From NCBI RefSeq assembly GCF_036250675.1, contig NZ_CP109592.1, positions 3,906,001 through 3,970,000 of the forward strand: a DNA stretch of 64,000 bases. Direction: 5' to 3'. The notes beneath the pieces were generated by a model. That model searched no databases. It saw only the letters and a list, made by a program, of their open reading frames with translations, and was not told where the DNA came from. This document shows, one piece after another, positions 1 to 64,000 of this stretch; positions within the stretch are counted from its first letter, which is position 1, and every line of letters begins with the position of its first letter. Source of the DNA: Streptomyces sp. NBC_01689. GTDB lineage: Bacteria; Actinomycetota; Actinomycetes; Streptomycetales; Streptomycetaceae. A program made the position numbers and the translations under genes.

Positions 1-1
1 G

Positions 2-1159
2 CAGGCCCTGTCCGTCTTCGAATCCGCGCTCCCCGAGGAGGTCGCGGGCCCCTACCGGGCCGCACTCACCAAGCTCCAGGAAGCGGCACCGCCGATGCCC
101 ACCCGCACCGTGCACGCCGTCCTCCGGGAGCGGCTCGGTGACGACTGGGCCGAGCTGTTCCTCGAATTCGAGGACAAGCCGTCCGCGGCCGCCTCGATCG
201 GCCAGGTGCACCGGGCGGTGTGGCACGACGGCCGCGAGGTCGCCGTCAAGGTGCAGTACCCGGGAGCGGGCGAGGCCCTGCTCTCCGACCTCACCCAGCT
301 CAGCCGCTTCGCCCGGCTGCTGGGCCCGCTCATCCCCGGCATGGACATCAAGCCCCTCATCGCGGAACTCCGCGACCGGGTCTCCGAGGAACTCGACTAC
401 GCGCTGGAGGCACAGGCCCAGGAAGTCCACGCCACGGAGTTCGCGGGCGACCCCGACGTCCTGGTGCCGGCGGTCGTCCACCAGTGCGACCAGGTCCTGG
501 TCACCGAATGGATCGACGGAACACCTCTGTCTGAGGTGATCTCCGACGGCACCCAGGAGCAGCGGGACCGCGCGGGACAACTGCTCGCCCGCTTCCTCTT
601 CTCCGGCCCCGCCCGCACCGGACTGCTGCACGCCGACCCGCACCCCGGCAACTTCCGCCTCCTGCCGGCCGAGAAGAGCGGCTGGCGCCTCGGGGTCTTG
701 GACTTCGGCACGGTCGACCGTCTCCCCGGCGGCCTGCCCACACCCATCGGCGACTCCCTGCGCATGACCCTCGACGGCGACGCGGAAGCCGTCTACGACC
801 TGCTCCGCGAAGAAGGCTTCGTCAAGGAGTCGATAGAGCTCGAACCCGACGCCGTCCTCGACTACCTCCTGCCGATCATCGAACCGGCCCAGGTGGACGA
901 GTTCACCTTCACCCGCGGCTGGATGCGCAGCCAGGCCGCCCGGGTGGCCGACCCCCGCTCGCCCGCCCACCAGTTGGGCAGACTCCTCAACCTGCCACCG
1001 TCCTACCTGCTGATCCACCGGGTCACGCTGAGCACCATCGGCGTCCTGTGCCAGCTGGGCGCGACGGTCCGGCTCCGCGACGAACTCGAGGAGTGGCTAC
1101 CGGGGTTCGTCCCCGACGACGAACTGCCGGACGAGGAGGAGTCAGCGGCTGGGGCGTGA
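2..1159 (+). CDS. ABC1/AarF (UbiB-like) atypical kinase, 5' truncated
   Basis: The frame is open from base 2, so the N terminus lies outside the window. The visible 386 residues carry ABC1-family signatures: the Ala-rich loop SAAASIGQVHRA in place of a P-loop, a Lys in VAVKVQYPG, the catalytic loop HADPHPGN and the metal-binding DFG in LDFGTVDRLP. ABC1 proteins are protein-kinase-like ATPases. The mycobacterial neighbour of whiB7 (Rv3197) belongs to this family and has been linked to macrolide tolerance, so the position next to wblC supports a role in the antibiotic-stress response; that role is inferred here. The tail is acidic (DELPDEEESAAGA). A G-rich tract follows the stop codon. Confidence 0.93.
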   Translation, partial: QALSVFESALPEEVAGPYRAALTKLQEAAPPMPTRTVHAVLRERLGDDWAELFLEFEDKPSAAASIGQVHRAVWHDGREVAVKVQYPGAGEALLSDLTQLSRFARLLGPLIPGMDIKPLIAELRDRVSEELDYALEAQAQEVHATEFAGDPDVLVPAVVHQCDQVLVTEWIDGTPLSEVISDGTQEQRDRAGQLLARFLFSGPARTGLLHADPHPGNFRLLPAEKSGWRLGVLDFGTVDRLPGGLPTPIGDSLRMTLDGDAEAVYDLLREEGFVKESIELEPDAVLDYLLPIIEPAQVDEFTFTRGWMRSQAARVADPRSPAHQLGRLLNLPPSYLLIHRVTLSTIGVLCQLGATVRLRDELEEWLPGFVPDDELPDEEESAAGA

Positions 1160-1174
1160 GTCCGGGGTGCCTTG

Positions 1175-1216
1175 AGGGGGGTGGGGAGGGGTGGGGTGGG
1201 GTGGGGGGGGAGGGGG
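1175..1216 (+). other. G-quadruplex-prone G-tract run
   Basis: Just downstream of the ABC1 kinase stop codon the plus strand holds seven runs of four or more G separated by single T or A bases, followed by AACCCCCCC. This fits the usual G4 motif in the transcribed strand, and the last G-run can also pair with the C-run to form a terminator-like hairpin. Confidence 0.6.
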
Positions 1217-1265
1217 AACCCCCCCAGAGGCCCGAACTCACCAGCGGTCCCTGAGCACCCCCGAC

Positions 1266-1490
1266 CTACCACCAGGCCGAGTCCAGCCGTCCCTCGATCG
1301 CCCGCAGATGTGTCCGGGCGCAGTCGTCGCAGAAGTAGTGGCGGCTGCCGTTCTCGACGGAGCAGGTCCAGGTGGGCCGGGGCCCGTCCGCGGAGGTGCC
1401 GCAGCGGGCACACACGATGCGCTGGGCCCGGTCCGTGCCGGGCCGGTCGGTGGTGCTGTCGCCGTCGCTGTCTCCGGGAAGACTCGTCAC
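1266..1490 (-). CDS. Small zinc-ribbon-like hypothetical protein
   Basis: A 74-residue protein starting at GTG. Two cysteine pairs, CARCG and CDDCA, flank a segment with further Cys and His (TWTCSVENGSRHYFC), which looks like a small zinc-binding ribbon. The C terminus is HLRAIEGRLDSAWW. It lies downstream of the wblC transcription unit on the same strand, 126 bases past the preceding gene. No catalytic motif is visible and I do not recognise a named family; codon bias supports real coding. Confidence 0.7.
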   Translation of the reverse strand: MTSLPGDSDGDSTTDRPGTDRAQRIVCARCGTSADGPRPTWTCSVENGSRHYFCDDCARTHLRAIEGRLDSAWW

Positions 1491-1616
1491 CGGCCGACGA
1501 TAACGCCGTGGCCGGATGTTCGCCCGGTGGAACGCACCGCGGGGGTCGGTCCGGACGGACCGACCCCCGCGGTGGAGTGCGTGTGTCTGTGTGGTGCCGC
1601 GACTGCCTTCGGCTGC

Positions 1617-1940
1617 CTACTGCATGACCGCCATGGCCAGCGCACGCCGGGCACGCATGGAGGCGCGCTCGGCTCGGCGCTGCATCCGGCGGGCGGTGGC
1701 CAGGCGCACGGCCTGACGCTGCCGCTCGGCCTCTTGCAGTCGCTCGTGCATATGCGCACGGGCCAGGGCTTCTGGAATGAGTTGCATCTCTCGGGTCCTG
1801 TTCTCACGCGAGTCGATCGCGCTGGTGGTGGTGAAGTCTGGAATGGCGGAGCCGGTGGGCTCACTCGGGGACGGCTTCATCGGGGCCTGCTTCTTGGGGT
1901 CGTGCGTCAGGGGGCGGTCGATCGTTCCTGCGATGTTCAT
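1617..1940 (-). CDS. Arg-rich small protein coupled to wblC
   Basis: A 107-residue hypothetical protein. Its ATG overlaps the wblC stop codon by four bases (ATGA), so it is probably translationally coupled to wblC and shares its regulation. The N-terminal half is Pro/Thr-rich and likely disordered. The C-terminal half is a long Arg/Ala helix (RMQRRAERASMRARRALAMAV) that could bind nucleic acid or form a coiled coil. I recognise no catalytic motif. A role in the antibiotic-stress response is inferred only from coupling. Confidence 0.7.
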   Translation of the reverse strand: MNIAGTIDRPLTHDPKKQAPMKPSPSEPTGSAIPDFTTTSAIDSRENRTREMQLIPEALARAHMHERLQEAERQRQAVRLATARRMQRRAERASMRARRALAMAVMQ

Positions 1941-2305
1941 GCCGTGACCGGGTTCTTGCGCGGGCGGCCACGGGGCCGCTTGCGGGCCACGACCACACCC
2001 TGGACGAACAGCTCGCCACCCCAGACGCCCCAGGGCTCGCGCCGCTCCTTGGCGCCGGCGAGGCAGGCCTCGATCAGCGGGCAGGTGCGGCAGAGGGACT
2101 TGGCGTACTCGACGTCGGCCGGCGACTCGGCGAAGAAGACTTCCGGGTCGTAGGAACGGCAGGGGACGGGTACGCCGAGGTTCTCGATGGCGTCGTCGAG
2201 CGCGGTGAGCGCAGTGAGCGGGATCAAGGTGGGGTCCTCCGTGAGGCCGGGCGGGGAGATCGTTTCGGAAGGCGGTACGGACGGGGCGTGCGCTTCGAGT
2301 TGCAC
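1937..2305 (-). CDS. wblC: WhiB-family iron-sulfur regulator WblC (WhiB7)
   Basis: A transcription activator of intrinsic antibiotic resistance; the family binds a 4Fe-4S cluster and the sigma-70 region 4 of RNA polymerase. Four cluster cysteines are visible: one in VPCRSYDPE, then CRTC and CLAG. The G(V/I)WGG turn appears as WGVWGGEL. The C-terminal AT-hook RGRPRK is diagnostic of the WhiB7 subgroup. I take the GTG at 2305 as start (122 residues) because GAGGAAG lies just upstream, even though the frame is open further. A long leader with a promoter, an upstream ORF and an attenuator hairpin precedes it, as expected for ribosome-mediated attenuation. The next small gene overlaps its stop codon. 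Confidence 0.93.
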   Translation of the reverse strand: MQLEAHAPSVPPSETISPPGLTEDPTLIPLTALTALDDAIENLGVPVPCRSYDPEVFFAESPADVEYAKSLCRTCPLIEACLAGAKERREPWGVWGGELFVQGVVVARKRPRGRPRKNPVTA

Positions 2306-2410
2306 GGTTGGTCTTCCTCGTCTGGTCGTGCCGGCCGGTTGGCCGGTTGGCGGCTGGTACCGGGTTCTTTTCTTGTCCCGAGGCCCCTTCGCTCTGCCGT
2401 CCCCGGTCGG

Positions 2411-2456
2411 GGACAAACAGAAGGGCCGCGGATCCCGGGTGGGGTTCCGCGGCCCT
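2411..2456 (-). terminator. Intrinsic attenuator in the wblC leader
   Basis: A perfect 11-bp inverted repeat (2422-2432 with 2446-2456, 13-base loop) is followed on the minus strand by the T-rich TCTGTTTGTCC. It lies between the upstream ORF and the wblC start, so it would stop transcription before wblC unless it is disrupted. A second hairpin (GTCCCC/GGGGAC, 2399-2414) follows immediately, and an 8-bp hairpin (2467-2485) precedes it. Confidence 0.85.
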
Positions 2457-2479
2457 GAAGGCGCCGGCCTGATCGAGGA

Positions 2480-2803
2480 TCAGGCTGGATCGCTCCAGGG
2501 TTCAGGCCCACGGAAGGCCCACATCGTGTGGTGCTGCTTGGTCTGCTTCAGGGATCCGGCACCGGCTGCCGCAAAGGCATAGACACGCGCCTCTGCCACT
2601 ACTGCCGCTTCCAGTGCCTGGATCGGTCGCTCATTGCGCTCACGGACGGGAAGGTCCGCGAGAGACAGGGAGGACGCCGGCCGGACGGCAGCGATGCCGG
2701 ACAGACCGGTGCCCAGGTTCGAGACGCCGAGCAGGCACGTGGAGACGACGGAGGGATCGGTCATTTTGACGGTGTTGCTGAAGTTGGTCTTGATGCTGAT
2801 CAC
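2480..2803 (-). CDS. Upstream ORF of the wblC leader (107 residues)
   Basis: GTG start at 2803 with a strong Shine-Dalgarno GAGGAGG about nine bases upstream. Codon third positions are GC-rich throughout, so this is translated sequence. It encodes MISIKTNFSNTVKMTDPSVV and onward, ending EPWSDPA, and matches no family I know. It lies inside the transcript between the wblC promoter and the attenuator. Its stop codon (2480-2482) falls inside the small hairpin 2467-2485, 23 bases before the attenuator stem. This is the geometry expected of a translated sensor: a ribosome stalled near its end would block the upstream hairpins and change whether the attenuator forms. It may also make a stable protein. 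Confidence 0.75.
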   Translation of the reverse strand: MISIKTNFSNTVKMTDPSVVSTCLLGVSNLGTGLSGIAAVRPASSLSLADLPVRERNERPIQALEAAVVAEARVYAFAAAGAGSLKQTKQHHTMWAFRGPEPWSDPA

Positions 2804-2869
2804 TGGAATCGCCTCCTCTCGGCGTCTTGGGGGACCGGTGGTGAGCCAGTCCGACGGATGTTAAGTACA

Positions 2870-2910
2870 GCACGGAACCAGGGCTTCGGAGAAGCCCGCC
2901 GCTTCCGTGC
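2870..2910 (-). other. Nested hairpin at the 5' end of the wblC leader
   Basis: Two stacked perfect inverted repeats: outer 8 bp (2870-2877 with 2903-2910, GCACGGAA/TTCCGTGC) and inner 7 bp (GGGCTTC/GAAGCCC, 2881-2897). It starts almost exactly at the predicted transcription start and could protect the 5' end. It might instead be the terminator of uvrD2, which ends 58 bases upstream. Confidence 0.55.
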
Positions 2911-2914
2911 TAAG

Positions 2915-2955
2915 AACCTATGGGGATTGCCGGGGCATGCGCAAACTATTTTTTC
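2915..2955 (-). promoter_or_regulatory. wblC promoter with AT-rich WhiB7 element
   Basis: On the minus strand a -35 TTGCGC (2939-2944) and a -10 TAGGTT (2915-2920) are spaced by 18 bases. An A/T block, GAAAAAATAGT, abuts the -35 on its upstream side. WhiB7-dependent promoters are known for an AT-rich block next to the -35, bound by the AT-hook, so this is a likely autoregulated promoter. Transcription would start near 2908. Confidence 0.7.
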
Positions 2956-2967
2956 GACGAGTTTGAA

Positions 2968-5163
2968 TCAGTCGTCCTGCGTGCTCTCGCCGGGCTCTTG
3001 GCCTGCGCAGATGGCCAGAACGTCGGCTCCGAAGCGGTTGAGCTTGCGCACTCCGACTCCGGGGATCCGGGCGAGCTCTCTCTCGTCGTCGGGCACGGTC
3101 TCGGCGATGGCCATGAGCGTCTTGTCGGTGAAGACGCAGAACGCGGGCTGACCGCTGCGCTGCGCCTGCACCGCCCGCCACTCGCGCAGTCGTTCGTAGA
3201 GGCCCTCGTCCATGTCGGAGGGGCAGTCGTCGCAGCGCATCAGTTTCATCTCGCCGGCGTCGGTGAGTGTGCGGCCGCAGACGCGGCAGCGGGCCGGGGT
3301 CCGGCTGGTCCGCCGTACGGCGGTGCCTCCGCTGCTTCCGATGCCTCGTTCGACGCCTCCTGGACCGGCTCCGCCGGTGCGCTTCGTGGTGGTGACGGAG
3401 CCGGGGCGCAGTCCGTCGAGGAAGCGGCTGGGCCGGCGGTTGGCTCTGCCGCCGGGCGAGCGGGACAGGGCCCAGGAGACGAAGAGGTGTTCTCTGGCGC
3501 GGGTGACGCCGACGTAGAGGAGGCGGCGTTCCTCTTCGATCTGCTCGTCGGTCTTTGCGTAGGTGATCGGCATCATGCCCTCGGCGACGCCGACGAGGAA
3601 GACGACGTCCCACTCCAGTCCTTTGGCGGAGTGCAGTGAGGCGAGGGTGACGCCCTGGACGGTCGGGGCGTGCTGGGCGCCCGCGCGTTCGTCGAGTTCG
3701 GCGACCAGGTCGCCGAGGGTGGCGCCGGGCTTGGCGGCGGCGAAGTCCTGGGCGAGGTGGACGAGGGCGGCCAGTGATTCCCAGCGCTCCCTGACCGCGC
3801 CGGAGCCGGCCGGGGGCTGGCCGGTCCAGCCTTCGCCGGAGAGTACGGCGCGGACCTGGGAGGGCAGGTCGACGGCGTCGTCGAGGAGGGAGTCGTTGGC
3901 TCCGAAGCGCGCGGCCGCGCGGAGGGCCGCTCCGGCTTTGCGCACTTCGGGGCGGTCGAAGAACCGCTCGGCGCCACGCAGCTGGTAGGGCACTCCGGCG
4001 TCGGCGAGTGCCTGTTCGTAGATCTCGGACTGGGAGTTCGTACGGAAGAGGACGGCGATCTCGCCCGCGGGGACGCCTGAGGCGATGAGGTCGCGGATGC
4101 GGCGGGCGGCGCCTTCCGCCTCGGCGGGTTCGTCGGTGTGTTCGGCGTAGACGGGCTCGGGGCCGGAGGCGCGCTGGGAGATCAGTTCCAGGCGGTGGTC
4201 GGCGGCGCGGCCGCGGGCCTGGGAGAGCAGGCCGTTGGCGAGGTGGACGACCTGGGGTGAGGAGCGGTAGTCGCGGACGAGCTTGACGACGGTGGCTCCG
4301 GGGTGGCGGATGCGGAAGTCGAGAAGGTGGTCGGGAGTTGCACCGGTGAACGAATAGATGGTCTGGCTGGCGTCGCCGACGACGCAGAGGGTGTCGCGTT
4401 CGCCGAGCCACAGTTCGAGCAGGCGTTGCTGGAGGGGGCTGACGTCCTGGTACTCGTCGACGACGAAGTGCTGGTACTGGGAGCGGACCTGGTCGGCGAT
4501 GTCGTGGCGGTCCTGGAGGATGCCGACGGTGAGCAGCAGGACGTCTTCGAAGTCGATGAGCGAGCGGTCCCGCTTGACGTCTTCGTACGTGGCGTACAGC
4601 TGTGCGATCTCCGCGGGGTCGCGGGGGGATTCGCGGCCGGTCTTGGCGGCGGCGGCCGCGTAGTCGGAGGGGACGGTCTGGGTGACCTTGGACCATTCGA
4701 TCTCGGCTGTGACGTCGCGGAGCTCGCCGCGGTCGAGGCGGATGCGGCAGGCGGCGGCCGCGTCGGCGACGAGCTGGATCTTGCGGTCGACGAGTCGGGG
4801 GAGGCTGCCGCCGACTGCTTTCGGCCAGAAGTACTGGAGCTGGCGCAGGGCCGCGGAGTGGAAGGTGCGGGCCTGGACTCCGCCGGCGCCGAGCTGGCGG
4901 AGCCGGCCACGCATCTCGCCCGCGGCGCGGTTGGTGAAGGTGACGGCGAGCACGCTGGAGGGCTGGAGGATTCCGGCGCGTACGCCGTAGGCGATGCGGT
5001 GGGTGATCGCTCGCGTCTTGCCCGTGCCGGCTCCTGCCAGCACGCACACCGGTCCGTGCAGGGCGGTGGCGACCGCGCGCTGCTCGGGGTCGAGCCCGTC
5101 GAGCACCGCGTCGGCCGTGTCCGGAACCTGCGGGAAGAGGGTGGAGTGCGTTGCTGCTGTCAC
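2968..5163 (-). CDS. uvrD2: ATP-dependent DNA helicase UvrD2
   Basis: A superfamily 1A 3'-5' DNA helicase of 731 residues from a GTG start; the frame is open further upstream but loses family resemblance. Walker A AGAGTGKT is at about residues 43-50. DEYQD is motif II, HSAKGLEWD motif V and YVGVTRAREH motif VI. A tetracysteine module (CRVCG then CDDC) and a C-terminal HRDC domain (IPGVGVRKLNRFG) follow; this arrangement distinguishes mycobacterial-type UvrD2 from UvrD1/PcrA. Its expected role is DNA unwinding in repair or replication. It is divergent from the mycoredoxin gene, with about 200 bases between them. Confidence 0.92.
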   Translation of the reverse strand: MTAATHSTLFPQVPDTADAVLDGLDPEQRAVATALHGPVCVLAGAGTGKTRAITHRIAYGVRAGILQPSSVLAVTFTNRAAGEMRGRLRQLGAGGVQARTFHSAALRQLQYFWPKAVGGSLPRLVDRKIQLVADAAAACRIRLDRGELRDVTAEIEWSKVTQTVPSDYAAAAAKTGRESPRDPAEIAQLYATYEDVKRDRSLIDFEDVLLLTVGILQDRHDIADQVRSQYQHFVVDEYQDVSPLQQRLLELWLGERDTLCVVGDASQTIYSFTGATPDHLLDFRIRHPGATVVKLVRDYRSSPQVVHLANGLLSQARGRAADHRLELISQRASGPEPVYAEHTDEPAEAEGAARRIRDLIASGVPAGEIAVLFRTNSQSEIYEQALADAGVPYQLRGAERFFDRPEVRKAGAALRAAARFGANDSLLDDAVDLPSQVRAVLSGEGWTGQPPAGSGAVRERWESLAALVHLAQDFAAAKPGATLGDLVAELDERAGAQHAPTVQGVTLASLHSAKGLEWDVVFLVGVAEGMMPITYAKTDEQIEEERRLLYVGVTRAREHLFVSWALSRSPGGRANRRPSRFLDGLRPGSVTTTKRTGGAGPGGVERGIGSSGGTAVRRTSRTPARCRVCGRTLTDAGEMKLMRCDDCPSDMDEGLYERLREWRAVQAQRSGQPAFCVFTDKTLMAIAETVPDDERELARIPGVGVRKLNRFGADVLAICAGQEPGESTQDD

Positions 5164-5202
5164 CCCGCCATGCTGCCAGGTCTCCGGGGGCGGGTGAGTC
5201 GG

Positions 5203-5211
5203 TTGTCCACA
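5203..5211 (+). promoter_or_regulatory. DnaA-box match between uvrD2 and mrx1
   Basis: TTGTCCACA is a perfect match to the preferred high-GC actinobacterial DnaA box and lies in the divergent uvrD2/mycoredoxin promoter region. It is a single copy, so not an origin, and binding is unproven. Confidence 0.4.
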
Positions 5212-5359
5212 GGGAGGGTGTTGTGGTCGTACTAATACGGCAGTCGTCGGGGGTGCCGGTGTACGGGGCAGGGGTACCCGGGGGCGGGAATGGTGGGTGT
5301 CCGACGTACGTTCCCCTTCTGCGATGAAGCACCCCCAGCAGTAGAGGAGCGCGAGAGAC

Positions 5360-5617
5360 ATGCCGGGCACTGTGACGATGTACAGCACCACGTGGTGCGG
5401 ATACTGCACGCGGCTGAAGGGTCAGCTGGACCGTGAGGGCATCACGTACAAGGAGATCAACATCGAGCACGACCCGGCGTCCGCGGCGTTCGTGGAGAAG
5501 GCGAACGGCGGGAACCAGACCGTTCCGACGGTCCAGGTGGTCCCCTCGAACGGCGGGGTCGAGGTCGTGATGACCAACCCGAGTCTCGCTCAGGTGAAGC
5601 GCGCGCTCGGCGTCTGA
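5360..5617 (+). CDS. mrx1: Mycoredoxin (glutaredoxin-like thiol reductase)
   Basis: An 85-residue glutaredoxin-fold protein with the active site WCGYC at residues 12-16, the cis-Pro motif TVPTVQ and no other domains. Mycoredoxin-1 reduces mixed disulfides between proteins and mycothiol, the actinobacterial glutathione substitute, in the cytoplasm. The start has GAGGAG upstream. It sits between uvrD2 and nudC, matching the order around Rv3198A. Two terminator hairpins follow. Confidence 0.9.
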   Translation: MPGTVTMYSTTWCGYCTRLKGQLDREGITYKEINIEHDPASAAFVEKANGGNQTVPTVQVVPSNGGVEVVMTNPSLAQVKRALGV

Positions 5618-5618
5618 T

Positions 5619-5649
5619 CCGGGAGCAGGCGCTCGGCGTCTGCTCCCGG
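5619..5649 (+). terminator. Terminator hairpin after mycoredoxin
   Basis: Perfect 10-bp stem (5619-5628 with 5640-5649, CCGGGAGCAG/CTGCTCCCGG) and an 11-base loop, starting three bases after the TGA. Confidence 0.75.
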
Positions 5650-5684
5650 GGTACTTGCCCGGCGTCCGACCGGGAGTACCCGAA

Positions 5685-5730
5685 CGAGACCCCGCCCGAT
5701 GATCACGGGCGCGGGTCTCGTCGGCGTTTT
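5685..5730. terminator. Second hairpin between convergent mrx1 and nudC
   Basis: Stem CGAGACCC/GGGTCTCG (5685-5692 with 5713-5720), extended inside by GCCCG/CGGGC, followed on the plus strand by TCGGCGTTTT. It lies between convergent genes and may act in both directions. Confidence 0.65.
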
Positions 5731-5835
5731 CGCCGCCGGCCGGTGGCTGCCGTCACCGGCGTGGTGACGGCGGTCGCTCGATGTCGGGCCGGTTGGAGGC
5801 TCGCGGTCCGGGCCATCCGTCGTCGTGCCGGGCGG

Positions 5836-6777
5836 TCAGGCCTCTCTGCGGGGCAGGGGCTTCCCGTACCAGAGTTCGATCAGGCGGGCCGCGATGGAGA
5901 TGCCGTACGGCGGGAGCACCTCACCCGACTCGAAGGCGGTGCGCAGGTCCTCGCGGGAGAACCAGCGGGCTTCCTGGATCTCCTCGCCGTCGACGTTGAT
6001 CTCCCGGGAGGTGGCGCGGGCCATGAAGCCGAGCATGAGGCTGGAGGGGAAGGGCCAGGGCTGGCTGGCGACGTATTCGACCTCGCCGACGGTGATGCCC
6101 GCCTCCTCGAAGACCTCCCGGCGTACGGACTGCTCGATGGATTCGCCGGGTTCGACGAAGCCGGCGAGCGTCGAGAAGCGGCCTTCGGGCCAGTGCACCT
6201 GGCGGCCGAGGAGGATGCGGTCCTCGTCGTCGGTGACCGCCATGATCACGGCGGGGTCGGTGCGGGGGTAGTGCTCGGCGCCGCAGGCGGGGCAGCGGCG
6301 GATGTGGCCGGCCGCGGCGATCACGGTGCGTTCGCCGCAGCGTGAGCAGAAGCGGTGCAGTCGCTGCCAGTTCTCCAGAGCGACGGCGTGGACCATGAGG
6401 CCGGCGTCGCGGGGGGAGAGCAGGAGTCCCGCCTCGCGCAGGCCGGCGGGGCGGGCGGACTGGTCGATGCGGCCGGGCAGTGCGTCCTTCTGGAGTGCGA
6501 AATAGCTCACACCGTCGTCGTCCGTGCCGAGGAAGTACCGGTGTGCCTCGGTGAGGGGGGCCTCGAAGGAGGCGGTCATGACGAGTTCGGTGGTGCCGTC
6601 CGCGGTCTCGTCGATGAGGACCTGACCACCGGAGACCACGAAGGCGCGGGTCGTGGGGTGGCTCCAGGCCGCCGCGAGCCAGGCCTCGTCGAGCCGGTGG
6701 TGGGCGGCCCGGTCGATGCCGCTCGGGGCGGTGAGCGAGATGGGACGGTCGGCGGTGCGGTCGGTCCAGGTGGTCAC
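5836..6777 (-). CDS. nudC: NAD(+)/NADH pyrophosphatase NudC (Nudix)
   Basis: It hydrolyses NAD(H) to NMN(H) and AMP, and the family can also remove NAD caps from RNA. An N-terminal domain is followed by a four-Cys zinc site (CSRCG, CPACG), then the Nudix helix with GFVEPGES, REVFEEAG and the NADH-specific SQPWPFPSS motif. I prefer GTG 6777 (GGAAG five bases upstream; 313 residues) to the TTG at 6789. It lies downstream of, and probably separate from, the M20 peptidase on the same strand. A mononuclear function in redox cofactor turnover fits the neighbouring mycoredoxin. Confidence 0.92.
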   Translation of the reverse strand: MTTWTDRTADRPISLTAPSGIDRAAHHRLDEAWLAAAWSHPTTRAFVVSGGQVLIDETADGTTELVMTASFEAPLTEAHRYFLGTDDDGVSYFALQKDALPGRIDQSARPAGLREAGLLLSPRDAGLMVHAVALENWQRLHRFCSRCGERTVIAAAGHIRRCPACGAEHYPRTDPAVIMAVTDDEDRILLGRQVHWPEGRFSTLAGFVEPGESIEQSVRREVFEEAGITVGEVEYVASQPWPFPSSLMLGFMARATSREINVDGEEIQEARWFSREDLRTAFESGEVLPPYGISIAARLIELWYGKPLPRREA

Positions 6778-6918
6778 GGGTGCTTCCAACTCCCCCGGTG
6801 GAACGGTTATTTCGGCGGGCGGTTCAGCAGGACGTACGGCGGGGCGGGCGTGCGGGGTGGTGCGCGGGGCGGTCTTCTGGGTGTGAATGGGGCTTCTTCC
6901 GGATGTGGACGGGCTTCT

Positions 6919-8331
6919 TCAGTGTGCCTCGCGCCAGTTCTCGGCCAGGTCTTCCCACAGGTGGGCGCTGGTCTCGACGCCTTTCATGAGGAGGTCGAGT
7001 TCGACCTTCTCGTTGGGTGCGTGCCAGCCGTCGGAGGGGACGGAGATGCCCAGGAAGAGCACGGGGGCGTGGAGGACTTCCTGGAGGTCGGCCGCGGGCC
7101 CGGAGCCGCCCTCGCGGGTGTAGCGGACGGGCTGCTCGAAGGCGCGGCCCATGGCTCGTACGACGGACTGCAGGGCGGGGTGGTCCAGGGGGGTGAGGCA
7201 GGGGCGGGTGGCGGCGCCGAAGGTGATCTCGTGCCGGATGCCGTCGGGGAGCTGGTCGGCGGCCCAGGCGCGGACGGCCTTCTCGATGTGGTCGGGGTCC
7301 TGGCCCGCGACCAGCCGGAACGAGAGCTTGACCATGGCGGAGGACGGGATGATCGTCTTGCTGCCGGGGCCCTGGTAGCCGCCGCCGATGCCGTTGACCT
7401 CGGCGGTGGGGCGGGCCCAGATGCGCTCCAGGGTGGTGTGTCCGGCCTCTCCGTGGGTGGCCGACGACTTGGCGGTGGTCAGCCAGCGTGCTTCGTCGAA
7501 GGGCAGTTCGGCGAAGAGCGCGCGCTCTTCGTCGGTGAGTTCGGTGATGCCTTCGTAGAAGCCGGGGACGGCCACGCGCGCGTGGTCGTCGTGGAGGGCG
7601 GCGACGAGGCGGGCGGCGGCCGTGGCGGGGTTGGGCACGGCGCCGCCGAAGGAGCCGGAGTGGATGTCCTGGGCGGGTCCGTGCAGTTCGATCTCGCATT
7701 CGGCGAGCCCGCGCATGCCGGTGCACACGGTGGGGGTGTCCTCGGACCACATGCCGGTGTCGGAGACGATCACCGCGTCGGCGGCGAGCCGGTCGGCGTG
7801 GGTCTCGACGAGGTCGCGGAAGTGCGGGGAGCCGGATTCCTCCTCGCCTTCGATCAGGAGTTTGAGGTGCACGGCCGGGGCGGTGCGTCCGGTGGCGGCG
7901 AGGTGGGCGCGGACGCCGAGTGTGTGGAAGAACACCTGGCCCTTGTCGTCGGCGGCTCCGCGCGCGTGGAGGCGGTTTCCGCGGATCACCGGTTCGAAGG
8001 GGTCGGTGTCCCAGCCGTCCTCGCGGGCGGCGGGCTGTACGTCGTGGTGCCCGTAGACGAGGACCGTGGGCGCCTGGGGGTCCTCGGACGGCCATTCGGC
8101 GAAGACGGCGGGGGCGCCGTCGGTCGTCCAGACCTCCGCGGTGGGGAAGCCGGTCTCCCGGAGTTTGGCGGCGAGCCAGTCGGCGCTGCGTCTCACGTCC
8201 GCCGCGTGGTCGGGCTGGGCCGACACGGAGGGGATGCGCAGCCATTCGGCGAGGTCGTCGAGGAAGGCCGTGCGGTGGTTCTGGACGTACGCGCGGACGG
8301 TGCTGACGGCGTTGTCAACGGGCTTGCTCAT
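6919..8331 (-). CDS. M20 family dipeptidase / zinc peptidase
   Basis: A cytosolic metallopeptidase of 470 residues. Metal ligands are visible in VLVYGHHDVQP (His and Asp), RGAADDKGQ (Asp), EGEEESGS (the general-base Glu pair) and the late His near PSDGWHAPNE. The dimerisation domain lies between. The overall pattern matches the DapE/carboxypeptidase-like dipeptidase subgroup. ATG 8331 is chosen; a GTG six bases upstream is possible. The gene is downstream of adnB with only 10 bases between, so it may be the last gene of the adnA-adnB unit. The substrate cannot be deduced. Confidence 0.88.
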   Translation of the reverse strand: MSKPVDNAVSTVRAYVQNHRTAFLDDLAEWLRIPSVSAQPDHAADVRRSADWLAAKLRETGFPTAEVWTTDGAPAVFAEWPSEDPQAPTVLVYGHHDVQPAAREDGWDTDPFEPVIRGNRLHARGAADDKGQVFFHTLGVRAHLAATGRTAPAVHLKLLIEGEEESGSPHFRDLVETHADRLAADAVIVSDTGMWSEDTPTVCTGMRGLAECEIELHGPAQDIHSGSFGGAVPNPATAAARLVAALHDDHARVAVPGFYEGITELTDEERALFAELPFDEARWLTTAKSSATHGEAGHTTLERIWARPTAEVNGIGGGYQGPGSKTIIPSSAMVKLSFRLVAGQDPDHIEKAVRAWAADQLPDGIRHEITFGAATRPCLTPLDHPALQSVVRAMGRAFEQPVRYTREGGSGPAADLQEVLHAPVLFLGISVPSDGWHAPNEKVELDLLMKGVETSAHLWEDLAENWREAH

Positions 8332-8341
8332 GCTCACGAGC

Positions 8342-11300
8342 CTAGCCGCCCGTGGGGGTGTGTTCGTCCGGCGGTTCTTCGCCCGCGGTCCGCCACCGGT
8401 CCTGGGTGTCCCGCGTGAGCAGTCGTTCCAGGGCGGCGCGGTCGGGGAGGTGGCGGGGCCGGACGATCTCGCCGCTGCGGACGTACACGAACGTGGCCTT
8501 GACGGTCTCCGGGGGCACGCCCTGCTGCTCGGCCCAGGCGAGGCGGTAGACGGCGAGCTGGAGGGGGTCCGCGGTGCGGGAGCGGCTGGTCTTCCAGTCG
8601 ACGATCTCGTACGTCGTGCGGTCGCCGTCGTCCTCCTTGTAGACGGCGTCGATGCGGCCGCGGACGACGCGTCCGGCGATGGCGAGCTGGAAGGGGGTCT
8701 CGACGCGGTGGGGGGTGCGGTGCGCGTAGGGAGTGCGTTCGAAGGCGTCCTTGAGGTCTTCGAGGTCGCGTTCGTCGGCGATCTCGGCGTCGCTGCCGGG
8801 CAGGTCGTCCGGGTCGAGCATGGGCAGCCGCAGTTCTTCGAAGCGGGACTCCACCCAGGCGTGGAAGCGGGTGCCGCGGCGGGCGGCGGCCTGTGGGGGG
8901 CGCGGCATGGGGCGCGCGAGTTCCTGTGCGAGGCCGTCGGGGTCGGCGGCCAGGTGCAGTACCTGTGAGGCGGTGAGGGAGGCGGGCAGGGGGACGTCGG
9001 TGACGGCCGCGCGGGCGCGCAGGAGTTCTCCGGTGAGGGCGTCGAGGTCGCGGTCCCAGGAGGCGAGGGTGCGGGTTTCCTCGGGGGTGAGGCGTACGGG
9101 GTCGTCCTCGGGGTGGGGGCGGGCGTCCCGCGCGCGTGGGGGCTCGGGGGCCGGTCGGTTCTCCGGGGCGGGCGCCTGGTGCGGCAGCGTGGGGCGGTGG
9201 GGTGTCCAGGAGTCCCAGTCGGAGTCGTCGCCCACGAGGAGGGTGTCGTCGCCTTCGGTGGGGCCGTCGTAGGCCGGAGGAGGGCCGTCGTCCTCCTCCG
9301 GAGGGAATCCGTCGTCAAAGGCCGGTTCGTCGCCGTCCGGCGGGGGTGGCCACTCCGGGTCGTCCCGGGAGGACGGGTCGTGGGCGGCGGGATGCGGTTC
9401 CTGGTGGGACGCCATGCGCTCCAGGTGGGCGAGTACGGTCTCGGCGGCCGCGCGGCGGCGGGCGAGTGCCGTGTCGTCGAGCGGGAGCGGCCAGGCGTGG
9501 TCGGCCGCCGCCTCGTGGAGGGCCGGGTTCTCCTCGTCCTCGGACGGTTCGTCGGCCCAGGCCTCGATCTCGCCGTGTCCCGCGGCGCAGTGGTCGTACA
9601 GGGCGTGCAGGAAGTCGGAGGGGCCGCGCGGGCGCTTCTGTGAGGGGCCCCACCAGTGGCCGGAGCCGAGCAGGAGCGAGCGGGGACGGGTGAAGGTCAC
9701 GTAGCCGAGGCGGAGCTCCTCGGTGCGCTGGTGGTCCTTCATGGCTTCGTGGAAGGCCTTGATGCCCTTGGCGTCCCAGGTGTCGACGTCGGGCAGGGTG
9801 TCGGCGTCGCCGCGCAGCGCGTGCGGCAGGACCTTGCCCTGGGCGGTCCATTTCTCGCGGCCCTGGGTGCTGGGGAAGGTTCCGGTGACGAGGCCGGGGA
9901 CGGCGACGACGTCCCACTCCAGGCCCTTGGACTTGTGGGCGGTGAGCACTTTGACGGTGTTCTCGCCGCCGGGCAGGGCGTTGTCGAGGCCCTTCTCGTA
10001 CTGCGCGGCGGTGCGCAGGAAGCCGAGGAAGGCGAGCAGGGTGGCTTCGCCGTCGCCCGCGGCGAAGGACGCGGCGACGTCGAGGAAGTTCGCGAGGGTC
10101 TCGCGGCGGCGGGCCGCGAGGGCGTGCGGGGACGCGGAGAGCTCGACCTCCAGTCCGGTGACGGCGAGCACCCGGTGCAGGACGTCCATCAGGGGGTCGG
10201 CGAGCGAGCGGCGCAGGTCGCGCAGTTCGGCGGCGAGCCGTGCGAAGCGCACGCGGGCGTCCGGGGAGAAGGGCAGTCCGTCGTCGTCCCGTCCGGTGTC
10301 GACGGGCAGCTCCAGGAACGTGTCGAGGGCGTCGGCGAGCGATATCACCTCGGCGGGGTCGACCCCCTCGACCGCCGCGGCGAGCCGGCGGTCGGCGTCG
10401 TCGTCGGCGCCCACGCGCGCGTGGGACACGAGGAGGCGGGCGCGCCGTCCCAGGAGGGCGAGGTCCCGCGGGCCGATCCGCCAGCGCGGTCCGGTGAGCA
10501 GACGGACCAGGGAGGCGTTGGCGCCGGGGTCCTGGAGGACTTCGCAGACGGCGACGAGGTCGGCCACCTCGGGGAGGTGCAGCAGCCCGGAGAGGCCGAC
10601 GACCTCGACGGGGATGTCGCGGGCGACGAGCGCGCCCTGGATCTCGGCGAAGTCGCTCGCGGTGCGGCACAGGACGGCGATCTCGCCGGGTGCCTTCCCG
10701 GTGCGTACGAGGTGGGCGAGGGAGTCGGCGAGCCAGTCGATCTCCTCGGCGTGGGTGGGCAGCAGCGCGCACCGGACGACGCCGTCGTGCTCGGCTCCGG
10801 GGGCGGGCCGGAGGGCCTCCACGCCCGCGTGCATGGCGCGCAAAGGCTCGGCGAGGCCGTTGGCGAGGTCGAGGAGGCGGCCGCCGCTGCGGCGGTTCTC
10901 GCTGAGGGACTGGCGGGCGGCGGGGCGGCCGTCCGCTTGCGCGAAGTGTTCGGGGAAGTCGTCGAGGTTGGCGACGGAGGCGCCGCGCCAGCCGTAGATG
11001 GCCTGGCATGGGTCGCCGACGGCGGTCACGGGGTGTCCTGTGCCGGCGCCGAACAGTCCGGCGAGCAGCACGCGCTGTGCGACGGAGGTGTCCTGGTACT
11101 CGTCGAGCAGGACCACGCGGAACTCGTCCCGGAGGATGTCGCCGACTTCGGGGCGGGTGCGGGCCAGGGTGGCCGAGAGGGCGATCTGGTCGCCGAAGTC
11201 GAGGAGGTCGCGTTCGCGTTTGGCCGCGCGGTAGCGGACGACGAGTTCGGCGAGTTCACGCCGGGCCGCGGCGGCCTCGGGGACTTTGCGGAGGTCGTCG

Positions 11301-11938
11301 TTGGTGAGCCGGGCGCTCTCCAGGGCGTGCAGCAGTCCGGCGTCGTGCGTGCGCAGCTCCTCGGGGCGTACGAGGTGTTCGGAGAGTTCGGAGTCGAGGG
11401 TGAGGAGGTCGCCGACGAGGTCGGGGAAGGAGCGGGTGAGCGCCGGGTACGGTCCCGGTGACTCGCGCAGGACGCGGGCGGCGAGCTGGTAGCGGGTGGC
11501 GTCGGCGAGCAGCCGGGACGTGGGTTCGAGGCCGATGCGCAGCCCGTGGTCGGTCAGCAGGCGGCCGGCGAAGGCGTGGTAGGTGGAGATGACCGGTTCG
11601 CCGGGCGGGTTGTCGGGGTCGATGACGTCGGGGTCGGTGACGCCGGCCCTGATCAGGGCCTTGCGGACGCGTTCGGCGAGTTCGCCCGCCGCCTTGTTGG
11701 TGAAGGTCAGGCCGAGGACCTGTTCGGGGGCGACCTGTCCGGTGCCGACCAGCCAGACCACGCGGGCCGCCATCACCGTGGTCTTCCCGGATCCGGCTCC
11801 GGCCACGATCACCTGCGGGGCGGGCGGTGCGGTGATGCAGGCCGTCTGCTCCGGGGTGAAGGGGATGCCGAGGAGCTCCTTGAGCTGTTCGGGATCGGTG
11901 ATGCGGGCTGGCACGTCAGAGAGGCTAGCCGCGCCCAC
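8342..11938 (-). CDS. adnB: AdnB: helicase-nuclease motor subunit
   Basis: A 1198-residue UvrD-like ATPase fused to a RecB-family nuclease. Walker A VAGAGSGKTT is at about 45-54, followed by DEYQDTS (motif II), GDPCQAIYGWRG (motif III), HKSKGLEWD (motif V) and YVTFTRPRS (degenerate motif VI). The C-terminal nuclease has GTRFHAWVE, RGRIDAVY and the catalytic IVDWKTSR. AdnAB resects double-strand breaks in actinobacteria in place of RecBCD. A roughly 110-residue acidic, Pro-rich linker (DDGPPPAYDGPTEGDD-like) separates motor and nuclease. The GTG start at 11938 has no clear Shine-Dalgarno; GTG 11914 is an alternative. It lies 195 bases downstream of adnA. Confidence 0.9.
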   Translation of the reverse strand: MGAASLSDVPARITDPEQLKELLGIPFTPEQTACITAPPAPQVIVAGAGSGKTTVMAARVVWLVGTGQVAPEQVLGLTFTNKAAGELAERVRKALIRAGVTDPDVIDPDNPPGEPVISTYHAFAGRLLTDHGLRIGLEPTSRLLADATRYQLAARVLRESPGPYPALTRSFPDLVGDLLTLDSELSEHLVRPEELRTHDAGLLHALESARLTNDDLRKVPEAAAARRELAELVVRYRAAKRERDLLDFGDQIALSATLARTRPEVGDILRDEFRVVLLDEYQDTSVAQRVLLAGLFGAGTGHPVTAVGDPCQAIYGWRGASVANLDDFPEHFAQADGRPAARQSLSENRRSGGRLLDLANGLAEPLRAMHAGVEALRPAPGAEHDGVVRCALLPTHAEEIDWLADSLAHLVRTGKAPGEIAVLCRTASDFAEIQGALVARDIPVEVVGLSGLLHLPEVADLVAVCEVLQDPGANASLVRLLTGPRWRIGPRDLALLGRRARLLVSHARVGADDDADRRLAAAVEGVDPAEVISLADALDTFLELPVDTGRDDDGLPFSPDARVRFARLAAELRDLRRSLADPLMDVLHRVLAVTGLEVELSASPHALAARRRETLANFLDVAASFAAGDGEATLLAFLGFLRTAAQYEKGLDNALPGGENTVKVLTAHKSKGLEWDVVAVPGLVTGTFPSTQGREKWTAQGKVLPHALRGDADTLPDVDTWDAKGIKAFHEAMKDHQRTEELRLGYVTFTRPRSLLLGSGHWWGPSQKRPRGPSDFLHALYDHCAAGHGEIEAWADEPSEDEENPALHEAAADHAWPLPLDDTALARRRAAAETVLAHLERMASHQEPHPAAHDPSSRDDPEWPPPPDGDEPAFDDGFPPEEDDGPPPAYDGPTEGDDTLLVGDDSDWDSWTPHRPTLPHQAPAPENRPAPEPPRARDARPHPEDDPVRLTPEETRTLASWDRDLDALTGELLRARAAVTDVPLPASLTASQVLHLAADPDGLAQELARPMPRPPQAAARRGTRFHAWVESRFEELRLPMLDPDDLPGSDAEIADERDLEDLKDAFERTPYAHRTPHRVETPFQLAIAGRVVRGRIDAVYKEDDGDRTTYEIVDWKTSRSRTADPLQLAVYRLAWAEQQGVPPETVKATFVYVRSGEIVRPRHLPDRAALERLLTRDTQDRWRTAGEEPPDEHTPTGG

Positions 11939-12068
11939 TGACAGCGGCGGCCGGATCGGCCGGCGGGGCGGGGGAACCGCTGGTCAGCACGTGTGGTGTC
12001 GTACGTCACTCAGGCCGCGTCCGCTGACGCCGTGCGCGCCGGGACGCTTCGGTGGGCGTGCGCCGGCG

Positions 12069-12111
12069 CCGGTCGTACGCCGCTGGTGGGCCGGTCGTAC
12101 GCCGCTGGTGG
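12069..12111. repeat. 21-bp direct repeat between adnA and adnB
   Basis: Two identical 21-base copies, 12069-12089 and 12091-12111, containing GGTCGTACGCCGCTGGTGG and separated by one base, lie in the 195-base gap between the two subunit genes. Confidence 0.6.
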
Positions 12112-12133
12112 TCCGTCCGCGGTCCGGCCGCCG

Positions 12134-15100
12134 TCACTCGACGACGTGGCGTCCCTCCGCGCGGGCGCTGCAGGACGCCCGGAACGCGCAGTGCGTGCAG
12201 TGCTGGCCGGTGGTCGGTGAGAACCGTTCGTCGAGGACCTTGCCCGCGGCGTTGGCCAGCAGATCGCCGATCCACTCCCCCGTGAGAGGTTCCTGGGCCT
12301 GCACCTTGGGGAGGGTCTCGCCGCCGTTCTTCCGGGCGGCGCCCTGGCGCAGCTGGACGAGTTCGGCGCCGCCCGGCTCGGGGCGCACACCGTCGAAGGC
12401 GTCGTCTACGGCGCCCTCGCGGACCGCGAGCTGGTAGACGGCGAGCTGGGGGTGGTGGGCCACTTCGGCGGCGCTGGGCGCGTTCTTGCCGGTCTTGAAG
12501 TCGACGACGTAGGCGCGGCCCTCGGTGTCCGTCTCGACGCGGTCCATCGAGCCGCGGATGCGTACTTCGTAGGAGCCGGCTTCGAGGGTCACGTCGAAGT
12601 CGTGCTCGCTGGCCACGGGTGTGCGGCCGGGGCGGACCCGGTTGGAGTCGACGTGCCACGCGAGGAAGCGTTCGAGGGCCACGCGCGCGTGCTCCTTCTC
12701 CTGCGCCGACTTCCAGGGCGCGTCGAAGGCGAGCGCGTTCCACACGGAGTCGAGGCGCTCCATGAGGACGTCGAGGTCGGCGGGGGTGCGTCCGGAGGCG
12801 ACCTCGTCGGCGAGGACGTGCACGACGTTGCCGAAGCCCTGGGCCGCGGTCGCGGGCGCGTCGGCCTTCACCTCGCGTCCCAGGAACCACTGCAGGGCGC
12901 AGGTGTTGGCGAGCTGGTCGAGGGCGCTTCCGGAGAGCACGACGGGCTGGTCGCGGTCGCGCAGCGGGACCTTGCTCTCCGTCGGGTCGTACATGCCCCA
13001 CCAGCGGTGGGGGTGGGCGGAGGGCACCAGGGGGCGGCCGTCGTCGTCGGTGAGGGCGGCGAGTCTGGCCAGGCGGTGGGCCGCGGCCCGGCGGAGGGGT
13101 TCCGAGACGCGCGGGTCGACGGTGGTGGCGCGCAGTTCGGCGACGAGCGCGGCCACGGACAGCGGGCGGCGGGGCCGGCCGGTGACGTCCTTGGGTTCGA
13201 CGCCGAGTTCGGTGAGGAAGCGGGAGGGCTGGTCCCCGTCGTCGGCGGGTGCCTTCACCGCGGTGACGACGAGCCGTTCGCGCGCGCGGGTGGCTGCCAC
13301 GTAGAACAGGCGGCGCTCTTCGGCGAGGAGCGCTCCGGGGGTGAGCGGTTCGGCGAGTCCGTCGCGTCCGATGCGGTCGGCCTCCAGCAGGGAGCCCCGG
13401 CGGCGCAGGTCGGGCCAGAGTCCTTCCTGGACGCCCGGGACGACGACGAGGTGCCATTCGAGGCCCTTGGAGCGGTGCGCGGTCATCAGGCGCACGGCGT
13501 CGGGGCGTACGGCCCGGCGGGTGAGGGTGTCGGCGGCGATGTCCTGGGCGTCGATCTCCTCCAGGAAGTTGAGGGCGCCGCGTCCGCCGGTGCGTTCCTC
13601 GGCGCGGGCCGCGGTCGCGAACAGGGCGCAGACGGCGTCGAGGTCGCGGTCGGCGTTGCGGCCGGCCGCGCCGCCGCGCCGGGCGGCCCGTTCCAGGCGC
13701 TGTGGCCAGGGTGTGCCGTTCCAGAGGTCCCACAGCGCCTCTTCGGCCGTCCCGCCGCCCGCCAGGCGCTCTCGTGCCGTGCGCAGCAGCGCGCCGAGGC
13801 GCTGGGCTCCACGGGCGTAGGCGGGGTCGTGGGCGACGAGCCGTTCGGGTTCGGCCAGCGCGAGGGTGAGCAGTTCGTCGGAGGGCGGTGGTACGTGGTT
13901 GCCGGCGGCGCGTTCCTCGTCGCGCAGCGCGCGGCCCAGGCGCCGCAGGTCGGCGGCGTCCATGCCGGCGAGGGGGGACGCGAGCAGGGTGAGCGCGGTC
14001 TCGGTGTCGAGCCAGGACGCGGACTCCTGGAGAGCGGTGTCCTCCTCGGGCGGCGCGTCCGCGTCCTCGGGGTCGTCGCCGTCGGGCCTCGGCGCCGCGC
14101 CGTCGCCCGTGGCGCCGTCGGTGTCCGGGCCGGTGGCGCCGTCCGTGCCAGTGCCCTCACCGCCATGGCCGCCCTTGCCCGCGCTCGTCCCGGACTCGGC
14201 GCGGGCGACGGCCCGCAGTGCCGTGAGCAGCGGGGTCACGGCGGGTTCGTGCCGCAGTGGCAGGTCGTCGCCGTCGATGTCGAGGGGAACACCGGCCGCG
14301 GTGAGCGAGCGGCGGATCACCGGGATCGTGCGGGAGCCGGCGCGCACCAGGACGGCCATGTCGCTCCAGGGGACGCCGTCCTCCAGGTGGGCGCGGCGCA
14401 GGATGTCCGCGATGTTGTCGAGTTCCGTGCCCGCCGTCGGGTACGTGTAGGCCTCGACCGTGCCGCCGTCCCGTACCGGTGTCAGTTCGCGGTGGGCGCG
14501 CACCTTCTGGGCGGGCAGCCGGGTCAGCGGCATGCGCTGGGTGAGCAGGCGGGTGGCGGTGAGCAGGGTGGCGCCCGAGCGCCGGGAGGTGCGGAGCACC
14601 TCGACCGGGGCGGGGTGGCCGTCCGCGCGCGGGAAGGCGTCGGGAAAGTCCAGGATGCCGTTCACGTCGGCGCCGCGGAACGCGTAGATCGACTGGTCGG
14701 GGTCGCCGAAGGCGATCAGGGTGCGGCCGCCGCCGGCGAGGGCGGCGAGGAGCCGTACCTGGGCGGGGTCGGTGTCCTGGTACTCGTCCACGTAGACGGC
14801 GTCGTACTGGGCGGCGAGCCGTTCGGTGACGCCGGGGCGCCCCGTGAGCAGTACCGCGCGGTGGACGAGTTCGGCGTAGTCGAGCACTCCTTGCAGGTCG
14901 AGGACGTCGAGGTACTCGGCGAGGAAGGCGGCGGCGGCGCTCCAGTCGGGGCGTCCGATACGGCGGGCGAAGGCGGTCAGGGCGTCGGGGCCGAGGCCCA
15001 GTTCGCGGCTGCGCGCCAGGACGGCGCGGACCTCGTCGGCGAAGCCGCGTGTGGTCAGGCAGGCGCGCAGTTCGTCGGGCCAGCGCACATGGGCGAGGCC

Positions 15101-15586
15101 GAGCCGCTCCAGGTCGGGCTGGCCCGCGAGCAGCTCGCGCACCGCGACGTCCTGTTCGGGTCCGGACAGCAGGCGCAGCGGTTCCACGAAGAGGTCGCTG
15201 TCCTGGTGGGCGCGGACCAGGGCGTAGGAGAACGAGTGGAAGGTGGTGGCGCGGGGGGCGCGGGCGGCGCCGATGCGCAGCGCCATGCGGTCGCGCAGCT
15301 CCACGGCCGCCTTGCGGCTGAACGTGAGGACCAGGATGCGTTCCGGGTCGCCGCCGTGCGCGATCCGGGCGGCGACGGACTCGACGAGGGTGGTCGTCTT
15401 GCCGGTGCCGGGGCCGGCGAGGACGAGGAGCGGGCCCGAGGCGTGGTCAACCACCGTGCGCTGTCCTGCGTCCAGACGAGGGGGGCCCACCCGGACCGGA
15501 GCGGTGCGCACCAGTCGGTACGCGCCGCGGGTCCCCTGCCGCACCGGGGGGTGCGGCAGGCGCCTGGTGGAGGAAGAGGAGCTCAC
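12134..15586 (-). CDS. adnA: AdnA: helicase-nuclease subunit with Fe-S cysteines
   Basis: An 1150-residue partner of AdnB. Walker A LAGPGTGKTTT is at about 56-66, DEYQDTDPAQ is motif II, FGDPDQSIYAFRG motif III and HRSKGLEWH motif V. The C-terminal RecB-like nuclease has YVVDFKTGK and four cysteines typical of AddB/AdnA iron-sulfur nucleases: one at TCALQWFLG and CTHCAFRASC close to the C terminus. The frame stays open upstream for another 250 codons without homology. I choose GTG 15586 because family sequence begins soon after and AGGA precedes it. It is transcribed before adnB. A roughly 70-residue Gly/Asp-rich insert lies in the middle. Confidence 0.9.
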   Translation of the reverse strand: MSSSSSTRRLPHPPVRQGTRGAYRLVRTAPVRVGPPRLDAGQRTVVDHASGPLLVLAGPGTGKTTTLVESVAARIAHGGDPERILVLTFSRKAAVELRDRMALRIGAARAPRATTFHSFSYALVRAHQDSDLFVEPLRLLSGPEQDVAVRELLAGQPDLERLGLAHVRWPDELRACLTTRGFADEVRAVLARSRELGLGPDALTAFARRIGRPDWSAAAAFLAEYLDVLDLQGVLDYAELVHRAVLLTGRPGVTERLAAQYDAVYVDEYQDTDPAQVRLLAALAGGGRTLIAFGDPDQSIYAFRGADVNGILDFPDAFPRADGHPAPVEVLRTSRRSGATLLTATRLLTQRMPLTRLPAQKVRAHRELTPVRDGGTVEAYTYPTAGTELDNIADILRRAHLEDGVPWSDMAVLVRAGSRTIPVIRRSLTAAGVPLDIDGDDLPLRHEPAVTPLLTALRAVARAESGTSAGKGGHGGEGTGTDGATGPDTDGATGDGAAPRPDGDDPEDADAPPEEDTALQESASWLDTETALTLLASPLAGMDAADLRRLGRALRDEERAAGNHVPPPSDELLTLALAEPERLVAHDPAYARGAQRLGALLRTARERLAGGGTAEEALWDLWNGTPWPQRLERAARRGGAAGRNADRDLDAVCALFATAARAEERTGGRGALNFLEEIDAQDIAADTLTRRAVRPDAVRLMTAHRSKGLEWHLVVVPGVQEGLWPDLRRRGSLLEADRIGRDGLAEPLTPGALLAEERRLFYVAATRARERLVVTAVKAPADDGDQPSRFLTELGVEPKDVTGRPRRPLSVAALVAELRATTVDPRVSEPLRRAAAHRLARLAALTDDDGRPLVPSAHPHRWWGMYDPTESKVPLRDRDQPVVLSGSALDQLANTCALQWFLGREVKADAPATAAQGFGNVVHVLADEVASGRTPADLDVLMERLDSVWNALAFDAPWKSAQEKEHARVALERFLAWHVDSNRVRPGRTPVASEHDFDVTLEAGSYEVRIRGSMDRVETDTEGRAYVVDFKTGKNAPSAAEVAHHPQLAVYQLAVREGAVDDAFDGVRPEPGGAELVQLRQGAARKNGGETLPKVQAQEPLTGEWIGDLLANAAGKVLDERFSPTTGQHCTHCAFRASCSARAEGRHVVE

Positions 15587-15834
15587 GTGGTTCGCCGGTC
15601 CTGGAGGTCGTGCTGGTGGGCGGAGCGCCGCGGGCCGAGGGGGGTGGCCGCGGGATGAGGGGGATGCGCGCCGTCGACGGTACGCCGGTGGGCGTCGCGG
15701 AAGGGTGGCTTCCCGTGCTTCCCCCGCCCCTGGTGCGTCCCTCGTTCGTCGAACGTACGGCATGTCACGGACGTGCCGCGTTTCCCCCGTACGGGCCACA
15801 GGCGTCCCGTCCGCCGGTCCGATGGCGGAAGCTG

Positions 15835-16200
15835 TCAGGTGTGACCCTGCGCGCGTTCGTCGCCGTCCCATCGTGCTCGTCTCATGTCGACGCGTGGCAG
15901 ATGCCCCCCGGAGGCCCGGCTCGCCTCCTTCAGCGGCGTGCCCTCCTCCCGGTAGCGGTCCAGCGCTTCGAGTTCGTGGCCCGGCAGGAGGACGCCGTCC
16001 GAGCGGACGACCCGCCACCATGTGACCGCTCCTCCATAGAGGGCCATCACGCGTCCCACCTGGCGCGGGCCGCCCTCCCCCAGCCACTCCGCGACGTCCC
16101 CGTACGTCATGACGCGCCCGGGGGGAATGAGGTCGGCGACCTCCAGGACCCGCTCCGCGTACTCCGGCAGTTCGTCGGCCGGAAGGCTCTCCTCGCTCAT
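15835..16200 (-). CDS. Alkyltransferase-like (ATL) MGMT-fold protein
   Basis: A 121-residue protein with the DNA-binding fold of O6-alkylguanine-DNA alkyltransferase: IPPGRVMTYGDVAEWLG carries the helix-turn-helix and arginine finger region and RQVGRVMALY follows. The reactive-Cys motif PCHRV is replaced by TWWRVVRSDG, with Trp at the Cys position. ATL proteins cannot transfer alkyl groups; they bind O6-alkylguanine and flag it for nucleotide excision repair. Start ATG 16200 follows GGGGCGG; an in-frame ATG at 16209 is possible. It is divergent from the next membrane gene and resembles Rv3204 in position. Confidence 0.9.
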   Translation of the reverse strand: MSEESLPADELPEYAERVLEVADLIPPGRVMTYGDVAEWLGEGGPRQVGRVMALYGGAVTWWRVVRSDGVLLPGHELEALDRYREEGTPLKEASRASGGHLPRVDMRRARWDGDERAQGHT

Positions 16201-16386
16201 CCGCCCCATCCTGCCCCACGCCACCGACAGTGTGACGCGACGGCCACTGTCGGTATCCCTCGCCCCGAAGGCGCACTTCGGGCAGACTGTGCGCCCCCGC
16301 ATTTGCACCCTGATGCCCCCGTGTGTCGGTGGGGCATGCCACCATCGTGCGGGCGGTGACCGGTGATACGAGATCAAGAAGAGACC

Positions 16387-19212
16387 ATGAGGCAGCAGGG
16401 CGTGCACCCCGAAGGCGCGGAGAGCACCTCCGCCGCTTCGTCGCGCCCGGAGGCCGAGGAAGCCGCCGATGCCGGTGCCGGGGGCGCCGGCGGGACGTCG
16501 GGGGAGCCCGACGCGAGGACCGATTCCCCCTCCAGGGCGGACGAGAAGCCCTCGGGCGGTCCGTCCGGCTCCGGGAACCGGCGGCCGACGGCCGACGACG
16601 ACTGTGGTGACGAGGGACACAACGACGAGGTGGAGGGCGACGAACCGCTGCTCCCCGCGCGCGTGCACCGACCGTCGGACCTGATGCGGCTGCTGGTCGG
16701 CTTCCTCGCGATCGTCGTGCTGCTCGCCGTCGCGGCGTTCGCGCACGGGACGACCTCGGGACTCGAACAGGACATCAACAAGGGCACCGGCCAGGCGCCC
16801 GACCTGCTCATCAAGATCGCGGGGCTCGCGTCGAGCATCGCGATCCTGCTGGTGCCGGTCGCCTTCGCCATCGAGCGTCTGATCAAGCGGGACGGGTTGC
16901 GCATCGCCGACGGCGTGCTCGCCGCGGTCCTGGCGCACGGAGTGACCCTCGCCACCGACCTGTGGGTCGCCAAGGCGGCGCCGAGCTCCATCCAGGAGGC
17001 CCTCACCCAGCCTTCCCCGGGGGACATCCACGCCCTCACCGACCCGGTGCACGGCTATCTGGCGCCGGTGATCGCGTACATGACGGCCGTCGGCATGTCC
17101 CGCCGACCCCGCTGGCGCGCGGTGCTGTGGGTGGTGCTGCTCCTGGACGCCTTCTCCATGCTGGTCACCGGCTACACGACACCGTTCTCGATCATCCTGA
17201 CGGTGCTGATCGGCTGGACCATCGCCTACGGGACGCTGTACGCGGTCGGGTCGCCGAACGTGCGGCCGACCGGGCGGACGCTGATGGCGGGCCTGCGGCA
17301 CGTCGGTTTCCATCCCGTCAGCGCGGCCCGCGAGGAGACCCCGGACACGTCCGACAACGGCGATCGCGGCCGGCGCTACTTCGTCACCCTGGAGGACGGT
17401 CCGCCGCTGGACGTGACGGTGGTCGACCGGGAGCAGCAGGCCCAGGGTTTCTTCTACCGGGTGTGGCGCAACCTGACCCTGCGCGGTCTCGCCACCCGGC
17501 GCAGCCTCCAGTCGCTGCGCCAGGCCTTGGAGCAGGAGGCGCTCCTCGCGTACGCGGCCATCGCGGCCGGCGCCAACGCGCCGAAGCTGATCGCGACCTC
17601 CGAGCTGGGCCCGGACGCCGTGATGCTCGTCTACGAGCACACGGGCGGGCGGACCCTGGACTCACTGCCCGGGGAGCTCATCACCGACGCTCTGCTGCGG
17701 GACACCTGGCATCAGGTGCAGGCGCTGCAGTCGCGGCGCATCGCGCACCGCAGGCTCGCGGGGGACGCGATCCTGGTGGATCGTTCCGGCACGGTGATCC
17801 TCACCGATCTGCGCGGTGGCGAGATCGCGGCCGGTGACCTGCTGCTGCGCATGGACATCGCTCAGCTGCTGACCACCCTGGGGCTGCGCGTCGGCGCCGA
17901 GCGCACGGTGGCGTCGGCGGTGGGTGTGCTCGGTCCTGACGCCGTCGCCGACTGTCTGCCGCTGCTGCAGCCCATCGCGCTGTCCCGCTCCACGCGCGCG
18001 ACGCTGCGCAAACTGGCCCGGGAGCGCGCCCAGCGTGAGCGGGACGCGGTGCTGGAGGCCTCACGGCAGGACAGGCTCGCGCGCGCGGAACAGGCGCAGT
18101 CGGCCGAGACCGTGGCCGAGAAGCCCGGCAAGAAGGCCGTACGGGCGGAGCAGCGGGCCGAGAAGCGGGCGCTGGACGAAGCGCTGGACGAGGCCCGTGA
18201 GGAGGATCTGCTCACCCAGATCCGCCACCAGGTGCTGCGGATCAGACCGCAGGCGCCGGTCGAACCGGCCCGTCTGGAGCGGATCAGGCCGCGCACGCTG
18301 ATCAGTTTCATCGCCGGTGCCATCGGCGCGTACTTCCTTCTGACACAGCTCACGCACATCGAGTTCGCGACCCTGTTCGAGAGCGCCGAGTGGGGCTGGG
18401 TCGCGGCGGCCGTGCTGTTCTCGGCGCTGAGCTACTTCGCGGCGGCGATGAGCCTGCTGGGCTTCGTGCCCGAACGGGTGCCGTTCCTGCGGACCGTGGC
18501 GGCGCAGGTGGCCGGCTCGTTCGTGAAGATCGTGGCGCCCGCGGCGGTCGGCGGTGTCGCACTGAACACACGTTTCCTGCAGCGCGCCGGGGTGCGGCCG
18601 GGGCTCGCGGTGGCGAGCGTCGGCGCCTCGCAGCTGTTCGGGCTCGGCTGTCACATCCTGATGCTGCTGTCCTTCGGCTATCTGACCGGTACGGAGAAGA
18701 CACCGTCCCTGTCGCCGTCCCGCACGGTCATCGCCGGTCTGCTGACCGTCGCGGTGCTGGTCCTCGTCGTGACGTCGGTGCCGTTCCTGCGGAAGTTCGT
18801 CGTCACCCGGGTCAGGTCGCTGTTCGCCGGCGTCGTGCCGCGCATGCTGGACGTGCTGCAGCGCCCGCAGAAGCTGGTCACCGGCATCGGCGGCATGCTG
18901 CTGCTGACCGCCTGCTTCGTGATGTGCCTGGACGCGTCGATCCGTGCCTTCGGCCACGAGGAGACCACCACGCTCAGCCTCGCCAGCGTGGCCGTCGTCT
19001 TCCTCGCGGGCAACGCGCTCGGCTCCGCGGCGCCGACCCCCGGCGGTGTCGGCGCGGTCGAGGCGACGCTCACCGTCGGTCTGATCGCCGTCGGCCTCCC
19101 CAAGGAGGTCGCCGCGCCCGCGGTGCTGCTGTACCGGCTGCTGACCCTGTGGCTGCCGGTGCTGCCCGGCTGGCTGTTCTTCAACCACCTCACCCGCAAG
19201 GGCGCCCTGTAG
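16387..19212 (+). CDS. MprF-like flippase-domain protein with pseudokinase domain
   Basis: A 941-residue integral membrane protein. The N-terminal 90 residues are acidic and disordered. Five or so membrane segments follow (for example LLVGFLAIVVLLAVAAFAHG), then a cytoplasmic kinase-like domain (about 310-490), a charged coiled coil (EQRAEKRALDEALDEAREED) and a C-terminal LPG_synthase_TM/UPF0104 unit of about eight helices (AAPTPGGVGAVEATLT). The kinase-like part has HRRLAGDAILVD and LTDLRGG where active kinases have HxD..N and DFG, so it is probably inactive. There is no GNAT-type aminoacyltransferase domain, so lipid lysylation is unlikely. ATG 16387 has AAGAAGAG upstream and is preferred to GTG 16363. 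Confidence 0.82.
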   Translation: MRQQGVHPEGAESTSAASSRPEAEEAADAGAGGAGGTSGEPDARTDSPSRADEKPSGGPSGSGNRRPTADDDCGDEGHNDEVEGDEPLLPARVHRPSDLMRLLVGFLAIVVLLAVAAFAHGTTSGLEQDINKGTGQAPDLLIKIAGLASSIAILLVPVAFAIERLIKRDGLRIADGVLAAVLAHGVTLATDLWVAKAAPSSIQEALTQPSPGDIHALTDPVHGYLAPVIAYMTAVGMSRRPRWRAVLWVVLLLDAFSMLVTGYTTPFSIILTVLIGWTIAYGTLYAVGSPNVRPTGRTLMAGLRHVGFHPVSAAREETPDTSDNGDRGRRYFVTLEDGPPLDVTVVDREQQAQGFFYRVWRNLTLRGLATRRSLQSLRQALEQEALLAYAAIAAGANAPKLIATSELGPDAVMLVYEHTGGRTLDSLPGELITDALLRDTWHQVQALQSRRIAHRRLAGDAILVDRSGTVILTDLRGGEIAAGDLLLRMDIAQLLTTLGLRVGAERTVASAVGVLGPDAVADCLPLLQPIALSRSTRATLRKLARERAQRERDAVLEASRQDRLARAEQAQSAETVAEKPGKKAVRAEQRAEKRALDEALDEAREEDLLTQIRHQVLRIRPQAPVEPARLERIRPRTLISFIAGAIGAYFLLTQLTHIEFATLFESAEWGWVAAAVLFSALSYFAAAMSLLGFVPERVPFLRTVAAQVAGSFVKIVAPAAVGGVALNTRFLQRAGVRPGLAVASVGASQLFGLGCHILMLLSFGYLTGTEKTPSLSPSRTVIAGLLTVAVLVLVVTSVPFLRKFVVTRVRSLFAGVVPRMLDVLQRPQKLVTGIGGMLLLTACFVMCLDASIRAFGHEETTTLSLASVAVVFLAGNALGSAAPTPGGVGAVEATLTVGLIAVGLPKEVAAPAVLLYRLLTLWLPVLPGWLFFNHLTRKGAL

Positions 19213-19315
19213 AAACGGGCGAGGTGCGCGCCGTGGCCGGACGGGCGCGCCGTGCTCTCACCCGCACGGACCGCGTCCCGAGCGAACGGCCCTGCGCGCC
19301 CGCAGGATGGGAGAC

Positions 19316-20866
19316 ATGCCGAACCCGTCGCCGTCACGCGCCGCCGCTCTCACCGTGACCGCCGTCCTGCTGTCCTGTGCGCTGACGGGCTGCGGCGGCG
19401 GGTCGGGGGACGGGCACGGGGACCTGACGGCCCAGAAGCTGAACTGGCAGGACTGCCCGGCTCCCTCGGAGTCCGAGGGCGGTGGCGGCGCGCCCTCTCC
19501 GCTGCCCGGCGGTGCGCAGTGGCAGTGCGCCACCATGAAGGCCCCCCTCGACTGGGCCGACCCCAAGGGCGACACGATCGGCATCGCGCTGATCCGGGCC
19601 CGGACGAGCGGCGATCCCGCCCGGCGCATCGGCTCCCTCGTCTTCAACTTCGGCGGCCCCGGCGGCTCCGGTGTGACCACGCTGCCCGCCTTCGGCGGGG
19701 ACTACGCGAAGCTGCGCACCCGGTACGACCTGGTGAGCTTCGACCCGCGGGGCGTCGGCCGCAGCGACGGCGTGAAGTGCGAGGACGACACCCAGCTCGA
19801 CGCGTACTTCCAGCAGGACGCCATCCCCGACGACGCCGCCCAGCGCAAGGCGCTCGTGGACAACACGAAGGCGTTCAACGCGGCCTGCGAGAAGAACTCG
19901 GGCCGCACCATCCCGCATGTGCGCACCACCGACGCGGCCCGCGACATGGACCTCATGCGGAAGGTCCTCGGCGACGACAAGCTGCACTACTTCGGCATCT
20001 CCTACGGCACCGAACTCGGCGGCGTGTACGCCCACCTGTTCCCCAAGAACGTGGGACGGGCCGTGTTCGACGGAGTGGTCGACCCGACGCAGGACCCTGA
20101 ACAGGGCGCGCTCGGGCAGGCCAGGGGATTCCAGCTCGCGCTCGACAACTTCGCCGAGGACTGCACCTCGAAGAAGGATCCGTGCCCGATCGGTGACACA
20201 CCGAAGGACGTCAAGGACCGCATCGGCACGTTCCTCGAGAGCCTGGAGGGCAAGCCGATCCCCGGTGTCTTCCCGCGCGAGCTGACCCGCACCGCCGCGA
20301 CCACCGGCATCGCGCAGGCCCTGTACTCCAAGGACTTCTGGGAGTACCTGACGGAGGGTCTGGAACAGGCCTACAGCGGGGACGGCAAGGTACTGATGCT
20401 GCTGTCGGACTCGCTGAACGGCCGCACCGAGGACGGCCAGTACAGCAATCTCACCGCGGCGAACGTGTCCATCAACTGCGCGGACGAGAAGCCGCGTTAC
20501 ACCGTCGCCGACGTCGAGGCGAGACTTCCGGAGTTCCGCGCCGCGTCACCCCTGTTCGGCGACTATCTGGCCTGGGGAATGCTGAGTTGCACCGACTGGG
20601 CCGTCCCGGGGGCCGCCGACCACCCGGACGTCGGCGCCGCCGGGTCGGCGCCGATCCTCGTCGTCGGCAACACCGGTGACCCCGCGACACCGTACGAGGG
20701 CGCGAAGAGGATGGTGGAGGCGCTGGGCAAGGGGGTCGGCGTCGAGCTGACCTACAAGGGCCAGGGACACGGCGCCTACGACAGCGGGAACAAGTGCGTG
20801 CACAACGCGGTGGACGGCTACCTGCTGAACGGGACCGTACCACCGGCCGGAACCGTCTGCACCTAG
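19316..20866 (+). CDS. Secreted tripeptidyl-aminopeptidase-like lipoprotein 1
   Basis: An alpha/beta-hydrolase peptidase exported as a lipoprotein: signal peptide with lipobox LTGC, oxyanion region FNFGGPGGSG, nucleophile elbow GISYGTE, acid in VGNTGDPATP and His in GQGHGAYDSG, with the TAP-like C-terminal domain. Related Streptomyces enzymes (SlpD/SlpE, tripeptidyl aminopeptidase) trim tripeptides from extracellular proteins. ATG 19316 follows a -10-like CAGGAT by seven bases, suggesting a leaderless transcript; ATG 19307 is an alternative. A close paralogue follows in tandem 115 bases later. Confidence 0.88.
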   Translation: MPNPSPSRAAALTVTAVLLSCALTGCGGGSGDGHGDLTAQKLNWQDCPAPSESEGGGGAPSPLPGGAQWQCATMKAPLDWADPKGDTIGIALIRARTSGDPARRIGSLVFNFGGPGGSGVTTLPAFGGDYAKLRTRYDLVSFDPRGVGRSDGVKCEDDTQLDAYFQQDAIPDDAAQRKALVDNTKAFNAACEKNSGRTIPHVRTTDAARDMDLMRKVLGDDKLHYFGISYGTELGGVYAHLFPKNVGRAVFDGVVDPTQDPEQGALGQARGFQLALDNFAEDCTSKKDPCPIGDTPKDVKDRIGTFLESLEGKPIPGVFPRELTRTAATTGIAQALYSKDFWEYLTEGLEQAYSGDGKVLMLLSDSLNGRTEDGQYSNLTAANVSINCADEKPRYTVADVEARLPEFRAASPLFGDYLAWGMLSCTDWAVPGAADHPDVGAAGSAPILVVGNTGDPATPYEGAKRMVEALGKGVGVELTYKGQGHGAYDSGNKCVHNAVDGYLLNGTVPPAGTVCT

Positions 20867-20885
20867 AAAATAGCAGGTCAGAAGG

Positions 20886-20894
20886 TTATCCACA
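20886..20894 (+). promoter_or_regulatory. DnaA-box match upstream of the second peptidase
   Basis: TTATCCACA is a perfect consensus DnaA box about 30 bases upstream of a candidate -10 (TAGTAT, 20924-20929). A single isolated copy; function is unknown. Confidence 0.35.
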
Positions 20895-20981
20895 GGGGTC
20901 AGAGGTGGTCCGCCGCGGACGCCTAGTATGGCGTGCAGGTGATCCGCGGCATCCGGCGGACCACGGGTGAGGGGGAAGCTC

Positions 20982-22541
20982 ATGAGGCGTTTCGCACGGT
21001 GGACGGCCGGGGTTGCGGCCGCTTTGCTGGTGGCCGGCTGCGGCGGCTCGTCCGGGAACGGCAAAGGCGCGGACGACGAGGGGAAGAACAGCGGCACCCC
21101 GTCCGCCGGCGCGCCGTCGTCCGGCGTCGCCTCGGCGCTGCCGGTCGCGCTCACCTCGCAGAAGCCCGACTGGGGCCGCTGCGGGAGCGGTTCGGGTGCC
21201 GCCGCTCAGGGTGGCGGCTGGCAGTGCGCGACGCTCAAGGTGCCGCTCGACTACGCGAAACCGGACGGGAAGACCATCGGCCTCGCGCTCATCCGCTCGA
21301 AGGCGACCGGCGGGCAGGGCAAGCGGCTCGGCTCCCTCCTGTTCAACTTCGGCGGCCCCGGCGGTTCCGGTGTCTCCACGATGCCCAACTACGAGAGCCT
21401 CGTCGGCCCGCTCCACGAGCGCTACGACCTGGTGAGCTGGGACCCGCGCGGTGTCGCCGCCAGCGAGGGGGTGCGCTGCCGCGGCGACAAGGCGATCCAG
21501 GCCGCCGAGTCGGTGGACGCCACTCCGGACGACGCGGCCGAGGAGAGTGCCTACTTCAAGGACGCCGCCGACTTCGGCAAGGGCTGCGAGAAGGCCGCCG
21601 GAAAGCTGATGGCGCACGTGTCGACCACGGACACGGCCCGCGACATGGACCTGATGCGCCAGGTCCTCGGCGACAGCCGTATGCACTACTTCGGCATCTC
21701 GTACGGCACCGAACTCGGCGGCGTGTACGCCCACTTGTTCCCCAAGAACGTGGGACGGCTGGTGCTGGACGCCGTGGTCGACCCGAGTGCCGACACGGTG
21801 GGCCACGCCAAGAACCAGACCCTGGGGTTCCAGCGCGCCTTGGACGACTACCTCAAGTCCACCGGCCAGGACCCCGCGCGGGGCTCCCGGAAGATCGTGG
21901 ACCTGCTGGACCGGATCGACGCGAAGCCGCTGCCGACCACCGGCGGGCGCAAGCTCACCCAGACCCTGGCTCTCACGGGCATCGTCCTGCCGCTGTACAG
22001 CAAGGCGGGCTGGCCGCGTCTGACCGATGCGCTCCAGAGCGCCGAGGACGGTGACGGCACCGAACTGCTCGCGCTCGCCGACGGGTACAACGACCGCGAC
22101 TCCTCGGGTCACTACGGCACGACGACCCATTCCCAACGGGTCATATCGTGCCTGGACGACAAGCAGCGGCCGACGCCCGAGGAGACGAGGAAGCTGCTGC
22201 CCGAGTTCGAGAAGATCTCGCCGGTGTTCGGCGACTTCATGGGCTGGGACACGGCGGGCTGGTGTCACGACTGGCCGGTCGCCGGTCAGTTCGACACGCC
22301 GGAGGTCGGTGCTCCGGGAGCCGCGCCCGTCCTGGTCGTGGGCAACACCGGGGACCCGGCGACGCCGTACGAGGGGGCCCGCAGGATGGCCGACGAGCTG
22401 GGCAAGGGTGTCGGGGTGGAGCTCACCTGGAAGGGCGAGGGCCATGGCGCCTACGGAAGCGGCAGCGACTGTGTCGACTCCACGGTGAACGGCTATCTGC
22501 TGGACGGGACGGTACCGAAGGACGGCAAGGTCTGCTCATGA
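20982..22541 (+). CDS. Secreted tripeptidyl-aminopeptidase-like lipoprotein 2
   Basis: A paralogue of the preceding gene (519 residues) with the same layout: lipobox VAGC, FNFGGPGGSG, GISYGTELGGVYAH including the nucleophile Ser, VGNTGDPATPYE and GEGHGAYGSG. Start ATG 20982 follows GGGGAAG. The two proteins share long identical stretches around the active site but differ in the lid region and N-terminal linker, so they arose by tandem duplication and probably differ in substrate range. A strong terminator starts at the base after the stop codon. Confidence 0.88.
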   Translation: MRRFARWTAGVAAALLVAGCGGSSGNGKGADDEGKNSGTPSAGAPSSGVASALPVALTSQKPDWGRCGSGSGAAAQGGGWQCATLKVPLDYAKPDGKTIGLALIRSKATGGQGKRLGSLLFNFGGPGGSGVSTMPNYESLVGPLHERYDLVSWDPRGVAASEGVRCRGDKAIQAAESVDATPDDAAEESAYFKDAADFGKGCEKAAGKLMAHVSTTDTARDMDLMRQVLGDSRMHYFGISYGTELGGVYAHLFPKNVGRLVLDAVVDPSADTVGHAKNQTLGFQRALDDYLKSTGQDPARGSRKIVDLLDRIDAKPLPTTGGRKLTQTLALTGIVLPLYSKAGWPRLTDALQSAEDGDGTELLALADGYNDRDSSGHYGTTTHSQRVISCLDDKQRPTPEETRKLLPEFEKISPVFGDFMGWDTAGWCHDWPVAGQFDTPEVGAPGAAPVLVVGNTGDPATPYEGARRMADELGKGVGVELTWKGEGHGAYGSGSDCVDSTVNGYLLDGTVPKDGKVCS

Positions 22542-22590
22542 CGACGGCGGGGGTCCCCCACACCTGTCGTGTGCGAGACCCCCGCCGTCG
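22542..22590 (+). terminator. Terminator after the tandem peptidases
   Basis: Perfect 14-bp stem (22542-22555 with 22577-22590, CGACGGCGGGGGTC/GACCCCCGCCGTCG) with an inner CACAC/GTGTG stem, directly after the TGA. Confidence 0.85.
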
Positions 22591-22650
22591 CAAGTCCGGG
22601 ACCGGCCGGTGGTACTCGACGGACCGGCCCGTCACCCGTCCCCCGGTGAG

Positions 22651-22685
22651 CGAGCCCGTCCGGCGTCGCCCGGCGGACGGGCTCG
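22651..22685 (-). terminator. Terminator of moeZ
   Basis: Perfect 12-bp stem (22651-22662 with 22674-22685, CGAGCCCGTCCG/CGGACGGGCTCG), 11-base loop, nine bases beyond the moeZ stop on the minus strand. Confidence 0.8.
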
Positions 22686-22693
22686 GCTGTCGC

Positions 22694-23872
22694 TCAGTAG
22701 ACGGGCTTGTCCGGCTCGATCTGGTTGACCCAGCCGATCACGCCGCCGCCGACGTGCACAGCGTCCGAGAAACCGGCCGACTTCAGGACGGCGAGGACCT
22801 CCGCGCTGCGGACACCCGTCTTGCAGTGCAGGACGATCTTCTTGTCCTGCGGGAGGGTCTCCAGGGCGGTGCCCATGAGGAACTCGTTCTTCGGGATCAG
22901 CTTGGCGCCGGGGATCGAGACGATCTCGTACTCGTTGATCTCGCGGACGTCGATGATCTCGATGTTCTCGCCGTCGTCGATCCACTCCTTGAGCTGCTTC
23001 GGAGTGATCGTGGAGCCGGCCGCCGCCTCCTGCGCCTCCTCGGACACGACACCGCAGAAGGCCTCGTAGTCGATGAGCTCGGTGACGGTGGGGTTCTCGC
23101 CGCAGACCGCGCAGTTCGGGTCCTTGCGGACCTTGACCTGGCGGTACTGCATCTCCAGGGCGTCGTAGATCATCAGACGGCCCACCAGGGGTTCGCCGAT
23201 GCCCGCGAGCAGCTTGATCGCCTCGGTGACCTGGATGGAGCCGATGGAGGCGCACAGCACGCCGAGGACACCGCCCTCGGCGCAGGAGGGGACCATGCCG
23301 GGGGGCGGGGGCTCCGGGTAGAGGCAGCGGTAGCAGGGGCCGTGCTCGGACCAGAAGACGGACGCCTGACCGTCGAAGCGGTAGATCGAGCCCCACACGT
23401 ACGGCTTGTCGAGGAGCACGCACGCGTCGTTGACCAGGTAGCGGGTCGCGAAGTTGTCCGTGCCGTCGACGATCAGGTCGTACTGGCTGAAGATGTCCAT
23501 CACGTTCTCGGCCTCGAGCCGCTCTTCGTGGAGGACCACATTCACGTACGGGTTGATGCCGAGCACGGAGTCGCGCGCGGACTCGGCCTTGGAGCGGCCG
23601 ATGTCCGCCTGGCTGTGGATGATCTGGCGCTGCAGGTTCGACTCGTCGACCTCGTCGAACTCCACGATGCCGAGCGTGCCCACGCCCGCCGCGGCCAGGT
23701 ACATCAGCGCCGGGGACCCGAGGCCGCCGGCGCCCACGCACAGCACCTTGGCGTTCTTCAGCCGCTTCTGCCCGTCCATGCCCACGTCGGGGATGATCAG
23801 GTGGCGGGAGTACCTGCGGACCTCGTCTACGGTGAGCTCGGCAGCCGGCTCGACCAGGGGTGGCAGCGACAC
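22694..23872 (-). CDS. moeZ: Adenylyltransferase/sulfurtransferase MoeZ
   Basis: A two-domain E1-like enzyme (392 residues) that adenylates the C-terminal Gly of sulfur-carrier proteins and then thiolates them. The N-terminal ThiF/MoeB domain has the nucleotide loop VGAGGLGSPA, metal cysteines CYRC and CAVC, and the catalytic region around VLCASIGS. The C-terminal rhodanese domain has the active-site loop CKTGVRS. In actinobacteria it serves molybdopterin, thioamide and Cys biosynthesis carriers. GTG 23872 has CGGAG upstream. A terminator follows at 22651-22685. Confidence 0.93.
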   Translation of the reverse strand: MSLPPLVEPAAELTVDEVRRYSRHLIIPDVGMDGQKRLKNAKVLCVGAGGLGSPALMYLAAAGVGTLGIVEFDEVDESNLQRQIIHSQADIGRSKAESARDSVLGINPYVNVVLHEERLEAENVMDIFSQYDLIVDGTDNFATRYLVNDACVLLDKPYVWGSIYRFDGQASVFWSEHGPCYRCLYPEPPPPGMVPSCAEGGVLGVLCASIGSIQVTEAIKLLAGIGEPLVGRLMIYDALEMQYRQVKVRKDPNCAVCGENPTVTELIDYEAFCGVVSEEAQEAAAGSTITPKQLKEWIDDGENIEIIDVREINEYEIVSIPGAKLIPKNEFLMGTALETLPQDKKIVLHCKTGVRSAEVLAVLKSAGFSDAVHVGGGVIGWVNQIEPDKPVY

Positions 23873-23935
23873 GGGGACTCCGTTGGTCGGTCAATCACTA
23901 CAGTTGTTCTCCCCGTAACACTGCCACGCCCTTCT

Positions 23936-24685
23936 TCATTCCGAGACACCCGTTCCGATCCGCGAGACGATCTCGTCCCAGTAGCCGGGCATGGTCTCCC
24001 AAGGGTCGGTGCGGCCGCCCCGGTCGGTGCGGTCGGTGAAGTAGATGGTCGAGGCTCCCTGCCAGCGGGCGATCCGCAGCGCCTCGTCCAGATGGCCGCG
24101 CGGCACCCCGTGCACGAAATGGCAGAAGCGCTCGGGCGCGTAGTCGGCGGTCCACTCGGCGACCTGCGACCAGCGGTAGTCGCTCCAGCAACCGGAGAAC
24201 GTCACCAGCTGGTCGGCGTTCTCGGCATAGCCGGGGTAGGGGTGGGTGCCGTGCCCGAGCACGATGTGCGGGTCGTCCAGGAGCGCGCGGAGCCCGGTGA
24301 CCGCGCGGCGGACCTCCGGAAGCGCGGCGCGTCCGGTGGGGCAGCGGTGCAGGAGGAACCCGCCGACCCGGTACCAGTCGACGTACCGGTGCGCGTCGGA
24401 GATCAGCTCAGCGACGGCACGGGCGCCGTGGCCGACGTCCAGGTGCCCGAGCACGCGTACTCCGGCGCGGCGCAGTCGGCCGACGGCCTCCAGGCAGTGC
24501 GGGTCGGGACGGACGCCGGGTCCTTCGGCCACGTTCAGGACGACCCAGTGCAGGGGCGTGCCGGGGCGGGTGAGCGTGCCCCACTCCCCCGGTGCGACCA
24601 GGGGGTGCGCATAGCCGGGGATGCCGAAGCCCGTTCTCAGGTCGGTGCTCGCGGTGCCCGCCGCGGCGCTGGTCAGATGCGGCAT
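23936..24685 (-). CDS. Spherulin-4 family protein, likely catalytically dead
   Basis: A 249-residue TIM-barrel-type protein matching the spherulin-4/GH135-like family: HWVVLNVAEGPG, RVLGHLDVGHG, VDWYRVGGF, VLGHGTHPYPGYAE and DQLVTFSGCWSDY are recognisable family segments. No signal peptide is visible. Active homologues have an Asp-Glu pair at the strand end after the GxFF segment and a Glu in VTFEG. Here these positions read HR (GFLLHRCP) and S (VTFSG), so the proposed catalytic acids are absent. Its ATG lies 13 bases inside the epimerase gene, so it is the last, translationally coupled gene of the polysaccharide-like operon. Confidence 0.78.
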   Translation of the reverse strand: MPHLTSAAAGTASTDLRTGFGIPGYAHPLVAPGEWGTLTRPGTPLHWVVLNVAEGPGVRPDPHCLEAVGRLRRAGVRVLGHLDVGHGARAVAELISDAHRYVDWYRVGGFLLHRCPTGRAALPEVRRAVTGLRALLDDPHIVLGHGTHPYPGYAENADQLVTFSGCWSDYRWSQVAEWTADYAPERFCHFVHGVPRGHLDEALRIARWQGASTIYFTDRTDRGGRTDPWETMPGYWDEIVSRIGTGVSE

Positions 24686-25632
24686 GCCGCCTCCATCCAG
24701 ATGTCGGCCAGGGACTCCTCGAGGTTGATCCGGGGGCGCCAGCCGAGGCGGTCGCGCGCGGTGCGCACGTCGGCCTGCTGCCAGCTGCCGCAGCCGTCCG
24801 GGTACGGGTACGCGACCGGGCCCGCGTGGTCGGGTTCGGGGCGGGGGTGTCCGATGGATGCCCTCATGGGTCCGGGCGGACCGTCGAGTTCGTGCAGTGT
24901 GCCGCCGTAGCCGGCCACGCGGGCGAGGACGGAGGCGGCGTCGCGCAGCCGGACGGCGCGTCCCGAGCCGATGTTGATGACGCCCTGTGCGGCGGAGAGG
25001 GAGGCGGCGTGGACGGCACGGGCGACGTCCCGGACGTCGATGAAGTCGCGCTGGACGCCGAGTCCGCCGAGTTTGAGTTCGCCGTCGCCGGACTGCATGG
25101 CGCGTCGCATGGCCTCGGCTAGGCGGCCGAGCGGCGATCCGGCGGGCGTGCCGGGCCCGGCGGGCGAGAAGACGCGCAGGACGACGGCGTCGAGTCCGGA
25201 GCCGAGGACCAGTTCGGTGGCCGCGAGTTTGCTGACGCCGTAGGGGCCGCCGGGGCGGGGGACGGCGTCCTCGGCGGTGGAGGAGCCGGGCTGGCTCGGC
25301 CCGTACTCGGCTCCGCAGCCGATCTGGACGAGCCGCGCCCCGCACCCGCTGCGCCGCAGGGCCTCGCAGACGGTGGCGACGGCGACGGTGTTGTGCCGGG
25401 TCAGTTCGCGGGCGCCACCGCGGGTGGCCCCGGCGCAGTTGATGACGACCCCGGGGTGCACCGCGTCCAGGAAGCGGGTGAGCGCGCCGGGGCTGCCCGA
25501 GGCGAGGTCGAACCGTACGTCGGCGTCGTCACCGCGGCCGAGGGCGGTGAGCTGCACGGCCGGGTCGGCGAGCAGCCGGTCGGCGACGAAACGGCCGAGG
25601 TATCCGTTGGCTCCGATCAGCAGGACCCTCAT
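24673..25632 (-). CDS. NAD-dependent nucleotide-sugar epimerase/dehydratase
   Basis: An extended short-chain dehydrogenase (319 residues). The N-terminal Rossmann loop is IGANGYLG, the active-site YxxxK is YGVSK and substrate-side motifs VQRDFIDVRDVAR and INIGSGRAV are present. Such enzymes epimerise, dehydrate or reduce nucleotide sugars in the cytoplasm; the precise substrate is not deducible. GGGAG lies nine bases before the ATG. It sits between the small Pro/Arg-rich gene (40-base gap) and the spherulin-4 gene (13-base overlap), which suggests it supplies an activated sugar to the glycosyltransferase of the operon. Confidence 0.85.
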   Translation of the reverse strand: MRVLLIGANGYLGRFVADRLLADPAVQLTALGRGDDADVRFDLASGSPGALTRFLDAVHPGVVINCAGATRGGARELTRHNTVAVATVCEALRRSGCGARLVQIGCGAEYGPSQPGSSTAEDAVPRPGGPYGVSKLAATELVLGSGLDAVVLRVFSPAGPGTPAGSPLGRLAEAMRRAMQSGDGELKLGGLGVQRDFIDVRDVARAVHAASLSAAQGVINIGSGRAVRLRDAASVLARVAGYGGTLHELDGPPGPMRASIGHPRPEPDHAGPVAYPYPDGCGSWQQADVRTARDRLGWRPRINLEESLADIWMEAACRI

Positions 25633-25672
25633 CGGGCGGCTCCCGGGGCGGATTCTCCGGTTCGGGAGGTGA

Positions 25673-25924
25673 TCATCTGGCGTTCTCCTTCGGGGTGGTG
25701 CCGTGGGTCGGAAGGGAGGCCCGCGGTGTCGGCCCCGCGGGAGAGGTGGGTCCGGCGGCGGGGCCGGACCCTCGCGTGGCGCTCGCGGCGGATCGCGACG
25801 GCCGGGAGGCCCGTGGGCGGGTCGCGGCGCGCGGATCTTGGTGCGGCACGGGCGGCACGCGGCGCCGACCGCGGCCGGGCGCGCGGCCCGGGCCGGGGAG
25901 TTCGGGGACGGGGGCGGTGTTCAT
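25673..25924 (-). CDS. Small Pro/Arg-rich protein in the polysaccharide-like operon
   Basis: An 83-residue frame that starts with an ATGA overlap on the stop codon of the membrane-protein gene and ends 40 bases before the epimerase. It is low complexity, rich in Pro, Arg, Ala and Ser, with no recognisable domain. The overlap and the filled interval argue for translation, but amino-acid bias of this type also occurs in random high-GC frames. Confidence 0.4.
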   Translation of the reverse strand: MNTAPVPELPGPGRAPGRGRRRVPPVPHQDPRAATRPRASRPSRSAASATRGSGPAAGPTSPAGPTPRASLPTHGTTPKENAR

Positions 25925-27753
25925 GGCGTCCCGTCGGGTGCCGCGTGGGCCGATGCCCGGGTCAGGGTGCGGGTCGCGTGGACCAGGAGGACGAGTGCGC
26001 CGGTGCCACACGCCAGAGCGGGGACGGCGCCGGGGCCCCACGCCTGGGCGACGGTCTCGACGGGCGTGCAGAGGAAGGCGCAGCCGGGCAGCCGGCCGGC
26101 GAAGACCGTGGCCGTCGCGGTCGCCTCGGCCGCGCCGACGGCGTCGAGCACCACGGCGGGGGCGTGGCCGAAGCCGCGCGCCGCGAGCAGTCGGGCGAGC
26201 AGCAGCAGCGCGCCGAGGGCGCCCGCTCCGGCGTAGGCGGGGGGCTGGTCCAGGACTGTCCCGCACAGCGCGAGCAGGGCGCCGAGGGCACACAGGTAGA
26301 GGGCGACCACGCCGAGGAGCAGCGGGCGCACGGTGACCGCGAACTCCGCCAGGCCCCGGCTGGCGGCCAGTCCGCGGCGGGCGCGCGCCATGAAGAGGTG
26401 GGCGCACCAGACCGCGGGGGCGCAGGACAGGGCGAGGGCGAGCACCGGCGCCGTGGCCGGCGGCCAGGGGTCGTCCGGGCCGCCGGAGAGGGCGGCGCTC
26501 AGCAGTCCGTCGCCGAACAGGGCGTACGCGATCAGCCAGCAGGTCCACGCCCGGGTGCCGTTCGTCGCGCGGCGGGAGGTGCCGAGCGGGCCGCGGCGCA
26601 GGGCGGCGCGCAGTCCGGCCGACACGGCGAGGATGCCGGTGGCGGCGACGGCGAGTCGGGTGTGTCCTTCGGTGAACCGCAGTCCGCCCACGGTCGCCGC
26701 GCAGAGGATGCCCGGCAGCAGAGCGAGCACGGCCCAGCCGGCGCGTGCGCCGGAGCGTTCCGCCGGGGCCGTCCGCGCGGCCGGTTCCACGTCACGGGCC
26801 CGGCGTGCGTACATCTCCTCGGCGAGGGAGAACACGTCACGGTGCCGGAAGCGGGTGGCGGTCCGGTCGGTCAGCCCGTGCGCCTCCAGGCCGGCCGCGA
26901 TCTCCAGGGGGTCGACGGCACGTTCACAGAGCTCGCGGTGCCGGTGCATCAGGGCTTTCACGGGGTCCACGGCGTTCCGGCGGCCGGGGGGTCTGCGGGA
27001 GTGCCCGGTGCGGTCGGCCGGGGCGGCCTTGGCGTCCACAACGTCCGGGGAGTCCGCACCGCCCGCGATGCCCGCGACGCCCGGGACGGCCGCGACGTCC
27101 GGGCAGTCCGTACGCCCCGTGTCGCCTGTGGCGGCCGGGGCAGTCGCCGATCCGGCTCCCGGCACGGACACGTGGGGCGGTCCGTCCTCGGACGTGCACG
27201 CGTCCTCCGACGCACCGGCCGTCCCGTCTGTGGCCTCGCGCACCGGTGTGGGTCCCGGGTCCGGCGCGGATTCCACCGGGCCGCCTCCGTCCGTGACGCC
27301 CACGCGTGTACACGGGTCCGCCTCGCCGTGCGCCGCGCGCTGTTCTTCGTGCGCCGCGCGCCGTTCTTCCTGCGCCGCGCGCCCCGTAATGGTTTCCGCG
27401 TACCCCTGGTCCGTCCCGCACCCTTCGTCCACGAAGAAGCCCAGGTCGCCCGGGGACTCCACGGAAGCCCTGGCCCCCGGGTGACCCGCGGCACCCACGG
27501 AACCCATAGCCCCCACGCCGGCCGCAGACCCCACGAAACCCACCAACTCCTCTTCCACCGCGGGCCTTTCGTGCACCGTGGGCCCCTCGTCCGCCGAAGG
27601 CCGCGCGTGCGCCGCAGGCCTTTCGTGCGCCGCGGGCCCGTCGCCCCCCGGCCACGCCACCGTCCGCCCGTCCCAGGTGCCGGGGCTCTCCGGTGCCTCG
27701 GGCCGGTCCAGTGCGTCGAGTCGTCCTTCGGTTCGGCCCGGTTCGCTCGTCAC
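25921..27753 (-). CDS. Multi-pass membrane protein with disordered N terminus
   Basis: A 610-residue protein. Residues 1-270 are disordered and low complexity, with HERPA/HARPS-type repeats and long Ala/Gly/Asp/Glu stretches. A soluble segment (VKALMHRHRELCERAVDPLE) precedes about eight hydrophobic helices (for example LLLGVVALYLCALGALLAL). GTG 27753 overlaps the glycosyltransferase stop by four bases (GTGA). Position directly after a PelF-like transferase suggests a role in polysaccharide export or assembly, as PelG has in Pel systems, but I see no clear PelG signature. Function remains unassigned. Confidence 0.75.
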   Translation of the reverse strand: MTSEPGRTEGRLDALDRPEAPESPGTWDGRTVAWPGGDGPAAHERPAAHARPSADEGPTVHERPAVEEELVGFVGSAAGVGAMGSVGAAGHPGARASVESPGDLGFFVDEGCGTDQGYAETITGRAAQEERRAAHEEQRAAHGEADPCTRVGVTDGGGPVESAPDPGPTPVREATDGTAGASEDACTSEDGPPHVSVPGAGSATAPAATGDTGRTDCPDVAAVPGVAGIAGGADSPDVVDAKAAPADRTGHSRRPPGRRNAVDPVKALMHRHRELCERAVDPLEIAAGLEAHGLTDRTATRFRHRDVFSLAEEMYARRARDVEPAARTAPAERSGARAGWAVLALLPGILCAATVGGLRFTEGHTRLAVAATGILAVSAGLRAALRRGPLGTSRRATNGTRAWTCWLIAYALFGDGLLSAALSGGPDDPWPPATAPVLALALSCAPAVWCAHLFMARARRGLAASRGLAEFAVTVRPLLLGVVALYLCALGALLALCGTVLDQPPAYAGAGALGALLLLARLLAARGFGHAPAVVLDAVGAAEATATATVFAGRLPGCAFLCTPVETVAQAWGPGAVPALACGTGALVLLVHATRTLTRASAHAAPDGTP

Positions 27754-29627
27754 GCGCCCTCCCCCGCGGTCATCGGCAGCGTCGCGCGGACCGGGGCCCC
27801 CGGCGCACGGCGCGTCCATCCGGCGGCGACGAGACGGGCCTCGGTCCAGCGGCCGGGTACGTGGGCCTCGGCGGGCACGGCGAACGGCAGGGGTTCGCCG
27901 GCGTCGTCCAGGACGATCCGCCGGATCGGCGAGTGCGAGACGATCTCCAGGTAAATGCCGTGAAATGCCTCGACGTTCTGCTCGACGGTGAACAGTTCGA
28001 GGGCTCGTTCGCGGGCCGCCGCGCCGAGGCGTGCGCGCCGTTCGGGGTCGCGCAGCAGTGCCACGCACGCCTCGGCGAGCGCCCGCGGATTGCGTGGCGG
28101 CACCACCAGCCCCGTACCGCCGATGACCTCGACGACCGCGCCGACATCGGTGGAGACCGTGGCCCGGCCGCAGAACATGGCCTCGACGAGGCTGATCGGG
28201 AAGCCCTCGACGACGCTGGACAGCACGACCAGGGCGCCGGACGCGTACGCCTCCGCGATCCCCGGGGCCTCCGGACCGCCGATCTCCTCGAAGGACACCG
28301 GGTTGTCGCCGACGGCGTGCGCGCCCTCGGCCTCGTCGGGGAAGAGATGGGCGGCCAGCGCCTTGCAGTGCGCCAGGTAGAGCGCGCCGTCCGGCCCCTC
28401 GGCGGGGGCTCCGAAGATCCGCAGCCGGGTCTTCGGCCGCTCCTTGCGGATCTCGGCGAACGAGTGCAGCAGGGAGACGAGGTCCTTCGACGGTTCGACG
28501 CGGCCGACCCACACCAGGGTGTCCGGGTCCGCGCCGCCGGCGTGCTCGGCGCGCTCCCCCACCTCCGCGAAGCGGGACGCCTCCATGCCGGGGTAGACGG
28601 TGCGCACCCGGGCCCGGTCGGCACCACAGCGCTCCTGCCAGCGGCGGGCGTGGGTGTTGCCGGGCGTGATGAGCGCGGCCCGGCGGTAGACCTCGGTGGC
28701 CAGCCTGCCGTGGAAGGCCGCGCGCAGCGCCCGTACGGCGGGAGCTTCCTCGGTGGCGGAGGAGGCCAGATAGTGCGCGCGCAGCGGCACCCCGTACTCC
28801 GTGACGAGCAGCGGGACCGAGGCGAAGTGCCGGGCGAGCAGGCCGGGCAGGGCGGCCGAGCCGCCGGCGGTCGCGTGGCAGAGGTCGACCGCGCCGAGTC
28901 CGTCGTCGCCGTACCAGTCCAGCGAGAGGGGGCGCAGCGACCGGTCGACGTGGGCGGCCACGGAGAGCAGATCGGGTACGCGGGCGGTGCGCGCGGCGCG
29001 TAGTGCGCCCGGCGCGCGGCAGGCGCGTTCCCATGCGCGCACGGCGGCCTCGGAGCGCAGCGTCCCGGCCAGGCCGCCCTCGTCGCGGGCGAGTTCGGCG
29101 AGTCCGTAGAGCGCGGTGGCGAAACGGTCCGCCTCAGGGCCGAAAGAAGCCCCCGAGCCGTCGGAGACCCCGGACGCGCCCGCTTCTCCGGCCTCTCCCG
29201 CGACACCGGGTCCCCCGACGGCCCCCGCACCGCCGAAGACCGTCCCGGCACCGCCGAAGCCGGCGACGGCCCCCGCACCACCTGAGGCTCCGGAACCGTC
29301 GGGCGCGTTCCGGCCCCCCGGGCCCGCGCACACGGCCGCCGCCAGTTCCCCGAAGCACTCGGCGAACCGCCGTCGCGCCCGGCGTCCGTGCACTCCGCGT
29401 CCGTGCGCCGCCCCCTCGTCGTCGGCCGTCCACAGCGGAGCCGTCCGTACGCGGCTGATCTGAGGCGGCAGCGGTACCCAGCCCTCGTCCTCCTGCTGCC
29501 GGCTGCGGCTGAGCGCGTAGAGGTCGAACTCGTGCTGCCCGAGCCCGCGCACGAGCCGGTCGCACCAGAGCTTGGCGTCACCGTTCACATACGGATAGCC
29601 ACCCTCCGTAAGCAGTCCGATGCGCAC
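27750..29627 (-). CDS. PelF-like glycosyltransferase (DUF3492 + GT4)
   Basis: A cytoplasmic GT-B glycosyltransferase of 625 residues. The N-terminal DUF3492 signature MRIGLLTEGGYPYVNGDAKL resembles PelF, which polymerises N-acetylhexosamine in Pel exopolysaccharide. VTEYGVPLR, ALITPGNTHAR and VYPGME follow, and the C-terminal GT4 donor domain has VWVGRVEPSKD and GFPISLVEAMFCGRATV. A roughly 60-residue Gly/Ala-rich insert interrupts the N-terminal domain. It is the first gene of a tight operon with the membrane protein, epimerase and spherulin-4 gene. GTG 29627 is chosen as start by family alignment. Confidence 0.85.
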   Translation of the reverse strand: MRIGLLTEGGYPYVNGDAKLWCDRLVRGLGQHEFDLYALSRSRQQEDEGWVPLPPQISRVRTAPLWTADDEGAAHGRGVHGRRARRRFAECFGELAAAVCAGPGGRNAPDGSGASGGAGAVAGFGGAGTVFGGAGAVGGPGVAGEAGEAGASGVSDGSGASFGPEADRFATALYGLAELARDEGGLAGTLRSEAAVRAWERACRAPGALRAARTARVPDLLSVAAHVDRSLRPLSLDWYGDDGLGAVDLCHATAGGSAALPGLLARHFASVPLLVTEYGVPLRAHYLASSATEEAPAVRALRAAFHGRLATEVYRRAALITPGNTHARRWQERCGADRARVRTVYPGMEASRFAEVGERAEHAGGADPDTLVWVGRVEPSKDLVSLLHSFAEIRKERPKTRLRIFGAPAEGPDGALYLAHCKALAAHLFPDEAEGAHAVGDNPVSFEEIGGPEAPGIAEAYASGALVVLSSVVEGFPISLVEAMFCGRATVSTDVGAVVEVIGGTGLVVPPRNPRALAEACVALLRDPERRARLGAAARERALELFTVEQNVEAFHGIYLEIVSHSPIRRIVLDDAGEPLPFAVPAEAHVPGRWTEARLVAAGWTRRAPGAPVRATLPMTAGEGA

Positions 29628-29707
29628 GAGTGCACCCCCGATCTCCCCTGTGGGGAGCCGCCGTTGACCCGACGGCTCGCAGCGGGAAGAACGTATGCGG
29701 ACATGAC

Positions 29708-29741
29708 GGTGGCGCGATGGACGGTTGTCCATCGCGCCACC
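29708..29741 (-). terminator. 15-bp perfect hairpin after the ABC importer operon
   Basis: GGTGGCGCGATGGAC pairs perfectly with GTCCATCGCGCCACC across a 4-base loop, 77 bases beyond the ATPase stop codon on the minus strand. There is no T-tract, as is common for Streptomyces terminators. It separates the ABC operon from the glycosyltransferase operon. Confidence 0.7.
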
Positions 29742-29817
29742 AAAAGGGGTGAACGGTCGTAACTTTCCCGCGCAGGTCGCGTTGTCTCGCGCTAGGAGAT
29801 CGTTCCGTGACGTCCTG

Positions 29818-31725
29818 TCACACCGCCGCCGGCTGCCGGCGGGCCCTGCGCCGCTCCGCCGCGACCTCCGGATCGAGCGCCGGAACGGCGGCCAGCAGCT
29901 GCTTGGTGTAGGGGTCCCGCGGGGACTCGTACACCTCGTCGGCGGAGCCGAGTTCGACGATCCGGCCGCGCCGCATCACCGCGACCCGGTCGCTGACCTG
30001 GCGCACGACGGCCAGGTCGTGGGCCACGAAGACGAGCGCCAGCCCGAGTTCGCGCTGCAGTTCCGCGAGCAGGGCGACCACCTGGGCCTGGGTCGTGACG
30101 TCGAGCGCGGAGACCGGTTCGTCGCAGACGATGACACGCGGGTCGGCGGCGAGCGCCCGCGCGATGCCGACGCGCTGACGCTGTCCGCCGCTGAACTCGT
30201 GCGGGTAGCGGTCGTAGTGCGCCGGTTCGAGCCCCACGCGCTCCAACAGCTCCCCTACGCGCCCCCGGATGCGGGTCTCGTCCCGTTCGCCGCGCGCCCG
30301 CAGCGGATCGGCGATCGACTCGCCGACGCTGCGCCGGGGATTGAGGGAGGAGACGGGGTCCTGGAAGACCATCTGGACGGCGGGCCGGATCCCCGACCGC
30401 ACCCGGCCCTCGTACCGGACCGACCCGGCGGTCGGCTCCAGCAGCCCGACCAGCATGCGTCCCAGTGTGGTCTTCCCGCTGCCGCTCTCGCCGACGACGC
30501 CGAGCGTCTCGCCGCGCCGGACCGTGAGGGACACCCCGTCCACGGCGGTGAACCGCCGCCTGCCACGCCCGAACTCGCGCCGCAGACCGACCGCTTCGAG
30601 AACGATCTCACCGACCTCCCCATCGCCGGACGGGCCGCCGCCGGAGAACTCACCGTCGTCCAGACCACCGTCAGACGCGGCACCGCCCGGCACACCGCCC
30701 CCCGACACGCCACCGGCCGACGCCCCACCGGAGCTCTCACCACCGACGGGCGCACCACCAACCGGCACACCACCGTCCAAGACACCGCCGCCCGACGCGG
30801 CGCCGCCCGGCACGGCACCACCGCCCACGGCACCACCCCCCGGCACACCCCCGCTCCCCCCGGCGGCCGCCCCCGCACCCCCGAGCCGTACCCGCGGTAC
30901 GTCCACGCGGGGTACCGCGCCCAGCAGTTCACGGGTGTACTCCTCCCGCGGCGCCCCGAGGACCGCCGCGACCGGCCCGTGCTCGACCGCTCTCCCGTGC
31001 CGCATGACGAGCACGTCGTCGACGCTCTCGGCGGCCACGCCCACGTCGTGCGTGACGAGCAGCAGCCCCATCCCGGTCTCCTCCCGCAGGGTGTGCAGCA
31101 GGTCGAGGATCTGGGCCTGCACGGTCACGTCGAGGGCCGTCGTCGGCTCGTCGGCGATCAGCAGGTCGGGCGCGCAGGCCAGCGCCATCGCGATCAGCGC
31201 GCGCTGCCGCATGCCGCCGCTGAACTCGTGCGGACGCGCGCGGGCGCGGCGGGCGGCGTCCGCGATGCCCACGCGGTCGAGGACCTCGACGGCACGCGCG
31301 CGGGCGGCGCGCCGGGACGCCTTCACATGGACGCGGTACACCTCGGCGATCTGGTCGCCGACCGCGTAGTACGGGTCGAGCGACGACAGCGGGTCCTGGA
31401 AGACCATCGCCGCCTTCCCGCCCCGCAGCCGCCGCAGTTCGTCGTCGGAGGCGGCCTGTACGTCGACTCCGGCCACCCGCACCGCGCCGTCGACGCGCGC
31501 TCCGGTGCCCCGGTGCAGCGCGAGCAGCGCGGAGGCGACCGTGGACTTGCCGGAGCCGGACTCGCCGACCAGCCCGAGCGCGGCACCCTTCGCGAGGGTG
31601 AAGGACAGTCCGTCGACGGCGCGCAGGTCCCCGAACCCGACGACGAGGTCCCGGACGTCCACGAGCGGGGCGCCGGTGCCGTCCGGCCCGCCGTCCAGGG
31701 ATTCACCGGTTGTCACGAGACTCAC
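29818..31725 (-). CDS. Fused double ATPase of a peptide/nickel-type ABC importer
   Basis: DppD- and DppF-like ATPases joined in one 635-residue chain. Each half has Walker A (GESGSGKST, GESGSGKTT), an ABC signature (EFSGGMRQR, EFSGGQRQR) and Walker B (LLIADEPTTAL, VIVCDEPVSAL). The halves are joined by roughly 90 residues made mostly of Gly, Ala, Ser and Val with almost no basic residues. The protein energises import of peptides or similar solutes through the two permeases encoded upstream. GTG 31725 overlaps the preceding stop by four bases, giving a tightly coupled operon. Confidence 0.92.
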   Translation of the reverse strand: MSLVTTGESLDGGPDGTGAPLVDVRDLVVGFGDLRAVDGLSFTLAKGAALGLVGESGSGKSTVASALLALHRGTGARVDGAVRVAGVDVQAASDDELRRLRGGKAAMVFQDPLSSLDPYYAVGDQIAEVYRVHVKASRRAARARAVEVLDRVGIADAARRARARPHEFSGGMRQRALIAMALACAPDLLIADEPTTALDVTVQAQILDLLHTLREETGMGLLLVTHDVGVAAESVDDVLVMRHGRAVEHGPVAAVLGAPREEYTRELLGAVPRVDVPRVRLGGAGAAAGGSGGVPGGGAVGGGAVPGGAASGGGVLDGGVPVGGAPVGGESSGGASAGGVSGGGVPGGAASDGGLDDGEFSGGGPSGDGEVGEIVLEAVGLRREFGRGRRRFTAVDGVSLTVRRGETLGVVGESGSGKTTLGRMLVGLLEPTAGSVRYEGRVRSGIRPAVQMVFQDPVSSLNPRRSVGESIADPLRARGERDETRIRGRVGELLERVGLEPAHYDRYPHEFSGGQRQRVGIARALAADPRVIVCDEPVSALDVTTQAQVVALLAELQRELGLALVFVAHDLAVVRQVSDRVAVMRRGRIVELGSADEVYESPRDPYTKQLLAAVPALDPEVAAERRRARRQPAAV

Positions 31726-32738
31726 GACAGCACCACCCGCCGGTCGGCCACCGCGTACAGCACGTCCGCGACGGCGTTGGCCAGGACCACGAAGAAGCCG
31801 GTCACCAGCACCATCCCGACGACCACCGGCAGGTCGACGACCTGCACGGCGTGCACGAGTTCCCGTCCGAGACCGGGCAGCCCGAACATCGTCTCGGTGA
31901 GCACGGCGCCGCCGATCGCGGAGCCGACGTCGTTCGCGTTCAGTGCGATGACCGGCGCGATCGCACCGCGCAGGGCGTGCCTGCCGATGATCGAACGTTC
32001 CCCCACGCCGTAGGCGCGGAAGGTGCGGACATGGTCCTCGGCGAGGGTCTCCAGCATCGACGCCCTGGTCAGCCGGGCGTACTTGGCGGCCTCGATCAGG
32101 GCGAACGCCAGCCAGGGGAGCAGCAGGTTCCACGCCCACTGCTCGGGGTCCTCGGTGAAGGGCACGTACTGCGGGAAGGGCAGCCACTGCAGCTGACCGC
32201 AGACGACGATCATCAGCACCAGGCCGATGACGAAGACCGGTGTGGCGGTGCCCGCGAGCGTGACGCCGGTCAGCACACGCTCGGTGATCCTGCCGCGGCG
32301 CCACGCGGAGAGCACTCCGGTGCCGACGCCGAGGACCAGCCACAGCACCATCGCGCCGAGCACGAGCGAGAGGGTGACCGGCAGTTTCGTCCAGATGAGG
32401 TGGGTGACCTGCTGGTCGCTCTGGTACGACAGGCCGAGGCAGGGCGCGCCGCAGTGCTGCACGGAGGTGCCCGTCGAGTAGTCGTGTCCGGCGACGATGC
32501 CCTGCAGGAAGTGCCAGTAGCGCAGGTACAGCGGGTCGCCGAGCCTCAACTGCTCGGAGACCTGGTGCACCTGGGCGGGCGAGCAGCGCGGGCCGCAGGT
32601 GATCTGGGCGACGTCGCCGGGGGCGACGTAGAAGACGAGGTAGATGATCACGGAGATCGCGAGCAGGGTGACGACGGCGCCGACCAGACGCCGTACGGCG
32701 AATCCGGTGAATCCGCCGGCCCCGGGCAGGCCGCTCAT
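31722..32738 (-). CDS. DppB/OppB-type ABC permease
   Basis: A 338-residue permease with about six membrane helices; first helix LVGAVVTLLAISVIIYLVFY. The cytoplasmic EAA-like loop contains FRAYGVGERSIIGRHALRGA, which contacts the ATPase. The large extracytoplasmic loop has two close Cys pairs (CGPRC, CGAPC) that could form disulfides, a pattern common in actinobacterial homologues. It overlaps the next gene by four bases (GTGA) and the previous one by four (ATGA), so the subunits are made in a coupled fashion. Confidence 0.92.
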   Translation of the reverse strand: MSGLPGAGGFTGFAVRRLVGAVVTLLAISVIIYLVFYVAPGDVAQITCGPRCSPAQVHQVSEQLRLGDPLYLRYWHFLQGIVAGHDYSTGTSVQHCGAPCLGLSYQSDQQVTHLIWTKLPVTLSLVLGAMVLWLVLGVGTGVLSAWRRGRITERVLTGVTLAGTATPVFVIGLVLMIVVCGQLQWLPFPQYVPFTEDPEQWAWNLLLPWLAFALIEAAKYARLTRASMLETLAEDHVRTFRAYGVGERSIIGRHALRGAIAPVIALNANDVGSAIGGAVLTETMFGLPGLGRELVHAVQVVDLPVVVGMVLVTGFFVVLANAVADVLYAVADRRVVLS

Positions 32739-33727
32739 GCCCTGGCCTCCCGCTTGCGTCCCGTGCCGACGCGCAGCCGTGAGGCCGCGCGCGGGTCGAG
32801 GGCCGTGCGCACGCCGTCGCCGAGGACGGTCAGCGCGAGCACGGTGAGGAACAGGGAGCCCGCCGGGAGCAGCAGGTACTGCGGTGCGGCCTGGTACCAG
32901 ACGTCGGCCGCGGTCAGCATCTGGCCCCAGGAGGGGGTCGGCGGCTTCACGCCGACGCCCAGGAAGCTGAGCGCCGCCTCGACGGTGATGTTCAGGGGGA
33001 CGAGGAGGGCCGCGTACGTGATGACGGGCGCGGCGAGGGCGGGCAGGAGTTCGCGGCGGGCGACGCGCCAGGGGCCCCAGCCGCTGAGCCGGGCCGCCGC
33101 CACATGGTCGAGTTCCTTGAGGGTCAGCGCGTGGGCGCGCACGATCTTCGCGGTCGAGCCCCATGCGACCAGGCCGATGATGAGGGCGACCAGGACGGGG
33201 CGCGGGAAGCCGCTGGGCACGATCGCGAGCAGCGCGAGGGACATGATCATCAGCGGCATCGCGATGATGATGTCCGTGACGCGGCTGAGGAGTTGGTCGA
33301 CCCAGCGGTTGCCCAGGGCGGCCGCGACACCGACGACGACGCCGATGAGGACCTGTACGAGGGTGGCCGCGAAGGCGACTCCGAGGGAGACCCGGGCGCC
33401 GTGGACGAGCCGGGCGAAGAGGTCGCGGCCCGTCTGCGGTTCGACGCCGAGCCAGTGGGAGCCGCTGACTCCGCCGAACGAGCCGATCGGTACGCCGCCG
33501 CGCGCGGAGTCGACGAGCGCCGGGTGGTAGGTGGTCGGGTCCTGGCCCTCGACCGCCGTGAGCAGCGGTGCGGTGAGGGCGACCAGGACGAGCAGCGCCA
33601 CGAAGGCCGCCGCGACGAGGGCGGCGCGCTGCGTGCGCAGCCGCCGCCAGAACTGACGGGCCCCGGAGGCCCCGGGGACGGAAGGGTCCGTCCCCGGGGC
33701 CCGGGAGGCGACGATTGCCTCGCTCAC
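32735..33727 (-). CDS. DppC/OppC-type ABC permease
   Basis: A 330-residue permease with an N-terminal helix (LVAAAFVALLVLVALTAPLL), a periplasmic segment ending HWLGVEPQTGRDLFAR that is typical of OppC, then five helices with the EAA loop AARLSGWGPWRVARRELLPA. GTG start, four bases after the binding-protein gene. It pairs with the DppB-type permease to form the membrane channel of the importer. Confidence 0.92.
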   Translation of the reverse strand: MSEAIVASRAPGTDPSVPGASGARQFWRRLRTQRAALVAAAFVALLVLVALTAPLLTAVEGQDPTTYHPALVDSARGGVPIGSFGGVSGSHWLGVEPQTGRDLFARLVHGARVSLGVAFAATLVQVLIGVVVGVAAALGNRWVDQLLSRVTDIIIAMPLMIMSLALLAIVPSGFPRPVLVALIIGLVAWGSTAKIVRAHALTLKELDHVAAARLSGWGPWRVARRELLPALAAPVITYAALLVPLNITVEAALSFLGVGVKPPTPSWGQMLTAADVWYQAAPQYLLLPAGSLFLTVLALTVLGDGVRTALDPRAASRLRVGTGRKREARA

Positions 33728-33731
33728 GGCG

Positions 33732-35450
33732 CTACTTCACCGCGACCTGGGAGATGTCCAGCACGCCGGTCCAGTCGCTGATCACGATGTTCTTGACGTC
33801 CTTGCCGTAGAGGCGCTTGTAGACGGGGTGGAACAGCGGGACGGTCAGGGCCTGTTCGCCGATCTTCTTGTCGAGCGCGCCCCAGCGCCGCGCGGCCTCG
33901 TCGAGGTCGGTCAGCTTGTTGATCGCGTCGATCTCGTCGTTGACGGCCTTGTCGTCGAGGAAGCCGGTGTTGAAGTTGGCGCCGTCCTCGACGATCTGGC
34001 GGCCGTCGAAGATCGGGGCGAGGAAGGGGCCGCCGGAGGGCCAGTCGGCACCCCAGTGGGCGAGGAAGAAGCCGGGCTCGGACTTGGCGCCGTGGATCTT
34101 GTCCTTGTAGTCGTTGGACTCCAGGCCCTGGAGCTTGACGGTGATGCCGGCCTTCTTCAGGGCGTCCTGGAGGGCGGTGGCGATCTCCGGGCTGGTCTCG
34201 AAGTCCTTGTCGTTGGAGTGGGTGAGCGTGACGGCGAGGCCGTTCGGGTGGCCGGCCTCCTTGAGGAGTTCCTTGGCCTTGGCCGGGTCGCCGGACGCGC
34301 CCGCCGGGAAGTGGTCGTAGGGCGTGTAGCCGAAGGACTTCTGGTTCGGCAGGTAGGTGGTGGCCGCCTCGGCGAGGGAGGAGCCGCCCGCCGCGTTGAT
34401 CACCGACGTGCGGTCGACGGCGTACGAGATCGCCTGGCGCACCTTGGGGTCGTCGAACGGCTTCACCTTCGGGTTGAAGGCGATGTAGTTCGTGTAGCCG
34501 AAGTGCCCGGTGCCGACGCGCGCGGCGAGTTCCTTGTCCCCGGTGACCTTGGCGAGTTCGGCCGGGCCGAGGTTGGTGTCGGTGGTGACGGCCGCGGCGT
34601 CCGCGCCCTGCGAGGAGGACAGCCGCTGGTTGATGACGGACGAGTCCAGACCGGACCGTACGTCGATCCGGTCGGGGTAGGCCTTGCGCTCGGCGTCGGT
34701 GGACGCGGACCAGTGCGGGTTGCGCTCCAGGACGAGCCGCTCGCCGTCGTTCTCGTTCCTGACGACCTTGTAGGGGCCCGAGGAGACCGGGTGCTCCTCG
34801 TACTTGGTGCCGGTGTCCTTGGCCTTGGGGACGGGCGTGAACTGCGTCTGGGTGGCGAGGTAGGGGAACTCGCCCTCCGGCTTGTCGAGGTGGAAGACGA
34901 TGGTCAGGTCGTCCGGGGTCTCGATCGAGTCGAGGCCCTTCTTGTCCTTGTAGGGGCCCTGGTAGTCGGCGCCTCCGATCAGCCAGTCCCTCAAGTAGGG
35001 TGCGCCGCCGCTGAGTTCGGCCGCGAAGGAGCGCTCGATGCCGTACTTGATGTCGGCGGAGGTGATCGGCGTGCCGTCCTCGTACGTGAGGCCCTTCTTC
35101 AGGGTGTACGTCCACACGGTCGCGTCCTTGTTCGGGCGCCCGGTGTCGGTGGCGAGGTCCGGGACGACCTCGGCGCCGGCGGCTCCGTTCTCTCGGTTGC
35201 GTGTGGTGAGCGTGCGGAAGACGAGGGAGGGGACGTTGCCGCCGCCGGAGGTGTACAGGCGCGCCGGGTCGAAGTCCTCCTGCGGGTTGGCGTTGAGGAC
35301 GGTGAGCGTGCCTCCCTTCCGGAGCGTGGAGTCGCCGCCGGCGCCCTTGGCATCGTTGTCCTCGGGCCCGCAGGCGGCGGCGCCCGCCGCCACGACCAGG
35401 GCGAGCGAAACGGTGGCCACACGGGCTCTGTTCACGGACGGTTGACGCAT
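33732..35450 (-). CDS. Family 5 substrate-binding lipoprotein of the ABC importer
   Basis: A 572-residue extracytoplasmic solute receptor (SBP_bac_5). Signal peptide MRQPSVNRARVATVSLALVV ends at a Cys in GAAAC, giving lipid anchoring. Family features include LRKGGTLTVLN, DPARLYTSGG and the late RQAISYAVDR. Such proteins bind di- or oligopeptides, nickel or related solutes; the ligand here cannot be deduced. ATG 35450 is chosen since upstream codons do not belong to a signal peptide. A putative leader peptide gene and promoter lie 150-280 bases upstream. Confidence 0.92.
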   Translation of the reverse strand: MRQPSVNRARVATVSLALVVAAGAAACGPEDNDAKGAGGDSTLRKGGTLTVLNANPQEDFDPARLYTSGGGNVPSLVFRTLTTRNRENGAAGAEVVPDLATDTGRPNKDATVWTYTLKKGLTYEDGTPITSADIKYGIERSFAAELSGGAPYLRDWLIGGADYQGPYKDKKGLDSIETPDDLTIVFHLDKPEGEFPYLATQTQFTPVPKAKDTGTKYEEHPVSSGPYKVVRNENDGERLVLERNPHWSASTDAERKAYPDRIDVRSGLDSSVINQRLSSSQGADAAAVTTDTNLGPAELAKVTGDKELAARVGTGHFGYTNYIAFNPKVKPFDDPKVRQAISYAVDRTSVINAAGGSSLAEAATTYLPNQKSFGYTPYDHFPAGASGDPAKAKELLKEAGHPNGLAVTLTHSNDKDFETSPEIATALQDALKKAGITVKLQGLESNDYKDKIHGAKSEPGFFLAHWGADWPSGGPFLAPIFDGRQIVEDGANFNTGFLDDKAVNDEIDAINKLTDLDEAARRWGALDKKIGEQALTVPLFHPVYKRLYGKDVKNIVISDWTGVLDISQVAVK

Positions 35451-35601
35451 CGGAAGACGACCTCTCGGATGGTGAGACAAAGAGACGAGGAGTGAGACGA
35501 AAATGAACAGACGTCTGCCCCGGCGTCAGGTCGCCGAAAGGTCACGGACCGTCACGGTCACGGAGGGAACGGAATCGCGACGTGCACGCCGGGGGCGGTC
35601 G

Positions 35602-35694
35602 TCAGCGACAGTGGATGTCCGCCACGCAGAGCGCGGTCACGCCGATCAGCGCCAGCTCGATGGCGGCGCGACGGACGGCAGGACTGGACCACAT
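35602..35694 (-). CDS. Leaderless 30-residue leader peptide of the ABC importer
   Basis: The frame encodes MWSSPAVRRAAIELALIG followed by VTALCVADIHCR. It has no Shine-Dalgarno, but a consensus promoter ends seven bases before its ATG, so transcription should start at the ATG. It lies 151 bases upstream of the binding-protein gene on the same strand. Short leaderless Cys-containing ORFs upstream of operons act as attenuators in mycobacteria. That this one regulates the importer is inferred. Confidence 0.68.
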   Translation of the reverse strand: MWSSPAVRRAAIELALIGVTALCVADIHCR

Positions 35695-35701
35695 GCGCAG
35701 A

Positions 35702-35730
35702 AATATGAACGAACTTTCGGAGCATGTCAA
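35702..35730 (-). promoter_or_regulatory. Consensus promoter of the leader peptide / ABC operon
   Basis: On the minus strand TTGACA (35725-35730) and CATATT (35702-35707) are separated by exactly 17 bases. This is one of the best housekeeping promoter matches in the window. Transcription is expected at about 35694-35695. Confidence 0.78.
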
Positions 35731-35773
35731 CGTGGCCCAGTCCGTGACGGCTGGGACTCCTGTCGTCTCCCGG

Positions 35774-37411
35774 TCAACTGCCTGGATACGGCCAGGGGTT
35801 GGGTCGGCAGTGAATCCCGTCATGGTCGAGGAACTTGGTCTGCTGCTGCATGACCGGGGCGAGCGCGCCGTCCTTCTGGCAGCTGACGTGGCCGTATCCG
35901 AGCCGGTGGCCGACCTCGTGGTTGATGAGCATCTGCCGGTAGGGGTGGATCGCGGCGCCGTAGGTCCTGGAGCCCTGGGCCCAGCGGTACGCGTTGATCA
36001 TGACGCGCTGGGTGGAGGCCGAGTCGCAGGACACGTTGTCCTCGGTCGTGTCCAGGCCCGACTTGGCGCACCACTCGGCGGTGGTGCCGGGACTCGCCAG
36101 CGTGATCACGAAGTCGGGCCGGCCGGAGGAGATCCGTTCGAAGGTGCGGGCGCCGTCGTGGGCCCAGCTCCTCCGGTCGTTGAGGGTCTTCTGCACGGCC
36201 TGCGCGAAGAGGGCGCCGTCAAGCCCGAGGCCCTGTTCCACATCCACTCGATAGGTGTACTTCCGGCCCTCGCCGGGCGCCCTGTCGGCCCCGGGGACGG
36301 CGTCGAACCGGCCCGACGCCTTGAGTTTCGCGCCGAGTTCGTACTTCTCGCCCATCTTCTGGTCGTACGTCAGTGTCCGCACGGTCTCCGGCCTCGGTGT
36401 GCCGGAGGCGGCGGCCCGGCCGGCGCCGGGTGCGGCGGGGTCGAGGGCCCCCCCGCCCGCACCGGCCGCGGACTGGGTGTGCGTGCCGTCGCCGTGGCGT
36501 CCGGTCGCCACCTGTCCGGCCACCACGACGGCGAGCACGGTGGTGACGGCGGCCGCGGCGATACCGGTGAACGTCCGCCCCTTGCCGCCTCGCTGCCTGC
36601 CCTCTTCCTCGGGTCCGGGCGCCGGGTCCCCGGTGGTCCGCGGATCCCGCTCGACGGCGGGACCGTAGGGGTCGCCGCGGAGTGCGGTGGCCCGCCGGGG
36701 CGCGAAGAGGCCGGTGTCTCCGGCGCCGTCCCCGGTGCCGTCCTCGTCGAAGGCGTCGACGTAGGCCTGCCGGGGGCCGCGTCCGGACCCCGCCCCGGAC
36801 CCCGCGTCGGCCTCCTGGCGCTGGCCCGGGATGTGCGGCACACCCGGTGCCACGGGCCCCGCGTATCCGCCGGAAGGGGTGGCCCGCGATGCCGCGCGCG
36901 GCCCGCCGTACGCGGCGCCGGCCGGCGCTCCACCCGGCGCTCCGCCCCTGAACTCGCCCCAGCCGCCGCCGGTCTCACGCTGCTCGGGGTGCCCGCCGCG
37001 GGTCCGGGCGGGGCTGCCCTCGGCCGTCCGCGGGACACCGCGGGCAGGCGTGCCGTCGGCCGTCCGCGGGAGGCCGCGCGCGGGCGTCCCGTCGGCCGGA
37101 CGCGCCGCCCCGCGCGGGAGCGTTCCCTCGACGAATCGCGGTACCCCGTGCGCCGGAGTCCCGTCCTGGAAACGGTCCTGGAAGCGCGGCACTCCGCGCG
37201 CCGGGGTCCCGTCCGTCCCGCGGGGCGCGCCCGCGGCCGGGGTCCCGCCCGCCCGGGGACTCGGCGGCTGGGGGCCCAGAGCGCCGCGCGAGATCTCCCG
37301 AGGCGCGTCTCCCGGCCCTTGAGCCGGGCGCGGCACCGCACCGGGTGCCGCTGCCGGCCTCTCCCCCGTGTCGTTCTTCTCCGGCCGCCCCCGACGACTG
37401 TGACGTCCCAC
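35774..37411 (-). CDS. DUF3152 metzincin-like membrane-anchored protein
   Basis: A 545-residue protein. Residues 1-200 are disordered and contain about six imperfect 12-13-residue repeats (DGTPARGVPR type). One membrane helix follows (FTGIAAAAVTTVLAVVVAGQ), so the DUF3152 domain is outside the cell. It carries HEVGHRLGYGH, a full HExxHxxGxxH zinc motif as in metzincin proteases, plus conserved Cys residues. The homologue near TetR and DUF3107 in M. tuberculosis is Rv3207c. GTG 37411 has GAGG upstream and follows the hydrolase gene by eight bases, so the two are co-transcribed. Proteolytic activity is unproven. Confidence 0.88.
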   Translation of the reverse strand: MGRHSRRGRPEKNDTGERPAAAPGAVPRPAQGPGDAPREISRGALGPQPPSPRAGGTPAAGAPRGTDGTPARGVPRFQDRFQDGTPAHGVPRFVEGTLPRGAARPADGTPARGLPRTADGTPARGVPRTAEGSPARTRGGHPEQRETGGGWGEFRGGAPGGAPAGAAYGGPRAASRATPSGGYAGPVAPGVPHIPGQRQEADAGSGAGSGRGPRQAYVDAFDEDGTGDGAGDTGLFAPRRATALRGDPYGPAVERDPRTTGDPAPGPEEEGRQRGGKGRTFTGIAAAAVTTVLAVVVAGQVATGRHGDGTHTQSAAGAGGGALDPAAPGAGRAAASGTPRPETVRTLTYDQKMGEKYELGAKLKASGRFDAVPGADRAPGEGRKYTYRVDVEQGLGLDGALFAQAVQKTLNDRRSWAHDGARTFERISSGRPDFVITLASPGTTAEWCAKSGLDTTEDNVSCDSASTQRVMINAYRWAQGSRTYGAAIHPYRQMLINHEVGHRLGYGHVSCQKDGALAPVMQQQTKFLDHDGIHCRPNPWPYPGS

Positions 37412-37419
37412 GCCCCGCC

Positions 37420-38409
37420 TCAGCTCCCCGCGCCCATGACGGCCGGCAGGGCCGACTCGGCGGATTCCGCGAGGAGTTCACGGAAGGCCGTGGCCACCGT
37501 CTCCGGGTACTCCATCATCGCGACGTGCCCCGCCTCCGGCAGCGACAGCAGCCGGCTGTCGCGGAACGCGCGCGCGGCGCGGTGTGCCATGCGGTAGCCG
37601 ACGAGCTGGTCGCGGCCGCCGTAGACGAGCAGCGTCGGCGCGAGCACCCGCTCGGCCTGCCGCCACAGTCCGTGCTGGCCGCCCAGCGTGTACGCGTTCA
37701 CGATCCCGCGCGCCGAGCGGGTCATGGCGTCCCAGAAGTAGGGCAGCGCGAGCCGCCGCTCCATCTCCTCGACCGCCTCGCGGAACCCCTCGGGCGACAC
37801 GTTGCCGGGGTCGCCGTAGCACAGGGCCGTGACGCCGCGGACACGCTGTTCGGCGCCCCAGTCCTTGGTGAGCCGGGTGAACAGCCCCGCCACCCCGGGC
37901 ACCGCGAGCAGCGCGGTGGGCCACGCGGTGCGCTGCACGCGGATCTCGGGCAGCGCGGGCGAGACGAGCGTGAGGGTACGGACGAGGTCGGGCCGGACGG
38001 CCGCGACCCGGGTGGCGACGGCGCCGCCCAGCGAGTTGCCGAAGAGATGGACGGAACCGCGCCCGGCGGCGTCCAGGTAGCGGATGACGGCGCGCGCGTG
38101 CCCGGTGATGCCGTAGTCCCCGTCGTCCGGTGGCGGCGAGTCGCCGAAGCCCGGCAGATCGAGGGCCTCGCTGTCCACAAGCCCGTCGAGCAGCGGCATC
38201 AGCGCCGACCAGTTCTGCGAGGAGCCGCCCAGCCCGTGCACGTACAGCGCCGGCGGCAGCCCCTCGCGCGCGGGTGGCCGGGACCGTACGGTCAGCGTGA
38301 TCCCGGGCAGGCCGACCGATCTCAGCCGTTCCCCTTCCGCGACCCGGACGGTCGCGACCCTCGGTGTGACGGTGGCGGCCAGCACGGAGGGCAGCTCGGT
38401 CGAAGACAT
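37420..38409 (-). CDS. Alpha/beta-fold hydrolase
   Basis: A 329-residue cytoplasmic hydrolase. The oxyanion loop is VHGLGGSSQNW, the nucleophile elbow GNSLGG, the acid sits in YGGRDQLV and the His in PEAGHVAMMEYP. These complete a Ser-Asp-His triad. Substrate specificity is not evident; esterase or lipase activity is plausible. ATG 38409 opens a unit with the downstream DUF3152 gene and is divergent from the small acidic gene. Confidence 0.88.
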   Translation of the reverse strand: MSSTELPSVLAATVTPRVATVRVAEGERLRSVGLPGITLTVRSRPPAREGLPPALYVHGLGGSSQNWSALMPLLDGLVDSEALDLPGFGDSPPPDDGDYGITGHARAVIRYLDAAGRGSVHLFGNSLGGAVATRVAAVRPDLVRTLTLVSPALPEIRVQRTAWPTALLAVPGVAGLFTRLTKDWGAEQRVRGVTALCYGDPGNVSPEGFREAVEEMERRLALPYFWDAMTRSARGIVNAYTLGGQHGLWRQAERVLAPTLLVYGGRDQLVGYRMAHRAARAFRDSRLLSLPEAGHVAMMEYPETVATAFRELLAESAESALPAVMGAGS

Positions 38410-38567
38410 GCGGCAATGTTACGAGACGATCACGCAGTGGTTCATGTGTTCGCCGTCACAGATGGTGGAGGAATCGCATAGCGTCTGGATCGGGTGTCTC
38501 CTAGGCTTCAGACGAGGGCACTCGTAGACCCACAGGAGCGCACTCGCACCACTCGGGAAGAGGAACC

Positions 38568-38786
38568 ATGACAGTCGACCCCACGGACCCCGAGACCTTC
38601 ACCGCAGCGGACGAGAGCCCGGACCTCGACCCGGAGGCCCCCGAGGCCGACGCCGCCGAGCAGCACGCGGAGCTGACACCGCGGGACGACACCCTGCGGG
38701 CCGCGGGCGACTCCCCGAACGCCGACGAGGCGGACCTCGCCGAACAGGCCAGAGTCGTGGAGCTCGACGAGGACGACTACCGCTAG
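38568..38786 (+). CDS. Small acidic hypothetical protein
   Basis: A 72-residue, highly acidic protein (about a third Asp/Glu), with no predicted helices spanning a membrane and no catalytic motif. GAGGAACC precedes the ATG. It is probably disordered and ends VVELDEDDYR. It stands alone in the divergent region between the hydrolase and TetR genes. Function is unknown. Confidence 0.78.
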   Translation: MTVDPTDPETFTAADESPDLDPEAPEADAAEQHAELTPRDDTLRAAGDSPNADEADLAEQARVVELDEDDYR

Positions 38787-39040
38787 CCACGGACCGGCCG
38801 GAGGACGGAGAAGGCGGGCACCGCGGCCGACCGGTCGGCCGGAACCGGCCGACCGACCAGGGAGATCCAGGGTGTTCCGGGTGCCACGGCGCCCGCCCTG
38901 CCCGCGTTCGGCCGCCTCTGTGCCGCTATCGCCCGCGTCCGGTCCGTGAAATTCTCCGCTCGCACCGCGCACACCAGGGTTACCGAAAAGTACGATGGCG
39001 GCGCGGCGCACACCGCACGTGGACAATTTTGGGAGGCGGC

Positions 39041-39682
39041 GTGACAGCCATCGAGCAGACAGAGGCGGCGCGCCCGCGGGGCACTCGCCTGCCGCGCCGT
39101 GCCCGACGCAACCAGCTCCTCGGCGCCGCCCAGGAAGTATTCGTTGCTCAGGGGTACCACTCGGCCGCCATGGACGACATCGCCGAGCGGGCGGGCGTCA
39201 GCAAGCCGGTCCTCTACCAGCACTTCCCGGGCAAGCTGGACCTGTATCTAGCCCTGCTGGACCAGCACTGCGAGTCACTGCTGCAGGCGGTACGGACAGC
39301 GCTCGCGTCCACCACGGACAACTCGCTGCGAGTCCGCGCCACCATGGACGCGTATTTCGCGTACGTCGAGGACGACGGCGGCGCCTTCCGACTGGTGTTC
39401 GAGTCGGACCTCACGAACGAGCCGGCGGTCCGCGAGCGCGTGGACAAGGTGACGCACGAGTGCGCCGAGGCCATCTGCGACGTCATCGCGGAGGACACGG
39501 GTCTCTCGCGTGCCGAGTCGATGCTCCTCGCCTCCGGTCTGGGCGGCCTGGCCCAGGTGGTGGCCCGCTCGTGGCTGCACAGCGACCGCAGCGTGCCGCG
39601 CGACCAGGCGGTGCAGCTGCTGACCTCGCTGGCGTGGCGCGGCATCGCGGGTTTCCCGCTGCACGGCACCGACCACCACTGA
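39041..39682 (+). CDS. TetR-family transcriptional regulator
   Basis: A 213-residue one-component regulator. The N-terminal helix-turn-helix is clear: LLGAAQEVFVAQGYHSAAMD, then IAERAGVSKPVLYQHFPGKL. The C-terminal ligand-binding domain is helical. GTG 39041 has GGGAGG six bases upstream, which rules out the longer TTG start. The gene is followed by the DUF3107 gene as at Rv3208/Rv3208A. The ligand and targets are unknown. Confidence 0.92.
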   Translation: MTAIEQTEAARPRGTRLPRRARRNQLLGAAQEVFVAQGYHSAAMDDIAERAGVSKPVLYQHFPGKLDLYLALLDQHCESLLQAVRTALASTTDNSLRVRATMDAYFAYVEDDGGAFRLVFESDLTNEPAVRERVDKVTHECAEAICDVIAEDTGLSRAESMLLASGLGGLAQVVARSWLHSDRSVPRDQAVQLLTSLAWRGIAGFPLHGTDHH

Positions 39683-39817
39683 CCGTCACTTTGTTCCCGC
39701 CCGCTGTTCGCTCCTGGCGTTCCCGGGCGGAGCGTGAACGTCCCCTCACCGGGCTAATGTGTGCTGCGTACGGCGCGGATGAACGCGCACATGACTGACC
39801 GTCGGAGGGACAAAGCC

Positions 39818-40045
39818 GTGGAGGTCAAGATCGGCGTGCAGCACGCGCCCCGCGAGATCGTTCTGGAGAGCGGTCAGACCCCGGAAGAGGTCGAGCGCGC
39901 GGTGTCCGAGGCGCTGGCCGGCAAGTCGCAGCTGCTGAGCCTCGTGGACGACCACGGGCGCAAGGTCCTGGTTCCGGCCGACCGCCTCGCCTACGTGGAG
40001 CTCGGCGAGCCCACGCAGCGCAAGGTGGGATTCAGCGCGCTGTAG
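39818..40045 (+). CDS. DUF3107 protein (TB9.4-like)
   Basis: A 75-residue protein with the DUF3107 pattern: EVKIGVQHAPREI, SAQT-like ESGQTPEEVE, VPADRLAYVELG and a C-terminal RKVGF. GGAGGG lies nine bases before the GTG. The family is conserved in actinobacteria next to the TetR gene, and TB9.4 is its mycobacterial member. A 17-bp terminator follows. Function is unknown. Confidence 0.92.
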   Translation: MEVKIGVQHAPREIVLESGQTPEEVERAVSEALAGKSQLLSLVDDHGRKVLVPADRLAYVELGEPTQRKVGFSAL

Positions 40046-40064
40046 TCGGCTGCGGTCGCCTGTA

Positions 40065-40103
40065 CGGAGGGGCCCGGTGACGGCATGTCACCGGGCCCCT
40101 CCG
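40065..40103 (+). terminator. Strong terminator after DUF3107 gene
   Basis: Perfect 17-bp stem (40065-40081 with 40087-40103, containing GGAGGGGCCCGGTGAC) and a 5-base loop, 20 bases after the stop codon. Confidence 0.88.
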
Positions 40104-40280
40104 CGTGTCCGCCCGGCGGCCCGCCGTGCCTCACGCGGCGCCCTGTCCACGCCTCGCGCGTCTCCTCCGGCACGCCACGGACGGAGCACAGATCGATCAC
40201 AGGGGAGGGTTGCGTTCCGCACGTCACGGGTACATCGCCTGTGACCGATTTGCACGGGCCGTGCGGGAGGGACCCCCACC

Positions 40281-40550
40281 ATGTTCTTGGAAGCGCTCGG
40301 CGCCGCGATGCTCGGTCTGGCCCTCGCGTGGGCCGCCTCGCACCGCCTGCCGCACCGCCTGCCCGCGCGCAGCCTGGTCCTGTCGACCGGCGTCGCGGGC
40401 GGACTCTTCGGAGCCTTCCTCACCCACACGGCGCTCGGCTCCGCGTACTACCCGGTGATCCTCTTCGGCGCCGCGGTCGTCTCCGCCGCACTGCTCTCGT
40501 TGCTGCTGCGCCCGGCGGAAAGATTTCGCCGCCGCTCGGCGACGGCGTGA
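40281..40550 (+). CDS. Small membrane protein
   Basis: An 89-residue protein with about three hydrophobic helices (ALGAAMLGLALAWAA, LVLSTGVAGGLFGAFL, VILFGAAVVSAALLSLLL) and a basic C terminus (RPAERFRRRSATA). GGGAGGG precedes the ATG. It has no charged residues within the helices and no motif that suggests transport. It converges with the ferritin-like gene. Function is unknown. Confidence 0.72.
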   Translation: MFLEALGAAMLGLALAWAASHRLPHRLPARSLVLSTGVAGGLFGAFLTHTALGSAYYPVILFGAAVVSAALLSLLLRPAERFRRRSATA

Positions 40551-40641
40551 CCGCACCGGGCGACGGCGCATCCCGTAGAGGCAGGGCCCGGACCGCGCAG
40601 GGCAGGGTCCGGACCGGACCGGGCAGGGCCCGGCACAGGGC

Positions 40642-41403
40642 CTAGGCGGCGAGACCCAGTGCCGCCATCCGCTTCGTGTGGGCCTCGGTGATCCGGGAGA
40701 ACATCCGGCCGACCTCGGCGAGGTCGAAGCCGTCCGCCACCCCGCCCACGAGCATCGTCGACAGCGCGTCGCGGTCCGCGACCACCCGCTGCGACTGGGA
40801 CAGCGCCTCGCCCATCAGCCGCCGCGCCCACAGCGCCAGCCGGCCGCCCACCCGGGGGTCCGCGTCGATCGCGCCGCGGACCTTCTCCACGGCGAAGCTC
40901 GCGTGACCGGTGTCGTCCAGGACACCGAGGACGAGACCGCGCGTGTCCTCGTCCAGCCGCGCGGCGACCTCCCGGTAGAAGTCACTGGCGATCGAGTCGC
41001 CGACATAGGCCTTGACGAGCCCCTCCAGCCAGTCCGACGGCGCGGTCTGCTTGTGGAAGCCGTCGTAGGCGGCGACGAACGGCTCCATCGCCCCGGTCGG
41101 CTCCTCACCGATGCCCGACAGCCGGTCCCGCAGCCGCTCGAAGTGGTGGAACTCGGCCGACGCCATCTTGGCCAGCTCCGCCTTGTCGCTCAGCGTCGGC
41201 GCCAGTTTGGCGTCCTCGGCGAGCCGCTCGAACGCCGCCAGCTCGCCGTACGCGAGCGCTCCCAGCAGATCCACGACCGCCGCGCGGTACTGGGGGTCGG
41301 CGGAGGCCGTGTCCCAGTTCTGCGCGGCGACTCCGGTGGCCGCGGGGGCGGTGTCGCCGGATGCCTCGGCGGACGTGTCAGCGGCGTTGTCAGGCGTCGT
41401 CAT
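40642..41403 (-). CDS. Ferritin-like fold protein
   Basis: A 253-residue, mostly helical protein with iron-ligand-like motifs in separate helices: GELAAFERL, SAEFHHFERL and DDTGHASFAVEK. These resemble the carboxylate/His sets of the MiaE/ferritin-like superfamily. The homologue beside rhlE in M. tuberculosis is Rv3210c. The first 35 residues are Ala/Thr-rich and disordered. Divergent from the DEAD-box gene. Di-iron binding is likely but not shown. Confidence 0.85.
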   Translation of the reverse strand: MTTPDNAADTSAEASGDTAPAATGVAAQNWDTASADPQYRAAVVDLLGALAYGELAAFERLAEDAKLAPTLSDKAELAKMASAEFHHFERLRDRLSGIGEEPTGAMEPFVAAYDGFHKQTAPSDWLEGLVKAYVGDSIASDFYREVAARLDEDTRGLVLGVLDDTGHASFAVEKVRGAIDADPRVGGRLALWARRLMGEALSQSQRVVADRDALSTMLVGGVADGFDLAEVGRMFSRITEAHTKRMAALGLAA

Positions 41404-41778
41404 GAAGCGCACAATAGCCCGCTCACCGCGACAGGGAAGTCCCTGCTCATCGAGTGTGACGACGACTACGTGACCAAATCGGCCATCGCATATGCGCGAT
41501 TCCGGGGTATGGTGGTAATGCGCCCGGCGAGTATTCGACGGGCCGCACGAATGAGGATGCCCGGTCGGTGGCCCGATCGGCTCCGACCCGACAGCCCTCT
41601 CGTCCGTACGGCACGACGCGTACGACATCCGGAGGGACCCTCAGCGGTACGAGCGCTCGAGCGTCGGCAGTGGTCCCATGCCACTCGGCCCGCCCGACAG
41701 GCGGCCGACGTCCCCGGCACGGTCCCCTTCACGACCCCCGCGCTCGCCTCGCACCGCGTACACAGAAGAGGCAGCACC

Positions 41779-44241
41779 CTGACTACGACTTTCCGAGAGC
41801 TCGGAATCCTTCCCGAGACGGCCGAGGCCCTTGAGGCCGTCGGCATCGTCAACCCCTTCCCCATCCAGGAGATGACGCTCCCCGTCGCCCTCTCGGGCAC
41901 CGACGTCATCGGCCAGGCCAAGACCGGCACCGGCAAGACGCTGGGCTTCGGCCTCCCCCTCCTGGAGCGCGTCACCGTCCCCGCGGACGTCGAGGCCGGC
42001 CGGGCCAAGCCCGAGCAGCTGACCGACGCCCCGCAGGCGCTCGTCGTCGTCCCGACGCGCGAGCTGTGCACCCAGGTGACGAACGACCTGCTCACCGCGG
42101 GCAAGGTCCGCAACGTGCGCGTGCTCGCCATCTACGGCGGCCGGGCGTACGAGCCCCAGGTCGAGGCCCTCAAGAAGGGCGTCGACGTCATCGTCGGCAC
42201 CCCGGGCCGCCTGCTGGACCTCGCGGGCCAGAAGAAGCTCAACCTCAAGCACATCAGGGCCCTCGTCCTCGACGAGGCCGACGAGATGCTCGACCTGGGC
42301 TTCCTGCCCGACGTCGAGAAGATCATGAACATGCTGCCGGCCCGCCGTCAGACCATGCTGTTCTCGGCGACCATGCCGGGCGCGGTCATCGGTCTCGCGC
42401 GCCGCTACATGTCGCAGCCCACGCACATCCGCGCCGCCGCGCCGGACGACTCCGGCGCGACCGTCGCGAACACCGCGCAGTTCATCTACCGCGCGCACAA
42501 CATGGACAAGCCCGAGATGGTCTCGCGCATACTGCAGGCCGACGGCCGCGGTCTCGCGATGATCTTCTGCCGCACCAAGCGGACGGCGGCGGACCTCGCC
42601 GACCAGCTCCAGCAGCGCGGCTTCGCCTCCGGCGCGGTCCACGGCGACCTCGGCCAGGGCGCCCGCGAGCAGGCGCTGCGCGCCTTCCGCAACGGCAAGG
42701 TCGACGTCCTGGTCTGCACCGACGTCGCCGCCCGCGGCATCGACGTCGAGGGCGTCACGCACGTCATCAACTACCAGTCCCCCGAGGACGAGAAGACGTA
42801 CCTGCACCGCATCGGCCGCACCGGCCGCGCGGGCGCCAAGGGCATCGCGATCACCCTCGTCGACTGGGACGACATCCCGCGCTGGCAGCTCATCAACAAG
42901 GCGCTGGACCTCGGCTTCGGCAACCCGCCGGAGACGTACTCCACCTCCCCGCACCTCTTCGAGGAACTGAACATCCCGGCCGGCACCAAGGGTGTCCTGC
43001 CGCGTTCCGAGCGCACCCGCGCCGGACTCGCGGCCGAGGCCGTCGAGGACCTCGGGGAGACCGGGGGCCGTGGTCCGCGCGGCCGCGGTGGCCGCAGCGC
43101 GGCGCCCGCCGTCGAGCGCGAGCAGCGGGAGCGTCCGGAGCGCACCCCGCGCCGTCGCCGTCGTACCCGCAACGGCACACCGCTGGACGGAACCGCCGGC
43201 ACGTCCCCCGCCCAGCAGGAGGCTCCGGCCGAGCCCGCCGCCACGGAGGCCGGTGAGCCCCGTACGCCGCGCCGCCGTCGCCGTACGCGCGTCGGTTCGT
43301 CCTCGGAGCCGGTGGCGGTCGCCACGGCCGTCGAAGCGGTCGAGGCCCCGGCCGAGACCGCGGTCGCGACGGCCGAGGGCACCGAGGACGCACGGCCGCG
43401 CCGCCGCACCCGCAGGACGGCACAGGCCCCGGCCGAGACCGTCACGGTCGTCGCGGAGACCGTCCCGGTCACCGAGACCGTCGCCACGGCGCCCGCCGAG
43501 GCCGTCGCGGAGGCACCGGCCACCAAGCCGCGCCGCCGCACCCGCAAGACGGCGGAGGCCGTCCTCGACACGGTCGAGGGCACGCCGGAGGTCGCCGAGG
43601 CCAAGCCGCGGCGCACCACCCGTGCCAAGGCAGCGACCGCGGCAACTCCCGCCGCGGACAACACTGTTGACGGCGCGGAGGTCGCCGAGGCCAAGCCCCG
43701 TCGCCGGACCCGCAAGGCCGTCGCGGAGACCGTCGAGGCGGACAGCGCGCCCCTGACGGCCACCGTCGAGGAGCCCGAGGCAAAGCCGCGCCGCCGCACC
43801 CGCAAGGCCGCCGAGGCCGCGCTCGACACGGCGGAGGGTGTCGCCGAGACGCCGGCCGTCAAGCCGCGCCGGACCCGCAAGGCCGCGGTGGCCACGACCG
43901 AGGCGCCCGCCGAGGTCGCCGAGGCCACGGAGCCGAAGCCGCGCCGTACGCGCGCCAAGGCGACCACCAAGGCCACGCCCGAGGTGGCCACCGAGACGGC
44001 CGCGGACGCCGCCGAGGCGCCCGTCGCGCCCCGTCGCCGGACCCGCAAGGCCGCCGCGACGACCGGCGAGGCCGCGATCCCCGCCCAGACGGCCGCCGTC
44101 GAGGACCCGGAGGCCAAGCCGCGCCGCCGGACCCGCAAGACGGCGGAGGCCGCCATGGCGGCTCCGGAGGCGGAGGAGGCGGCGCCGCGCCGCCGCACCC
44201 GCAAGGCCGCCGCCGCTGTCGTGGAGCCCGCGGAGAGCTGA
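41779..44241 (+). CDS. DEAD-box RNA helicase with repeated RRRTRK tail
   Basis: Residues 1-400 hold all motifs: FPIQ (Q motif), AKTGTGKT, PTRELCTQ, TPGRLLD, DEAD in LDEADEMLDLGF, SAT, FCRTK, DVAARGID and HRIGRTGR. The 400-residue tail is a run of about twelve units around PRRRTRK separated by Ala/Glu/Val-rich spacers, probably an RNA-binding, disordered extension. The start is uncertain: family similarity begins at a CTG (41779) that has AGAAGAGG eight bases upstream, giving 820 residues. Upstream in-frame ATGs at 41509 and 41551 have no good Shine-Dalgarno and add non-homologous sequence. A terminator follows the stop. Confidence 0.9.
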   Translation: MTTTFRELGILPETAEALEAVGIVNPFPIQEMTLPVALSGTDVIGQAKTGTGKTLGFGLPLLERVTVPADVEAGRAKPEQLTDAPQALVVVPTRELCTQVTNDLLTAGKVRNVRVLAIYGGRAYEPQVEALKKGVDVIVGTPGRLLDLAGQKKLNLKHIRALVLDEADEMLDLGFLPDVEKIMNMLPARRQTMLFSATMPGAVIGLARRYMSQPTHIRAAAPDDSGATVANTAQFIYRAHNMDKPEMVSRILQADGRGLAMIFCRTKRTAADLADQLQQRGFASGAVHGDLGQGAREQALRAFRNGKVDVLVCTDVAARGIDVEGVTHVINYQSPEDEKTYLHRIGRTGRAGAKGIAITLVDWDDIPRWQLINKALDLGFGNPPETYSTSPHLFEELNIPAGTKGVLPRSERTRAGLAAEAVEDLGETGGRGPRGRGGRSAAPAVEREQRERPERTPRRRRRTRNGTPLDGTAGTSPAQQEAPAEPAATEAGEPRTPRRRRRTRVGSSSEPVAVATAVEAVEAPAETAVATAEGTEDARPRRRTRRTAQAPAETVTVVAETVPVTETVATAPAEAVAEAPATKPRRRTRKTAEAVLDTVEGTPEVAEAKPRRTTRAKAATAATPAADNTVDGAEVAEAKPRRRTRKAVAETVEADSAPLTATVEEPEAKPRRRTRKAAEAALDTAEGVAETPAVKPRRTRKAAVATTEAPAEVAEATEPKPRRTRAKATTKATPEVATETAADAAEAPVAPRRRTRKAAATTGEAAIPAQTAAVEDPEAKPRRRTRKTAEAAMAAPEAEEAAPRRRTRKAAAAVVEPAES

Positions 44242-44249
44242 TCCTCAGC

Positions 44250-44293
44250 CCGATGGCCCGGCCCCCCGCCGAAGGGGGGGGCCGGGCCATCGG
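44250..44293 (+). terminator. Terminator of the DEAD-box gene
   Basis: Perfect 18-bp stem (44250-44267 with 44276-44293, containing GATGGCCCGGCCCCCC) with an 8-base loop, nine bases after the TGA. Confidence 0.87.
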
Positions 44294-44549
44294 CGTTCCA
44301 CCGCGCCGCACCCACCGGGCGCCGCACCCGCCGCCGCCGTACGCATCCCGGCCGCCCGGCGAGCACCCCGCCGCCCGACACCGGCGGACCGCCCGCACCG
44401 CCATCCTGGGCCCCGGCACTCAGGGCCCCGCACCTCCGCCCCAAGCCGTCACCCCGGGCCGGCACACCGGGCCGGCAACCCGGGCCGGCAACCCGAACAG
44501 ACGCCCCGGACCGTGGACCGCGCGGCGAGGCCCGATAACCTCAGGACCC

Positions 44550-45416
44550 ATGAGCCGTCCCCCCTCCTTCGTCCCGCCGGCCGGAGCGCGCGCGTACCGG
44601 CTGGGCACCGCGCGCGGCGAGTTCGCGGTGATCGAGGCCGGTGCCTCCGTACGGGGAACCGCCCTGCTCCTGCCGGGTTTCACCGGGAGCAAGGAGGACT
44701 TCATCGCGCTGCACGAGCCGTTGGCGGCGCGCGGGTACCGGACCGTCGCCGTGGACGGACGCGGCCAGTACGAGAGCGACGGACCCGAGCACGACGAATC
44801 GGCCTACGCGCAGGACGAGTTGGCGCGCGACGTGCTCGCGCAGGCGACGGCCCTCGGCACCCCCGTGCACCTCGTCGGGCACTCCCTCGGCGGACAGGTC
44901 TCCCGGGCCGCCGTCCTCCTGGACCCGGCTCCGTTCGCCTCCCTCACCCTGATGTCCTCGGGCCCCGCGCAGATCTCCGTCTCCCAGCAGCAGCGCGTCA
45001 AACTGCTCCGGGACGCGCTCGCCGTGATGGACATGGGCCAGGTGTGGGACGCCATCCGGGCGATGGAGCCGCCCGAGGAGACCGAGACGGGGGAGCTCGA
45101 CGAGGGGCTGGACGACAGCGACGACCTGCGGCGCCGATGGCTGGCCACCAGCCCCGCCCAGCTGATCGCGACGGGCCGCCAGCTGTGCACCGAACCCGAC
45201 CGTGTCGCCGAGCTGGCCGCCGTACCGCTGCCGAAACACGTCCTGTCCGGCTCGCACGACGACACCTGGCCGGTGGAGCTGCTGGACGAGATGGCCGTAC
45301 GTCTCGACGCCCGGCGCACGGTCGTGAGGGGCGCCGAGCACTCCCCCAACACCGACCAGCCCCTGCCGACCGCCCGTGCGCTGGCCGACTTCTGGGACCA
45401 CGCCACCTCCGAGTAG
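44550..45416 (+). CDS. Alpha/beta-fold hydrolase
   Basis: A 288-residue hydrolase with PGFTGSKEDF (oxyanion loop), the nucleophile elbow GHSLGG, acid in SGSHDDTWP and the His in GAEHSPNTDQ. The protein has no signal peptide. A -35/-10 pair (TGGACC, TAACCT, 16-base spacer) ends eight bases before the ATG, so the transcript would have at most a one- or two-base leader. AGGACCC before the ATG could also be a weak Shine-Dalgarno. Substrate unknown. Confidence 0.88.
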   Translation: MSRPPSFVPPAGARAYRLGTARGEFAVIEAGASVRGTALLLPGFTGSKEDFIALHEPLAARGYRTVAVDGRGQYESDGPEHDESAYAQDELARDVLAQATALGTPVHLVGHSLGGQVSRAAVLLDPAPFASLTLMSSGPAQISVSQQQRVKLLRDALAVMDMGQVWDAIRAMEPPEETETGELDEGLDDSDDLRRRWLATSPAQLIATGRQLCTEPDRVAELAAVPLPKHVLSGSHDDTWPVELLDEMAVRLDARRTVVRGAEHSPNTDQPLPTARALADFWDHATSE

Positions 45417-45423
45417 CCCATGG

Positions 45424-45476
45424 CCCCCGGTCCGTGCTCCGCGGCCGCGGCTCCTGCGCCGCCCGGTGACCGGGGG
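45424..45476. terminator. Hairpin between convergent hydrolase and NYN genes
   Basis: 9-bp stem CCCCCGGTC/GACCGGGGG (45424-45432 with 45468-45476) with a structured loop containing GCGGCCGC. Confidence 0.55.
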
Positions 45477-45486
45477 CGGAGAGCGG

Positions 45487-46386
45487 TCAGTACTGCGCCT
45501 GCAGATGCTCCCAGAAGCCGTCCCGGAGCGAGCGGCGCAGGTCCGCCTGCCCCCGCAGGGAGTACTGCAGCAGCCCCTCCGCCTCGACCAGCAGCTCCTG
45601 GTCGACCGACCCGGGCAGATAGGGATGGCCCGGCAGCAGGTCCACCAGCGCCTCGCGGCCCCGCGCGGCCAGCCACTTCGCGGCGATCTGGGCGCCCACG
45701 AACCGCACGTCCTCACGTGTGGGCCTGCTCACCGCGTTCGCCTCGTACGTGGTGGCGGTCCGCCGGGAGACGTAGGGCTTGAAGAAGTCGAGGTCGAAGG
45801 TGCGCTGGCTGTCGACCTCCCAGAGCAGCGGCTCGGCCTGGTTGCGGCCCTCGGGCGCCTCGATGCCCCAGAGGTGGACCCGCGCGCCGTAGCCCTGGGC
45901 GGCCTCCACCGCCGACACCAGGTCCTCGTCGCCGCCCAGCAGGGCGGCGTCGCTGATGGCGCGGTGCCGGGCCAGGGATTCCAGGTCGGACCGGATCAGG
46001 GAGTCGACGCCCTTCTGCTGGTTGTTGGCGTTCAGGTTGCCCAACCGCACCTTGACGTCGGGGAGTTCGGCGATGGTCTGCTGCTCCGCGGTGTGGATGC
46101 GGCGACGCGCGCCGTCGTACCAGTACACCCGCAGCAGCCTGCTGTCCGCGAAGATGGTGCGGGCCTTGTCGATGAGCGCCTCGATGAGGCCCTCGGCGTC
46201 GAGGTCGAAGGAGCGTCGGTCCTCGGTCCCGGCGACGAGCCGCCCCCCGGCCGCGTACAGGTATCCGGCGTCGACGAAGATCGCGTGGGTCGAGGGCGTC
46301 TTCGCCACCTCGGCGAGCATGCGCTGCAGCAGCTCGTTCGTGCGGTCGATGCGGGCGCCGAGCGCCGCGAGGTCGTCGTTCATCAC
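45487..46386 (-). CDS. NYN-domain (PIN-like) putative ribonuclease
   Basis: A 299-residue protein. The N-terminal NYN domain has the acidic residues of PIN-like nucleases: FVDAGYLY, KGVDSLIRSDL and LLGGDEDLVSAVE. A C-terminal helical OST-HTH-like domain may bind RNA. GTG 46386 or ATG 46383 starts the gene. A 14-bp palindrome lies about 65 bases upstream. RNase activity is inferred from the family. Confidence 0.82.
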   Translation of the reverse strand: MMNDDLAALGARIDRTNELLQRMLAEVAKTPSTHAIFVDAGYLYAAGGRLVAGTEDRRSFDLDAEGLIEALIDKARTIFADSRLLRVYWYDGARRRIHTAEQQTIAELPDVKVRLGNLNANNQQKGVDSLIRSDLESLARHRAISDAALLGGDEDLVSAVEAAQGYGARVHLWGIEAPEGRNQAEPLLWEVDSQRTFDLDFFKPYVSRRTATTYEANAVSRPTREDVRFVGAQIAAKWLAARGREALVDLLPGHPYLPGSVDQELLVEAEGLLQYSLRGQADLRRSLRDGFWEHLQAQY

Positions 46387-46450
46387 CCCCCATTCTCCCG
46401 GCGGTCACGCTGCGAACACAACTGGTCCCGTTCAGTCTCCTCCCCACTTC

Positions 46451-46464
46451 TTACCGATCGGTAA
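46451..46464. promoter_or_regulatory. Perfect 14-bp palindrome, candidate operator
   Basis: TTACCGATCGGTAA is fully self-complementary. It lies in an AT-rich stretch in the shared promoter region of the NYN gene and the divergent 50-residue gene. Palindromes of this type are typical operators of TetR-family repressors. Confidence 0.55.
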
Positions 46465-46612
46465 TTAGCTTCTCGAAAAATTTCCTTAGCGTAGGGAATG
46501 TTTGTAACACGCACACCGTTGAATACGAACGGAAGCGGGGGTTGCCTCAGCTCGCGCGCTCCACCACCGAGTAGTTCTCCTCAGGAGGATGACCAGACGA
46601 AGGGAGAAGCCT

Positions 46613-46765
46613 GTGCGCTTCGAAATCATGCGACTCGACGATGTCGACGGCACGCCCGTGGACAGCACCGTCGTTGACGCCGCCTCCGTCAACCGGATCG
46701 TTCAGCAGGCCGCCGCCATAGGGCAGCGACTGTGGATCCGCCCGGCCGATTCGTCCGCTTCATAA
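46613..46765 (+). CDS. 50-residue hypothetical protein
   Basis: GTG start with AGGGAGAA seven bases upstream; GC-rich third positions. The product begins VRFEIMRLDDVDGTPVDS and ends RLWIRPADSSAS. It has no recognisable motif. An in-frame ATG at 46589 abuts AGGAGG and is too close to it for normal initiation. It is flanked by a strong terminator and a promoter palindrome, so it forms its own transcription unit. Confidence 0.68.
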   Translation: MRFEIMRLDDVDGTPVDSTVVDAASVNRIVQQAAAIGQRLWIRPADSSAS

Positions 46766-46805
46766 CCCGCGGACACCTCTCGGACGTCCTCGACGTCTCA
46801 GACTT

Positions 46806-46843
46806 CGAAACCCCGTACGGCATCGACGCCGTACGGGGTTTCG
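46806..46843. terminator. Terminator between the 50-residue gene and marC
   Basis: Perfect 16-bp stem (46806-46821 with 46828-46843, CGAAACCCCGTACGGC/GCCGTACGGGGTTTCG), 6-base loop, ending with TTTCG; probably bidirectional. Confidence 0.87.
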
Positions 46844-46876
46844 CGTATACGACGGGACCGCCGCGCCGGTGGCCGC

Positions 46877-47482
46877 TCAGCCGCCCCGGACGACCTGGGT
46901 GACACCGTTGATGATCTGCTGGACGGCGATCGCCGAGAGCATCATGCCCGCGAGCCGGGTCACCAGCACCACGCCCCCGTCCTTGATGACGCGGATGATC
47001 AGCAGCGAGTAGCGCATGACCAACCAGAGCACGACATGGATGGCGAGGATCGCGCTCCACACGGACACCTGGGAGGCGACGCTGTCGGCCTTCTGCACCG
47101 CCAGGATCACCGACACGATCGCGCCGGGGCCCGCGAGCAGCGGCATGCCGAGCGGTACGAGCGCGACGTTGACGTCCTTGGTCTGTTTCGGCTCGTCGGT
47201 CTTGCCGGTCAGCAGGTCCAGGGCGATCAGCAGGAGCAGCAGTCCGCCCGCGATCATCAGCGCGGGCACGGAGACGTGCAGGTAGTCCAGGATCTGGTGG
47301 CCGAGCAGTCCGAAGACCGCGATCACCCCGCCGGCCACGCAGACGGCCTGGAACGCCATGCGCTTCTGCACCTTGGCGGGGCGGCCCGCGGTGAGCGCGA
47401 GGAAGATCGGGGTGATCCCGGGGGGATCCATGATCACGAAGAGGGTGAGGAAGAGGGAGCCGAAGACGGCGACGTCGAACAT
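46877..47482 (-). CDS. MarC-family membrane protein
   Basis: A 201-residue protein with six hydrophobic helices and the family pattern DPPGITPIFLALT near the N terminus, repeated as PLLAGPGAIVSVILA in the second half, an internal duplication typical of MarC. These proteins are poorly characterised inner-membrane proteins, no longer thought to confer multiple antibiotic resistance. ATG 47482 is chosen; no good Shine-Dalgarno is visible. Confidence 0.9.
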   Translation of the reverse strand: MFDVAVFGSLFLTLFVIMDPPGITPIFLALTAGRPAKVQKRMAFQAVCVAGGVIAVFGLLGHQILDYLHVSVPALMIAGGLLLLLIALDLLTGKTDEPKQTKDVNVALVPLGMPLLAGPGAIVSVILAVQKADSVASQVSVWSAILAIHVVLWLVMRYSLLIIRVIKDGGVVLVTRLAGMMLSAIAVQQIINGVTQVVRGG

Positions 47483-47639
47483 GGGTCGTTGAAGCCTTGC
47501 GCAGGTGGGGAGAGCGGCATAGCCGAGGAGGGCGGTCACCGCCGGGGAAGGGCGTCCCGCGGGGCGGGACGGGGCACACGGCCGACGGCGCCGGGCGGGT
47601 GCGGGGTGATACGGGTGGGGATCCGGGTCCCGAGCGGGG

Positions 47640-48497
47640 TCAGGCTCCGCCGGTTCCCGGTACCGGGAAGGCGCCGGTGGCCCGGCGGGTGATCTCGCCG
47701 TACACCTCGGGGTCGGTGGTGTACTCCCCGAGGACGCAGGTCTTGCGGCTGCCGTGGTAGTCGCTGGACCCCGTGACGAGCAGCCCCAGCTCGGCCGCGA
47801 GACCGCGCAGGCGCGCCCTGGTCGCCGGTTCGTGGTCCATGTGGTCCACCTCGATGCCGTCGAGCCCCGCGGTGGCCAGCTCGGCGATCGCCGCCTCCGG
47901 CACGGTGCGGCCGCGCTTCACGGCGGCCGGGTGCGCGAAGACGGTCACGCCGCCCGCCGCCTTGACCAGCCGGATCGCCTCGAAGGGGTCCGTCTCGTGC
48001 CGGGGTACGTAGACGCGGCCGCCGTCGGCCAGCCAGTCGCCGCCGAAGGCCTCGGAGACGCTGCCCACGACCCCCAGTTCGACCAGGGCGGAGGCGACGT
48101 GCGGCCGGCCCACGGAACCGTCGCCCGCAATCCGCGCGACCTGCTCCCAGGTGACCGGCACGCCCAGCCCTTGGAGCTTGGCGACCATGCTCCGGGCCCG
48201 CGGCACCCGGTCGTCCCTGATCAGCTCGCGCTCGGCGAGCAGCTCAGGCTCCGCGGGGTCGAAGAGGTAGGCCAGCAGGTGCATGCTGACGCCGTCGAGG
48301 CGGCAGGAGAGTTCGGCGCCGGTGACGAGGGTGAGTCCCTCGGGGAGGGCCGCGACGGCCTCCGCGTGTCCGCGGGTGGTGTCGTGGTCGGTCAGCGCGA
48401 CGACGTCCAGACCGGCGGCGGCCGCGGTGCGGACCAGCTCGGCCGGGGTGTCCGTGCCGTCGGAAGCCGTGGAGTGGGCGTGCAGGTCGATACGCAC
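47640..48497 (-). CDS. PHP-domain phosphoesterase
   Basis: A 285-residue metal-dependent phosphoesterase. The first motif is IDLHAHSTASDG, then TDHDTT, the middle Glu/His ligands in TGAELSC and FAHPAAVKRGR, and the late His in SSDYHGS. The closest known activities are 3',5'-nucleoside bisphosphate phosphatase and 5'-RNA trimming (YciV/RNase AM type). GTG 48497 has CTGGAG upstream. It is transcribed toward marC with a 157-base gap. Confidence 0.88.
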   Translation of the reverse strand: MRIDLHAHSTASDGTDTPAELVRTAAAAGLDVVALTDHDTTRGHAEAVAALPEGLTLVTGAELSCRLDGVSMHLLAYLFDPAEPELLAERELIRDDRVPRARSMVAKLQGLGVPVTWEQVARIAGDGSVGRPHVASALVELGVVGSVSEAFGGDWLADGGRVYVPRHETDPFEAIRLVKAAGGVTVFAHPAAVKRGRTVPEAAIAELATAGLDGIEVDHMDHEPATRARLRGLAAELGLLVTGSSDYHGSRKTCVLGEYTTDPEVYGEITRRATGAFPVPGTGGA

Positions 48498-49344
48498 TAC
48501 GCGGACTCCAGGCGGTGACGGGACGGACGGGACACCCAAGGATAACGGGGTTCCGGAGCGGCCCTGTCACACCCGCAGCGGGGGCGCGCCCCCTACGGGG
48601 ACTGCCGTGCCCCGGGTGTGCCCCGGCTCACCCGACGTGGGCTGCCGCCCGCGACCCCCGGTATCGGCCTGAACGGCCTCGCCCCCACACGCCGGACGGG
48701 CTGGATGCGCGAGCCCGCGCCCGAGAGGTGGACCCGCCGGTCGCCCGCACCCGAGGCCCGTACCAGCGCCGTGGGGCGGGCGCCCGGGCCGGCCACCGCA
48801 CCCCCTCCGGCGCGACGCGACACACCGGGCACGCCCGCACCGACGCCATCGACCGACACCGGAACCCCGACACCGCACCCGCTCCCCCCGGAAACCCGCC
48901 CGGCCCCCGCGGACGGCCGAGCCCCGGGCGAAGCCGGGGGTCCAGGGGCGACAGCCCACTGACCCCGCGCCCCGCGCCCCGCGCCCCGCGCCCCGCGCAC
49001 GCCGTACGCGTACGCCCACACCGCGCCACACCCACACGGGACCCCAGGCCACCGGCCCGCACCACACCACACCACTCGGGGCCAAAGCCGCCCGTACCAC
49101 GCCACCCCACTCCCGGGACCAGAGGCCGCCCGCCCGCACCACACCACTCGGGACCCAGGCTCTGCCCGCCCCTACCACGCCACACCACTCAGGGCCCGAG
49201 GCCGCCCGCCCGCGCCCCGCCGGGCCTCCGGCGCTCCCGGCGCTCCCGGCGCTCCCGGCGCTCCCGGCGCTCCCGGCGCTCCCGGCGCTCCCGGCGCTCC
49301 CGGCGCTCCCGGCGCCACCCCACCCCTTGCCACCCAGCGGAGCG
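48498..49344. other. Gene-free, repeat-rich stretch
   Basis: No credible gene is seen. It holds five tandem copies of CGCGCCC (about 48964-49000), about four degenerate 40-45-bp units around ACCACRCCACMCCACTC (49050-49215), and nine exact 9-bp units (49230-49310). All frames give low-complexity Pro/Arg/Ala translations. Confidence 0.6.
49230..49310. repeat. 9-bp minisatellite, nine perfect copies
   Basis: GGCGCTCCC is repeated nine times without error. The period is a multiple of three; on the minus strand one frame would read (Gly-Ala-Pro)n. It ends 35 bases beyond the DUF6758-like stop codon. Confidence 0.9.
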
Positions 49345-49986
49345 CTACGGCTCCAGGATGCGGGGGGACAGCGCCCCGCAGGGCAGCAGGTCGACCTCCG
49401 CGCCCGCGTCCCGCAGGTCGGTCAGCACCAGTTCGTCGTACATCAGCAGTCCGGACTGCTCGGGCCAGACGACCGCCCACAGCCACAGCCCGAGCGCCTC
49501 GCCCGCGAAGACGGCGCGGTCGTCGGGGGCGCCGGCCACATGCCACAGCGGTGTGGGCCGGCCGGCGGCGAGGACCTTGGCCTGCGGGGGCTTCTCGACA
49601 CTCATGTAGGGCCCGGGGTCGGGCGCGTCGATGCCGGCGTAGCGGGCGCCGAGGCCGACGCCGAGCTCCTCGGCGACCAGGATCAGCTCCCCGATGCCAC
49701 CGAGCGGTCCGGGGCCCGAGCAGGCCACCATGGTCGCGCGCCCGCCGCTGCGGTCGTCGCCCGCGAAGCCGGCGCCGGTGAACAGCCACCCGACGGGCAG
49801 CGGCCACGGCATCCACACCGGCACCCGGGCACGGTGCACCACGACACCGAGGGCCTCGACGCTGGGCGGGATCACGGGCTGCAGCGGATGAACGTTCCCG
49901 TGCACATCGCACTGCCAGGAATCGGCAAAGAGGCCGGGAGCCCTGACCCGGCCACCACACTTCGGGCAACTGGGTTCGCCCCTCAT
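49345..49986 (-). CDS. DUF6758-type hypothetical protein with zinc ribbon
   Basis: A 213-residue cytoplasmic protein. It begins MRGEPSCPKCGGRVRAPG, a zinc-ribbon half with a CPKCG pair, followed by CDVHG. The rest, for example VPVWMPWPLPVGWLF, is conserved in Streptomyces as far as I recall. No catalytic motif stands out. The gene is divergent from the MFS exporter, with 170 bases between them. Confidence 0.72.
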   Translation of the reverse strand: MRGEPSCPKCGGRVRAPGLFADSWQCDVHGNVHPLQPVIPPSVEALGVVVHRARVPVWMPWPLPVGWLFTGAGFAGDDRSGGRATMVACSGPGPLGGIGELILVAEELGVGLGARYAGIDAPDPGPYMSVEKPPQAKVLAAGRPTPLWHVAGAPDDRAVFAGEALGLWLWAVVWPEQSGLLMYDELVLTDLRDAGAEVDLLPCGALSPRILEP

Positions 49987-50074
49987 AGAGCCCCACGGTC
50001 CTCCCCGTCTTTCGCCGCGTCAAGGACGATCACCCGTCCGGAGCGCGCCGTCACCGCGAGGAATTAGATGTAAC

Positions 50075-50104
50075 TTGCACTAATTAGCTCGGCTAACTTA
50101 TTGT
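50075..50104 (+). promoter_or_regulatory. MFS exporter promoter with internal inverted repeat
   Basis: TTGCAC (50075-50080) and TATTGT (50099-50104) are separated by 18 bases. Between them lies TTAGC-TCG-GCTAA (50084-50096), an inverted repeat well placed for a repressor. Confidence 0.55.
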
Positions 50105-50156
50105 ATGTATAAGGCAACGACCTCTCCATGGTTCCGGCGCAGTCAGAGGAGCGCAC

Positions 50157-51410
50157 ATGTCCGCCAGCACGGCACACCCCGCCGAAGGGGACACGTTCGC
50201 CCGGGGCGCGGGCGGCCTCCTGCGTCAGCCGAAGGCCGTCTGGGCGACCGCCGGGGCCTCCGTCGTCGCCTTCATGGGCATCGGGCTCGTCGACCCGATC
50301 CTGCCCTCCATCGCGAAGGGACTGGAGGCCACGCCGAGCCAGGTGTCGCTGCTCTTCACCTCGTACTTCCTGATCACCGCGGTGGCGATGCTGCTGACCG
50401 GTTTCGTCTCCAGCCGCATCGGCGGCAAGAAGACCCTGCTGCTCGGCCTCGCGCTCGTGGTGGTCTTCGCGGGCCTCGCGGGCACCTCCGGGTCGGTCGG
50501 CGAACTCGTCGGATTCCGGGCCGGCTGGGGGCTCGGCAACGCCCTGTTCGTCTCGACCGCCCTCGCCGTCATCGTCGGCGCGGCGGCGGGCGGCAGCGCC
50601 GCGGCGATCCTGCTCTACGAGTCCGCGCTCGGCCTCGGCATGGCGTGCGGACCGCTGGTCGGCGCCCTGCTCGGCAACGCCAGCTGGCGTTACCCGTTCT
50701 TCGGCACCGCGTTCCTGATGGCGGTCGGCTTCCTGTGTGTCACGGCCTTCCTGAAGGAGCAGCCGAAGCCGGCCCGCAGGACCGGGCTGCTCGACCCGCT
50801 CAAGGCGCTCGGCCACGGCGGCCTCGCCTCCGCGGCCGTCTCCGCGTTCTTCTACAACTACACGTTCTTCACCGTGCTGGCCTTCACGCCGTTCGTACTG
50901 GACATGACGCCCTACCGGTCCGGCGCGGTCTTCTTCTGCTGGGGCGTCCTGCTCGCGGCGTTCTCGGTCGTCGTCGCGCCCCGTATGCAGGCACGGTTCG
51001 GTTCGCTGAAGGTGCTCGGCGCCTCCCTCGTACTGCTCGCCGCGGACGTGCTGGTGCTGGGGTACGGCGACCACACCACCGCCGTGGTCTGCACGATCCT
51101 CTCGGGCGCCTTCATCGGCGTGAACAACACCGTGTACACGGAACTCGCGCTGGGCGTGTCGGACGCGCCGCGCCCGGTGGCGAGCGCCGGGTACAACTTC
51201 GTGCGCTGGTTCGCGGCCGCCGCGGCGCCCTACTTCGCGCCGAAGATCGAGGAGTGGAGTTCGGTCCGCGTCGCGTTCCTGGTCGCGGGGGCCACGGCGC
51301 TGGCCGGTGCCGCGGTGGTCTGGGCGCGGCGGACCTCGCTCACCCACGATGCGGACGAACTCCAGCCGCGACACGCCTCCGAGGACGGTGTCACGGTTTT
51401 TGCCAACTGA
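50157..51410 (+). CDS. MFS transporter (drug-efflux type)
   Basis: A 417-residue protein with 12 hydrophobic segments. Motif A region VSSRIGGKKTLLLG follows TM2, and motif C-like ESALGLGMACGPLVGALLG is in TM5, typical of the 12-TM drug:H+ antiporter family. GAGGAG lies eight bases before the ATG. A promoter with an internal inverted repeat suggests repression. Substrate unknown. Confidence 0.88.
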   Translation: MSASTAHPAEGDTFARGAGGLLRQPKAVWATAGASVVAFMGIGLVDPILPSIAKGLEATPSQVSLLFTSYFLITAVAMLLTGFVSSRIGGKKTLLLGLALVVVFAGLAGTSGSVGELVGFRAGWGLGNALFVSTALAVIVGAAAGGSAAAILLYESALGLGMACGPLVGALLGNASWRYPFFGTAFLMAVGFLCVTAFLKEQPKPARRTGLLDPLKALGHGGLASAAVSAFFYNYTFFTVLAFTPFVLDMTPYRSGAVFFCWGVLLAAFSVVVAPRMQARFGSLKVLGASLVLLAADVLVLGYGDHTTAVVCTILSGAFIGVNNTVYTELALGVSDAPRPVASAGYNFVRWFAAAAAPYFAPKIEEWSSVRVAFLVAGATALAGAAVVWARRTSLTHDADELQPRHASEDGVTVFAN

Positions 51411-51438
51411 TTTTTTCCGGCCGGGAACTGACCCGCCC

Positions 51439-52023
51439 TCAGTCCAGCGGAACGGACCCGCGCGACGGATCGCGCAGGTCCGTTCCGGCGTTCAGCCAGC
51501 GCTCCTGGAGCGCCCCGGCGCCGTGCACCCGCTTCCACGCGGCCTCGTTCGGCGTCATCGGGAGCAGCGGCAGGAACCGTACGGGATCGGCCGGCGCGTC
51601 CAGCTCCAGGTCCTCGACCAGCCCACCGGACTCCGCGACCAGGACGGAGGTGAAGGGCGCGCCCGGCCAGAGCGGCCCGCCCACGTCGAGCGAGGCGCCG
51701 GCGGCCACCACCACGCCCTCGACCTGCGGGGACGCGGCCAGGACGGCGAGCGCGCGCAGCACCTTGTCGGTCTCGGCGCGGCCCGCGCGCACCGAGAGGA
51801 CCAGCTCGGCGCGCGGCCCCTTCACCGGATCGGCGAGCACCGCCGTGGGGTCCGCCATCGGCTGGGCGGACATGCCGAGCGTCGCGTAGCGGACGACGTC
51901 CCCCTCCGTGAAACGCAGCACCTCGATGCGGTCGGTACCGAGGAAGGTGACCGCGGCCCGCGCGTCGGGTTCGCCCAGCGCGGATCGCAACCGGGCCTCG
52001 ACCAGAGGAAGAACATCAGCCAT
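51439..52023 (-). CDS. Suppressor-of-fused (SUFU) domain protein
   Basis: A 194-residue protein matching the bacterial SUFU family: RTAVTFLGTDR-like start, LGMSAQPM, RAELVLSVRAG and FLPLLPMTPNEA. In bacteria these occur as immunity proteins to polymorphic toxins or as stand-alone proteins; no toxin is seen here. ATG 52023 is chosen. It converges with the MFS gene. Confidence 0.78.
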   Translation of the reverse strand: MADVLPLVEARLRSALGEPDARAAVTFLGTDRIEVLRFTEGDVVRYATLGMSAQPMADPTAVLADPVKGPRAELVLSVRAGRAETDKVLRALAVLAASPQVEGVVVAAGASLDVGGPLWPGAPFTSVLVAESGGLVEDLELDAPADPVRFLPLLPMTPNEAAWKRVHGAGALQERWLNAGTDLRDPSRGSVPLD

Positions 52024-52065
52024 GAACCGAGCATAGAACTCGTCAGCAACGGGCAAAGCGGGGGC

Positions 52066-52091
52066 TTGACGCTTCGGTGCGCTGATAGTCT
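52066..52091 (+). promoter_or_regulatory. Candidate corA promoter
   Basis: TTGACG (52066-52071) and TAGTCT (52086-52091) resemble consensus hexamers, but the 14-base spacer is shorter than normal. It would give a leader of about 450 bases before corA. Confidence 0.35.
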
Positions 52092-52235
52092 TGGCCGCTG
52101 GTCGGGGCAGCACGCAGAAGCGTCGCTCTCGAGCTCCGACGCACTGACTGACTGTTCTCCCTCGCCGGGAGACAGCTCCCCCTCGGGGGATGGATCGTCC
52201 CTCACGGGGGACCGGCCGGAGGAGGTGGGGCTGCA

Positions 52236-52283
52236 ATGGACCGAAGTCGACCGTGCAGTACCACCCGCTCTTCCGGTCGCTGA
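52236..52283 (+). CDS. 15-residue leader ORF upstream of corA
   Basis: ATG with GGAGGAGG (52218-52225) ten bases upstream, encoding MDRSRPCSTTRSSGR then TGA. It lies about 260 bases upstream of corA on the same strand, in a 520-base region without another gene. A short leader ORF (corL) controls corA in Salmonella; similar control here is inferred. Confidence 0.4.
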   Translation: MDRSRPCSTTRSSGR

Positions 52284-52543
52284 ATTCTGTAGCTGGTTCC
52301 CCTCACCCAGGCCGGCTGCCGCCTCCCGCAAACGTGTGCATACGTGTCAGCGTCGTGCGTTGCACCACGGAAGAGCGCTTCGTTCCCGCCTGATCTGTCT
52401 GATCTGAATCAGTAGCGAAGCTGCCACCGCGACGGTGCGGTGCTCCCCGCTTTGTGGACGTGCCAAACATCCGCAGTCAGGACGTCCCCATTCCGGGCAG
52501 TTCCAACCGTCGCCGGCGGCCTCCAGTTGTGAAGGAGCCTGCC

Positions 52544-53656
52544 ATGTCGATGATCCGTGACCTCCGTGCCGCGGTCCGCCCCCGCCCTTCCCTGCGCAAG
52601 GACGGCGGCTCGTACGACACCACCCGCGCCCCCGGGACCGACTCCGCCGTGGTCGACTGCGCGGTCTACCGCGACGGCGCCCGCGTGCGGACCCCCGAGC
52701 CGCTCACCCCGCACGAGGCGATGCGCCTGGTGCACCGCGACGGCGGCTTCGTGTGGATCGGCCTGCACGAGCCCACCGAGGCCGAGTTCTCCGGCATCGC
52801 GAGCGTCTTCGGGCTGCACCCGCTGGCCGTGGAGGACGCCGTCCAGGCGCACCAGCGGCCCAAGCTGGAGCGCTACGACGACTCCCTCTTCACGGTCTTC
52901 AAGACCATCCACTACGTCGAGCACGACGAACTCACCGCCACCAGCGAGGTCGTGGAGACCGGCGAGGTCATGTGCTTCACCGGCCGGGACTTCTTCATCA
53001 CCGTCCGGCACGGCGGCCAGGGCTCGCTGCGGGCGCTGCGCCACCGGCTGCAGGACGAGCCCGAACTGCTCGCCAAGGGCCCTTCGGCGGTGCTGCACGC
53101 GATCGCCGACCACGTCGTCGACGGGTACATCGCGGTCGCGGACGCCGTGCAGGACGACATCGACGAGGTCGAGACCGAGGTGTTCTCGCTCGGACGGAAA
53201 GGCACTCCGCGCGGCACGGACGCCGGCCGCATCTACCAACTCAAGCGTGAGGTGCTGGAGTTCAAGCGGGCGGTGTCGCCGCTGCTGCGTCCGATGCAGC
53301 TGCTGAGCGAGCGGCCGATGCGGCTGGTCGACCCGGACATCCAGAAGTACTTCCGCGATGTCGCCGACCATCTCGCCCGGGTGCAGGAGCAGGTCCTCGG
53401 CTTCGACGAACTGCTCAACTCGATCCTCCAGGCCAACCTCGCGCAGGCGTCCGTCACGCAGAACGAGGACATGCGCAAGATCACTTCCTGGGCCGCGATC
53501 ATCGCCGTGCCGACGATGGTGTGCGGGGTGTACGGGATGAACTTCGACTACATGCCGGAGCTGCGCTGGAAGTTCGGCTATCCGCTGACGCTCGGGGTCA
53601 CCGTCGGCATCTGCCTCTCGATCCACCGGATCCTGAAGCGCAACGGCTGGCTCTGA
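52544..53656 (+). CDS. corA: CorA-family magnesium/cobalt transporter
   Basis: A 370-residue protein. A large cytoplasmic domain (residues 1-305) is followed by two membrane helices; the signature YGMNF closes TM1 (VCGVYGMNFDYMPEL). The C terminus is KRNGWL. It forms a homopentameric Mg2+/Co2+ channel. GAAGGAG precedes the ATG. The long upstream region and a leader ORF suggest post-transcriptional control. It is followed within 35 bases by the next gene. Confidence 0.92.
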   Translation: MSMIRDLRAAVRPRPSLRKDGGSYDTTRAPGTDSAVVDCAVYRDGARVRTPEPLTPHEAMRLVHRDGGFVWIGLHEPTEAEFSGIASVFGLHPLAVEDAVQAHQRPKLERYDDSLFTVFKTIHYVEHDELTATSEVVETGEVMCFTGRDFFITVRHGGQGSLRALRHRLQDEPELLAKGPSAVLHAIADHVVDGYIAVADAVQDDIDEVETEVFSLGRKGTPRGTDAGRIYQLKREVLEFKRAVSPLLRPMQLLSERPMRLVDPDIQKYFRDVADHLARVQEQVLGFDELLNSILQANLAQASVTQNEDMRKITSWAAIIAVPTMVCGVYGMNFDYMPELRWKFGYPLTLGVTVGICLSIHRILKRNGWL

Positions 53657-53682
53657 CGCCGGAGCGTCCCGCTGGCTAGGCT
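53653..53682 (+). promoter_or_regulatory. Promoter giving a leaderless transcript
   Basis: CTGACG (53653-53658) and TAGGCT (53677-53682) are separated by 18 bases, and only six bases separate the -10 from the ATG of the next gene. It overlaps the corA stop codon. Confidence 0.5.
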
Positions 53683-53688
53683 GAGGCC

Positions 53689-54231
53689 ATGACGGAACAG
53701 GTGCTCGACCAGGCCCTCATCGAGGAGGCCACCAAGAAGTCCGGGCTGATCTGGGTGCGCGGCGACGGCACGCCGTCGGCCGGCGCTCCGGGCCCCGGTG
53801 AGCCCGCCCAGGCCCTGTGGCACGTGTGGCACGACGGCGCGGCCTGTCTGGTCGGCGACGGGCCCGGCGAGCAGCCGCTGCCGGGTCTGGCCGACGGGGG
53901 CGAGGCCGTCGTCACCGTGCGCAGCAAGGACAAGGGCGGCCGGTTGGTGGCCTGGACGGCGCGGGTGGTCGAGCTCGCGTCCGGGTCCGACGCGTGGCAG
54001 GAGACGGTCGCCGAGCTCAAGGGCAAGCGGCTGAACGCGCCCGACGGCGAGGAGATGCCTGCCCGTTGGGCGCGCGAGTGCCGGGTGCTGCGTCTGGAGC
54101 CCCTGGCGGGCACGCTCCCGCTGCCGGACGGCTCGCTGGCCGCCGCGCCCGCGCCGAGCCCGGCGACGACCCGGCAGCCGATCCCGGAGGCCGTCCCCCG
54201 GCTCCTGTTCAAGAAGCGCAAGCGGTCGTAG
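53689..54231 (+). CDS. Hypothetical protein, pyridoxamine-oxidase-like split barrel
   Basis: A 180-residue protein. A beta-rich central part (WHVWHDGAACLV, EAVVTVRSKD, LVAWTARVVEL) resembles the split-barrel FMN-binding fold, though I see no clear flavin motif. The C terminus is Pro-rich then basic (LLFKKRKRS). It may be transcribed without a leader from its own promoter. Function unknown. Confidence 0.72.
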   Translation: MTEQVLDQALIEEATKKSGLIWVRGDGTPSAGAPGPGEPAQALWHVWHDGAACLVGDGPGEQPLPGLADGGEAVVTVRSKDKGGRLVAWTARVVELASGSDAWQETVAELKGKRLNAPDGEEMPARWARECRVLRLEPLAGTLPLPDGSLAAAPAPSPATTRQPIPEAVPRLLFKKRKRS

Positions 54232-54304
54232 ACCGGGGCGACTTGGCGTGACGCCGGCGCCTCTGGGCCAGGGCGGCGCCGGCGGGCGCGGGGCGCGTCG
54301 CCCG

Positions 54305-55063
54305 CTACGAGGCCGGCAGCTGCCTGCCGTAGTCGACGGTCTCGTCCTTGGCCGGTTCGGCGAGGGCGAAGCCCTTCCCCCAGTCGGAGAGGCGAAGCGT
54401 CCCGGCGCCGCCCGCGCGGACCAGGAGAACGGGGTAGGGGGCACCCTCCAGCGACACGTCGAGGGTGCCGCCCGCTCCCTTGTCCCCGGTGATACGGATC
54501 GTGCGGACGCCGGACTGCTCGTGGTGGCCGTCCGTGGCGAGCGCCCCGTGCAGGGTGAGCAGGCCCTCCAGGAGGACGTCCTTGTCCGTGAAGCTGATGA
54601 AGCGCTTGTAGGCCGGGTCCCCGGTCGGCACCTTCACGTACTTGTCGCCCAGCTTGTCGGCCGCGGCCGTGTCCGCCGAGCTGGTGCCGCCCTTGTCGTC
54701 CTGGTGGTTCCAGAACTCGGCGCCCGCCTTGAGGAAGAGGTGTTCACCCACTCGCAGCAGCTTGAAGCTCGCCCCCTGCGAGGTGACCGACCCGGTGCCG
54801 CCGTCCGCCTTCAGACGCATGTCGAGTCTGTACGTGCGCCCGTTGGACACCACGGTTCCGGCGAGCCTGACCGCGTCCGCGGAGGTCGCCGCGGTGCGGG
54901 ACTTCGTCTGGATCGTGGTGGCGGGCAGCTTCCCCACCCCGTTCGTGCCCGCGTCAGGATCCTCGCTGCCGCACCCCGTAAGGCCCGTCCCCGTCACGAC
55001 CAGGGCGCACATCGCGCCGACCAGTGCGGCCCTGCGGGTACGGCCCTGGAGCATCGCAGTCAC
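54305..55063 (-). CDS. Putative lipoprotein, LolA/LppX-like
   Basis: A 252-residue secreted lipoprotein with signal peptide and lipobox LTGC near residue 30. The mature part is beta-rich with alternating polar segments and resembles LppX/LprG-type lipid-binding lipoproteins, though similarity is weak. GTG 55063 follows GAAAGG; ATG 55054 is an alternative. It is divergent from the MgtE-N/CBS gene. Confidence 0.75.
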   Translation of the reverse strand: MTAMLQGRTRRAALVGAMCALVVTGTGLTGCGSEDPDAGTNGVGKLPATTIQTKSRTAATSADAVRLAGTVVSNGRTYRLDMRLKADGGTGSVTSQGASFKLLRVGEHLFLKAGAEFWNHQDDKGGTSSADTAAADKLGDKYVKVPTGDPAYKRFISFTDKDVLLEGLLTLHGALATDGHHEQSGVRTIRITGDKGAGGTLDVSLEGAPYPVLLVRAGGAGTLRLSDWGKGFALAEPAKDETVDYGRQLPAS

Positions 55064-55359
55064 GGTGGGCTGCCTTTCGTACGGGGTCCATGCGGGTGTC
55101 CGTGCCGGGGCGCCCCGCGGAGGGTCCGCACCGGTGCCCGTCACGGCGTACGGCAGCGTACCGGTGCCGCACCGGCCCGGCGGAGCCAGTCCGTCCGGAC
55201 CGCTCACCAGGGCGTATCCGACCGGGACGGGCTAGCCTGAAGCGCACCTGCGCGGACAGAGCGGGACCAAGCACGCGTACGCCGACGCCACCCGGCGCGC
55301 GTACCGGGGCAGTACGGGAAACACCTACCGGGACAGCACGGAAAGAAGGAGGCGCGGGC

Positions 55360-56649
55360 ATGGCCGCAGGCGCCCCCCGGATCTTCGTCTCGCACCTCGC
55401 CGGTGTCGCCGTCTTCGACCCGAACGGCGACCAGGTCGGACAGGTGCGGGACCTGGTCGCCATGCTGCGCGTCGGCCGGCGCCCGCCCCGGCTGCTGGGA
55501 CTCGTCGTCGAACTGTCCACCAGACGGCGCATCTTCCTGCCCATGACCCGGGTGACCGGCATCGAGTCCGGCCAGGTCATCACCACCGGTGTCCTGAACG
55601 TCCGCCGCTTCGAGCAGCGGCCCACCGAGCGGCTCGTCTTCGGTGAACTCCTCGACCGGCGGGTGCGGCTCGTCGACACGGACGAGGAGGTGACCGTCCT
55701 CGACGTGTCGGTCCGCCAGCTGCCGGCCCGGCGGGAGTGGGAGATCGGCCGGGTCTTCGTGCGCCGGGCGCGCAGCGGGACCTTCCGGCGCACCCGTGGC
55801 GAGACCCTGACCGTCGACTGGTCCGCGGTCACCGGGTTCTCGCTGGAGGAGCACGGGCAGGGCGCCGAGAGCCTGCTCGCCACCTTCGAGCAGCTGCGCG
55901 CCGCCGACCTCGCCAACGTGCTGCACCACCTCTCCCCGAAGCGGCGCGGCGAGGTGGCCGCCGCCCTCGACGACGACCGTCTCGCCGACGTCCTGGAGGA
56001 GCTCCCGGAGGACGACCAGATCGAGATCCTCGGCAAGCTCAAGGAGGAACGCGCCGCGGACGTCCTGGAGGCGATGGACCCCGACGACGCGGCCGACCTG
56101 CTGGCCGAACTCCCTGAGGAGGACGTGGAGCGGCTGCTGACGCTGATGCGGCCGGACGACGCCGCCGACGTCCGGCGGCTCATGTCGTACGAGGAGCGCA
56201 CCGCGGGCGGTCTGATGACGACCGAGCCGATCGTGCTGCGGCCCGACGCCACGGTCGCCGAGGCGCTCGCCCGGGTCCGCAACTCCGACCTGTCCCCCGC
56301 GCTCGCCGCCCAGGTGTACGTCTGCCGCCCGCCGGACGAGACGCCGACCGGCAAGTACCTGGGCACCGCGCACTTCCAGCGGCTGCTGCGCGATCCCCCG
56401 TACACGCTGGTCAGCTCGATCCTCGACGACGATCTGCAGCCCCTGGCGCCGGACGCGGCGCTGCCGGTCGTCGCGGGCTTCTTCGCCGCGTACGACATGG
56501 TCGCCGCGCCCGTGGTCGACGAGAGCGGCTCTCTGCTCGGCGCGGTGACCGTGGACGACGTACTGGACCACATGCTGCCCGAGGACTGGCGCGAGACGGA
56601 GTTCCATCTGCACGAGGACGAGGCCGGAGGGGGGAGCCATGACGCCTGA
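55360..56649 (+). CDS. MgtE N-domain/CBS protein lacking the channel
   Basis: A 429-residue soluble protein. Residues 1-160 form PRC-barrel-like segments, then the MgtE_N superhelix (LADVLEELPEDDQ, DPDDAADLLAELPEED) and two CBS motifs (GLMTTEPIVLRPDAT, LQPLAPDAALPVVAG). The membrane channel of MgtE is absent, so it cannot transport Mg2+ itself and may sense Mg2+ or partner another protein. AAGGAGG precedes the ATG. The next gene starts 11 bases before its stop. Confidence 0.87.
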   Translation: MAAGAPRIFVSHLAGVAVFDPNGDQVGQVRDLVAMLRVGRRPPRLLGLVVELSTRRRIFLPMTRVTGIESGQVITTGVLNVRRFEQRPTERLVFGELLDRRVRLVDTDEEVTVLDVSVRQLPARREWEIGRVFVRRARSGTFRRTRGETLTVDWSAVTGFSLEEHGQGAESLLATFEQLRAADLANVLHHLSPKRRGEVAAALDDDRLADVLEELPEDDQIEILGKLKEERAADVLEAMDPDDAADLLAELPEEDVERLLTLMRPDDAADVRRLMSYEERTAGGLMTTEPIVLRPDATVAEALARVRNSDLSPALAAQVYVCRPPDETPTGKYLGTAHFQRLLRDPPYTLVSSILDDDLQPLAPDAALPVVAGFFAAYDMVAAPVVDESGSLLGAVTVDDVLDHMLPEDWRETEFHLHEDEAGGGSHDA

Positions 56650-57223
56650 CCGCGAGACCCGTGAACGCGCCGTCACCGGGGCCACCGCGACCACCCGGCC
56701 GCGCAGCCGCCTCGACCAGCCGATGCCGCCCCGCCGCAGGCTGCTGCCCGAGTGGGACCCGGAGGCCTTCGGCCGGCTCTCGGAACGGATCGCCCGCTTC
56801 CTCGGCACCGGACGTTTCATCGTCTGGATGACGGTCGTCATCATCCTGTGGGTGGTGTGGAACGTCAGCGCACCCCGTGACCTCAGGTTCGACAACTACC
56901 CGTTCATCTTCCTGACCCTGATGCTGTCGCTGCAGGCCTCGTACGCGGCCCCCCTGATCCTGCTCGCGCAGAACCGTCAGGACGACCGTGACCGGGTCAA
57001 CCTCGAACAGGACCGCAAGCAGAACGAGCGGTCGATCGCGGACACCGAGTACCTCACGCGCGAGATCGCCGCCCTGCGCATCGGCCTCGGCGAGGTCGCC
57101 ACCCGCGACTGGATCCGCTCCGAGCTGGAGGACCTGGTCAGGGCGCTGGAGGAGGACCATTCGGACGGGCACGCCGTATTCCCGGCGGAACGGTCGCCCG
57201 GACGTGACACAGGCGACCGCTGA
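56639..57223 (+). CDS. DUF1003 membrane protein
   Basis: A 194-residue protein. Two hydrophobic helices (IVWMTVVIILWVVWNV, FIFLTLMLSLQASYAAPLIL) are followed by the diagnostic LAQNRQDDRDRVN and a charged helix. Its start overlaps the MgtE-N/CBS gene by 11 bases and GGAGGGGGGAGCC precedes it, so the two proteins are probably made together and may interact. A link to metal homeostasis is inferred from the neighbour. Confidence 0.9.
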   Translation: MTPDRETRERAVTGATATTRPRSRLDQPMPPRRRLLPEWDPEAFGRLSERIARFLGTGRFIVWMTVVIILWVVWNVSAPRDLRFDNYPFIFLTLMLSLQASYAAPLILLAQNRQDDRDRVNLEQDRKQNERSIADTEYLTREIAALRIGLGEVATRDWIRSELEDLVRALEEDHSDGHAVFPAERSPGRDTGDR

Positions 57224-57267
57224 CGGGGCTTTCCGGGCCCCGGGCCGGGCGCCGTACCATCGTCCCT

Positions 57268-58401
57268 ATGGCTACGGAAGACGCGGTGCGTGAAGCACTG
57301 GCGACGGTGAACGACCCCGAGATCCAACGACCCATCACCGAACTGGGGATGGTCAAATCGGTGGACATCGGTGCGGACGGCGCGGTCGCGGTCGCCGTAT
57401 ATCTGACCGTCTCCGGCTGTCCGATGCGCGACACCATCACCGAGAACGTGACGAAGGCGGTCTCGGCGGTCGAGGGCGTCACCCGTGTCGACGTGACCCT
57501 GGACGTCATGAGCGACGAACAGCGCCGCGAACTGGCGGGCGCGCTGCGCGGCGGCCAGGCCGAGCGCGAGGTCCCCTTCGCGAAGCCGGGCTCCCTCACC
57601 CGCGTGTACGCGGTCGCCTCCGGCAAGGGCGGCGTCGGCAAGTCCTCGGTGACGGTGAACCTGGCGGCGGCGATGGCGGCCGACGGCCTCAAGGTCGGCG
57701 TCGTCGACGCGGACATCTACGGCCACTCCGTGCCCCGGATGCTCGGCGCCGACGGGCGTCCGACCCAGGTCGAGAACATGATCATGCCGCCGTCGGCACA
57801 CGGCGTGAAGGTCATCTCCATCGGCATGTTCACGCCGGGCAACGCCCCGGTCGTATGGCGCGGCCCGATGCTCCACCGCGCCCTGCAGCAGTTCCTGGCG
57901 GACGTGTACTGGGGCGACCTGGACGTCCTCCTGCTCGACCTCCCGCCGGGCACCGGCGACATCGCGATCTCCGTCGCCCAGCTGGTGCCGAACGCCGAGA
58001 TCCTCGTCGTCACCACCCCGCAGCAGGCGGCGGCCGAGGTGGCCGAGCGCGCGGGCTCCATCGCCGTCCAGACCCACCAGAAGATCGTGGGCGTCGTCGA
58101 GAACATGGCGGGCCTGCCGTGCCCGCACTGCGGCGAGATGGTCGACGTGTTCGGCACCGGCGGCGGCCAGACCGTAGCGGACGGGCTGACCCGCACCACC
58201 GGCGCGAGCGTCCCGGTCCTCGGCTCCATCCCCATCGACGTCCGGCTGCGCGAGGGCGGCGACGACGGCAGGCCGGTCGTCCTGACCGATCCCTCGTCCC
58301 CGGCCGGCTCGGCCCTGCGCGCCATCGCGGGCAAGCTGGGCGGCCGGCAGCGCGGCCTGTCGGGCATGTCCCTCGGCATCACCCCGAAGAACAAGTTCTG
58401 A
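57268..58401 (+). CDS. mrp: Mrp/NBP35-family ATPase, Fe-S cluster carrier
   Basis: A 377-residue ParA-like ATPase. An N-terminal MIP18/DUF59 domain (residues 1-90) precedes the deviant Walker A GKGGVGKSS. The Cys pair CPHCG lies near residue 288, expected to bind a bridging 4Fe-4S cluster. It probably loads Fe-S clusters on target proteins. It corresponds to Rv1229c in the M. tuberculosis layout. Confidence 0.92.
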   Translation: MATEDAVREALATVNDPEIQRPITELGMVKSVDIGADGAVAVAVYLTVSGCPMRDTITENVTKAVSAVEGVTRVDVTLDVMSDEQRRELAGALRGGQAEREVPFAKPGSLTRVYAVASGKGGVGKSSVTVNLAAAMAADGLKVGVVDADIYGHSVPRMLGADGRPTQVENMIMPPSAHGVKVISIGMFTPGNAPVVWRGPMLHRALQQFLADVYWGDLDVLLLDLPPGTGDIAISVAQLVPNAEILVVTTPQQAAAEVAERAGSIAVQTHQKIVGVVENMAGLPCPHCGEMVDVFGTGGGQTVADGLTRTTGASVPVLGSIPIDVRLREGGDDGRPVVLTDPSSPAGSALRAIAGKLGGRQRGLSGMSLGITPKNKF

Positions 58402-58594
58402 CCGACGGTCTCCCGGACCTTCCGGCCCCGGCGAGGTGGGCCCACCTCGTCAGGGGCACGGCCCGCTCGTCAAGGGCGCGGCCGGCTCGTCAGGGCCGCG
58501 GGGAGCCGCGCGACCCGGCCGTGTCCGGCGCGCGGCCGGACGGCCGCCCCGCAGCGCCCTCGGGGAACCCCCCGCGAAGCGCCGCGCGGTGCGC

Positions 58595-59251
58595 TCACGC
58601 GTACGCGGCGATGTCCTTGACCACGGCGAAGCCCAGCCCGTACGCGCTCATGCCGCGCCCGTACGCGCCGACGTGCACGCCCTCCTGGGTGGACCCGGCG
58701 AGGACCCAGCCGAACTCGGACTCCCGGTAGTGGAACGGCGTGGGCACACCGTCCACGGGGAGGGACAGCGAGGACCAGTCCGGCCCGTCGAGGTCGTCCG
58801 CGAGGACCCAGGCCGTCTCGGTCTGCTGGTCCAGCCAGTCGTCCCGCAGGGTGTGGTCCATCTGGCCGGGCCAGGTGAAGGACAGCAGCCCCACACCGGC
58901 CAGCCAGGCCGCCGAGGACACCGAGGTGGCCTCCAGCAGCCCCGTACCGTCCGCGCTGCGGCGCGAGGGGTTCGCCGCGACGGTCACCACGACCGCGAAG
59001 CGTTCCTTGTCCTCGGTCGACTCGCTGCGCACCGAGGGCTCCTCCCCGTGCCCGATCGAACCGTGTTCGACGGCGCCGTCCGCCGACATGCCCACCTGCA
59101 TCAGCCAGCGCGGTCCCGTGAAGGCCTCGTCGAGGCCGTACCACGGGAAGGGCGCCAGCAGGTAGCCGTCGACCGTACGCCGGGCGGAGGAGAGCTGCTG
59201 CCCGCCCTCCGTGGCCGGTGACTGCGCGCCTACCCGACTTGTCGTCTCCAT
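58595..59251 (-). CDS. Hypothetical protein
   Basis: A 218-residue protein with no signal peptide or membrane helix that I can see. It is rich in Trp and Asp (SAAWLAGVGLLSFTWPGQMD, WVLADDLDGPDWSSL). AAGGAGG lies 12 bases before the ATG. It shows no motif of a known family. Conserved-looking segments argue that it is real. Confidence 0.72.
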   Translation of the reverse strand: METTSRVGAQSPATEGGQQLSSARRTVDGYLLAPFPWYGLDEAFTGPRWLMQVGMSADGAVEHGSIGHGEEPSVRSESTEDKERFAVVVTVAANPSRRSADGTGLLEATSVSSAAWLAGVGLLSFTWPGQMDHTLRDDWLDQQTETAWVLADDLDGPDWSSLSLPVDGVPTPFHYRESEFGWVLAGSTQEGVHVGAYGRGMSAYGLGFAVVKDIAAYA

Positions 59252-59455
59252 CTGCCCGGACGCCTCCTTGCTCTCGTCGGACCGGGTGGCCCGCCCCCCT
59301 CGGGCGTCCTCAGCGGTCCGCACAACAACTGGGCAGCATAGCCACACCGCTCCGAGCAGCAGGGAAAGCACCCGGCGCGTGGGTCGCGGCCGCCGTCGAT
59401 TTCCGGCCGCGCCGAGCCGCCCCGGACTCCTGACCCGCCCGGGCCGGAGTACGTG

Positions 59456-59908
59456 TCAGGTGGCGTCGGCGTCGAAGGGCGGGCGCTCGTCCTCGCCCGG
59501 CTTCTCGGGCTTCTTGGTCATGTCCACGGTCGAACCGGAGCCTGAGCCGGAAGCCGTGCCGGAGCCCGGAGCCGACGACTCGGACGCACCGCTGTGCACC
59601 GCGTCCGTGACCTCGGCCATCTCCTTCTTCAGATCGAAGCCGTTACGGATCTCCTTGAGCCCCAGCTCGTCGTTGTCCAGCTGCTTGCGCAGGAACGTCT
59701 TGGGGTTCAGGTCCTCGAACTCGAAGTCCTTGAACTCGGGGCCGAGTTCCTCGCGGATGTCGGCCTTGGCCGTCTCCGAGAACTCGCGGATCTTGCGGAT
59801 GGTGCGCGTGACGTCCTGGATCATCTTCGGGAGCTTGTCCGGACCGAAGACGAGCACGGCGAGGACAACGAGCGCCACCAGCTCGAGCGGTCCTATGTCA
59901 TTGAACAC
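59456..59908 (-). CDS. tatB: Sec-independent translocase protein TatB
   Basis: A 150-residue protein. The N-terminal helix MFNDIGPLELVALVVLAVLV and the hinge FGPDKLPK define TatA/B; the length, the amphipathic helix and the acidic-then-Ser/Gly tail favour TatB. It recognises twin-arginine precursors with TatC. AAGGAG precedes the GTG start. It lies next to htrA in the same order as in mycobacteria. Confidence 0.9.
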   Translation of the reverse strand: MFNDIGPLELVALVVLAVLVFGPDKLPKMIQDVTRTIRKIREFSETAKADIREELGPEFKDFEFEDLNPKTFLRKQLDNDELGLKEIRNGFDLKKEMAEVTDAVHSGASESSAPGSGTASGSGSGSTVDMTKKPEKPGEDERPPFDADAT

Positions 59909-60097
59909 CTGAAGCTCCTTGCGATGTCCTTCGGTCCTCGGCCCCCGGCGGTCGTTCCGTGGTCCGGGCCGGATCTACGGTACCCGCCGATCCCGTCCGT
60001 CCGGAACTGTCCCGGGGCCTCCGGGTCCGTGTACACGTCGAGTTCTCCCGGATGTCCGCCGCTCCTTCCGGGGGCGGCCACCGGTCCGCCGCCCGTG

Positions 60098-62104
60098 TCA
60101 GCCGCCGTCGGCCGAGCCCAGGACCAGGGTGATCCGTTTCCGGCCGCCGTCCCGCCTGAGGGTCAGCAGCAGCCGGTCCCCGGGGCGGTGCGCCCGGGTC
60201 CGCACGATCAGCTCCTCCCCCGAGTGCACGGGCACCCCGTCGACCTCGATGATCACGTCGCCCGCTCTGATCCCCGCCCGGGCACCGGGGCCGCCCGGGG
60301 TGACCGGCGGGCCCCCGGTCGTCTTCGTGCCGACCCGGGCGCCGTCGCCGCCGTACTGCAGGTCCAGCGTGACACCGATCACCGGGTGGGTCGCCCGGCC
60401 GGTGTTGATCAGCTCCTCGGCGACGCGTCTGGCCTGGTTGACGGGGATGGCGAAGCCGAGCCCGATGGAACCGGCCTGGCCGGCCTGCGGGTCGGTGCTG
60501 CCGTCAGCCGAGCGGATGGCGCTGTTGATGCCGATGACACGCGCCCGGGAGTCGAGCAGCGGTCCGCCGGAGTTGCCGGGGTTGATGGGGGCGTCGGTCT
60601 GCAGGGCGTCCACGTACGAGACGTCGCTCCCGTCGCCCTTCTCACCGCCCGCCGTGATGGGCCGCTCCTTGGCGCTGATGATCCCGGAGGTCACGGTGTT
60701 GGCGAGGTCGAAGGGCGCCCCGATGGCGACGACGGGGTCGCCCACCTGGACGCTGTCGGAGTTGCCAAGCGACAGGGGACGCAGTCCGCCGACCCCGGAC
60801 ACCTTGACGACGGCGAGGTCGTATCCGCTGTCGCGCCCGACGACGGTGGCCTCGGCGCTCTGGCCGCCGCTGAACGTCACGGTTATCCGGCCGCTGCTGC
60901 CGGCCGGCGCGACCACGTGGTTGTTGGTGAGGATGTGGCCCCGGCCGTCGAGCACGAAGCCGGTGCCGGTGCCCTGCTCGTCCGTCCCGCGCACGTGCAG
61001 CGTCACGACGCCGGGCAGCGCGCGGGCGGCTATCCCCGCGACGCTGTCCGCGGGCCTGCCGGGAGCCTCCTTCGCGGCCTGGGGCAGCCGGATGTCCCCG
61101 GTGGCGCCCTCGCGCTCCAGAGCGGCCCCCACGGCTCCGCCGACGCCTCCGGCCAGGACGGCGATCAGCACGGCCCCGAGGACCAGCGTCCGCCTCGGCC
61201 GCCGCGTCCGGGGCGCCGCCGCGCCGTTCTGCTGGAGCGGCCCCGGAGCGGCCCAGGGGTCGTAGTTCCGCCACGGGTCCGGAGCGGGGCGGGAAGCGTC
61301 CGCGTACGGGCCTGGAGGGCCCTCTGGGGCAGGAGAGGCTCCCGGGACCGGGAATCCCGCCGGGACCCCCTCCCCGTCCCCGGAGACGGCCACGGGGGCG
61401 GGCGTGCCCTGTGCGGGCGCCGCCGCGGGAGTCAGGGGCGGTGCGGGCGCCATCGGCGGGGCGGGGGTGCCGTACGCCGGCGCGGGTGTGACGGGCGCGG
61501 GCGTGGTCCGCGTGGGGGCGTCGCCGGAAGCCGTCGCGGGGATGCCGTGCGCCGCGGTGACCGCCGGGTGCTGGACCGGCGGAGCGGGAGCCCAGGGGCC
61601 CGGCTCACCGTACGGCGGGGTGCTGTAGGGGTCGGGATCGTGCAGGGGCACGGGACGGCCGTCGGCCTCCGGGGACGTGGGTACGGCGCCGGGCACCGGG
61701 GCGTCGGTCCCGGTGTGCGGCATCTCGGTCGTGACGGTGGTCCCGGTGTGCGGCATCTCGGTCGTGACGGTGGTCCCGGTGTGCGGCATCTCGGTCGTGT
61801 CCGGCACGTCAGCCGCGGCGGCGGGTGCCGGATCGGGCCGCTGGAGCCGGAAGTCCCCGTCCTGCTCGGAGTCCGCGTGCCACCCCGAGTCCTCGTCCCC
61901 TACGGAGGTCTCGTCCCGCCCGCAGCCGTCGCTCCGGACCGGGTCGGCGTCGCGCGCGTCGCCCGCGCGCCCCGGATCACCCTCGGGCGGGGAGGCCGCC
62001 TCCGCGGAGGCGCGCTCCGCGGCCCCCGGGGTCGTCCCCCCTTCGGCCACCGGAGGTACCGGCCGGTTCCACCACGTCGCCTTCGCGGGTTTCCCGTCGT
62101 CCAT
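60098..62104 (-). CDS. htrA: HtrA-like S1C serine protease with PDZ domain
   Basis: A 668-residue envelope protease. A disordered cytoplasmic N terminus of 290 residues includes three repeats of TTEMPHTG, followed by one membrane helix. The trypsin-like domain has the triad His in LTNNHVVA, Asp in SGYDLAVVK and Ser in NPGNSGGPL. The C-terminal PDZ domain contains GIRAGDVIIEVDG. In mycobacteria HtrA lies beside sigE and rseA and takes part in envelope stress signalling. GGGGAG precedes the ATG. Confidence 0.92.
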   Translation of the reverse strand: MDDGKPAKATWWNRPVPPVAEGGTTPGAAERASAEAASPPEGDPGRAGDARDADPVRSDGCGRDETSVGDEDSGWHADSEQDGDFRLQRPDPAPAAAADVPDTTEMPHTGTTVTTEMPHTGTTVTTEMPHTGTDAPVPGAVPTSPEADGRPVPLHDPDPYSTPPYGEPGPWAPAPPVQHPAVTAAHGIPATASGDAPTRTTPAPVTPAPAYGTPAPPMAPAPPLTPAAAPAQGTPAPVAVSGDGEGVPAGFPVPGASPAPEGPPGPYADASRPAPDPWRNYDPWAAPGPLQQNGAAAPRTRRPRRTLVLGAVLIAVLAGGVGGAVGAALEREGATGDIRLPQAAKEAPGRPADSVAGIAARALPGVVTLHVRGTDEQGTGTGFVLDGRGHILTNNHVVAPAGSSGRITVTFSGGQSAEATVVGRDSGYDLAVVKVSGVGGLRPLSLGNSDSVQVGDPVVAIGAPFDLANTVTSGIISAKERPITAGGEKGDGSDVSYVDALQTDAPINPGNSGGPLLDSRARVIGINSAIRSADGSTDPQAGQAGSIGLGFAIPVNQARRVAEELINTGRATHPVIGVTLDLQYGGDGARVGTKTTGGPPVTPGGPGARAGIRAGDVIIEVDGVPVHSGEELIVRTRAHRPGDRLLLTLRRDGGRKRITLVLGSADGG
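61706..61799. repeat. 33-bp tandem repeat inside htrA
   Basis: Two full copies and one partial copy of a 33-bp unit encoding an 11-residue peptide (TTEMPHTGTTV) lie in the disordered N-terminal segment of HtrA. Confidence 0.87.
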
Positions 62105-62242
62105 GTTCTCCCCACACCCGGCCCGTGGCACAGCACGCCGACGGCCACCGCAGATTGCCGACACCGCGTCCGGGAATCCCTCCGGCGGACGCGCCCCTCC
62201 CCGGATTCAACCAGGTTCCGGGGCCGCGGCGCAGAGGGCGGG

Positions 62243-63220
62243 TCAGCGGGCGGTGCGGGAGGAGAACGGAGGGGGAGGGGAGGAAGAGGGGGACGGGGCC
62301 GGGGCCGCGAGCAGCCCCGGGGTCGCGACGTCGGGCGCCATCGACCAGCCGGCCGTCACGGCCGGCTGTACCTCGGTGAGCGGACGTATCAGGGGGGACA
62401 TCGCGGCGGCGCCGGCCACCACGGGGGTCGTCAGCGTGTGCACCATGTCCTGCCCCTGGGGCGCCGGAGCGGGGACTCCGGGCAGCAGCGGCGCGGAGAC
62501 CTCGGTGGGCTGCACGGGGGCGTCGCCGAACCCGCGCTGGCCCTGGGCGAGCAGCGGTCCGGTGGAGCGGCGCCGCTGTGTCTCGGGTGCCGTCGCGGCT
62601 CCCGAGCCCGGGGTGCGCATCGGTGTCACGTTGCTCCCGCCGGAGCCGCGCGCGTCCGCGGTGTCGCCTGGGACCCCGGTCGACACCCCGCCGAGCGCGA
62701 CCGCGGCCAGCGACACCGCGCCGGCGGCGGCGAAGGCGAAGCGCAGACCGCGCGAGGACGATCTCTCGGTCTCGTGGCGGCTGACGTCATGGATACGGAA
62801 GCCACGTCCGGCGGAAGGGGGCAGCACGTCCGCGTGCGGCCCGGCGGGCACGTACCCGAAGGGCTCGCCGCGCACGCCGAACACTCCGGTCGCCCCGGCG
62901 CCGGAGGGCAGTCTTCCCCCGAAGATCCCGCCGTCGAGCGGTGAGCCGTCACCGCCGTCGGTGTCACCTCCCCCCGGCAGTCCCTGGAGCCGGGCCAGGA
63001 AACTCTCGGAAGGGGGCGGAGGAGCTACTTCCGCGAAGACGTTCTTCAGTCGGCGCTGGGCGTCCGCCTCGGCCTTGCACCTCGCGCAGGTGGCGAGGTG
63101 GGCCAGGACGCGCTCGCGCGACTCATGACCGAGCTCTCCGTCCACCAGGGCGGAGAGTCGGTCCCCAAGGTGCTGGTCGGCAACACGCCGCTCCGCAGAG
63201 TCAGGCCGTGATCCACTCAC
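62243..63220 (-). CDS. rseA: Zinc-binding anti-sigma factor (RseA/RsrA type)
   Basis: A 325-residue protein. The N-terminal ZAS domain has the H-x3-C-x2-C motif in [11 protein letters not shown], with helices for holding the sigma factor. A probable membrane helix ([18 protein letters not shown]) and a long Pro/Ser/Ala-rich tail follow. GTG 63220 overlaps the sigma gene stop by four bases, so the two proteins are coupled. It matches RseA in the sigE-rseA-htrA-tatB set. Confidence 0.88.
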
Positions 63221-63990
63221 GCGGTCGCGCCCCCTCCTCCCAGCGCGGGAACCCCCGTGATCGCGAAGCCGCGGCGCTCGGCACGGGCCTCGGGGGACCG
63301 GTGCGAGAGCCCCTTGCGCAGCTGCGAGCGACCACGGTGGATCCGGCTGCGGACCGTACCGAGCTTGACGCCCAGGGTGGCGGCGATCTCCTCGTACGAC
63401 AGTCCCTCGATGTCACAGAGGACGACCGCGGCGCGGAACTCGGGCGCGAGCGTGTCCAGCGCCTGCTGGACGTCCGCGTCGAAGTGCGCGTCGTTGAAGA
63501 CCTGCTGCGGGGAGGGCTCACGGCTGGGCAGCCGCTCGGCCGCGTCGTCGCCGAGGGCGTCGAAGCGGATGCGCTGCTTGCGGCGCACCATGTCCAGGAA
63601 GAGGTTGGTGGTGATGCGGTGCAGCCAGCCCTCGAAGGTGCCGGGCGTGTAGGTCGACAGGGATCGGAAGACGCGGACGAAGACCTCCTGGGTGAGGTCC
63701 TCTGCGTCGTGCTGGTTTCCCGTCAGGCGGTAGGCGAGCCGGTAGACCCGGCCGCTGTGCGTGCTGACGATCTCCTCCCAGGTGGGCGGAGTCCACGCCT
63801 GCGGTTCCGCGTCGGTGGTGAACGTCGCGGTCTGCGCGGGGGCAGCAGCATGGAACGTGTCAGCGGTGTCGGTCACGGATTTCGGCTCACCCGCTGATCG
63901 CAGCAGGCGCCGCAGCACCCGTCCCCGATCCACAGGCGCAGCCGCACCTCCCCTGTCGGCTCTGGTGGTGTCCAGTGGAGCCCCTACCAT
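63217..63990 (-). CDS. sigE: ECF sigma factor of the mycobacterial SigE type
   Basis: A 257-residue ECF sigma factor. Region 2 carries [18 protein letters not shown] and [16 protein letters not shown]; region 4 has [23 protein letters not shown] 63990 follows GAGGTGG; GTG starts at 63996 or within the N-terminal extension are possible. It directs RNA polymerase to envelope-stress promoters and is held by the coupled anti-sigma factor. The name sigE follows the mycobacterial gene in this layout; it is not the Streptomyces cell-wall SigE. Confidence 0.87.
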
Positions 63991-64000
63991 AGCCACCTCG

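Follow-up and report, generated by a model that had tools for sequence, protein, structure and literature searches.

Anatomy and conservation of a predicted ribosome-sensing transcription attenuator in the long leader of Streptomyces wblC

WblC/WhiB7 sets the intrinsic resistance of actinomycetes to ribosome-targeting drugs. The trp leader of Escherichia coli and other amino-acid attenuators are built on a 1:2 protector, a 2:3 antiterminator and a 3:4 terminator, with a leader ORF of 14 codons, and translation of the trp leader is self-limited. Transcription attenuation mediated by an upstream open reading frame (uORF) is reported for wblC/whiB7 in passages of four papers that all cite Lee, Lee & Roe 2022 (PMC11550727, PMC12421871, PMC13236596 and PMC13393426), and a 2020 paper (PMC7157823) cites earlier work on the same attenuation. 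As summarised in PMC11550727, Lee, Lee & Roe (2022, Mol Microbiol 117:179) described a uORF, a Rho-independent terminator, an anti-terminator, and induction of whiB7/wblC by antibiotics and amino acid starvation; the relevant passages of PMC11550727 and PMC13393426 likewise have WblC/WhiB7 answering to ribosome inhibitors and amino acid starvation. Since these papers already report attenuation of wblC/whiB7, we treat the mechanism and the system as known and the locus described here as another copy, resolved to a finer anatomy.

We analysed a 64-kb window, the whole stretch of DNA under study, from Streptomyces sp. NBC_01689. All leader parts lie on its minus strand in the order uvrD2-like gene, promoter, hairpins, uORF, terminator and wblC. 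As in the described whiB7/wblC attenuators, a conserved uORF with a Shine-Dalgarno sequence (SD) lies directly upstream of a wblC/whiB7-type gene, with a terminator intervening. The locus is the wblC query itself (270 bits) in the 9.96-Mb host genome, where ten other Wbl matches score at most 41.4 bits; within the window, no Rfam family scored at its gathering threshold. Taking folding models and conservation together, we read this leader as a ribosome-sensing transcription attenuator of wblC, with a probability of roughly 0.87. Its features, in window coordinates and in transcription order, are:

2968..5409 (-): UvrD2-like helicase gene, the upstream synteny marker (ORF; its C-terminus is matched before wblC in 156/156 oriented loci)
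2915..2955 (-): putative promoter (sequence; conservation; WblC motif and spacing as given in PMC7157823)
2868..2912 (-): hairpin where the transcript is predicted to begin (z -5.06, 0/200 shuffles as good; consensus p 0.97-0.99; 27 both-sided cells in the outer stem)
2832..2852 (-): hairpin 5' of the uORF ribosome site (consensus p 0.97; one pair with 8 parsimony co-change events)
2721..2828 (-): plausible stem predicted to hide the uORF SD and start codon, pairing 2828-2798 with codons ~15-28 (2758-2721) (folding; consensus)
2812..2817 (-): AGGAGG, SD of the uORF, 8 nt 5' of its GTG (sequence; relatives)
2480..2803 (-): uORF of 107 codons, GTG to TGA (2482-2480) (ORF list; homologues; codon-position evolution)
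2624..2708 (-): possible short helix between codons 32-34 (2708-2704) and 58-60 (2628-2624) (p 0.14-0.79 depending on the run)
2558..2618 (-): predicted mid-ORF hairpin, codons 62-83 (z -3.25, 1/200 shuffles; consensus p 0.92-1.0)
2508..2515 (-): predicted antiterminator region 1, TTCCGTGG, over the Phe-Arg-Gly codons (pairs with 2452-2445; 121-133 of 133 leaders per pair)
2493..2500 (-): predicted antiterminator region 2, CCCTGGAG, over the Pro-Trp-Ser codons (pairs with 2460-2453; at least 131/133 per pair, 129/129 at one)
2467..2485 (-): predicted stop-codon hairpin, holding the UGA at 2482-2480 (covariation; co-change)
2445..2460 (-): predicted antiterminator region 3, which shares bases with the 5' arm of the terminator (consensus folding; ribosome model; complementarity)
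2415..2456 (-): predicted intrinsic terminator, 11-bp stem 2456-2446/2432-2422 with three inner CCC/GGG pairs and tail TCTGTTT at 2421-2415 (folding; conservation)
2235..2240 (-): GGAGGA, proposed SD of wblC (followed by TTG in 100/156 loci and by GTG in one more)
1937..2227 (-): wblC, 96 aa from the proposed TTG start at 2227-2225 (Pfam Whib, 1.3e-14; codon-position evolution)

An earlier note had described here a promoter with an AT-rich WhiB7 element, a 107-codon ORF with a strong SD, an 11-bp terminator with a T-rich tail before wblC, and an ORF stop codon within a hairpin 23 bases ahead of that terminator; each of these parts is present, the promoter as a putative one and the distance exactly. 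The promoter comprises the AT-rich, WhiB7/WblC-type tract GAAAAAAT (2955-2948), a -35-like TTGCGC (2944-2939), an 18-nt spacer and a -10-like TAGGTT (2920-2915). Within the tract, AAAAAT (2953-2948) agrees at five of six letters with the GAAAWY motif that PMC7157823 gives for WblC, and has the published 3-nt spacing. The string AATAGTTTGC precedes all 133 uORFs compared below with at most two mismatches. A simple scan for sigma-70-type sites returned none by its own criteria, and this promoter is thus absent from that scan. At the far end of the locus, a further 107-codon ORF (1617-1940) overlaps the wblC stop by ATGA and possibly encodes a small, Arg-rich, co-translated protein.

Conservation of the uORF across Streptomyces, set beforehand as a check, was borne out by a homologue in 120 of 121 genomes of the genus, the host's own included. 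Loci from 115 of these were used (G028, G050, G073, G113 and G120 being left out), and tblastn gave the uORF at 146 of 156 oriented loci; 133 distinct uORFs, 132 from the genus and one (L162) from a sister genus, served for the codon, promoter, co-change and pairing counts. In all 146 located uORFs the stop is TGA and an SD match of 5-7 nt lies 8-10 nt 5' of a GTG or ATG, the starts in relatives having been chosen for the best SD; the uORFs located in the genus span 88-126 codons. Protein-database searches with the product gave 1688 matches at E<=10, with identities of 70-99% among the best 120, 113 of which are 106-108 aa long; some of the records among the matches listed are named hypothetical protein. 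The uORF is rich in alanine (16 of 107 codons, ten of them within codons 57-83, window 2635-2555; mean 17.3% over the 133 uORFs), though its 107 codons hold no long run for any one amino acid. The title of a 2024 mycobacterial paper ties alanine starvation to whiB7.

Alignments A1, A2 and A3 hold 80, 100 and 100 sequences respectively, selected for diversity. The terminator has a predicted folding energy of -30.2 kcal/mol (z -5.59, 0/200 shuffles as good), and across 80 distinct sequences 99.5% of the cells of its stem are paired. It was missed by a simple terminator scan because that scan admits only loops of 3-8 and unbroken stems. The stop-codon hairpin is paired in 93.9% of cells, with both-sided changes at four of its seven pairs and 6 co-change events at pair 2484-2468. 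Taken together, the terminator and the two 3' hairpins pair in 97.0% of cells, against 24-47% for slid versions, with 16 both-sided cells against 3.0 in shuffled alignments. The sequence comparisons thus provide firm evidence for the stop-codon hairpin and the terminator as structures.

Opposite the terminator stands a predicted antiterminator, for which, as for the mid-ORF hairpin, the comparative evidence is good. We folded 50 diverse leaders, chosen from the 133, with RNAalifold and with a ribosome-position model. In consensus folds that lack the terminator 3' arm, regions 1 and 2 take 2460-2445 as their partner and enclose the stop-codon hairpin (p 0.97-0.99); when that arm is present, a 1:2 protector hairpin (p 0.71-0.98) and the terminator (p 0.99) take over. 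In these computations the antiterminator excludes the terminator, and at five loci of other families the partners have changed yet stay complementary. Our first drawing, in which region 1 extended into GCCTGAA and a small hairpin, CTGGA-GNGA-TCCAG, formed beside it, was dropped for the RNAalifold form; together with the hairpins, that drawing had 91.8% of cells paired (slid versions, 23-43%) and 18 both-sided cells (shuffled, 3.9). The small hairpin, over the Pro-Trp-Ser-Asp-Pro codons, appears in the single-sequence minimum (z -2.38 together with the stop hairpin) and shows no both-sided changes in the alignment; it possibly still forms. The antiterminator pairs rank low in a tree-based co-change scan of all column pairs because they hardly vary.

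The ribosome-position model, which is thermodynamic rather than kinetic and folds only what lies between the front of the ribosome and the point where the terminator 5' arm ends, suggests where the choice between the two folds would be made. With the A site 13-30 codons before the stop, the antiterminator has P >0.5 in 50/50 leaders; this holds for 47-48 of 50 at 11-12 codons, for none of 50 at ten codons or fewer, and for only 70-78% of leaders at 35-45 codons. The decision point would therefore lie at about the last ten codons, an earlier halt being read as stress, which fits the reported response to inhibitors and starvation as far as the papers cited above summarise it. In the mechanism that we propose, a ribosome would load on the nascent RNA before the stem hides the uORF ribosome site and would then trail RNA polymerase over the 107 codons. 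Once it arrived at roughly the final ten codons and the stop codon, the ribosome would cover regions 1 and 2 and open the stop-codon hairpin; the terminator 5' arm, left free, would fold into the terminator, and transcription would end near 2415. Were the ribosome blocked, slowed earlier or absent, regions 1 and 2 would instead capture the terminator 5' arm, enclosing the stop-codon hairpin; this antiterminator would keep the terminator from folding, and wblC would be transcribed. The parts, their conservation, the constraint at RNA level and the mutually exclusive folds are computed results, and the timing, the coupling, the induction and the self-limited loading are inferred. The uORF peptide would be a by-product, with the ORF acting as a lengthy track that tolerates sequence change and on which a loss of elongation would register. 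The proposal that ribosomes stalling on this ORF change the folding and release wblC, made in the earlier note, is thus favoured by the anatomy, conservation and folding, and agrees with the wblC/whiB7 literature in the parts cited here.

To follow the element beyond Streptomyces, we built a covariance model on the 119-nt block at the 3' end; 93 of 148 class genomes, from 55 of 81 genera, carry a match to it, 11 of the 93 being of its own genus. Among 39 genomes fetched from the 82 matching genomes outside the genus, 38 have a wblC-like gene adjoining the match, which could be another Wbl gene. In L225 the model match stands without a wblC match beside it. A second match of the model within a single genome, locus L207 (901-1021), was set aside as a terminator-like inverted repeat with no adjoining wblC match. 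The locus test covered 36 loci of the class and seven of the family, 43 in all (L223 and L224 falling below the E cut, and L207 and L225 being dropped). In all 43 a uORF of 59-181 codons with an SD of at least four matched bases ends before the terminator, the individual lengths being uncertain because the ORF was picked by best SD; the gap is 18-30 nt in 42 loci and 44 nt in one. The ORF had earlier been thought unusually long for a leader; uORFs of this range precede the same element throughout these loci. Raising the requirement to an SD of at least six matched bases and at least 59 codons leaves 37 of the 43 loci; of 215 control windows, displaced by 140-260 nt at these loci, 0 qualify. 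We judged the antiterminator at class level by per-locus duplexes rather than column counts because the columns slip one base between AGGG and AGG forms. Region 2 and the terminator arm pair through differing letters: CCUGGAG/CUCCAGG in many loci, with a region 2:3 core of CUCGAG/CUCGAG in L202, L210, L212 and L213 and of CCUUCG/CGAAGG in L215. The single-sequence antiterminator duplex beats its shuffles (p<=0.05) in only 16 of 43 loci (median z -1.48), with p 0.149 for the window's own.

At the 5' side of the uORF, the top score of the tree-based scan among all column pairs falls in the hairpin preceding the SD (8 events); second comes a pair of the stop hairpin with 6, a level that two unrelated column pairs also reach. 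The SD-hiding stem, which the folding models make plausible, has z -3.63 (0/200 shuffles as good) and consensus p 0.62-0.96 except in a 2-bp segment (0.34-0.37); taken with a portion of the hairpin preceding the SD, it pairs in 90.1% of cells (slid versions, 36-55%). Its covariation is weak, with 15 both-sided cells against 9.6 shuffled (19/500 shuffles reach it) and 11-24 in slid versions. Further downstream, the 5-bp helix of codons 32-34 and 58-60 is paired in 105-133 of 133 sequences per pair; it joins the rare codons GGT33 and CGA59 through their third bases, a pair kept in 129/133. The mid-ORF hairpin pairs in 89.6% of cells (slid, 36-47%) and has 27 both-sided cells against 12.6 shuffled, but slid versions reach 15-35. 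Separately, in many of the leaders listed we noted by eye the 5'-end hairpin followed by a GCTGTACTT-like stretch (2853-2912), and six base pairs are also possible between the loop of that hairpin, CTTCTC, and the ribosome site of the uORF.

On the model of the trp leader, whose translation is self-limited, the SD-hiding stem suggests that translation of the uORF is restricted to a ribosome that loads while the RNA is still being transcribed. Extending this, the leader might be a single-pass meter of processivity, in which the pioneer ribosome alone would test some 100 codons, because uORF codons 15-28 would close the ribosome site behind it; the stems would largely dictate the residues, and the architecture as a whole, with its long uORF that is no protein gene, its stop codon inside a hairpin and its antiterminator within the final codons, would constitute a single unregistered Actinomycetes RNA family. 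We advance this fuller version tentatively, giving it somewhat under an even chance.

In a rival reading, the C-terminus of the uORF would be a sequence-specific arrest peptide: ribosomes would halt on it close to the stop and so set the switch. The least variable part of the product is indeed its C-terminus, W-A-F-R-G-x-E-P-W-S/R-D-P-A, and Pro-Pro occurs within the last five residues at 25 of 36 non-family loci and Trp-Ser-Pro-Pro at 13, peptide ends of the Pro-Pro type being able to slow termination. However, the same C-terminal codons also form both antiterminator regions (1 and 2) as well as the stop hairpin, and residue 104, mostly Ser (AGT/AGC), is in many sequences Arg encoded by AGA, such that the pairing nucleotides are kept while the amino acid changes. 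We keep the arrest peptide as a rival, though an unlikely one.

A further question is whether the uORF was shaped as a protein. We counted parsimony changes per site by codon position on a single tree of the 133 sequences, with wblC and the uvrD2 C-terminus as controls. The uORF has means of 9.6, 9.8 and 10.7 changes at positions 1, 2 and 3 (pos3/pos1,2 = 1.11), against 2.9, 1.7 and 10.7 for wblC (4.59) and 6.1, 5.9 and 22.0 for the uvrD2 C-terminus (3.66). Near-invariant rare codons, defined as the same codon in at least 85% of sequences and at most 16% of its family in window genes, occupy 14 of the 65 uORF codon columns with a conserved, degenerate amino acid, against 5/111 in wblC (three within codons 2-26 counted from GTG 2305, and one the TTG itself) and 0/70 in uvrD2. 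The codon usage reference was 31 window ORFs chosen with GC3 >0.85, and the rarity of A/T-ending codons is somewhat overstated because of that choice; the position-3 ratio is independent of it. Examples are GAT at Asp16 (121/122), CGA at Arg59 (132/133), GCA at Ala63 (125/132), TAT at Tyr75 (115/120), GAT at Asp105 (126/126) and CCA at Pro106 (131/132). Rare codons in or beside predicted stems are those of Asp16, Gly33, Arg59, Ala63, Val68, Tyr75, Gly81 and Gly83 and, in the C-terminal part, Gly99, Ser104, Asp105 and Pro106; AAA13 (Lys13, 2767-2765) and AAT57 (Asn57, 2635-2633) fall outside the stems found. Two ratios speak against constraint by RNA alone: 2.36 for the final 13 codons, though these hardly vary, and 1.51 for codons 37-56 and 67-83. 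On this comparison the uORF appears to evolve like a folded RNA written in codons and not like a useful protein; its conserved rare codons would mostly be RNA stem positions, and RNA pairing would largely explain its codon bias.

Hence a functional small protein acting in trans, with the attenuator secondary, was rejected as the main reading and strikes us as very improbable. Its near-universal homologues in the genus, the high identity and near-uniform length of the database homologues listed, the strong SD, the hypothetical-protein records and the conserved amino acids of several motifs would suit it, but the ratio of 1.11, the placing of near-invariant rare codons mostly at stems, the spread of 88-126 codons in the genus, a Pfam search in which the product matched no family, and the predicted hiding of the ribosome site by the uORF's own codons all argue against it. 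The suggestion in the earlier note that length and codon bias point to a protein product is not supported, because the bias is largely RNA pairing, third positions are constrained, no Pfam family is matched and the SD would be hidden. As for Rho-dependent or simple polar control of wblC with incidental hairpins, a long leader whose translation ends early can expose RNA to Rho, but a strong intrinsic terminator kept in the family and matched across the class, together with a covarying stop hairpin, makes this barely credible.

The codon-position counts also bear on the gene itself. Counted from GTG 2305, codons 2-26 of wblC have a ratio of 1.14, like non-coding DNA, and codons 27-50, 51-100 and 101-122 have 4.73, 12.55 and 14.95; of 121 sequences in which codon 27 encodes Leu, 120 use TTG, and in the window this TTG is preceded by GGAGGA. 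This comparison indicates that wblC probably starts at TTG 2227, not at the usual GTG 2305, and about 190 nt would therefore be left untranslated after the terminator, a stretch that may hold further control. Between 2405 and 2228, blocks such as GAAGGGGCCTCGGGAC are conserved, judged by eye among the relatives listed, and CAA2, GTA10 and CCT12 stand there as near-invariant rare 'codons'. Perhaps this stretch exerts a second, translational control of wblC.

Overall, the initial observation of a leader is confirmed, attenuation is supported and known in kind, and the protein reading is unsupported. With a map of the predicted switch at the level of base pairs and a class-wide model, how one leader senses many unrelated drugs becomes a directly testable question; the ORF being long and sequence-tolerant and the decision point late, sensitivity to any elongation block is therefore predicted. 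The locus also yields a probable correction of the WblC start, and a warning that regulatory RNA can take the form of an ORF shared by 120 of 121 genomes and annotated as a hypothetical protein.

Compared with described systems, the leader shares with the trp-type attenuators of E. coli the 1:2, 2:3 and 3:4 logic and, as predicted, self-limited leader translation; its track is about 107 codons and not 14, and has no diagnostic codon run, though it is Ala-rich. The M. tuberculosis ilvB1 attenuator, as presented in PMC13236596, is alike in that a ribosome at the uORF stop masks an antiterminator arm, but its uORF is short and carries regulatory codons for branched-chain amino acids, unlike that of wblC. 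The mycobacterial whiB7 leader, in the account of Dinan et al. 2014 (PMC4128351), also has a uORF with an SD, a stem-loop with a T-rich tail and a promoter about 350 nt before the gene, and is shorter than the leader here, in which ~680 nt separate the proposed TTG from the point where transcription is predicted to begin. Among papers judged by title and the start of the abstract, with subscription papers thinly covered, none dealt with RNA-type evolution of the wblC/whiB7 uORF. The closest system is the whiB7/wblC attenuator of Lee, Lee & Roe 2022, which, by the summaries in papers citing it, has the same gene, uORF, terminator and anti-terminator; beyond those summaries, the present analysis adds the exact predicted antiterminator arms, the plausible SD-hiding stem and the mid-ORF hairpin, shows that the ORF evolves in the manner of RNA, and contributes a model applicable across the class and a probable start for wblC.
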